A stretch of DNA of 24,890 nt, taken from IMG/VR virus record IMGVR_UViG_3300007734_000506, positions 1 through 24,890 of that record, one strand, 5' to 3'. This DNA is from a virus. A program made the translations under genes and the position numbers. The notes under the pieces are model-generated. The model was not told the origin of the DNA and made no database searches. It saw only the letters and a list, made by a program, of their open reading frames with translations. Positions 1-24,890 of the stretch are shown piece by piece (position 1 is the stretch's first letter; the number at the start of each line of letters is the position of its first letter).

Positions 1-1924
1 TCTTCACCCGCTTGTCAAACTCTTTTGAAGTTGCATCATCTTGATTTGGCAGGTTCTTGGTCAGTGCCGCCATATTTTTGGCCTGAATCTCTTGGGGCAT
101 CAACTGAGCCTCAATTGCCAACTTCTGTGCTTCTGCACGATTTTGTTCAGCTTGAGTCGTATTGACAGCAATCTGAGCCTGTGCAGCTTGCATAGCCAAC
201 TGTTGTTGCATCTGAGCCATTTGCTCTGCTTGCGGATTAGGCTGGCTCATCTTGTCCAACTGATCCATCAATTCATAGCGGTTGGTCAATGAAGAATTAG
301 CCAAAACACCTTTCAGAATCAATGGCAACACAGGAGTGTTGGGGCCAAGGGTCTGGAGCAAGCCAATGAACATCTGTTGTTCATGCTCACGAGCAATGAT
401 GCCCAGAGTAGCCGTAGGAATGAAGGTCATGTCCACAGAGGGGTAACGCTCTGGGTCAAACTGCATGTACCTGAAAGCCGCCTTCTGGATAAAGGGAATC
501 AGGAAGTCTTCTTGGAAGTTCACCAGAGTACGCTTGTACTTCTTGATGATGGTGGCGACTGCCATAGACATACCGCCTTGCCCCATGTCTCTAGCACCAG
601 CACTGACCATGCCCTGAGAATCCAAAGTTCCCGTGGATTGCAGGAGCATACGCTCGAAATCCTTGGCAGTGGCTAGGTTGTTGCCATCAGTCTGACCAAA
701 CTTGAAGGGATACAGAATCTCTGAAGGTGCGCCATTGGTAAGAATCGCCTTCCCAGGCTTGACTTCAAACTTAGCACCACGAGGCAAACGGGTTGCATCC
801 ATTGCAATCATGGGGCTAGTGGTCAGCGCCAATGAATCCAAGTGAGAGCGAATCTGAGCATCAATAGCCTTTTGCATATTGAAGGCTTTTTCCACTGTGC
901 CACGACCCAAAAGACGATTGGGAACAGTGTCATCTTGGTAGGTCAGAACAGGACGATCCTTCATCATGTAAGGATTTGCCTCTGCTTTTAGCAATTGTCC
1001 ATCGTTGGCAATTACGACAATGGCCTCAACCATGTCTGAATATTCTTCAGCAGCGGAACTCTCAGGGAATAACTCGACAATATTCTTGTTTTCCTCAAGG
1101 TTCTCTAGGTATTCACGGGGAACCAGGCCATAATAAGTCAGCAAAAGTACCTTATCGTCCTGATATTGGGTAACTTCTTGGGTTGGCTCTAAGTCAGTAT
1201 CTTCATAGGTGGGCGTAATGTCTACTTTTCGATAGATTCCACGCTCAATGCCTTCAACAATCTTATGAATACTTATGTATTTCTCAATTGCGACCCCCAT
1301 GCAATCATCAACTGAGGTTCCATTGGGGTCAAAAAGAAAGTTTTTGGGGTTAATAGGGGAAATTCTGACCGAAATCCTGTCTTTTTCCACTACGCCAATT
1401 GCGGCTTGGCCCATTTGCCCAGGAATCGGCTGAGTAGAGGGCACAAACTGCTTTTCAGTCTTAACGACAATCTCGCCAATGCCTGTGCCGTAAATTTCTG
1501 CCATCAACTCAATGGCATCAATGGATTTGCGTATCTTGTCCCGCTTGAAATCCTCCATCAACTGGGCTTTGATGATGCCCACATCAATGGGGTTGTTGTT
1601 CACATCCCGAATATCATCTTGAATGTCAAAGAATTCGCCCTGACCAAAGATAGCTTCCATAATCTCAGCATGGCGAGTCTCTACGGCTTGTTGGGTAGCA
1701 GGGGTTACGATGCGTGAACGCTCAGACTCACGGGTTTTGTCTTCAGATGCCCACTGACCACGAAAGATTCGCTCGTATTCCAGATAATCAGGCAGGTAGT
1801 TGGTATCTCTCCAATCACGCCAGCGGTTGCAATGGTCAACAACAAAATCAGTCAGTTCCTTATCAGCCTCAGTCGGCTCATAAAACTCATTTTGCTCTAG
1901 CTTTTCTTGCTTATCTGTTGCCAT
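1..1924 (-). CDS. Portal (head-tail connector) protein, 3' end cut by window edge
   Basis: The frame is open from the ATG at 1924 to the left edge, at least 641 codons, so the C-terminus is missing. The dodecameric portal forms the DNA gate at the capsid vertex and the docking site for terminase and tail. I recognise the protein by its length, its place directly after terL, and its podoviral portal-like character: N-terminal acidic helical segment (MATDKQEKLEQ...), a central part rich in charged beta strands, and a Gln/Ala-rich helical C-terminal part (AQMQQQLAVANTQAQIAV), as in the barrel helices of P22-like portals. The start overlaps the terL stop by one base (TAATG), indicating translational coupling. 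No sharp catalytic motif exists for this family, so the call rests on context and overall character. Confidence 0.85.
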   Translation of the reverse strand, partial: MATDKQEKLEQNEFYEPTEADKELTDFVVDHCNRWRDWRDTNYLPDYLEYERIFRGQWASEDKTRESERSRIVTPATQQAVETRHAEIMEAIFGQGEFFDIQDDIRDVNNNPIDVGIIKAQLMEDFKRDKIRKSIDAIELMAEIYGTGIGEIVVKTEKQFVPSTQPIPGQMGQAAIGVVEKDRISVRISPINPKNFLFDPNGTSVDDCMGVAIEKYISIHKIVEGIERGIYRKVDITPTYEDTDLEPTQEVTQYQDDKVLLLTYYGLVPREYLENLEENKNIVELFPESSAAEEYSDMVEAIVVIANDGQLLKAEANPYMMKDRPVLTYQDDTVPNRLLGRGTVEKAFNMQKAIDAQIRSHLDSLALTTSPMIAMDATRLPRGAKFEVKPGKAILTNGAPSEILYPFKFGQTDGNNLATAKDFERMLLQSTGTLDSQGMVSAGARDMGQGGMSMAVATIIKKYKRTLVNFQEDFLIPFIQKAAFRYMQFDPERYPSVDMTFIPTATLGIIAREHEQQMFIGLLQTLGPNTPVLPLILKGVLANSSLTNRYELMDQLDKMSQPNPQAEQMAQMQQQLAMQAAQAQIAVNTTQAEQNRAEAQKLAIEAQLMPQEIQAKNMAALTKNLPNQDDATSKEFDKRVK

Positions 1925-3183
1925 TAAACCCCCGATATGATGTCTACAGGCTCCCACTCTTCATCTTCTTCGGCTTCAAAGTAAGATGTTACAGCCAATT
2001 GATCGATATAACTCAAAGCATCGGGTAAGTCATCATGTACGCCATTGGCAGGAAACATCAAGAGTTGATCGGTAAATGTGTCCCAATCTTCTTCAGAGTT
2101 CAGCACAATTCGCCCATGCTCAAACCGCCCTTGGAGACTCCAGATGATTCTGTCTGTCTTTTTCCTGTTGCCATGCGTTAGGTCAACTATGTGCGAATAT
2201 ACATTATTTTTCCGCATCAGGTCACTGAGGTAGGGCAAAACAGCATTTTTAAGCGCCCCACGCTCAATTCCCACCGAAATTGGCCTGTAATCCCGCATCT
2301 TCATCAGGATTTTGGCAGCAGTTTCCCGAATGTCCCATCTGCCATGATCAATCTCTTTGACAAACCACTTCCCATCATCAGTGACCTTGACCACTGCAAT
2401 GGCGCTCTCATCTAGCCTTTTCTTTGCGTTAGCAGCTTGTTTAGCCACCTCTTCAAATCCTGCCAAGTCGATTGCAATGAAGTAACTACCATACTCAGGT
2501 TCCACACCATATTTGATCCAATCTTCTTTAAAAACATCGCTTCCTGCGTTGTCAAAGGACGCTAGATATTCCTGCTTGAAAGCAAAGGATGACAGCGTTT
2601 TCTTGGCAGACTCAATCTCAGTTGGGTCTATCAATGGGTTATCTTGGGTTGTAAAGTGCCAAGACTTCCAATCAGGATCAGACCCCTCTTGGCCCATCTT
2701 GAACAGATCATAGAACCAGTTGCGGCCCTTGGGAGTGCCAATGAATATGGCTCTGCCCTTTTTGTCTGACAAAGAAGCCCTGATGACCTGCTCCCAGGCT
2801 TCAGGCTTAATGTCCGCAACCTCGTCTAGCACCGCATAGGTAAGGGACACACCCCGCAGAGTATCTGGTCTATCAGCGCCACGAACATAAATCTTTGCAC
2901 CATTTATCATGGTGATGTCCATATTGTTGATGTGACTAGCCTGGATAACATCCCTGCCAATCTCCATCAAAACATCCCAGATAATTTGCCTAGCTTGTCC
3001 ATTGGTAGGCGCAACATAGAGAACTGCGCTACCTGCTGGGCAACGCAATGCTTCAATAATTAGCGTAGTAGCCGCTAACCTAGACTTGCCACAGCGCCGA
3101 CCAGCAGCCACAACCTTAAACCTTGTTTTGTCAGTAAAGACAGTTTGTTGCCAAGGAAGGAGTGAGAAGTTAAGGTCAGACAT
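1924..3183 (-). CDS. terL: Terminase large subunit
   Basis: This 419-residue protein is the ATP-driven DNA-packaging motor and headful or cos nuclease. The N-terminal ATPase shows Walker A at residues 26-34 (AAGRRCGKS), Walker B near 117-121 (YAVLDE, with catalytic Glu after Asp) and a coupling motif GTPKGRNWFYDL at 149-160. The RNase H-like nuclease domain begins near 234, with acidic residues in FIAIDLAG (about 235-242), VGIERG and the C-terminal HDDLPDAL. Length is normal for the family. It starts 8 bases inside the end of the small-subunit gene and its stop shares a base with the portal start, so the three genes form one translationally coupled packaging operon read leftwards. Confidence 0.95.
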   Translation of the reverse strand: MSDLNFSLLPWQQTVFTDKTRFKVVAAGRRCGKSRLAATTLIIEALRCPAGSAVLYVAPTNGQARQIIWDVLMEIGRDVIQASHINNMDITMINGAKIYVRGADRPDTLRGVSLTYAVLDEVADIKPEAWEQVIRASLSDKKGRAIFIGTPKGRNWFYDLFKMGQEGSDPDWKSWHFTTQDNPLIDPTEIESAKKTLSSFAFKQEYLASFDNAGSDVFKEDWIKYGVEPEYGSYFIAIDLAGFEEVAKQAANAKKRLDESAIAVVKVTDDGKWFVKEIDHGRWDIRETAAKILMKMRDYRPISVGIERGALKNAVLPYLSDLMRKNNVYSHIVDLTHGNRKKTDRIIWSLQGRFEHGRIVLNSEEDWDTFTDQLLMFPANGVHDDLPDALSYIDQLAVTSYFEAEEDEEWEPVDIISGV

Positions 3184-3571
3184 TTTTTGGTTCTATATCT
3201 TCAGCATCTACAGTATTTTCGCCAATCGTAACTCCGCCAATGCCGGAGATAGTGATGTTTACAGCAGAACGCTGTTTGCCTTCTTTCTCAAACAGACTGA
3301 CGGGAAGCATCCGATCCATACAGAGTTTGAGCATAGCCGCCTGTGCAGGGTGATCGTCATCCATTGCAATCTGAATTGCTTTGTGGACAACATTGGAACC
3401 AGCACTGTTTATCAGGAGGTCTTTGAGTTCTTTGATGCGCTGAACTTCAGTCTTTGGCAGGAGAGCCGCAGGTCTATCAGCATAGGTAGCCATAGTGAAC
3501 TTCTTGTTCACAGCACCCTTAGGGCGACCTTTTTTCTTTAGGTTGTTTGGCAAGGCATCAATCACATTCAT
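3176..3571 (-). CDS. terS: Probable terminase small subunit
   Basis: The 131-residue protein lies immediately upstream of terL and overlaps it by 8 bases, the usual place of the DNA-recognition subunit. The N-terminus carries a basic KKKGRPKGAVNKK stretch (about residues 12-24), as found in the DUF5681-type N-terminus of many phage small terminases. The middle (about 45-90) is predicted helical and could form the oligomer core, and the C-terminus is acidic (GENTVDAEDIEP), suitable for contacting the large subunit. The family is assigned by position and this N-terminal signature; there is no catalytic motif to confirm it. Confidence 0.7.
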   Translation of the reverse strand: MNVIDALPNNLKKKGRPKGAVNKKFTMATYADRPAALLPKTEVQRIKELKDLLINSAGSNVVHKAIQIAMDDDHPAQAAMLKLCMDRMLPVSLFEKEGKQRSAVNITISGIGGVTIGENTVDAEDIEPKNV

Positions 3572-3600
3572 ACTTTACCCACTAATGGAAGTTTGGGCAG

Positions 3601-3629
3601 ACTATACATTGTTTGACAAGTGGGGTAAA
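3601..3629 (-). promoter_or_regulatory. Candidate sigma-70 promoter of the terminase operon
   Basis: On the minus strand TTTACC (3629-3624) and TATAGT (3606-3601) are separated by exactly 17 bases. The -10 matches consensus at five of six positions; the -35 is weak. The -35 lies inside a GGGTTTACCC copy of the recurrent motif, so a protein bound to that motif would directly block or help polymerase. The spacing to the terS start (3571) leaves a leader of about 25 bases. Confidence 0.45.
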
Positions 3630-4040
3630 CCCTAGTACATTCTTCACGGGGCCATCACCCAGCCCTCCATGCGGTGGAACCGACCAATTGGGATAATCGT
3701 AGCGAGTCAGGCGACTCTTAAGTAGCCCCCCATCATTCGGGATGAATCATGGCAAGGTGAACAGGAAACGTAGTCTGAGCCACTTGTCTGACAAACAAGA
3801 TACTGGTTAGCTTAGATAAACAAGAGGTTCACTTCTGAAAAGAAGACTAACCCTCACGGGTGCCTGAACTCGTCTATACCCTACCACCACCCGTCTGTAG
3901 CACCTACTCCCTTCCCAACAAAAGCTAATCATTGCTATAACAAACCTTGATTTGACTTCTCGTGTGCGGAGGGGGCACCACAAAATCTCTTACGCCACAC
4001 ACACCCCCTCCCCCCCATGTTTGTTGCGCCACTGCAACAC

Positions 4041-4149
4041 AGGGTAAACCCTATTAGGGTAAACCCTGAATTAATTAACCGACCGGTCGGTCGGGTTATG
4101 CATGTCGTCTAAGCACCTTTTCAATGACACTTTACGGGTAAACCCTAAT
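4041..4149. repeat. Cluster of palindromes: three GGGTAAACCC sites, TTAATTAA, CCGACCGGTCGG
   Basis: AGGGTAAACCCTA (4041-4053) and TAGGGTAAACCCT (4055-4067) are spaced 15 bases apart. They are followed by TTAATTAA (4071-4078), the perfect 12-base palindrome CCGACCGGTCGG (4079-4090), and a third ACGGGTAAACCCTAA copy (4134-4148). A fourth copy lies 400 bases to the left at 3623. Such tight clustering of symmetric sites is typical of operators, iterons or packaging/cos elements. Which of these it is cannot be decided from the sequence. Confidence 0.6.
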
Positions 4150-4181
4150 CCGAATCGTTTCATCATGTGGAATATTTTAGA

Positions 4182-4303
4182 GTTACATTTCATGTTGTGA
4201 GATATTATATAGGGGTTATTACTATAAGGGTTTTCATGTTGCTGATTTTCTTGTTTAAAATCAACGATGTATAAAAACTGGCACGATTCTATTATGCTAT
4301 ATA
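4182..4303 (+). promoter_or_regulatory. AT-rich promoter region for the rightward operon (weak)
   Basis: Two candidate promoters precede the first rightward gene. One is GTTACA (4182-4187), 18 bases, TATATA (4206-4211). The other is an extended -10-like TGcTATATA (4295-4303) with no good -35. A promoter is expected here because the flanking operons diverge, but neither candidate is strong. A phage-specific or activated promoter is equally possible. Confidence 0.25.
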
Positions 4304-4354
4304 TGTGAGAGCGTCGAAAAACTCTCAGTCATCAACCATCGAAAGGCGTTCAAA

Positions 4355-4933
4355 ATGACAAGCAACATCACCAGGGAGCAATGGCTCTCCAAGGCCACCG
4401 AAGAACTCAGGAAACTATTTAAACAGCATGGGGAGGCCATCCCTGAGCGCATCAGGTCATCTTGCGGTTTCCCTTCAAAGTCAGCCCTCAGCGCCAAGAA
4501 TCGGCGCATTGGAGAATGCTGGTCATCACGGGCGAGCGCTGACAGCCACGCTGAGATTTTCATCTCGCCCACCATCTCAGACAGTTCGCGGGTCTTGGAC
4601 ATTCTCGCCCATGAGTTGATCCACGCGGTTCACCCTGGTGACGGGCACGGCAAGAAGTTCGGGCGCACGGCTCGTGCCATCGGCTTAGAAGGCAAGCTGA
4701 CAGCCACCACGGCTGGCCCTGAATTCTTGGCCTGGGCTGAACCCGTGCTGGCTCGCCTTGGCGCTTACCCTCACGCTGACCTTATCCCTTCAAACGCTCA
4801 AAAGAAACAGACCACGCGCCTGTTGAAATGCGTCTGCCGTGACTGTGGTTATACAGTTCGGGTTGCTGGCAAGTGGCTGAATGAGATGGGCGCACCTCAC
4901 TGCCCTGACCATGGCGAGATGCAAAGGGTTTAA
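4355..4933 (+). CDS. SprT-like zinc metalloprotease-fold protein
   Basis: This 192-residue protein has the zinc-metalloprotease signature HELIH at 86-90 (His86, Glu87, His90) and a further His at 98 (GDGHGKKF), the usual third ligand of SprT/Spartan-like domains. A C-terminal zinc-ribbon-like part follows: Cys159/161/164 and the HCPDH group at 182-186. Conserved-looking RIGECWSS and EIFISPT segments precede the active site. Cellular Spartan degrades DNA-protein crosslinks; SprT-like proteins are also found in phages, where the role is not established. Start: ATG 4355 follows the leader TCGAAAGGCGTTCAAAATG. It is the first gene of the rightward small-gene operon, a place where early host-interaction genes are common. 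All expected metal ligands are intact. Confidence 0.88.
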   Translation: MTSNITREQWLSKATEELRKLFKQHGEAIPERIRSSCGFPSKSALSAKNRRIGECWSSRASADSHAEIFISPTISDSSRVLDILAHELIHAVHPGDGHGKKFGRTARAIGLEGKLTATTAGPEFLAWAEPVLARLGAYPHADLIPSNAQKKQTTRLLKCVCRDCGYTVRVAGKWLNEMGAPHCPDHGEMQRV

Positions 4934-4944
4934 ACAGTCTGACT

Positions 4945-4981
4945 GTCAGCCCTGCGGGTCAGGGTTGACGGGCATATTGCC
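4945..4981 (+). promoter_or_regulatory. Strong intergenic stem-loop pair
   Basis: GTCAGCCCTG (4945-4954) pairs with CAGGGTTGAC (4960-4969) over 10 positions with one G-U pair and a five-base loop. It is followed immediately by GGCA-tat-TGCC (4971-4981). There is no T tract, so this does not look like a rho-independent terminator. It sits between the SprT-like gene and the next start at 5013 and could be an mRNA processing or stability element. Confidence 0.5.
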
Positions 4982-5012
4982 AAACTTTATAACTTTGAAA
5001 GGCGTGAAAACC

Positions 5013-5219
5013 ATGAACATACTGACCGACCCTGACCAAATTGAGCATTTTCGCTTGCTGACCTTGTGGCGTGGCCTGGGCCTCGAACTTAAAGGCATGA
5101 AAATGAGCCGTGGCGCATCTTGTTACAAAATCCTCAAGAGCATGGGCATGACAGGCACCAAGCAACAGGTGCACACCGACCTGGGCAAACTGCTGGGCAA
5201 AATCCCTGAGACAGTTTAA
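5013..5219 (+). CDS. Small hypothetical phage protein (68 aa)
   Basis: The start ATG 5013 is chosen because it follows the recurrent leader TTTGAAAGGCGTGAAAACC; a longer in-frame extension to 4881 would overlap the SprT-like gene and the hairpins. The protein (MNILTDPDQIEHFRLLTLWRG...) is basic and probably helical, with Met/Lys-rich and Gly-containing segments (LKGMKMSRGASCYKILK). The part around residues 30-60 could be a small helix-turn-helix-like unit, but that is only an impression. I do not recognise the family. It is the second gene of the rightward operon. Confidence 0.7.
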   Translation: MNILTDPDQIEHFRLLTLWRGLGLELKGMKMSRGASCYKILKSMGMTGTKQQVHTDLGKLLGKIPETV

Positions 5220-5240
5220 ACAACTTGAAAGGCTTTCAAA

Positions 5241-5456
5241 ATGACAAACAAATCTCTCACCCCTTCCGAACTTTACCTTTCCGCTTGCGAACTCAGCACG
5301 GGTCAGCATGGCTCTTTTGCTGGGGCCATTGGAGATGCTTACATCGTTGCTGACAAGGGCAACTCTCAAAAGCTCGTGGACGCTTTCCCTGAGCTTTTCT
5401 TGCGTGGCTGGCATTGGGTGCAATCCAAGCGCATCAACCAAACCGATAGAGTTTAA
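5241..5456 (+). CDS. Small hypothetical phage protein (71 aa)
   Basis: ATG 5241 follows the leader ACTTGAAAGGCTTTCAAA, one of the best copies of the shared ribosome-binding cassette. The product (MTNKSLTPSELYLSACELST...) is soluble-looking, with a Ser/Thr-rich N-terminus and an aromatic segment near the C-terminus (LFLRGWHWVQSKR). I see no known motif, signal peptide or membrane segment. It lies 21 bases after the previous gene and is followed by a possible 26-codon membrane peptide. Confidence 0.7.
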   Translation: MTNKSLTPSELYLSACELSTGQHGSFAGAIGDAYIVADKGNSQKLVDAFPELFLRGWHWVQSKRINQTDRV

Positions 5457-5461
5457 ACATC

Positions 5462-5542
5462 ATGCACCCATCTGACAAAATCGTCGTAATCGGTTCGGCC
5501 TTGGCTTTCATGGCCTTGGCCTTCATTCTGTACACATTCTGA
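5462..5542 (+). CDS. Possible 26-residue membrane peptide
   Basis: This short ORF encodes MHPSDKIVVIGSALAFMALA followed by FILYTF: a charged N-terminus and one hydrophobic helix of about 18 residues, as in single-span phage microproteins. It fits exactly between the stop at 5456 and the next gene, and its TGA (5540-5542) overlaps the leader of that gene (TCTGAAAGGCTTCACC). The ribosome-binding site upstream is weak, without the GAAAGGC cassette, so the gene may be translated by coupling or may not be real. Confidence 0.35.
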   Translation: MHPSDKIVVIGSALAFMALAFILYTF

Positions 5543-5553
5543 AAGGCTTCACC

Positions 5554-5730
5554 ATGTACACCATCACCATGCACCAAAAAACTCAGGCAGAGGGCTGGAA
5601 ACCAGTTAAAACTCTGCCCATTGATTCACCCTTGTGGGATTCCCACGATCAATCATGGATTAAAACCTTAATTGATCATGGCACGATGGTCATCACCATC
5701 GGGCACATTATGTATCAGTTGAACCGATAA
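5554..5730 (+). CDS. Small hypothetical protein (58 aa)
   Basis: This 58-residue ORF starts at ATG 5554, 8 bases after GAAAGGC in the leader CTGAAAGGCTTCACC, which is the main support for it. The product begins MYTITMHQKTQAEGWKPVKT and ends in a hydrophobic stretch (TMVITIGHIMYQL) that may pack as a beta strand and helix. It lies in line with the operon between genes at 5462 and 5756. Function is not recognised. Confidence 0.62.
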   Translation: MYTITMHQKTQAEGWKPVKTLPIDSPLWDSHDQSWIKTLIDHGTMVITIGHIMYQLNR

Positions 5731-5755
5731 AACCACACTTTGAAAGGCTTAAATC

Positions 5756-6025
5756 ATGCGTCAATATACTATCGAACAATTTAAATCCGACCTTTCAAGC
5801 CCATACGCTTGGCCTGGGGGTTATCCACGCTATTTCATAACCTCCGATGGTGCGGCACTATCGTATAAATCAGCTATGCACAATCAAAAACTGATATTTG
5901 ATGCCATCACAGAACGATCTAATGATGGCTGGCAGGTGGTTGGCTGTGAAATAAACTGGGAGGATTCAGGCCTGTATTGTGACGATACCAGCGAGCGAAT
6001 CCAATCCGCTTACGCTGAAGAATGA
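5756..6025 (+). CDS. Hypothetical phage protein (89 aa)
   Basis: ATG 5756 follows TTTGAAAGGCTTAAATC, the shared leader. The protein (MRQYTIEQFKSDLSSPYAWP...) is rich in aromatic residues and acidic, with a possible alpha/beta character: a proline/glycine turn (WPGGYPRYF), a DGAALSYKS segment and a C-terminal CEINWEDSGLYCDD segment. The two Cys in that last segment could be a coincidence. There is no membrane segment and no recognised domain. It is followed by a hairpin at 6044. Confidence 0.7.
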   Translation: MRQYTIEQFKSDLSSPYAWPGGYPRYFITSDGAALSYKSAMHNQKLIFDAITERSNDGWQVVGCEINWEDSGLYCDDTSERIQSAYAEE

Positions 6026-6043
6026 ACCATAAAACCTAGACTG

Positions 6044-6063
6044 AAGGGCATTTTGTGCCCTTT
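6044..6063 (+). terminator. Terminator-like hairpin, short T tract
   Basis: AAGGGCA (6044-6050), TTTTG loop, TGCCCTT (6056-6062) make a 7-bp stem followed by only one further T. It lies between the 89-aa gene and the gene at 6111. The T tract is too short for strong termination, so it may be a partial terminator or attenuator within the operon. Right after it comes the direct repeat CCTGGG...TTGCCTGGG (6066-6082). Confidence 0.4.
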
Positions 6064-6110
6064 GGCCTGGGCTTTGCCTGGGTTCTTCAACTTTTAAAAA
6101 GGCGTTCAAA

Positions 6111-6533
6111 ATGTCAGCTTTCATCGTCACCGACACTCACATAAATGCTCTGGTTCGATATGCCTCACGGCATAAGTTATCAGTTTTTTTCAACAGGCAA
6201 TTAGGTTTCCCGTTTGGAAAAGAGCAATTAAAAACTTACGGTAATGAGCAAGCCGTTGCTCAAATATTATTAGACGAAAATGTTAAAAGCGTAAATTATC
6301 GTTATCGTGATAATGAGGTTATGACAATAACTTATGACCCTGGCGCACCAATATTAACAGCAATTCAGGCAATTAAAGCGGCTCAGTGCTTGAAATATCA
6401 ATCAAATGAATGCGATGATTTTGAAGAATCTATTGCGTTTAAACTGATTGAAGCAATTATTGCAGACGCAATCCCACGGCTAGAGGGTTACGAGTCCGCA
6501 AGCTGGGCCATTGCAGACAAGGTGGTAGCATGA
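6111..6533 (+). CDS. Hypothetical phage protein (140 aa), MSAFIV family
   Basis: The 140-residue product begins MSAFIVTDTHINALVRYASR, a start I associate with hypothetical proteins carried by phages and plasmids; their function is unknown to me. It appears alpha/beta and acidic, ends with helices (AIADAIPRLEGYESASWAI), and has no membrane segment. Codon use is more AT-rich than in the SprT-like gene, hinting at separate acquisition. The leader TTAAAAAGGCGTTCAAA precedes ATG 6111. Its TGA overlaps the ATG of the next gene (ATGA at 6530), so the two are coupled. Confidence 0.72.
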   Translation: MSAFIVTDTHINALVRYASRHKLSVFFNRQLGFPFGKEQLKTYGNEQAVAQILLDENVKSVNYRYRDNEVMTITYDPGAPILTAIQAIKAAQCLKYQSNECDDFEESIAFKLIEAIIADAIPRLEGYESASWAIADKVVA

Positions 6534-6736
6534 GAACCCCACAATTCCCAAGGCATGAAAATGCTAAAACCGCCGCAATTTGGGGTTGTTTGCAATGCTT
6601 GAAACCATTAAATCCTGAAAGCGTCAAAGATGATGGATATGCAGATGGCAGAGGCAGATATTGCATCAAATGCGATCATTGTCAAATGTCAACATGGTTT
6701 GATATTTGGGACAAATCAGGCAATCCAATCAAATAG
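6530..6736 (+). CDS. Small putative zinc-ribbon protein (68 aa)
   Basis: The start overlaps the previous stop (ATGA). The protein carries two Cys pairs, CLQC at about residues 20-23 and CIKCDHC at about 45-51, separated by a Gly/Asp-rich linker (DDGYADGRGRY), followed by aromatic residues (WFDIWDKSG). This is the layout of a small treble-clef or rubredoxin-like zinc ribbon. Such proteins in phages can be nucleic-acid or polymerase binders, but nothing here fixes the partner. Confidence 0.65.
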   Translation: MRTPQFPRHENAKTAAIWGCLQCLKPLNPESVKDDGYADGRGRYCIKCDHCQMSTWFDIWDKSGNPIK

Positions 6737-6747
6737 GAACTAAACCA

Positions 6748-6921
6748 ATGACACAATCCCAAGCCCTCACTCAAGCCCTCGTTTTGGCCATCATCGCTCC
6801 AGATGATGTAAAAGCAGCCCAAGCGTCAACCCTTGCAGAACAAATCGCCCAAGGGTTAACCCGTGCCCAAGTAAATCGTTGCAAGGCCCAAGCATTGAAG
6901 ATGATAGGGGAAAACCCTTGA
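6748..6921 (+). CDS. Small Ala-rich helical phage protein (57 aa)
   Basis: The start ATG 6748 is preferred (TAGGAAC 7 bases upstream) over a longer in-frame form beginning inside the previous gene. The product (MTQSQALTQALVLAIIAPDD...) is an alpha-helical, Ala/Gln-rich protein: helix, APDDVKAAQASTLAEQIAQG turn, then a helix with AQVNRCKAQALK. I have seen similar short proteins in many phages of Proteobacteria, with no known function. The 3' end overlaps a TAGGGGAAAACCCTT motif (6905-6919), and a GGGTTAACCC palindrome lies inside the gene (6853-6862). Confidence 0.65.
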   Translation: MTQSQALTQALVLAIIAPDDVKAAQASTLAEQIAQGLTRAQVNRCKAQALKMIGENP

Positions 6922-6982
6922 TCTATGCCACCCTTGCACTAATCCTGAGAATATTAACCCGCAAAAAATGAAAGGCTTTGAA

Positions 6983-7102
6983 ATGAGTGACCAAAAAATG
7001 CGTGATATGTTTGAATCTGGTGAGTTGACCTGGGCTGATTTGTTGGAAATCACTGGTTTACCTGCTCATGTCTTGTATTCAATCTTAGATGATTTAATTT
7101 GA
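6983..7102 (+). CDS. 39-residue acidic helical peptide
   Basis: The ORF encodes MSDQKMRDMFESGELTWADL then LEITGLPAHVLYSILDDLI. It is acidic and helical, with the feel of a small helix-turn-helix (ELTWADLLEITGLPAHVLYSIL). The leader AAATGAAAGGCTTTGAA directly precedes ATG 6983; an in-frame ATG at 6968 lies before the leader and is less likely. Its TGA at 7100-7102 overlaps the leader of the next gene (TTTGAAAGGCTTGAA). Confidence 0.58.
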   Translation: MSDQKMRDMFESGELTWADLLEITGLPAHVLYSILDDLI

Positions 7103-7112
7103 AAGGCTTGAA

Positions 7113-7391
7113 ATGAATATTCAGATTAAGGAAATCAACGACAAAATCATGCAGAAATGCAGTTTTGTCACATTGCAATCAATCGACCAATCAGGGTTTT
7201 GTTTTGATTTAAGAGTGGGTAATATTATTTTTGGCCCCTGGGGAATTGAAAATGCTTTCGATTGTTCAATCACAGAAGGGAAAATGCCCCTAGATGAATT
7301 GAAAGACATGGGCATGACCGAAGATCAAGAAATTCAACTCATGCAAGAAATCAATGATGCCATGTCAATTTGTGAAGACCTAACATCATAA
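7113..7391 (+). CDS. Hypothetical phage protein (92 aa)
   Basis: ATG 7113 follows ATTTGAAAGGCTTGAA. The protein (MNIQIKEINDKIMQKCSFVT...) appears alpha/beta and strongly acidic at its C-terminus (DELKDMGMTEDQEIQLMQEI), with a beta-rich middle (FCFDLRVGNIIFGPWG). Small acidic early proteins of phages are often inhibitors of host enzymes or DNA mimics, but no family is recognised. It is the last gene of the rightward operon and is followed by a good terminator. Confidence 0.7.
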   Translation: MNIQIKEINDKIMQKCSFVTLQSIDQSGFCFDLRVGNIIFGPWGIENAFDCSITEGKMPLDELKDMGMTEDQEIQLMQEINDAMSICEDLTS

Positions 7392-7412
7392 GTTAGTAAC
7401 CACTCACTCACA

Positions 7413-7433
7413 ACCACCTTCGGGTGGTTTTTT
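7413..7433 (+). terminator. Rho-independent terminator
   Basis: ACCACC (7413-7418), TTCG tetraloop, GGTGGT (7423-7428), then TTTTT (7429-7433). The stable tetraloop stem with an immediate T tract lies 21 bases after the last rightward gene (stop at 7391), so it ends the 4355-7391 transcript before the convergent leftward operon. Confidence 0.88.
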
Positions 7434-7446
7434 CTTGCCCATTTTT

Positions 7447-7537
7447 AAGCCCTTGCAAGCCCGACCATGTAGGGGGCATTGGGTTGATCAACAAAAGCCC
7501 CTTAAAAGCCCTTTTAAGCCCTTTGGCAAGCCCTTTT
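7447..7537. repeat. AAGCCC direct-repeat tract between convergent operons
   Basis: AAGCCC occurs six times, the last four spaced about 10-11 bases apart (7495-7537: AAAAGCCCC, AAAAGCCCTTTT, AAGCCCTTTGG, CAAGCCCTTTTGG). The repeats are direct rather than inverted, so they do not form a simple hairpin. The tract lies between the terminator at 7413 and the end of the leftward operon at 7542. Iteron-like binding, a rho-utilisation tract for leftward transcripts, or simple slippage are all possible. Confidence 0.5.
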
Positions 7538-7541
7538 GGAG

Positions 7542-7760
7542 TCAATCATCATCCTGGTTTGGCAGGGTTGTCACCAAACCCACAAAGTTTAGGTTCATTT
7601 CAGGGTCAAGCCCACAGTTAAAAAAATGTGCTGCCCACTCAATTGCTACCTTTGCGCCTTGGTTTAAGTTTCCATTTCCCAAGGTTTCAAGGATTAATCT
7701 TTGATCGCCACTTAAATCGATGCTTGTATACCGTGGCCCTGGTTTAATTGGTTGCGCCAT
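7542..7760 (-). CDS. Hypothetical phage protein (72 aa)
   Basis: This is the last gene of the leftward operon; it starts 17 bases inside the end of the RuvC-like gene. The product (MAQPIKPGPRYTSIDLSGDQ...) has a basic/proline N-terminus, a helix (QRLILETLGNGNLNQGAKVAIEW, about 20-42) and an acidic C-terminus (PNQDDD). The middle helix followed by WAAHFFNCG resembles a short DNA-binding or oligomerising unit; this is not more than an impression. GGAAAG lies about 11 bases before the ATG. Confidence 0.6.
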   Translation of the reverse strand: MAQPIKPGPRYTSIDLSGDQRLILETLGNGNLNQGAKVAIEWAAHFFNCGLDPEMNLNFVGLVTTLPNQDDD

Positions 7761-8217
7761 TTATTTGATCTTTCCAATAAAGGGCGATTAATAACGCTTC
7801 GGCCCTGTTTCCATCTTTCTTTCTCGTTAGTTTTGCCTCAGGCCAAAATGATCGAGCTAAATCTAGGCTTTCGTTTTTATCGCTTGTCAAATGAAAATAC
7901 TTTTTCCAACGCTGAGGGGTTACCAAATGAAAAGGGTAATTAGTTAATTCAGCCACGGCTGAGATAACCCCAACTGCCCTGCCAAACTGAAAACTGCTGG
8001 CAACCCCTTGCCCTGGCATTGAATGCACCGATTCCATGCAAATCTCTGCGCCCTCTCGTGGGTCAATGCAACGCAATATCATGTTTTTGAATACAAGGGG
8101 CAGAATATTTTTATCTTTGTGCTGAATTTCAAAAGAGTCTAAATAATCGCCATTTGAATCCAATGCGCCAACTGCGCCGGATATGGAACCAGGATCTAGC
8201 CCAAGGTAAATAGTCAT
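7744..8217 (-). CDS. RuvC-like Holliday junction resolvase
   Basis: The 157-residue product has the RNase H-fold resolvase signature. Asp8 lies in LGLDPGSISGAVG (residues 5-17), Glu62 in ICMESVHSMPGQG (59-71), and a C-terminal acidic pair in KKDGNRAEALLIALYW (Asp135, Glu140). These match the carboxylates that bind magnesium in phage RuvC-like resolvases, which cut four-way junctions or branched DNA during recombination and before packaging. ATG 8217 is chosen because it overlaps the previous stop (TAATG); a TTG start at 8223 would add two residues. In phages with ERF-like annealing proteins (one is at 11927) such a nuclease would act downstream in recombination. Confidence 0.88.
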   Translation of the reverse strand: MTIYLGLDPGSISGAVGALDSNGDYLDSFEIQHKDKNILPLVFKNMILRCIDPREGAEICMESVHSMPGQGVASSFQFGRAVGVISAVAELTNYPFHLVTPQRWKKYFHLTSDKNESLDLARSFWPEAKLTRKKDGNRAEALLIALYWKDQINGATN

Positions 8218-8462
8218 TAACAAGCTCTCATCTTAAGTTTTTCCTGTCCTTTTGCTGGCAATAATTCTTCTGCAAATACATCACGCCCATTTACTACATA
8301 ACTCACACGACCATATTTATTTATTGTCACCTTTTCAACTGTTCCAATAAATGGAGTTTCGTTTGTTTTAAAAGGATAAACAGGTATTTTCTGTCCGACC
8401 TTTGCGTGCACCTTGTGCCAATCAATGTCATGTCTCATGTTTAATCGTATTGGTTTTCGCAT
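8217..8462 (-). CDS. Hypothetical protein (81 aa), SH3/KOW-like pattern
   Basis: The product ends one base into the RuvC-like start. After a basic N-terminus it shows short beta strands: KIPVYPFKT, PFIGTVEKVTINKYGRVSYVVNG, RDVFAEELLP. This is the look of a small beta-barrel (SH3-like) protein, which is an impression only. Two starts are possible: ATG 8462 (overlaps the upstream gene by 22 bases) and ATG 8438 (just after its stop; 73 residues, MRHDIDWHK...). The shorter form fits the spacing better, but both are in frame. Confidence 0.6.
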   Translation of the reverse strand: MRKPIRLNMRHDIDWHKVHAKVGQKIPVYPFKTNETPFIGTVEKVTINKYGRVSYVVNGRDVFAEELLPAKGQEKLKMRAC

Positions 8463-8734
8463 TCACAAATAAATTCATAGCATCGAACACAATAACCAGC
8501 ATCTAGCATTTGCATTCTTACTTCATGCTTGAGTGAGCAATAGTCTGCCCATTGTTTATCTGTAATATTGTCTGAAGGCAAATCATAGTCAAGCAATCTT
8601 GCCATCGCCTCAAACAGTTCATCATTCTGTTTAAAAACCCTGTCAGCTCTTTCAATGAGCTTTTTGTTGCCCTCCAACAAATCATCTATTCGCTTTTGTT
8701 GCTCGTCAATTACCCTGGTTAATGCTTCGCTCAT
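8441..8734 (-). CDS. Small coiled-coil protein with C-terminal Cys pairs (97 aa)
   Basis: Residues 1-50 form a charged heptad-like helix (VIDEQQKRIDDLLEGNKKLI) expected to be coiled coil. The C-terminus has CVRC and CEC Cys groups (YCVRCYEFICECE), possibly a metal site. The ATG overlaps the TGA of the 81-residue upstream frame (ATGA), so translation is coupled. No family is recognised; it could be a structural partner of the nearby replication proteins. Confidence 0.65.
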   Translation of the reverse strand: MSEALTRVIDEQQKRIDDLLEGNKKLIERADRVFKQNDELFEAMARLLDYDLPSDNITDKQWADYCSLKHEVRMQMLDAGYCVRCYEFICECENQYD

Positions 8735-8966
8735 GTTTTATATCCTTCATGGTGTTGATTAAATCGGTGGTTATCCCAAGCCATAAGTGAGTTGGACAAG
8801 CCTCCAATTCCTTCGCCCTGTGCCATGCTTGCCCCTTCCACCCTGGAGTTTTTGCCATCAAAACAAGATGGGCCAATGTCTCCGCATACAAGGAGGGCAT
8901 GATTGACAAGGTGCTGTGCAACGGCAATCCCTTGTTTTTGTTGGTCAAGTAAGTGGTGTGCTTCAT
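8706..8966 (-). CDS. Overlapping frame, probable true C-terminus of the same gene
   Basis: This frame reads MKHTTYLTNKNKGLPLHSTL at its start, which lacks its own ribosome-binding site. From about residue 40 it reads PGWKGQAWHRAKELEACPTH, then LWLGITTDLINTMKDI, the look of a small helical phage protein. It overlaps the frame starting at 8976 over nearly its whole length. I read it as the real 3' part of one gene whose 5' part is in the other frame (see the frameshift finding), rather than as an independent gene. Confidence 0.4.
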   Translation of the reverse strand: MKHTTYLTNKNKGLPLHSTLSIMPSLYAETLAHLVLMAKTPGWKGQAWHRAKELEACPTHLWLGITTDLINTMKDIKHERSINQGN

Positions 8967-8976
8967 TTTTGGTCAT
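8731..8976 (-). CDS. Small phage protein, N-terminal frame of a probable frameshifted gene
   Basis: ATG 8976 has a good ribosome-binding site (AGGAATTAAAA) and the first ~35 residues (MTKNEAHHLLDQQKQGIAVA, then helix HLVNHALLVCGDIG) look like a genuine protein. After about residue 40 the frame reads as low-complexity Gly/Ser/Asn text, while the overlapping frame gives a convincing Trp-rich C-terminus (GWKGQAWHRAKELEACP). Removing one A from the five-A run at 8849-8853 would join the two into one protein of about 90 residues. Against this, the stop here overlaps the next ATG perfectly (ATGA). The annotated frame is therefore uncertain beyond residue 40. Confidence 0.5.
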   Translation of the reverse strand: MTKNEAHHLLDQQKQGIAVAQHLVNHALLVCGDIGPSCFDGKNSRVEGASMAQGEGIGGLSNSLMAWDNHRFNQHHEGYKT

Positions 8977-9568
8977 TTTTAATTCCTGTCATCTTTTCTT
9001 TGAACCCTTGTAAATAATCACCTTTGTCCATCAATTTCCAAAGACCCATGCCCTGTTCAATCTCTTTGTTGTGACGCTTTAGGATGTAGTCAGCGTACTC
9101 TCTCTCAAGTTTGAATGTTCTCATTGCTACCTCAAATTGTTCTTCAGTCATGGGAACCTTACCAATTTCAGCGGCTGCTCGAACGATTGCTAGACGAGTG
9201 GCTTCATTCTTGTCAATGCCTGCACTCACGAAAGCCGAAGCTATATTTTCTCGCTGGGCAGGCGGTTTTACTGGTTTCCCAGCCTGTTTCCTTGACCAAT
9301 CCACAATGCCTGACCGCACGAAAGAACCATGCACATCTTCTTCAAACTGCACTTCAACAAAACCATAAGTGATGTTTATTTTCATGTTCAACTTCACCGC
9401 TAATCGCAGTGCATCGCCATCATTTGTAAGCGGATTCCAAGGCTTTGCATCCAAAATGTTGAATGCTGGTGGCATACCCGTACAGTCACGCCAGACACCA
9501 TTAGGGTCTTTTACTGCGTTGATTGCCGCCGCTTTTGCAGCAAGCTCTATCAGTTCAGCATCAGTCAT
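8963..9568 (-). CDS. Hypothetical phage protein (201 aa) with duplicated C-terminal module
   Basis: The N-terminal part (MTDAELIELAAKAAAINAVK, then WNPLTNDGDALRLAVKLNM, about residues 43-61) resembles a family of phage proteins of unknown function that I have seen in many Proteobacteria phages. The middle is basic and proline-containing (KQAGKPVKPPAQRENIASAF). The last ~62 residues, beginning MTEEQFEVAMRTFKLEREYA, are clearly similar to the whole product of the adjacent upstream 54-residue gene (9565-9729). The start overlaps that gene's stop (ATGA), and the end overlaps the next start by 14 bases. Confidence 0.75.
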   Translation of the reverse strand: MTDAELIELAAKAAAINAVKDPNGVWRDCTGMPPAFNILDAKPWNPLTNDGDALRLAVKLNMKINITYGFVEVQFEEDVHGSFVRSGIVDWSRKQAGKPVKPPAQRENIASAFVSAGIDKNEATRLAIVRAAAEIGKVPMTEEQFEVAMRTFKLEREYADYILKRHNKEIEQGMGLWKLMDKGDYLQGFKEKMTGIKNDQK

Positions 9569-9729
9569 GTCACCATCTTTTCTTTAAAGCCTTCAAAAAA
9601 ATCACCTCGCTCCATCAGGCGAATCAAAATCTCGCCATTGCCAACAGGGTGTCGATCCATGATGTATTCGGCATATTCAGAATCCAATTCGCAGTTTTCC
9701 ATTGCTTTTTCAAACTGTTCTTCAGTCAT
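9565..9729 (-). CDS. 54-residue paralogue of the neighbour's C-terminal module
   Basis: The ORF (MTEEQFEKAMENCELDSEYA ... LMERGDFFEGFKEKMVT) fits exactly between the 201-aa gene and the DUF1376 gene, with ATGA overlaps at both ends (9726-9729 and 9565-9568). It matches the last ~62 residues of the 201-aa protein: MTEEQFE-AM, EYA-YI--RH, LM--GD, GFKEKM. The acidic/aromatic helical pattern suggests a small interaction domain. I infer gene duplication, with one copy free and one fused to another domain. Confidence 0.75.
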   Translation of the reverse strand: MTEEQFEKAMENCELDSEYAEYIMDRHPVGNGEILIRLMERGDFFEGFKEKMVT

Positions 9730-10478
9730 GTCACTTTTCCTTTCATCACTTCATTGATTCTTGCCAGGATTTCTGGCGGCGGTGGGCCTGTGCGCTTTTT
9801 GTCTTCATCCAGCTTGATTAGGGCAGGATCACGGCCTTGAGTTGGCGCAACAGATACCCTTGCCATGTCGCCAAAGGTGGGCTTTGGTAGAACCCACTCA
9901 GCTTTGAAACCTTGCCAATTTCTTACAACCACTTCCTTCAAGGCATCCTCAAGGCTAAACCCAGCCTTGTCAGCTTCCTTTTGGATTCCATCAATCACCA
10001 ACTGAGTGACCTGGGCTTTCTTTGACTTTCGATGATTGACGAATTCCTGCCAAACAGATTGTGAAACGCCGTCAGGCGTATTAATTGGTTGTTGGTTATT
10101 GGTTCTTGGTTTATGGTTATTGGTTGCTATAGGGGGGGTTATAGGGGGGTGTATAGGGGGGCTATCACCTCCCTTTGACCACCTCTTAGCCGCCCCACGC
10201 TTCCCAGCTTCAGAAAAGCCTTTATAAACATTGATCTCTTGCTCGCATCTTGGTTGGTAGTACCCATCTTCACGATGTTCAAACATATCTTGCAAAACAG
10301 ATAAAACGACTTTATGGTCGATACGAATGCGCCTAGCAATCCAGACTGTATCCAATGGGATAGGCTTTTCTGTGTCGTAATACATATCCAAAAGACGGCG
10401 ATATGCTAAATCTTCGTCATTTGATAAGTGCGTTGTGGCAGACCGATAGTCGCCTATGTGGAAACTGTAATAGTGCAT
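9726..10478 (-). CDS. DUF1376 (YdaU-like) phage replication protein
   Basis: The 250-residue protein starts MHYYSFHIGDYRSATTHLSN, and continues DEDLAYRRLLDMYYDTEKPI, the signature of DUF1376, an N-terminal winged-helix-like domain of phage replication initiators. It covers roughly residues 1-95. Residues ~105-135 are a low-complexity Pro/Asn/Gln linker (PPIHPPITPPIATNNHKP), encoded by G-rich repeats on the plus strand. The C-terminal third (VWQEFVNHRKSKKAQVTQLV, then a helical region with WQGFKAEWVLP) resembles the C-terminal parts of DnaT/phage O-like proteins, which recruit the host helicase. The order replication initiator, small genes, RuvC-like resolvase fits an early replication operon. 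Confidence 0.85.
   Translation of the reverse strand: MHYYSFHIGDYRSATTHLSNDEDLAYRRLLDMYYDTEKPIPLDTVWIARRIRIDHKVVLSVLQDMFEHREDGYYQPRCEQEINVYKGFSEAGKRGAAKRWSKGGDSPPIHPPITPPIATNNHKPRTNNQQPINTPDGVSQSVWQEFVNHRKSKKAQVTQLVIDGIQKEADKAGFSLEDALKEVVVRNWQGFKAEWVLPKPTFGDMARVSVAPTQGRDPALIKLDEDKKRTGPPPPEILARINEVMKGKVT
10132..10161 (+). repeat. Three TATAGGGGGG repeats, G-quadruplex potential
   Basis: G runs of 7, 6 and 6 (10132-10138, 10144-10149, 10156-10161) lie 12 bases apart in a tandem repeat on the plus strand, inside the DUF1376 linker region. Just to the left (10084-10130) are repeated TTGG-T/A elements. Each run of six could supply two G triplets, so a four-stranded structure is possible. On the coding strand the repeat writes Pro-Pro-Ile units. 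Confidence 0.7.
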
Positions 10479-10579
10479 AAGAACCTTACATCATTGGTCG
10501 TCATCACAGAGGAAACATGGCAGGACGGTGATGAATCGTCTTTTCCCCCGCTAAAGGTAGCCCGTTTCCAAACATCGTA

Positions 10580-10941
10580 TCAGGCTTTGAAAATCTGCGT
10601 GTCGCCGAAGCGACTTGGATACTTCAAGAAATCGTAACATCCCCTGCGAAACACATTTCTTCTCAATTCTTTGCCATCATAAGGTTCTGTGGTTGACCCA
10701 TTCTCAATCCGCATGGCAGCACCGCTGATGGCCCGATTCATCTCCATGCGCCCATACTCAGTCAGATGCCACTTTTGATCGTGGTTGATGACATACCCAA
10801 ACCTCTCAAGTTCAGGTAGGTATCTTTGATAGTGAAAGATACAGAATTGTTGTCGGTATAGCCGTGGGTGAGGTCAATCATTGTCCTGGGGCCACCTGAC
10901 AGGCGCTTGAGCAATGCTCTATGGGTGAGGTTTAAACGCAT
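10580..10941 (-). pseudogene. Winged-helix DNA-binding protein split by a frameshift
   Basis: ATG 10941 has GGAG 10 bases upstream and reads MRLNLTHRALLKRLSGGPRT, then MIDLTHGYTDNNSVSFTIK, the first two helices of a winged-helix domain. That frame then ends at 10762 in meaningless text. From about 10828 the -1 frame continues RYLPELERFGYVINHDQKWH, then LTEYGRMEMNRAI, the recognition helix and wing, and runs to a stop at 10580. The second frame has no start of its own. Adding one A to the AAA at 10825-10827 restores a protein of about 120 residues. No slippery heptamer is visible, so mutation or sequencing error is likelier than programmed shifting. Position as the first leftward gene beside a divergent promoter region suggests a regulator or primosomal protein. 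Confidence 0.65.
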
Positions 10942-10991
10942 TTGCTTGTCTCCAAAAACCTCAGTATGATGGGTTTTCAATGTTTTTGCAC

Positions 10992-11006
10992 TAGGGAAAA
11001 CACCTA
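10992..11006. promoter_or_regulatory. TAGGGAAAACACCTA motif in the second divergent region
   Basis: The motif lies in the 134-bp gap between the leftward winged-helix gene (10941) and the rightward gene (11076). Its arms TAGG/CCTA are inverted. It is similar to the GGGTAAACCC sites in the 3572-4354 divergent region and identical to the copy at 11855-11869. An operator for a phage or host regulator is the simplest reading. Confidence 0.45.
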
Positions 11007-11040
11007 TTCCACGCATCTTTTATCTGTGCGACAGTCCCAT

Positions 11041-11058
11041 CACTGCGCTTTTGCAGTG
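11041..11058 (+). promoter_or_regulatory. Leader hairpin before the second rightward operon
   Basis: CACTGC-gctttt-GCAGTG forms a 6-bp stem immediately upstream of the ribosome-binding site (AACAGGAG) of the gene at 11076. No T tract follows. It may tune translation of the first gene or protect the 5' end of the transcript. Confidence 0.4.
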
Positions 11059-11075
11059 GTCAACAGGAGTGAATT

Positions 11076-11426
11076 ATGCCAACTGATGAGGAACAATTTA
11101 AATACGAGTGCTGGGCGATTGTCCAAGAACTTGATCCAGAGGACATTGCTGACGCTATTGTCGATAGCGTTGCCCTGGTGGAGGCCATCAAAGCCAATCA
11201 TGCTGAAGATGTTGCAGATATTGTGATGAAGCGAGTCGAACTCAAGGTGCGGCGTAGGGCTGAGTTGCGAGTGTTTGATGTCGTCAAAACACAATGGATT
11301 GATGACGTTGAAGAACTCCAGCACTATCGCAATCTGCGAATTGAACGTGTCCAGAAAGCCCTTGATGAACGCAAGATCACAGAGGCTAAAATGGATGGCC
11401 CTTTCAAAGAAATGTTTGATGAGTGA
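11076..11426 (+). CDS. Hypothetical acidic/helical phage protein (116 aa)
   Basis: This is the first gene of the second rightward operon. AACAGGAG lies 7 bases before ATG 11076. The product (MPTDEEQFKYECWAIVQELD...) is almost wholly helical and highly charged: an acidic N-terminal half (DPEDIADAIVDSVALVEAIK), then basic and mixed heptads (MKRVELKVRRRAELRVFDVV), compatible with a dimeric coiled coil. No known domain is seen. It overlaps no strong alternative frame. Confidence 0.7.
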   Translation: MPTDEEQFKYECWAIVQELDPEDIADAIVDSVALVEAIKANHAEDVADIVMKRVELKVRRRAELRVFDVVKTQWIDDVEELQHYRNLRIERVQKALDERKITEAKMDGPFKEMFDE

Positions 11427-11479
11427 GGACAACATGAAAATGAAATCCAGACTGCAAGACACTATTGGAGACAATCAAG

Positions 11480-11785
11480 ATGAAACTTTTGACGACTGCG
11501 ACCAGACGAGTCCTATCCTTTTTCGAGATTGTGACTTCGCAACCCAGCTTGCCTACATTGCAACGAGACAAAATCCCAGCCAGGATGACGCTCCCATCAA
11601 TCTCAATCACCGATCCTAAATTCGTCTACCAAAGTGCAGCTTGCACAGACATTTCACAAACATTTCAAAAGGCTAAAAATGAACGACTTCAACGATTACT
11701 CAACGATGCTGATGGCAATAGAAAACAAGACCAAGGAACTGAGCAACAAGTGTCTATCAAGAAACTACGGCGGGTTCACGGCTGA
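11480..11785 (+). CDS. Hypothetical phage protein (101 aa, true end perhaps earlier)
   Basis: ATG 11480 has GGAG 10 bases upstream (TTGGAGACAATCAAG). The product (MKLLTTATRRVLSFFEIVTS...) contains PSISITDPKFVYQSAACTDI, a pattern (D-x-F-x-Y-x-x-A-x-x-T-D-I) that I associate with short early proteins in betaproteobacterial phages. After TFQKAK the sequence becomes charged low-complexity text and overlaps the next gene by 107 bases. One extra A in the AAAA run at 11667-11670 would end this protein at ...TFQKG just before the next ATG, exactly as the ERF gene ends ...LKG before its neighbour. The C-terminal ~35 residues are therefore doubtful. Confidence 0.55.
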   Translation: MKLLTTATRRVLSFFEIVTSQPSLPTLQRDKIPARMTLPSISITDPKFVYQSAACTDISQTFQKAKNERLQRLLNDADGNRKQDQGTEQQVSIKKLRRVHG

Positions 11786-11891
11786 CATTCAAACAATTCA
11801 AAGCCAACTTACCTTGCTGACAATGTGGATCACACAAGCCCAATGTGAACAAGTTAGGGAAAACACCTATAGAATTCTCAACAAAGTCTGA
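11679..11891 (+). CDS. Hypothetical helical phage protein (70 aa)
   Basis: ATG 11679 follows the leader TTCAAAAGGCTAAAA, nearly the same as the leader of the gene at 12541. A longer in-frame form to 11634 would start before that leader. The protein (MNDFNDYSTMLMAIENKTKE...) is helical, with an amphipathic middle (IQSQLTLLTMWITQAQCEQV). No domain is recognised. Its last codons overlap the TAGGGAAAACACCTA motif at 11855. Confidence 0.6.
   Translation: MNDFNDYSTMLMAIENKTKELSNKCLSRNYGGFTADIQTIQSQLTLLTMWITQAQCEQVRENTYRILNKV
11855..11869. promoter_or_regulatory. TAGGGAAAACACCTA motif before the ERF gene
   Basis: This 15-base sequence is identical to the one at 10992-11006 and overlaps the last codons of the 70-aa gene, 57 bases before the ERF start. 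A related copy follows at 13151. Because it lies within coding sequence, its conservation at both sites is unlikely to be due to protein constraint. Confidence 0.4.
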
Positions 11892-11926
11892 CACAATTAA
11901 ATCTCACTTTTCAACAGGAGTTACAA

Positions 11927-12538
11927 ATGAATGTATATCAAAAACTGAATGAGGCTCGTGACATATTTCACCAAGCCAAACTTAAGAAATCAGGTCACAA
12001 CAAGTTTGCAAATTACTACTATTTTGAACTTGGTGACTTCGTTATCCCAGCACTAGAAATCTTCAGAAGCGTTGGCCTTACCTCTGTGATTCGCTTTGGC
12101 ATTGACCAAGCAGTTATGGAGATTGTCAACACTGACAAACCAGAAGACAAAATCATCATCACAAGCCCAATGTCTTCAGCAGCCCTCAAGGGTTGCCATG
12201 AAGTGCAGAACTTGGGCGCTGTTCAAACCTACATTCGCCGCTATCTCTGGGTGGCTGCGCTTGAGATTGTTGAGCATGATGCCTTGGATGGTACTGTTGG
12301 CTCAGACAAGAAAACAATTAAGCCCACTGATGGCGTGATTGTCTCCAAAGATAGGCAAAACATCATTGCAGATGTTGCGATTGCTGTTGCCGATAGATTC
12401 AATGCAGACGATTTGATCGGGGCTTATGAAGAATACCTGGGAATCACCGACCAGGAGGAAAAGGTGGCGCTATGGGCATTGCTCCCCAGCAATGTTCGCA
12501 GCGCATTGAAAAAACATGGTGAATCATTGAAAGGCTAA
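11927..12538 (+). CDS. erf: ERF family single-strand DNA annealing protein
   Basis: The 203-residue protein begins MNVYQKLNEARDIFHQAKLK and continues KSGHNKFANYYYFELGDFVI, characteristic of the ERF superfamily (P22 Erf-like recombinases). The second signature, KGCHEVQNLGAVQTYIRRYL (about residues 89-108), is also typical. The conserved core ends near residue 125; the rest is a variable linker and helical tail. ERF proteins anneal complementary single strands during phage recombination and end-repair. It is followed at once by an SSB-like gene, and a RuvC-like resolvase is encoded in the leftward operon, so together they form a recombination set. RBS AACAGGAG precedes ATG 11927. Confidence 0.92.
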   Translation: MNVYQKLNEARDIFHQAKLKKSGHNKFANYYYFELGDFVIPALEIFRSVGLTSVIRFGIDQAVMEIVNTDKPEDKIIITSPMSSAALKGCHEVQNLGAVQTYIRRYLWVAALEIVEHDALDGTVGSDKKTIKPTDGVIVSKDRQNIIADVAIAVADRFNADDLIGAYEEYLGITDQEEKVALWALLPSNVRSALKKHGESLKG

Positions 12539-12540
12539 AA

Positions 12541-12777
12541 ATGGAAAAGAAAGACAACTCAGGCGTACTTTTTAAGAACGACAAAAAGGAATCAGGCAAC
12601 CAACCTGACTACAAGGGCAACATTACAGTTGCTGGAACAGAATACTGGCTCTCAGCCTGGATTAAAGAGGGCAAGAGTGGCAAGTTCATGGGCTTGGCAG
12701 TTAACCCCAAGGATGCCCAGCAAACGCCCCGCAAGGTGTCTCCAACAGACATCTCAGATGACGACATTCCCTTTTGA
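12541..12777 (+). CDS. Small SSB-like protein (78 aa)
   Basis: ATG 12541 lies 2 bases after the ERF stop and follows the leader ATTGAAAGGCTAAAA. The product begins MEKKDNSGVLFKNDKKESGN, then shows a beta-rich core (YKGNITVAGTEYWLSAWIKE, KSGKFMGLAVNPK) and ends in the acidic tip DISDDDIPF. An acidic D-D-I-P-F end is the hallmark of bacterial SSB proteins, where it binds partner enzymes. The core looks like a small OB-like fold, so a phage single-strand DNA binding role beside ERF is reasonable. Shorter than true SSB (about 170 residues). Confidence 0.7.
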   Translation: MEKKDNSGVLFKNDKKESGNQPDYKGNITVAGTEYWLSAWIKEGKSGKFMGLAVNPKDAQQTPRKVSPTDISDDDIPF

Positions 12778-12787
12778 TAAACCTCAC

Positions 12788-12801
12788 GGGGCTTTGGCCC
12801 C
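12788..12801 (+). promoter_or_regulatory. Intergenic hairpin GGGGC-tttg-GCCCC
   Basis: A 5-bp all-GC stem with a TTTG loop sits in the 42-base gap between the SSB-like gene and the next start. It is followed by ATTTG rather than a T tract, so termination would be weak. It may lower expression of downstream genes relative to ERF and the SSB-like protein. Confidence 0.45.
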
Positions 12802-12819
12802 ATTTGATAGGAGTTAATG

Positions 12820-13158
12820 ATGACAAAATTAGACAAACTTTGGTTCGATGGCATGGTGGAAAAGTTCTTTGGAACTCCAGCATTCAAACTGGTTCGCAAA
12901 GAAGACCCTGCCACTTCCCACCAAGCAGCACAGGCAATTGACACCACCAAGATGGAGTCACTGGTATATGAAACCATTGCCGCCTACGGCCCAGATGGGT
13001 GCATCTCAGATGATGTGGTGTCAAAGCTGTCATTCCTGCCCTATTCCAGCGTCACAGCCCGATACAAGGCGCTGATTGACAAGGGCTTCATTGAGGTCAT
13101 TGGTGCTCGCAAAGGCACTTCTGGGCGGCTCCAAAGGGTTATGCGAAAAGTAGGGTAA
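12820..13158 (+). CDS. Winged-helix DNA-binding protein (112 aa)
   Basis: The C-terminal half (about residues 45-112) reads as a winged helix: SLVYETIAAYGPDGCISDDV, then VSKLSFLPYSSVTARYKALI (helix-turn-helix), then DKGFIEVIGARKGTSGR (wing). The N-terminal half holds ATSHQAAQA, seen in phage proteins of this type. It could be a transcription regulator or a replication accessory protein. Of two adjacent ATGs (12817 and 12820) the second is 6 bases from AGGAG and preferred. The stop codon lies inside a TAGGGTAAATACCTA motif, so it may bind near its own gene. Confidence 0.75.
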   Translation: MTKLDKLWFDGMVEKFFGTPAFKLVRKEDPATSHQAAQAIDTTKMESLVYETIAAYGPDGCISDDVVSKLSFLPYSSVTARYKALIDKGFIEVIGARKGTSGRLQRVMRKVG

Positions 13159-13165
13159 ATACCTA
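13151..13165. promoter_or_regulatory. TAGGGTAAATACCTA motif at gene junction
   Basis: The motif overlaps the stop of the winged-helix gene (TAA at 13156-13158) and lies 35 bases before the next start. It has TAGG/CCTA arms. With its flank CTATTCCA it matches the copy at 10992 over a longer stretch than the arms alone. Confidence 0.4.
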
Positions 13166-13199
13166 TTCCAATCTCTGTCAGACAAGGCAGAATTGACGC

Positions 13200-13376
13200 A
13201 TGAACCAACAACAAACAACCCGTTTAAATGCTTTCTGGCAGGATGTAGAGGCTCACAAGGCTCTCAATCCATCCTCGCCTGAGAGTGCCCTTGTAATCCT
13301 TAAATCTGTGGCTTTGGATGCCCTCCTTGCCGCACAAGACATTGAACAGATAGGAGTGAATGATGAAAACAATTGA
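13200..13376 (+). CDS. Small hypothetical protein (58 aa)
   Basis: This ORF encodes MNQQQTTRLNAFWQDVEAHK, then a helical Ala/Leu-rich part (SALVILKSVALDALLAAQDI) ending with EQIGVNDENN. Its 3' end overlaps the next gene's start by 14 bases, as is normal in this operon. The ribosome-binding site (AAGGCAG, about 9 bases upstream) is moderate. No family is recognised. Confidence 0.55.
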   Translation: MNQQQTTRLNAFWQDVEAHKALNPSSPESALVILKSVALDALLAAQDIEQIGVNDENN

Positions 13377-13626
13377 ATTTGTGCCTTTTGAGTGGGATAA
13401 CGCTGACTTTAATCCAGAGATTGATCGAATTGAGGTTGATTACCAATGGCATGAAGGCGATGATTCTGTTGGCTTAATCTCGTATTGTGAGAAAACGGTC
13501 AAGTGGATGCGCTTTAACTTGCAAATCAAGGACATAACAGACGAGTTGTCCTATGCTGATTTGGCATATCTCAAGCATGAAATCAAGCGTAACGACCAGG
13601 AGATTGCAAGTGAACGAGCCGACTAA
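13363..13626 (+). CDS. Hypothetical acidic phage protein (87 aa)
   Basis: Of the ATGATG pair, ATG 13363 is 6 bases from AGGAG and is preferred, the same arrangement as at 12820. The product (MKTIEFVPFEWDNADFNPEI...) is acidic and alternates beta strands with helices: IDRIEVDYQWHEGDDSVGLI, CEKTVKWMRFNLQIKDITDE. A C-terminal helix (LAYLKHEIKRNDQEIASERA) follows. It is unrecognised. Its stop overlaps the next gene, which starts with GTG at 13610. Confidence 0.62.
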   Translation: MKTIEFVPFEWDNADFNPEIDRIEVDYQWHEGDDSVGLISYCEKTVKWMRFNLQIKDITDELSYADLAYLKHEIKRNDQEIASERAD

Positions 13627-14044
13627 CAGTTATTGGCAAGTGGTTGGAGACATTTGGGATGTGGTGCATGGAACTCCACATTGGGAAAACCGCCATGAAA
13701 TTCTTTGGTATGTAAGTCGTTGCGAAATGCAAGGGTTTGCAACAACACTTGCTGAAAAACAAAACTGTGCAATGCGATACATGGCTGGCAAGCGTAAGGT
13801 TTCTGCACCTGGAACAACTCGCAAAAAGAAAGCCTTAAAAGAGCAGCGAAAAATCTTGAAAAATATGCCTCCAGAACTGGAATCAGCAATAGACACTGCT
13901 TGTCAATCTGACTTGGCAAAGCAAGTGATGGGTGGCAATACCAAGGCAATGAATGCGTTGATTGGGTCTGTTCTAAAGGCCCACAAAGCCCCAGCAGCAC
14001 TTGTTAAACAGTTGTTAGAAACTAAACTCAAGGTGAACGCATGA
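13610..14044 (+). CDS. Phage protein with C-terminal GatB/YqeY-tail-like domain
   Basis: GTG 13610 lies 7 bases after AGGAG; an in-frame ATG at 13553 is deep inside the previous gene. The N-terminal part (about 1-60, SYWQVVGDIWDVVHGTPHWE, then WYVSRCEMQGFATTL) is of unknown family with several Trp. A basic linker follows (KRKVSAPGTTRKKKALKEQR). The last ~40 residues, QVMGGNTKAMNALIGSVLKA, then HKAPAALVKQLLETKL, match the pattern of the GatB/YqeY C-terminal helical domain (G-N-x-K-A-x-x-x-L-x-G-x-V-x-K, then V-x-x-L-L-x-x-x-L). In GatB that domain touches tRNA; here a nucleic-acid contact role is inference. The stop overlaps the next ATG (ATGA). Confidence 0.68.
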   Translation: MNEPTNSYWQVVGDIWDVVHGTPHWENRHEILWYVSRCEMQGFATTLAEKQNCAMRYMAGKRKVSAPGTTRKKKALKEQRKILKNMPPELESAIDTACQSDLAKQVMGGNTKAMNALIGSVLKAHKAPAALVKQLLETKLKVNA

Positions 14045-14271
14045 AAACAGAAGAGGATGAAGCCTTTGAAGAACTTGCCAAGCGTCAAGGTGATTGGGGT
14101 TTGCAAGGCTCACGCAAGCACCAGATCATTCGATACGCTGAGAACAATGCCAGAAATGAAGTGATTGAAGAAGTCGCCCAACACATTGAGAAATGCACTC
14201 TAGCGTTTGGCAAAGACACGATTCAGTCGTTTACTGCTTATGTGAGGAGAATGAAAAGTGGAATGGATTAA
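14041..14271 (+). CDS. Hypothetical phage protein (76 aa)
   Basis: The ATGA overlap at 14041-14044 couples it to the previous gene. The product starts MKTEEDEAFEELAKRQGDWG and ends with IEKCTLAFGKDTIQSFTAYV, RRMKSGMD; the C-terminal segment resembles a short helical motif seen in hypothetical proteins of enteric and betaproteobacterial phages. It is charged and soluble. Its end overlaps the DUF551 gene by 14 bases. Confidence 0.65.
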   Translation: MKTEEDEAFEELAKRQGDWGLQGSRKHQIIRYAENNARNEVIEEVAQHIEKCTLAFGKDTIQSFTAYVRRMKSGMD

Positions 14272-14473
14272 AAGCACAGATCGACTTCCAGAATTTAAGC
14301 AGCGTTGCATTGTTGCGTGGGCAGATCAATTTGTTCCACATACAGCAACACTTTATGAAGATAAATTAAGTCCTGGTGGGTTTCATTGGTTGGCATCTAA
14401 TGGAAACAGCGTGAAAAATCATCCACTGTATTGGATGCCTTGTCCAGAAATGCCGCCAAAGGGAAAAGCATGA
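14258..14473 (+). CDS. DUF551 domain protein (71 aa)
   Basis: The product begins MEWIKSTDRLPEFKQRCIVA and ends PLYWMPCPEMPPKGKA. The W-I-x-x-x-D-R-L-P start and the x-x-W-M-P-x-P-E-x-P end are the signature of DUF551, a small phage domain of unknown function widely found in early regions. Length is typical. Translation is coupled to the flanking genes (14-base overlap upstream, ATGA at 14470 downstream). Confidence 0.8.
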   Translation: MEWIKSTDRLPEFKQRCIVAWADQFVPHTATLYEDKLSPGGFHWLASNGNSVKNHPLYWMPCPEMPPKGKA

Positions 14474-15453
14474 CACCAAAACAATTGCAGGCCATGAAGA
14501 TGGCGCTTGATTTGGCGACCATGCACCACACGGATGACGGATACGCCGAATTGCGAGCGAAGGTAAGGTCTGCCAGCAAAGAAGCATTGGCACAGCCAGA
14601 GCAAGAATACCGCCGAGGTGATCGGTTGGTATGTCTTGAAACTGATGAGTATTGCGTCATCCATGTTGCAGGAACGGATCGCCAATGGGTGAAGTTTCCT
14701 GATACGCACATTGGTGTTTACACAAACGAACAAGTTTCTGAGTTGTTTGAAAAATTAGCAAAAGAAACAGACTTGGCACAGCCAGAAGAAGAACCCTTGC
14801 ATCCAGTTCACATTGGCGTTGATGTAACAAGAGAAGGTACAGCGGTAACGGCGTTTTACCGCAAGCCTGATGCCGTGATGGAAATGTTTTATTCTCAATT
14901 TCATCCAATGGCACAGCCAGAGCAAGAGCCTGTGGCGTGGCTGTTGACTGATAAAAACATTAACTCACTTCAAGTGGATTCCATTCAACGCTTGATTGAT
15001 CGTCTTAAACACGCACATCACACAGACATACGCGTCAGGATTAACGGGCACGATGAGTGGTTTGAGGCTGATTGGCTAAAGCACATGGTAAGAGTCACCC
15101 CACCACAGCCAGAGCAAAATCCTATGTCAGATGAAATGTTGCAAGCAATAACTGACCCAGAAAATCAACCAAGCCAATACGGGACAGTCACGCTTGACTA
15201 CCATTTTGAAAAAATAAAAAAGTGGGAAGATTTGTTTGAGCGTTTGAGCAATAAAGTTTTGCAACAGTTAGATCAAGAGCCTGTGATTGACAAGTCTGCG
15301 GCGAAACGGATTGCAACAGCACTTGGCTGGACACCACAGCGCAAGCCGCTGACGGATGAGGAGATAAGCGAGATTGCAATCAACAACCCTCCAGTGGTGC
15401 ATGAATTCGCCCGAGCCATTGAAGCCGCACACGGCATAAAGGAGAACACATGA
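14470..15453 (+). CDS. Mosaic phage protein with AQPEQEP spacer repeats (327 aa)
   Basis: ATG 14470 overlaps the DUF551 stop (ATGA). The protein is a chain of short modules separated by a recurring spacer: AQPEQE at 41-46, AQPEEEP at 103-109, AQPEQEPVAW at 148-157, PQPEQNP at 212-218, DQEPV at 268-272. The corresponding DNA (GGCACAGCCAGAGCAAGA) is nearly identical at 14589, 14775 and 14911. The first module (MTPKQLQAMKMALDLA...) is a start common to this family, the last (KPLTDEEI..., FARAIEAAHGIKENT) a common end. This is known of hypothetical proteins in phages of Burkholderiales; function is unknown. The repeated DNA would allow module shuffling by recombination. Confidence 0.78.
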   Translation: MTPKQLQAMKMALDLATMHHTDDGYAELRAKVRSASKEALAQPEQEYRRGDRLVCLETDEYCVIHVAGTDRQWVKFPDTHIGVYTNEQVSELFEKLAKETDLAQPEEEPLHPVHIGVDVTREGTAVTAFYRKPDAVMEMFYSQFHPMAQPEQEPVAWLLTDKNINSLQVDSIQRLIDRLKHAHHTDIRVRINGHDEWFEADWLKHMVRVTPPQPEQNPMSDEMLQAITDPENQPSQYGTVTLDYHFEKIKKWEDLFERLSNKVLQQLDQEPVIDKSAAKRIATALGWTPQRKPLTDEEISEIAINNPPVVHEFARAIEAAHGIKENT

Positions 15454-15626
15454 AAGCACGACAAGTATTCCACGCACTGATGTCATCAAAGGGCTATACA
15501 GATGCCGATCTAGCCATGACAGGCGACAAGTACAACAACCCTGCTATGCAAAACAGATGGAATTATTTCCTGGCAGGCTGGGAAATGAGAGGTGTGATGC
15601 CTCAAGAAATGCGGGATGTGCTGTGA
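15450..15626 (+). CDS. Small hypothetical phage protein (58 aa)
   Basis: AAAGGAG lies 6 bases before ATG 15450, and the ATG overlaps the upstream stop (ATGA). The product reads MKARQVFHALMSSKGYTDAD, with aromatic pairs further on (MQNRWNYFLAGWEMRGVMPQ). It looks like a compact helical protein. The final codon overlaps a GTG that starts the next small ORF. Confidence 0.65.
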   Translation: MKARQVFHALMSSKGYTDADLAMTGDKYNNPAMQNRWNYFLAGWEMRGVMPQEMRDVL

Positions 15627-15718
15627 AGTACATCGCTGCTCTTTGCTTTGTCCCAGTCTGGGGAGTTGTGTGCCGGATGATTTATGAACTGTTCATGTTT
15701 GGTTGGGGGTTGCTATGA
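15623..15718 (+). CDS. 31-residue membrane peptide
   Basis: This short ORF starts with GTG overlapping the previous TGA (GTGA at 15623-15626) and ends overlapping the next ATG (ATGA at 15715-15718), so it fills the gap without a spare base. The product MKYIAALCFVPVWGVVCRMI then YELFMFGWGLL has two short hydrophobic segments around one Arg. Phage operons often carry such microproteins. The double coupling supports it; no upstream Shine-Dalgarno site of its own is obvious. Confidence 0.5.
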   Translation: MKYIAALCFVPVWGVVCRMIYELFMFGWGLL

Positions 15719-15924
15719 AAGGCGGCGCAAGACCTGGAAGTGGTAGAAAACACACTCAAATCAGCGAATCCAGAGCATTGGCACTATGGAAAGATGGTGT
15801 CAGCAAGAAGGAAATTGCAAAAAGGTTTGATGTGTCCTATGAAGTTATCTTGTACTTCTTTAAGAAAAACAAGATATTCAACAGAGGAAAACTCAAGAAC
15901 CAAGCACCGCAAAAGCCTCGTTAG
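15715..15924 (+). CDS. Small helix-turn-helix protein (69 aa)
   Basis: ATG 15715 is preferred over an upstream in-frame start at 15703, because it overlaps the previous stop. The N-terminus MKGGARPGSGRK is a basic segment common in small phage DNA-binding proteins. Residues ~22-52 form a homeodomain-like helix-turn-helix (SRALALWKDGVSKKEIAKRF, then DVSYEVILYFFKKNKI). A basic tail follows. It could be a small terminase-like or regulatory protein. The last 32 bases overlap the end of the convergent endolysin gene. Confidence 0.7.
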   Translation: MKGGARPGSGRKHTQISESRALALWKDGVSKKEIAKRFDVSYEVILYFFKKNKIFNRGKLKNQAPQKPR

Positions 15925-16492
15925 TGTGCTTAATCCTGTCATCCAACCCAATGGTTCCACCATTGATCTTCTTAGTCAAGCCTACCCAATCTGCCGCCTC
16001 TGCCAAGCGGTTGCAATCATGCGTTGACCAGAACCATCCAGCAGTCAATGCCGCATACTTAGGCGTGGCAACAAGGTCAGGCTCCATTACAAAGTCAGTG
16101 CCTAGTGCTTGTCCCGCATGGAAGTAATTAGCGTGTCCGGTAAGCTGGATGCATCCTCGACCACGGAAACGATACCCGTCACCACTAGATTCATCACGAT
16201 TGCCCATACGACTAGCGTAGACCATGTTGGCGATTTTTTTGGGGTTTCTTGCATATTGGTTCGCAATCTCAAGAGTTGGAAAACGCCTGGGCCACAACTT
16301 CATCAAGGTTTCAGCCCTGTAGTTCAGATTTTCTTCAAGGATTCTGAAGTTACCGCACTCATGCCCACATTGACCAATGAATGCCGCTTGCTGGCGTTGT
16401 GTGGCAATACCAAAAGTGTTGAAGGTTTCATTGAGGGCATCAACCCACTCAACACCAATGTGGAGTTTCTTTAGTTGTTCACTTGTTACCAT
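15893..16492 (-). CDS. Endolysin, GH19 chitinase-like
   Basis: The 199-residue protein matches glycoside hydrolase family 19 phage lysins that cut peptidoglycan. The catalytic Glu is in FIGQCGHECGNF (Glu45), and the substrate-binding block GDGYRFRGRGCIQLTG covers residues 104-119. The C-terminal region NGGTIGLDDRI (177-187) is also family-typical. There is no signal peptide, so release depends on a holin. It is the last gene of the leftward late operon, starting 14 bases inside the end of the Rz gene. Confidence 0.93.
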   Translation of the reverse strand: MVTSEQLKKLHIGVEWVDALNETFNTFGIATQRQQAAFIGQCGHECGNFRILEENLNYRAETLMKLWPRRFPTLEIANQYARNPKKIANMVYASRMGNRDESSGDGYRFRGRGCIQLTGHANYFHAGQALGTDFVMEPDLVATPKYAALTAGWFWSTHDCNRLAEAADWVGLTKKINGGTIGLDDRIKHTNEAFAVLGS

Positions 16493-16970
16493 TGATTATC
16501 CCCATTACCTTGTTGTAACTGTCGATACACGCATTCAATTGGGCCGTGTTTCTGTCGCCTTGGGCGATGATTTCGGCAATGGCTGCGAGGGTTGCTCTGT
16601 CGGAGTCAGAAGTTTCATAAACCTGTCTGTTAGGTTCACTTCTTTCTTTTGAGCTATCTCCGGCGGGAGTGGGGGCATTTGTGGGGGCTTGTACACAACT
16701 TGTGGACGGGAGCCGCAACCTACCAGCACGAATAGCAGAATCAAGACTAGATTGCTTTTGATTGATAACATTATTGGCCTCCGACAGTTTGGTTGATTGT
16801 TCATTCAGTTGTTGGGCAAGTTCACGCTCTTTTTCTCTTGCTTCATCATTCTTTTTGGCAATCTCAACTTGCATCTCAGCATCCCTGTCACCCCATCCAA
16901 CATGATGCCCATACCCATAAGCACCAGCAACCGCAATCATTGCGCCGATGATGAAATATGGGTTAACCAT
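16479..16970 (-). CDS. Rz: Rz-like inner-membrane spanin subunit
   Basis: This 163-residue protein has one N-terminal membrane helix (YFIIGAMIAVAGAYGYGHHV) and a long periplasmic coiled coil (EKERELAQQLNEQSTKLSEA). The C-terminus is helical (LAAIAEIIAQGDRNTAQLNA). It carries an Rz1 gene embedded in another frame. With Rz1 it fuses inner and outer membranes in the last lysis step. It overlaps the holin candidate upstream and the endolysin downstream. Confidence 0.88.
   Translation of the reverse strand: MVNPYFIIGAMIAVAGAYGYGHHVGWGDRDAEMQVEIAKKNDEAREKERELAQQLNEQSTKLSEANNVINQKQSSLDSAIRAGRLRLPSTSCVQAPTNAPTPAGDSSKERSEPNRQVYETSDSDRATLAAIAEIIAQGDRNTAQLNACIDSYNKVMGIINGNK
16535..16771 (-). CDS. Rz1: Rz1-like outer-membrane spanin lipoprotein, embedded in Rz
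   Basis: The 78-residue ORF, wholly inside the Rz gene in another frame, begins MLSIKSNLVLILLFVLVGCG. The signal peptide ends in a lipobox LVGC, with Cys19 as the lipidation site. The mature part is proline-rich (VVYKPPQMPPLPPEIAQKK), as in lambda Rz1. The inner ATG at 16771 is preferred to 16804 because it starts a normal signal peptide. The nested arrangement is the same as in lambda. Confidence 0.88.
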   Translation of the reverse strand: MLSIKSNLVLILLFVLVGCGSRPQVVYKPPQMPPLPPEIAQKKEVNLTDRFMKLLTPTEQPSQPLPKSSPKATETRPN

Positions 16971-17448
16971 TTCTCACCTCTTGCCTAGCAAAGGCGATTT
17001 CCTCACGCACAGAATCAGACTCTAAGTGTTGGGGTGGAGTAGTGGGGGGTGGTGGGGGTGTCCAGGTTTCATCCAAAGGAGGATTGACCCAGACAGGCAT
17101 AGCGCCAGATGGAGCAGTCCAGGTGGAGGTGGCAGGGGGCGCAGGAGGCGCTGTAGGGGGGTTAGAAGGCGCTGAAGTCTGAGGTGTGGGCGTTGAGCTA
17201 TTCACAGAACCCACGGCCCGTTTGCCAACAATGCCACCGATACCGCCAACAATGAGAAGAACAATGTCGTTCAGCATCTTGGTATAGGCTTGATCGATGG
17301 GAGCCATGCTCTTGATCGGCTGAGTTACAAAAGTAACCGAATAAAGCAGTGAAAACACGATGCCAAACAAAATAATGGTAATCATCACGACCACAAAGCC
17401 CCAAATACGAACTTCTAGGTCTTCAGGAGAGTATTTACTTTTTGTCAT
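16963..17448 (-). CDS. Holin candidate with proline-rich tail (161 aa)
   Basis: The start is set at ATG 17448 (MTKSKYSPEDLEVR); the longer frame from 17487 begins deep inside the previous gene. Two hydrophobic helices are present: WGFVVVMITIILFGIVFSLL (about 17-36), and DIVLLIVGGIGGIVG (about 61-75). The C-terminal half is very rich in Pro, Thr and Ser (PPTAPPAPPATSTWTAP), then acidic. A two-span membrane protein beside spanins and endolysin is expected to be the holin or a holin-like protein. The long proline-rich tail is unusual for a holin. G runs on the plus strand (17031-17060) come from the Pro codons. Confidence 0.6.
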   Translation of the reverse strand: MTKSKYSPEDLEVRIWGFVVVMITIILFGIVFSLLYSVTFVTQPIKSMAPIDQAYTKMLNDIVLLIVGGIGGIVGKRAVGSVNSSTPTPQTSAPSNPPTAPPAPPATSTWTAPSGAMPVWVNPPLDETWTPPPPPTTPPQHLESDSVREEIAFARQEVRNG

Positions 17449-17686
17449 CATCAGCCTTCTTTTCTTCAACCTTTGGTGGTTGCTCAACTTTGGTGGTCAA
17501 GATGGGTGCTACAAGGTATTCAGGACAGGTTTGGGTGAACAGGCATCTGGGTTTCTGGCATTCTTTGAGTTCAAAGTTATCTGGGTTTTGACAGGCATAT
17601 CGGTATCTATCTTCACACCCTGCCAACAAGAATATGCACAGCAATGAGATGGTAATTACACCCCATAGAAACTTATTTTGATTCAT
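17435..17686 (-). CDS. Small lipoprotein (83 aa)
   Basis: The N-terminus MNQNKFLWGVITISLLCIFL is a signal sequence ending in a lipobox LAGC (Cys24). The mature part contains five further Cys (YACQNPDNFELKECQKPRC, LFTQTC), suggesting disulphides or a small metal site. It ends in a Lys/Asp-rich tail (EEKKADDDKK). It sits in the lysis/membrane cluster. It could be an accessory lysis or superinfection-exclusion lipoprotein; that is inference. Confidence 0.72.
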   Translation of the reverse strand: MNQNKFLWGVITISLLCIFLLAGCEDRYRYACQNPDNFELKECQKPRCLFTQTCPEYLVAPILTTKVEQPPKVEEKKADDDKK

Positions 17687-17867
17687 TGCGTTGCCTATCT
17701 AGTTGTTGACGCTCATACTCTAGTTGTTGGCGCAGTCTCTCCATGCGCTCAATCTGCATTTTGCTTTCCTTTTGTGCCGCCAATGTGTCATAGTAAATGC
17801 TTCCCAACAGCGGAAGCAGTAGGACAAAGACCAGCACCATAGCAACCAATGCAACTAAAAACCCCAT
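17673..17867 (-). CDS. Membrane protein with coiled coil (64 aa)
   Basis: The start is set at ATG 17867 (MGFLVALVAMVLVFVLLLPL), which places one membrane helix at the N-terminus followed by a charged coiled coil (MQIERMERLRQQLEYERQQL). A longer form from 17990 adds 41 residues of unconvincing text and overlaps the upstream gene by 136 bases. The product looks like a small inner-membrane protein of the spanin/holin-helper kind. The end overlaps the next gene's start by 14 bases. Confidence 0.62.
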   Translation of the reverse strand: MGFLVALVAMVLVFVLLLPLLGSIYYDTLAAQKESKMQIERMERLRQQLEYERQQLDRQRNESK

Positions 17868-18532
17868 CTTACTTTTCGATCCATTATCAGAAGGCTGAAG
17901 AACAGGACTAGGTACAGGACGAACACTAAACAAGCTACCCCGTAAATTGCCTTGTCCTGTATTGCGCTTATTACCCTTCTGCGTTGCCATTCAGCCTCTC
18001 GTTGTTTCTTTTCTTGGGCCAATCTTGCTTCTTCTTGTTCAGCAATGATGATAACCCTCATTTGGTTAACCCTGGTGTACAAGTTACCCAACTCTGGGGG
18101 TGACTGATACACCATAATCTCACGAATCTCTTTGGCTAACTTCTCAAACTGCGTTTTGGCAAGTTCCCTGTTTAAAGCCGCTTCCATGATGTTTTGGTTG
18201 GGGTCATAGACAGTCTTAGACTTCTCTTCTTCTTCACGAATGTGGTCTGCAAGCTGTTGCTGAACCTTGAAGAACTGCGACAGATTAGCCGCCAGATCAG
18301 CCACAACTCTACCTTCATCCCAAATTTCGGCCTCAGCCTTTTTTGCTTTGGCTGCAACTGGAGTTGCTGTGGGCTTGGGCTTTTTCTTCTTAAAGAACCC
18401 AAAGAAGCCACCCACTTCTTCAGCAATAGCCGTGACTTCCTTGACAGTCTTTTGGGCTGCGGCAACAGTTCCCTTGACCTCTTTATAGAGTTCACATCCT
18501 TTGCGAATGGCTGCAACACAGCCATTTGCCAT
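17855..18532 (-). CDS. Helical protein with C-terminal membrane anchor (225 aa)
   Basis: The protein (MANGCVAAIRKGCELYKEVK...) is long and helical: an Ala/Lys-rich first third with a Gly-Phe patch (VGGFFGFFKKKKPKPT), then a coiled-coil region (QQQLADHIREEEEKSKTVYD). It ends in a hydrophobic helix (YGVACLVFVLYLVLFFSLLI). A C-terminal anchor suggests insertion in the inner membrane. It lies between the virion genes and the lysis cluster and could be a virion-ejected or lysis-associated protein. I do not recognise a family. Confidence 0.68.
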   Translation of the reverse strand: MANGCVAAIRKGCELYKEVKGTVAAAQKTVKEVTAIAEEVGGFFGFFKKKKPKPTATPVAAKAKKAEAEIWDEGRVVADLAANLSQFFKVQQQLADHIREEEEKSKTVYDPNQNIMEAALNRELAKTQFEKLAKEIREIMVYQSPPELGNLYTRVNQMRVIIIAEQEEARLAQEKKQREAEWQRRRVISAIQDKAIYGVACLVFVLYLVLFFSLLIMDRKVRWGF

Positions 18533-18570
18533 CGCCAGAAGGGTAAGAGGATCAATCTTGCGCTCCTTGT

Positions 18571-20100
18571 TTATTCAAGAAGTGGTGGTACTGTTGCTCC
18601 ACTTATTAGACCTCGCCAATTCATTGATTGAGCAGGAGGTCTTGTTGTTCCAGAAAGAAGACCAGACATTGCCTGTTGTGCGGCTTGTTGACGCAACTGC
18701 GCTTGCAATTTGTCGGCAGTAAACCCTGCAACAGCTATTGGAACTGTGTATTTCAGGCTTTCAGGGCTTGCAACACCAGAACCAACCACTCCACCAGCAA
18801 TAAGTTGACTGCGTTCTGGGTTAAATCGAGCAACAAATGAAAGAACAGTATCTAAATTACCGCCACTAGCAACCTTTCGAATCACCGCTTGCTCATCTTT
18901 GCTAAACAAGCTAAATTTTTCCTTGTTAGCAACTAAGTTAATAAACCCACGGCGAATTAACTCACTCTCAGATGCTTTAGGATCAAGTGCCCTTGCATCA
19001 GCAATATTTAAAATATCATCCAATGTGGTTGCCCGACTTAAATTTCTCCAGTCTTTTCTAGCTGACATAATGGTTTTAACTGCTTCATCAATGCCGCCTT
19101 GTCCAGCAACAATGTTTTTTGGACTTAGGTTTGCAACATAATCATCAATAGATGATGTCATTTGCTTTCCAAGTCTGTAAATATTTTTATCTGAACTTTT
19201 AAGTAAATCGCCAGCAAGTTGACGCATTTGGTCAACATCATTAAATGACACATTGCCTTTGTTAACAATCGACTCGTATTTGTTTAAAACTGTTTGGACA
19301 GCAGGTGCATTTTCTGGCAAATATCTAGCAGCACTCAAGTCAGTAGAAACTTTGCCAAGCAAGTCTTTTGCACCTTGGTCTGATAAAACAATGCCCAAAT
19401 CATCAACCTTTGTGTAGGCTCTACCAGCCCGTTGACGAACATCTTGCATTGTCAAAATAGGTTGTTTTCCTTCGGCAAGTTTTCCAGCAAAATTAGCCGC
19501 ACCAGAACCAGCCAACACACCAACCCCAATGCCAGCAACAGTAGCCGCCAAATCACTTCCAGTTATATCTTTGGTCACTTCTGCAACTGGTTGAGCAACT
19601 GATGGAGCAACTGCGGCAGCAGGTAATTGACGAACTAAATCTTTACCAAAAATAGTTCCAGGTAGTGCTTTTGCAAAAGTAGCACCACCAACTAATCCTT
19701 GCATACCAGCTTGTGCCGCCCGTTCTGCCATTGTTTGTGGTTCTGGCAATCCTGCTTGCGTGAGCATTTGTCCCTGTGCTTTTGCGGCACTTGGCATACG
19801 ACTTTCAGAGCCAAGCAAGGCAGAACCCAAGTTGTAAGCGCCTTTTACGCCCTCAAGAACTGTAGTTGCAGGGGCGGTAAATCCTTCATAGATTGCTCTA
19901 CCAGCCAACCCAGCTTGCCTTGCTAATTTTTGAGGAATAGAAGGTTCTGTGCCTGTTTCAACAGGAACCTGTGGTTCTTGAGCTGATTGAGTAGAAGGTT
20001 CGCCACCTAAACTTGCTTTAATTTTGGCTAACGCATCTTCATTAGACAATCCATCAGGCAATTCGTAGGATACGCCTTTGTATTCATAAACAGTCGGCAT
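18571..20100 (-). CDS. Virion/ejection-type structural protein (509 aa)
   Basis: The N-terminus (MPTVYEYKGVSYELPDGLSN, then EDALAKIKASLGG) is a short motif found at the start of podovirus internal virion proteins and some large phage enzymes. The rest is Ala/Gly-rich, predicted helical, with a hydrophobic middle (LAATVAGIGVGVLAGSGAAN). The C-terminal half is helical with few features. It is placed after the portal-side tail genes in the leftward late operon. A role as one of the ejected core proteins is inferred from this position and composition, and no enzymatic motif is visible. Confidence 0.6.
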   Translation of the reverse strand: MPTVYEYKGVSYELPDGLSNEDALAKIKASLGGEPSTQSAQEPQVPVETGTEPSIPQKLARQAGLAGRAIYEGFTAPATTVLEGVKGAYNLGSALLGSESRMPSAAKAQGQMLTQAGLPEPQTMAERAAQAGMQGLVGGATFAKALPGTIFGKDLVRQLPAAAVAPSVAQPVAEVTKDITGSDLAATVAGIGVGVLAGSGAANFAGKLAEGKQPILTMQDVRQRAGRAYTKVDDLGIVLSDQGAKDLLGKVSTDLSAARYLPENAPAVQTVLNKYESIVNKGNVSFNDVDQMRQLAGDLLKSSDKNIYRLGKQMTSSIDDYVANLSPKNIVAGQGGIDEAVKTIMSARKDWRNLSRATTLDDILNIADARALDPKASESELIRRGFINLVANKEKFSLFSKDEQAVIRKVASGGNLDTVLSFVARFNPERSQLIAGGVVGSGVASPESLKYTVPIAVAGFTADKLQAQLRQQAAQQAMSGLLSGTTRPPAQSMNWRGLISGATVPPLLE

Positions 20101-20111
20101 GATGCTTACCT

Positions 20112-21365
20112 TTAATCCAGTTTGATTGGGTTTTGTGCAGTACCAGCAGCAGGGCCGTAATACGGCTCTACGCCCTGTGATTTGCGGCGACTATCAATGC
20201 GTTTTTGAGCATTTTCTTTGGCTTTTGTTGTTGATTTGGCAAAGTTATTAAGAGCCTCTAAAGTAGTTTTAGTGTCATAACCACCATAAGCCGCAATAAG
20301 TTCATTTGCAAAGCGCAACACATCCTTGTCAGTTTGAACGCCCTTAGCGGCATCAGTTTTCAAGTTGGTTGCTTCTTGAATTGATCGTTGTAAAGCCGCA
20401 AAATTTCTACTTTCAGCAGAAGAATTACCAGATGCGTTTTGAGCCAAATACTTTGCGTTATTAAGCGGCCCCAAATCCAATGGAGGCCTCCCAGTTTTTG
20501 GATCAATAGTCAAGGATGAGATGGCTGGAGCCAATGAAGTTTCTCTTGCTGCCAAAGAGTCAACCAACTCAAGTTCTTTGTCTTCTTCTTTTTGCAGTGA
20601 AGGAGCAAGTGTTTTTGGCCCTTTAAGGGATGTTGCCAACTGTCTCAACTCTCTTGCACTGTCTGCTCTCAATTGAGCAATTTGTAAGGCAGTAGCACCA
20701 GCCAATTTAGCCGCTTCAATTTTTGCATCAGCAGCAACTTTAGCCGCATCAATTCGTGCTTGGTTAGCCGTATTAGCTGCCTCAATTCGTGCTTGGTTAG
20801 TAGCAGCTTTGTCAGCAGTGCCTTGCAATACAGCGAGAATCTTGTCTGGAGAACCATACTTGGTTATTACGCCAAGAACTTGCTCTTGCGTTGCATCTGG
20901 TGGCAATTGAGACAACTCATTACGCAATTTATTTTCTTGCTCAATAGACAATTCTGTCTTAGCGGCAGTAGCCAGTGATGCTCTTTCTGCGGCTTGTCTT
21001 TGACCAGTTAAAGCCATTTCTTGAGTCATTTTCCGACTAATTCCTATGGCCTCTAATGCGCCCTGAGTATCTCCAGCCTGTTGTAATGCGTTTGCATACT
21101 GAGTCAAGCCTTCTGGAGTTCTTACATCAAACTGTTTTGCCAAAGCATTCCTCTGGCTATACAAACGCATCTGAGGGTCTTCTACACCCATTGCAGAGGC
21201 AAATGCACCAGCAAGACCTCTGCCAGCCATACGATTCTCATAATTAGCTCGCTGAAAAGGGTCTAGTTGTGCCAGTGCGTATGCTCGTTGACTAGCCGCT
21301 TGATCCTGCTGTTGTTGATACAGTTCAGGGGATAAGCCGAATAAAGTTGGAACAATGTCTGCCAT
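20112..21365 (-). CDS. Virion-associated Ala/Gln-rich protein (417 aa)
   Basis: ATG 21365 (MADIVPTLFGLSPELYQQQQ) is chosen because AAGGAAATAATC precedes it; the longer frame from 21401 begins inside the previous gene. The protein is very rich in Gln, Ala and Lys and is probably a long helical/coiled-coil protein, with repeats around IEAANTANQARIDAAKVAAD (about 200-240). This is typical of podovirus ejection proteins or tail needle-like partners. It follows the 829-aa gene by a translational overlap of promoter-free sequence. Function by homology is not established. Confidence 0.6.
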   Translation of the reverse strand: MADIVPTLFGLSPELYQQQQDQAASQRAYALAQLDPFQRANYENRMAGRGLAGAFASAMGVEDPQMRLYSQRNALAKQFDVRTPEGLTQYANALQQAGDTQGALEAIGISRKMTQEMALTGQRQAAERASLATAAKTELSIEQENKLRNELSQLPPDATQEQVLGVITKYGSPDKILAVLQGTADKAATNQARIEAANTANQARIDAAKVAADAKIEAAKLAGATALQIAQLRADSARELRQLATSLKGPKTLAPSLQKEEDKELELVDSLAARETSLAPAISSLTIDPKTGRPPLDLGPLNNAKYLAQNASGNSSAESRNFAALQRSIQEATNLKTDAAKGVQTDKDVLRFANELIAAYGGYDTKTTLEALNNFAKSTTKAKENAQKRIDSRRKSQGVEPYYGPAAGTAQNPIKLD

Positions 21366-21375
21366 GATTATTTCC

Positions 21376-23865
21376 TTACAAGGGTTTAACACCACCACCA
21401 CTTATGAAGTCTTGAAGTGCTCGTTGGAACTGTGGATCACTTCCAATTTCTGAGAACAAACTGCCATACGGGTTGTACGATGCAGAAGGCATCAAAGTTC
21501 TTGCCGCATTGGTTGCCGCAGTAGTGCTTCTGCCACCCAGAGTAGTTCCTACATCCAATGCACCAGCACCCATGCTCTCAACAGTACCAGCAGTGCTCAA
21601 CAGAGTCTTAAATGGGTCATAGGCAGAAGTCTGACCAGCAGTGTACTTGCCAAGGAACTCACCACCAGCACCAAGCAGTCCTTTGCCAAATAGAACACTC
21701 TGTTGACCAGCTTCTTGTGCACCTGCCGCCAAAGTAGCATCTTGTTGGGCCAATGCGTTGTAGTAGGCTTCCATCTCAGGAGTGGTTGCACCAAGACCTC
21801 TAGCGCCACTGGGACGGGCACTGGTTGCACCAACAGACAAACCACCACGCCCTTGCTGGAATAATCTATTTTCAAGTTGAGCATACTGACGCTCACGGCT
21901 AGGAGCCAACAAGTCTTGTTGCTTTGCCATGTAATCAGCAGCAACTTGCTCTGGTGTTTTAGCAAGATACGATGTGCCCAGATCAAAGAGGCTTGCAGAT
22001 GCCTTCTTCAATGGGTCATACAAGTCTGCAACCTTCTTAGCCTCATCAAGACTCAGAGTTGCACCAGACATTAACTTGTCTTGGATGGCCTTGAGTTCTG
22101 GGGTCAGCGTGTAACCAGCAGTTTTAAGGTTGCCTTCAGCATCGTATGTATAGTCTGTTGTGCCAAACCTAGTGGTCACGCCAACAGGCTTGAACTTCAT
22201 TGCATCAGCGGCAACTCTAGCGGCTTCTCTGGCAGTGTCTGTAGACAGTTTTGTCCCAAACAAGCCAACTCCCCTGGCAATCGCACTGGTTGCGCCTTTG
22301 GCAAGATTAGGATTGTCTTTAAAGAATTTAACAACATCTTTAATGCTTAAGCCAGTTCCTTTTGAATAGTCCTCAATGGCTTTTGTAATTTCATCAGAAG
22401 TGTATGTGCCAGCGATTTCTTGATTTATTTGATAAATCAGCGCCTGTTCTTCTGGAGAATAGTTATACGGAGTTATGTCATTTAACTCAGTTGCAGTTTC
22501 ATTGCCATCATCACCCATGATATTTCCTCCAGTATTTACAGTAGTTTGTGTGGTGTCTATTTTGGTTGCGTCTGTTCCAACAACATTTGCAACAGTCTGT
22601 GCAGGATTTATTACTCCTGAATCTATTTTTACTGGTGCAGTTGTAGTTGTGCTAAACCCAGAACCATCATCAATAATGTCTTTTGTGTCAAATGATGATG
22701 CAGTTGTGTCTTTTAGAAAGGGAGCCAAGCTATCTTGCAAGGCTGTCTGACCAGCAGTGACCTGTGCTTCATTGGCAACTGTTACTCCAGAATCTGGAAT
22801 AAGTGAGTCTATCTTTATATTGCCAACACCTTGAGCCAAGGATTGCTCAACATTCTTGCCAGTAAGCAAACCAGCGGTAGTTCCTGCCGCCACTTGACCA
22901 GCAACATTAGAACCAGTTTCTGCGGCAACAGTGCTTCCAGCAAGACCAGCACCACTGCTAGTAATGCCAGCTTTAACAGCATCCTCTGGGTTTTTACCAG
23001 CCAAAAGATTGGTTGATGTACTAGTGACAAAGTTCTTTAATGTGCCAGCGTCACCAACAAGGTAACTTCCAACAGCACCACCAGCAGCACCAATAACACC
23101 AGCTTTCAATGCTTCTTCTGGAGACTTACCTTGAGCAACTTGTAGGGCGGCATTTGCTACACCAGTTCCAACTGCCGTAGCACTAGCCGCAGATGTTGCC
23201 GCTGGAAGCAGTCCAGCAGTTATCATTTGTTGACCAATAGCTGAACCAACTCCTGGAGCCGCAATGCTTAATGCAACTGCCGCAATCAGTGGTGCGTTTT
23301 GAGAAAGACTTAAATCTTTGTCTAGTTGGGCAAGATTTTGGCTAATTGTTTGTTCAACGGGTTGAAATAAGTCTGTAGCTGCTTTGCTGATAGCCGTACT
23401 TGGGTCTATGCTTGCAAAGAAATTATCTATGTCACCAAACAATCCACCGCCTTTAGATTGCGCTGCTCTTAGCGCCGCAATTTCAGCCTCTCCTTGTGTT
23501 TTTTGCGTTGCATAACTTGTATATAAAGATTTAATATCTTCTACAGGTATATTGTTTTGCTGTAAATACTGAATTTCAGATTTTAATAAATTTGTGTCAC
23601 CGCTATAGACGGCATCACTCATAGCGCCCTTAACAAAATCAACAGGTTTAGTTGATGCCACTTGTAATCCGACCTTCAATCTTCCTAGTCCAGCACCGCG
23701 AATATTTCCAACACTCGATCCAGGCTCACCATATGCAGTAGCCATTTCGTATGACTGCTGCATTGAATTATCAAAACCGGGTATAGATGAAAGACTGTCT
23801 AATTGGTTAGCGTATGCAGGAAATCTAGAAACAATGAAATTTCTGGTTGTTGGGTCTAATGCCAT
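21376..23865 (-). CDS. Large Ala/Gly-rich internal virion protein (829 aa)
   Basis: A long gene of the late operon. The N-terminal ~130 residues are soluble. Residues ~190-370 form hydrophobic Gly/Ala-rich repeats with a recurring G-K-x-P-E-(E/D)-A-(L/V)-K-A-G unit (GKSPEEALKAGVIGAAGG, GKNPEDAVKAGI, GKNVEQSLAQGV). The middle (~375-460) is Thr/Asp-rich. The C-terminal part has Gln/Gly-rich segments (LENRLFQQGRGGLSVG, ALAQQDATLAAGAQEAG) found in virion proteins of many environmental podoviruses. The membrane-active look of the repeat region suits an ejection protein forming a channel through the envelope. Assigned by composition, not a known catalytic motif. Confidence 0.65.
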   Translation of the reverse strand: MALDPTTRNFIVSRFPAYANQLDSLSSIPGFDNSMQQSYEMATAYGEPGSSVGNIRGAGLGRLKVGLQVASTKPVDFVKGAMSDAVYSGDTNLLKSEIQYLQQNNIPVEDIKSLYTSYATQKTQGEAEIAALRAAQSKGGGLFGDIDNFFASIDPSTAISKAATDLFQPVEQTISQNLAQLDKDLSLSQNAPLIAAVALSIAAPGVGSAIGQQMITAGLLPAATSAASATAVGTGVANAALQVAQGKSPEEALKAGVIGAAGGAVGSYLVGDAGTLKNFVTSTSTNLLAGKNPEDAVKAGITSSGAGLAGSTVAAETGSNVAGQVAAGTTAGLLTGKNVEQSLAQGVGNIKIDSLIPDSGVTVANEAQVTAGQTALQDSLAPFLKDTTASSFDTKDIIDDGSGFSTTTTAPVKIDSGVINPAQTVANVVGTDATKIDTTQTTVNTGGNIMGDDGNETATELNDITPYNYSPEEQALIYQINQEIAGTYTSDEITKAIEDYSKGTGLSIKDVVKFFKDNPNLAKGATSAIARGVGLFGTKLSTDTAREAARVAADAMKFKPVGVTTRFGTTDYTYDAEGNLKTAGYTLTPELKAIQDKLMSGATLSLDEAKKVADLYDPLKKASASLFDLGTSYLAKTPEQVAADYMAKQQDLLAPSRERQYAQLENRLFQQGRGGLSVGATSARPSGARGLGATTPEMEAYYNALAQQDATLAAGAQEAGQQSVLFGKGLLGAGGEFLGKYTAGQTSAYDPFKTLLSTAGTVESMGAGALDVGTTLGGRSTTAATNAARTLMPSASYNPYGSLFSEIGSDPQFQRALQDFISGGGVKPL

Positions 23866-23937
23866 GTCACACTCCCAATGCCAAAAGAACCTGCAAACAT
23901 TTGCAAGTTACATTGAGATTGTTATTTGATGCCTTCA

Positions 23938-24213
23938 TCAAACAGTTCCGTTAGCCACAATATTACCCAACACAGTCAGATTCCCAGAACTGTCAATCTT
24001 CATCACATCAGTTCCTGAATGACGAATAAGTAGATTAGAACCGCTTTCAACAAAGCTAAAGTTAGTAAAAGTTCCATCTGCCTTGGTAGCAATGGCAGTC
24101 TGAATGTTGGTGAACTCAGTATCAATCTCAGTTCCCTTGACAACCTTGCTTGCATTCCCTGGCGACAAATTATCTTTAGCCGCAAAGTTGGTGGTTTTGG
24201 TGTAATTTGCCAT
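23938..24213 (-). CDS. Small tail/fibre-associated protein (91 aa)
   Basis: The N-terminal segment (MANYTKTTNFAAKDNLSPGN, then ASKVVKGTEIDTEFTNIQTA) is a recurrent phage sequence (A-x-K-D-x-L-x-x-G-N-x-x-K-x-V-K-G-x-E) seen at the start of tail fibre or structural proteins. The C-terminal half is beta-rich with Gly/Asp turns (VMKIDSSGNLTVLGNIVANG), compatible with a fibre shaft or trimeric beta module. At 91 residues it is short for a full fibre, so it may be an adaptor. It lies 9 bases downstream of the stabilisation gene. Confidence 0.6.
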   Translation of the reverse strand: MANYTKTTNFAAKDNLSPGNASKVVKGTEIDTEFTNIQTAIATKADGTFTNFSFVESGSNLLIRHSGTDVMKIDSSGNLTVLGNIVANGTV

Positions 24214-24222
24214 GTTTCTTCC

Positions 24223-24890
24223 TTAAACCAGTTTGCCGTTCTTGGCTTGAATCTCAATCTTTTGAATGCTCACAGGATACCCATTGATCTGCACTTCATA
24301 ACCCGTCTGCACAGTCTTTCCAGAACCTGATGTTTGACCAACCAAAGTCTGTAAAGAAATTCCATCTGAATAATATGCAACAGGAACACCATTTGCCCCA
24401 TACTCAGCAGTCCCGTATTCAGCCACAGTAGACTGAGGAATTTGCAATGTCGTGGAGTAATACTGACCAGAGAAGTCATATCCCCACTTGATGACAAAAC
24501 CTTGGCTTGACCCACCAATCACCACCACAGCAATGCGCTTTAGGATAGAGGTGACATTGGCCTGTCCCAAGTCAGCATAAGTGGTGAAATACTGCAATCG
24601 ATATGTGCTTGCATGGTCAAGATAGGTTCCATACTTGCCCACATAACCATTCTTGCCAATCAACAAGTCTCCATTGCGCCTGGCAAGGAAAGCTGTTGGC
24701 GTGATGGAATCCCACACAGTTACTCGTGAAGAACCATCTTGCAAAGCCGCTTTGGTGTCAAAGCAGTAGGTCTGTGTGGCAAGAGGGAAGTTAATCAGGT
24801 AAAAAGCATTTGACTCTGAATAGACTGCTTTGATGTTTGCCAATGTCTCAGCATTGACAATTTCCATCAAGTCATTACGCACATTCTTAG
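24223..24890 (-). CDS. P22-like tail/packaged-DNA stabilisation protein, 5' end cut by window edge
   Basis: The frame is open from the right edge (first complete codons read K-N) to the stop at 24223, about 222 residues, so the gene starts outside the window; a GTG at 24882 is probably internal. The product contains beta-propeller-like strands with aromatic residues (TQTYCFDTKAALQDGSSRVT, AFLARRNGDLLIGKNGYVGK). This fits the podovirus stabilisation/tail accessory protein that plugs the portal after packaging. The family resemblance is from memory of similar phage proteins, and the position upstream of tail/virion genes agrees. Confidence 0.6.
   Translation of the reverse strand, partial: KNVRNDLMEIVNAETLANIKAVYSESNAFYLINFPLATQTYCFDTKAALQDGSSRVTVWDSITPTAFLARRNGDLLIGKNGYVGKYGTYLDHASTYRLQYFTTYADLGQANVTSILKRIAVVVIGGSSQGFVIKWGYDFSGQYYSTTLQIPQSTVAEYGTAEYGANGVPVAYYSDGISLQTLVGQTSGSGKTVQTGYEVQINGYPVSIQKIEIQAKNGKLV

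Follow-up and report, generated by a model that had tools for sequence, protein, structure and literature searches.

Gene organization of the locus

By the window we mean the whole stretch of DNA that was analysed, a virus record from a freshwater phage, 24,890 bases in length. Genes for a portal protein (P22/SU10-type), the terminase large subunit (TerL) and a small-terminase candidate are all read leftward. TerL (1924-3183, − strand) matched Pfam Terminase_6N and PHROG 2. The small-terminase candidate (terS; 3176-3571, − strand, 131 aa) matched nothing in Pfam or PHROG by itself and was assigned from its place directly before TerL and its conservation in relatives. The first rightward gene, at 4355-4933 (+ strand), matched Pfam SprT-like.

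These divergent genes are separated by an interval, 3572-4354, that the initial annotation had described as free of genes. We likewise found no convincing gene between terS and the SprT-like gene; in the list of open reading frames, those wholly inside the interval were all of 58 aa or less. The interval falls into three parts: a structured RNA gene from 3613 to about 3946, then a conserved block at about 3947-4016 and, ahead of the first early gene, a variable stretch in which operator-like palindromes lie (4042-4145).

A structured RNA family beside terS

On comparative evidence, positions 3646-3862 (+ strand) are a member of a previously undescribed family of structured non-coding RNAs, which we name RNA-A. 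The initial comparison drew on TerL relatives in IMG/VR (80 kept of 387), most of which carried a conserved non-coding stretch behind a promoter-like motif. An internal 28-mer of RNA-A was matched exactly in at least 119 stretches, and a second, 3'-side pattern scan brought the number of loci to 220. Some loci are duplicate contigs: before the 3'-side scan, 172 loci corresponded to 134 distinct contexts. RNA-A occurred at the same place in more than 100 uncultured phage sequences. Its core is 217 nt long in the window and about 185-250 nt across the family. It is supported by a covariance model (R1) and by covariation, and its strand by the asymmetry of G-U and A-C pairs.

After removal of near-copies, 43 diverse members were aligned, the lowest identity to the window being 43%. 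The resulting fold has 37 pairs in seven helices (P1, a pseudoknot, P2, P3, P4, P5 and P6). Long-range helices came from RNAalifold; P1 was added, and P5 and P6 were extended, by eye. Standard pairs made up 94.8% of 1570 cells, and 19 of the 37 pairs were compensated, that is, changed on both sides. The covariation score was 0.391, compared to 0.180 (SD 0.008) for shuffled controls and at most 0.097 for slid partners. A second alignment, of 30 members trimmed to RNA-A, gave the same result (covariation score 0.411). Because the fold was partly derived from the same alignment, one control (control b) favours it, and matches outside the sample are therefore important. Eight loci outside the model scored 133-139 bits (E 4e-37 to 1.3e-35), and almost every pair was intact in them; the window, itself part of model R1, scored 167.5 bits (E 1.4e-44).

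The best-supported helices were P3, P5 and P6. P3 (3707-3712/3773-3778) encloses P4 (3718-3727/3756-3766), the two together spanning 3707-3778; compensatory changes were seen in 5 of 6 P3 pairs, with U-G to G-U exchanges among the P3 changes, and in 3 of 7 P4 pairs. The variable hairpin P5 (3779-3808), where the window row is poorly aligned, showed such changes in 5 of 6 pairs and P6 (3832-3845) in 3 of 4. P1 (3649-3665; 3649-3652/3662-3665) showed GC/CG swaps at its last pair and GGGAT/ATCCC variants. The P1 loop holds the 5' strand of the pseudoknot (CACCC, 3656-3660), which pairs with GGGTG (3858-3862) 200 nt away; the consensus is N-ACCC in the loop with GGGT-N at the 3' end. The outer pseudoknot pair was maintained in 41 of 43 members as CG, GU, AU or GC. 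A local 3' hairpin was considered as an alternative and rejected: it extends in 16 of 43 members and never alone. P2 pairs GAACC (3677-3681) with GGTTC (3826-3830), or GAGCC with GGCTC in other members, and was paired in 100% of cells. In both P2 and the pseudoknot most pairs are invariant, each helix resting on one covarying pair.

Across all pairs of the fold G-U accounted for 11.3% of cells and A-C for 2.1%, and RNA-A therefore lies on the + strand. Long unpaired stretches are invariant: AUGCGGU, CCGACCAA.U.GGAUAA.C, AGUA and GAUAAAC.AGAGG. Rather than an antisense region, they resemble a surface to which a protein or RNA partner could bind. The presumed transcript continues in a 3' tail (3863-3946, + strand), in which GTCTGTAGCACC is conserved in close relatives and is followed by a variable stretch, with a putative 3' end at about 3946.

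That RNA-A is a genuine structured RNA is in our judgement almost certain. A structured RNA had been among the candidates of the initial annotation, which had proposed compensatory changes in relatives as the check; these were found above controls and support it strongly. With sequence conservation, neither being visible to that annotation, they place the region far beyond chance. The stability of the hairpins that it had described was not unusual (z = -0.71 for 3646-3862, -0.79 for 3940-4020 and -0.64 for 4060-4110). We rejected thermodynamic stability as evidence, as 41 of 200 shuffles of 3646-3862 fold as well. A three-way junction suggested at 3827-3869 does exist as a local minimum-energy fold (z = -2.1), but it is not conserved. 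Only the window and one close relative can form its closing helix, GTTCA/TGAAC, in full, and in the conserved fold GGTTC pairs with GAACC 150 nt upstream (P2).

Promoters and operator-like palindromes

The best promoter in the region by consensus scan was TTGACA-17-TACATT (3613-3641, + strand; 10/12). A promoter of at least 9/12 ending 6-14 bases before P1 was found in 36 of the 43 diverse members compared to 4% of shuffled sequences; a few promoters, in one clade, scored poorly. The near-invariant promoter-like motif TTGACAAGTGGGGTAAACCC, upstream of terS, is common to TerL relatives and was present in all RNA-bearing close relatives. Comparison among members shows RNA-A with a predicted start at P1, just after a sigma-70-type promoter.

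The spacer between the -35 and -10 elements contains an operator-like palindrome (3623-3632) that differs by lineage (GGGTAAACCC, as in the window, GGGTAATCCC or AGAATCAGATTCT). Repressor binding here would place the RNA-A promoter under repressor control. A putative divergent promoter into terS, TTTACC-17-TATAGT (3629-3601, − strand; 9/12 in the consensus scan), overlaps both the RNA-A promoter and its palindrome. The distance from terS to the RNA promoter varied from about 40 to 510 bp among close relatives (L003, L005, L025 and others).

The palindrome cluster of the initial annotation was readily recovered: GGGTAAACCC occurs four times, at 3623, 4042, 4057 and 4136, along with an inverted repeat at 4074-4099. 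The stretch that holds the latter three copies and the inverted repeat (4042-4145) is likely an early-promoter control region.

A conserved terminase-linked block

Between RNA-A and these palindromes lies a block (3947-4016) with the pattern ATTTGRC-TTCTC.GTG..GGAGG..CACCACAAA....CCCCCTCCCCCCC. It is conserved across the TerL family, and 206 of 248 loci had a single copy of it per contig, whether RNA-A was present or not; where RNA-A is absent, it lies directly upstream of terS. The initial annotation had also offered a cos or pac site for the interval, which is plausible only for this separate block; it is a better candidate than RNA-A. Contig ends fell within 150 bp of the block 26 times on the right and never on the left, at scattered bases that assembly breaks could explain. 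The block has a G-rich arm as well as CCCCCTCCCCCCC, and the arms seemingly co-vary in some relatives (in L069, GGGGCGGT with ACCGCCCC).

Exchange and loss of RNA-A

Behind the shared promoter, phages with near-identical TerL carry other sequences in place of RNA-A, namely blocks C, D or E or the leader of block B. When the presence of RNA-A was mapped on the TerL tree, 14 changes were required, at least 8 of them forced by supported branches. One pair of phages with identical TerL differed, one carrying RNA-A and the other the unrelated block C. RNA-A was also absent from L069, L071 and L079, although their TerL is 93% identical to that of the window; portal identity, where covered (L069 and L071), was 94-96%. 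For L071 the values were 93% for TerL, 96% for portal and only 55% for TerS. TerS was likewise only about 55% identical to the window's across the three, which suggests a joint exchange of terS and the RNA interval in these phages. RNA-A can thus be replaced or missing while terminase and portal stay nearly the same, which marks it as accessory and not as an obligatory packaging RNA.

RNA-A beside a second terminase

Of 209 loci with enough flank, 207 had a divergent terS or terL within 1.5 kb of RNA-A. The remaining two led to a further group (L270, L280 and L300-L305) with a different terminase. In this group about 20 bp separate the start of RNA-A from a 507-aa terminase large subunit, which is followed by a P22-type portal, and no terS homologue was recognised beside RNA-A. 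The two large subunits both match the broad PHROG 2 but gave no significant BLASTP alignment (best E 0.002 over 58 aa). In both groups the order of RNA-A and a C-rich stretch is identical. At each locus RNA-A was present in a single copy, with constant orientation and promoter position.

Distribution and relation to known RNAs

With permissive filters, Rfam 15 gave only chance-level matches in the window and in seven other loci; in 11 further loci nothing matched at the gathering threshold. RNA-A was not found by DNA similarity in GenBank phages and plasmids, nor was the exact 28-mer in 84,980 genomes. A covariance-model search with strict filters and no positive control did not find it in 399 bacterial genomes, which represent the order of the one bacterial bin holding a TerL relative. 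It was absent from four annotated phage records, three of them with the terminases nearest to that of L270. The metagenome bin with the TerL relative is betaproteobacterial; the contig concerned, L251, is 4.7 kb long, with TerL 85% identical and the conserved block present but RNA-A absent. L251 gives a weak hint of a betaproteobacterial host; we rejected the assignment as too weak, resting as it does on one TerL relative in a bin without RNA-A.

To our knowledge, only a small number of structured phage RNAs lack an assigned job, and the most familiar of these are large and associated with tRNA islands. Closest in kind to RNA-A are GOLLD and ROOL, being pseudoknotted, phage-encoded, of orphan function and recognised by covariation (PMC12286853). 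They are much larger, GOLLD members often exceeding 800 nt, and both lie near tRNA islands (PMC12286853), whereas RNA-A has a core of about 220 nt and adjoins terminase genes. Their Rfam models had no match in the window and seven other loci, and, unlike the tRNA-island setting, the RNA-A loci tested contained no tRNA or tmRNA by cloverleaf or tmRNA detection.

The phi29 pRNA, also a phage RNA, was considered since RNA-A adjoins packaging genes. RNA-A differs in fold and has no Rfam match to it; a phi29-type RNA would be expected always to accompany its motor, and RNA-A is dispensable with a nearly identical one. The put RNA of HK022, which is about 70 nt long with two stem-loops (PMC9378689), resembles RNA-A by analogy, as a structured RNA produced straight from a phage promoter and directed to early genes; it differs from the about 220 nt and seven helices with pseudoknot of RNA-A. 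Polynucleobacter-1 RNA (RF01718), a freshwater Burkholderiales RNA, and the phage c4 antisense RNA (RF01695), both in Rfam and both listed in PMC2864571, were not matched in the Rfam search of the window and seven other loci. The same paper lists, without an Rfam number, the Burkholderiales-1 motif, a candidate structured RNA of Burkholderiales; the main text of PMC2864571 does not mention terminase.

No description of a terminase-linked structured RNA of this kind was found in the open-access literature searched. Because of this, the lack of an Rfam 15 match and the larger size of GOLLD and ROOL, we rate RNA-A as a new class among the orphan structured phage RNAs. It is compact, common in uncultured freshwater phages, well determined in fold and fixed in position beside terminase genes, and its structure, partner and phenotype are therefore directly testable.

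Possible functions of RNA-A

Comparison among the loci shows a family of pseudoknotted RNAs, predicted from the + strand, that start after a promoter and adjoin terminase genes; we infer that RNA-A is transcribed in vivo. RNA-A would be an independent gene, read away from terS and ending before the conserved terminase-linked block. A phage repressor would bind the promoter palindrome, and RNA-A would be made upon derepression. It would then act in trans with a macromolecular partner, a mode that we favour because of the accessory pattern together with the long unpaired stretches that do not vary. An accessory job is the most likely one, since the cassette is swapped or lost while TerL is unchanged; host takeover, counter-defence and competition with other phages are examples. 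For this account as a whole, an operator-controlled RNA-A gene whose product is trans-acting and accessory, we judge the chances to be even; for action in trans as an accessory factor, taken by itself, they are slightly short of even. Constant position by terminase genes, even a dissimilar one, exceeds what an accessory cassette needs and may reflect packaging or late-gene control. Action on packaging or host defence would be a new role for a phage RNA.

RNA-A might instead be a cis-acting leader of the rightward early operon that modifies RNA polymerase or switches between pseudoknot and local hairpin. Transcription would, by analogy with HK022 put RNA, read through a terminator-like stretch and on into the SprT operon. 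In HK022, putL is located immediately after an early promoter and works without a phage protein (PMC9378689), and RNA-A likewise begins at the predicted transcription start and is directed toward early genes; its GGGTN can form the pseudoknot or, in the 16 of 43 members noted above, an equally extended local hairpin. We consider both the leader and its read-through unlikely, as the downstream conserved block and early region exist without RNA-A, RNA-A is three times the size of put, and no canonical terminator was found in the window. A packaging-RNA-like role, as raised by the initial annotation, is more doubtful still. An obligatory form conflicts with the phages that lack RNA-A despite near-identical TerL and portal, with an identical TerL that functions with either RNA-A or block C, and with the lack of an Rfam pRNA match. 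An auxiliary form, such as a helper for the start of terminase on the nearby cos/pac block, is where the idea retains some footing: in two groups with dissimilar terminases RNA-A keeps the same position, flanked by packaging genes and the C-rich block, and the L270 group has no recognised terS homologue beside it.

Membership in a selfish mobile element with the terS-to-block interval as its target would fit a site that is a hot spot, where other cassettes carry an HNH endonuclease ORF or other RNA-like blocks. It is nevertheless very unlikely, as RNA-A in the window is unaccompanied by an ORF, is single-copy at each locus and always keeps its orientation and promoter position. Scarcely credible is conservation at the DNA level only, as a cos/pac site, origin or cruciform with no RNA. 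The region adjoins terS, and the block downstream makes a good cos/pac candidate in its own right, but that block is retained when RNA-A is missing. Conserved wobble pairs, including the exchanges in P3, are RNA-specific, and the promoter sits exactly at the RNA-A 5' end. It is a long shot that RNA-A and the unrelated candidate RNA blocks form an interchangeable class of RNAs that assist terminase in selecting phage DNA or in starting on it, in the two groups with dissimilar terminases; if true, such helpers would be a second natural route for RNA to participate in DNA packaging.

Other RNA-like blocks at the site

Candidate RNA-like blocks unrelated in sequence to RNA-A take its place on the − strand: C from L028:4492 downward, D from L055:3495 downward, and E in L021 past the HNH ORF. 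We rejected homology of RNA-A with blocks C, D and E, as the covariance model gave no match. C and E resemble RNA-A in that the loop of a 5' hairpin could pair with the 3' end (GCTACCC/GGGTAGC in C; GGCAGTC/GACTGCC in E).

Block B (L028:4473-4819 and L021:4519-5103, − strand) is a structured leader that follows the shared promoter and precedes an ORF for either an HNH endonuclease or a 74-aa basic protein. The loop of its hairpin ATCTGTT[CTAGCC]AGAT is complementary to GGCTAG within a large terminator-like hairpin. This kissing pair covaries, since CGCGTC with GACGCG and CGCGCC with GGCGCG occur in other relatives, and block B looks like a regulated attenuator.
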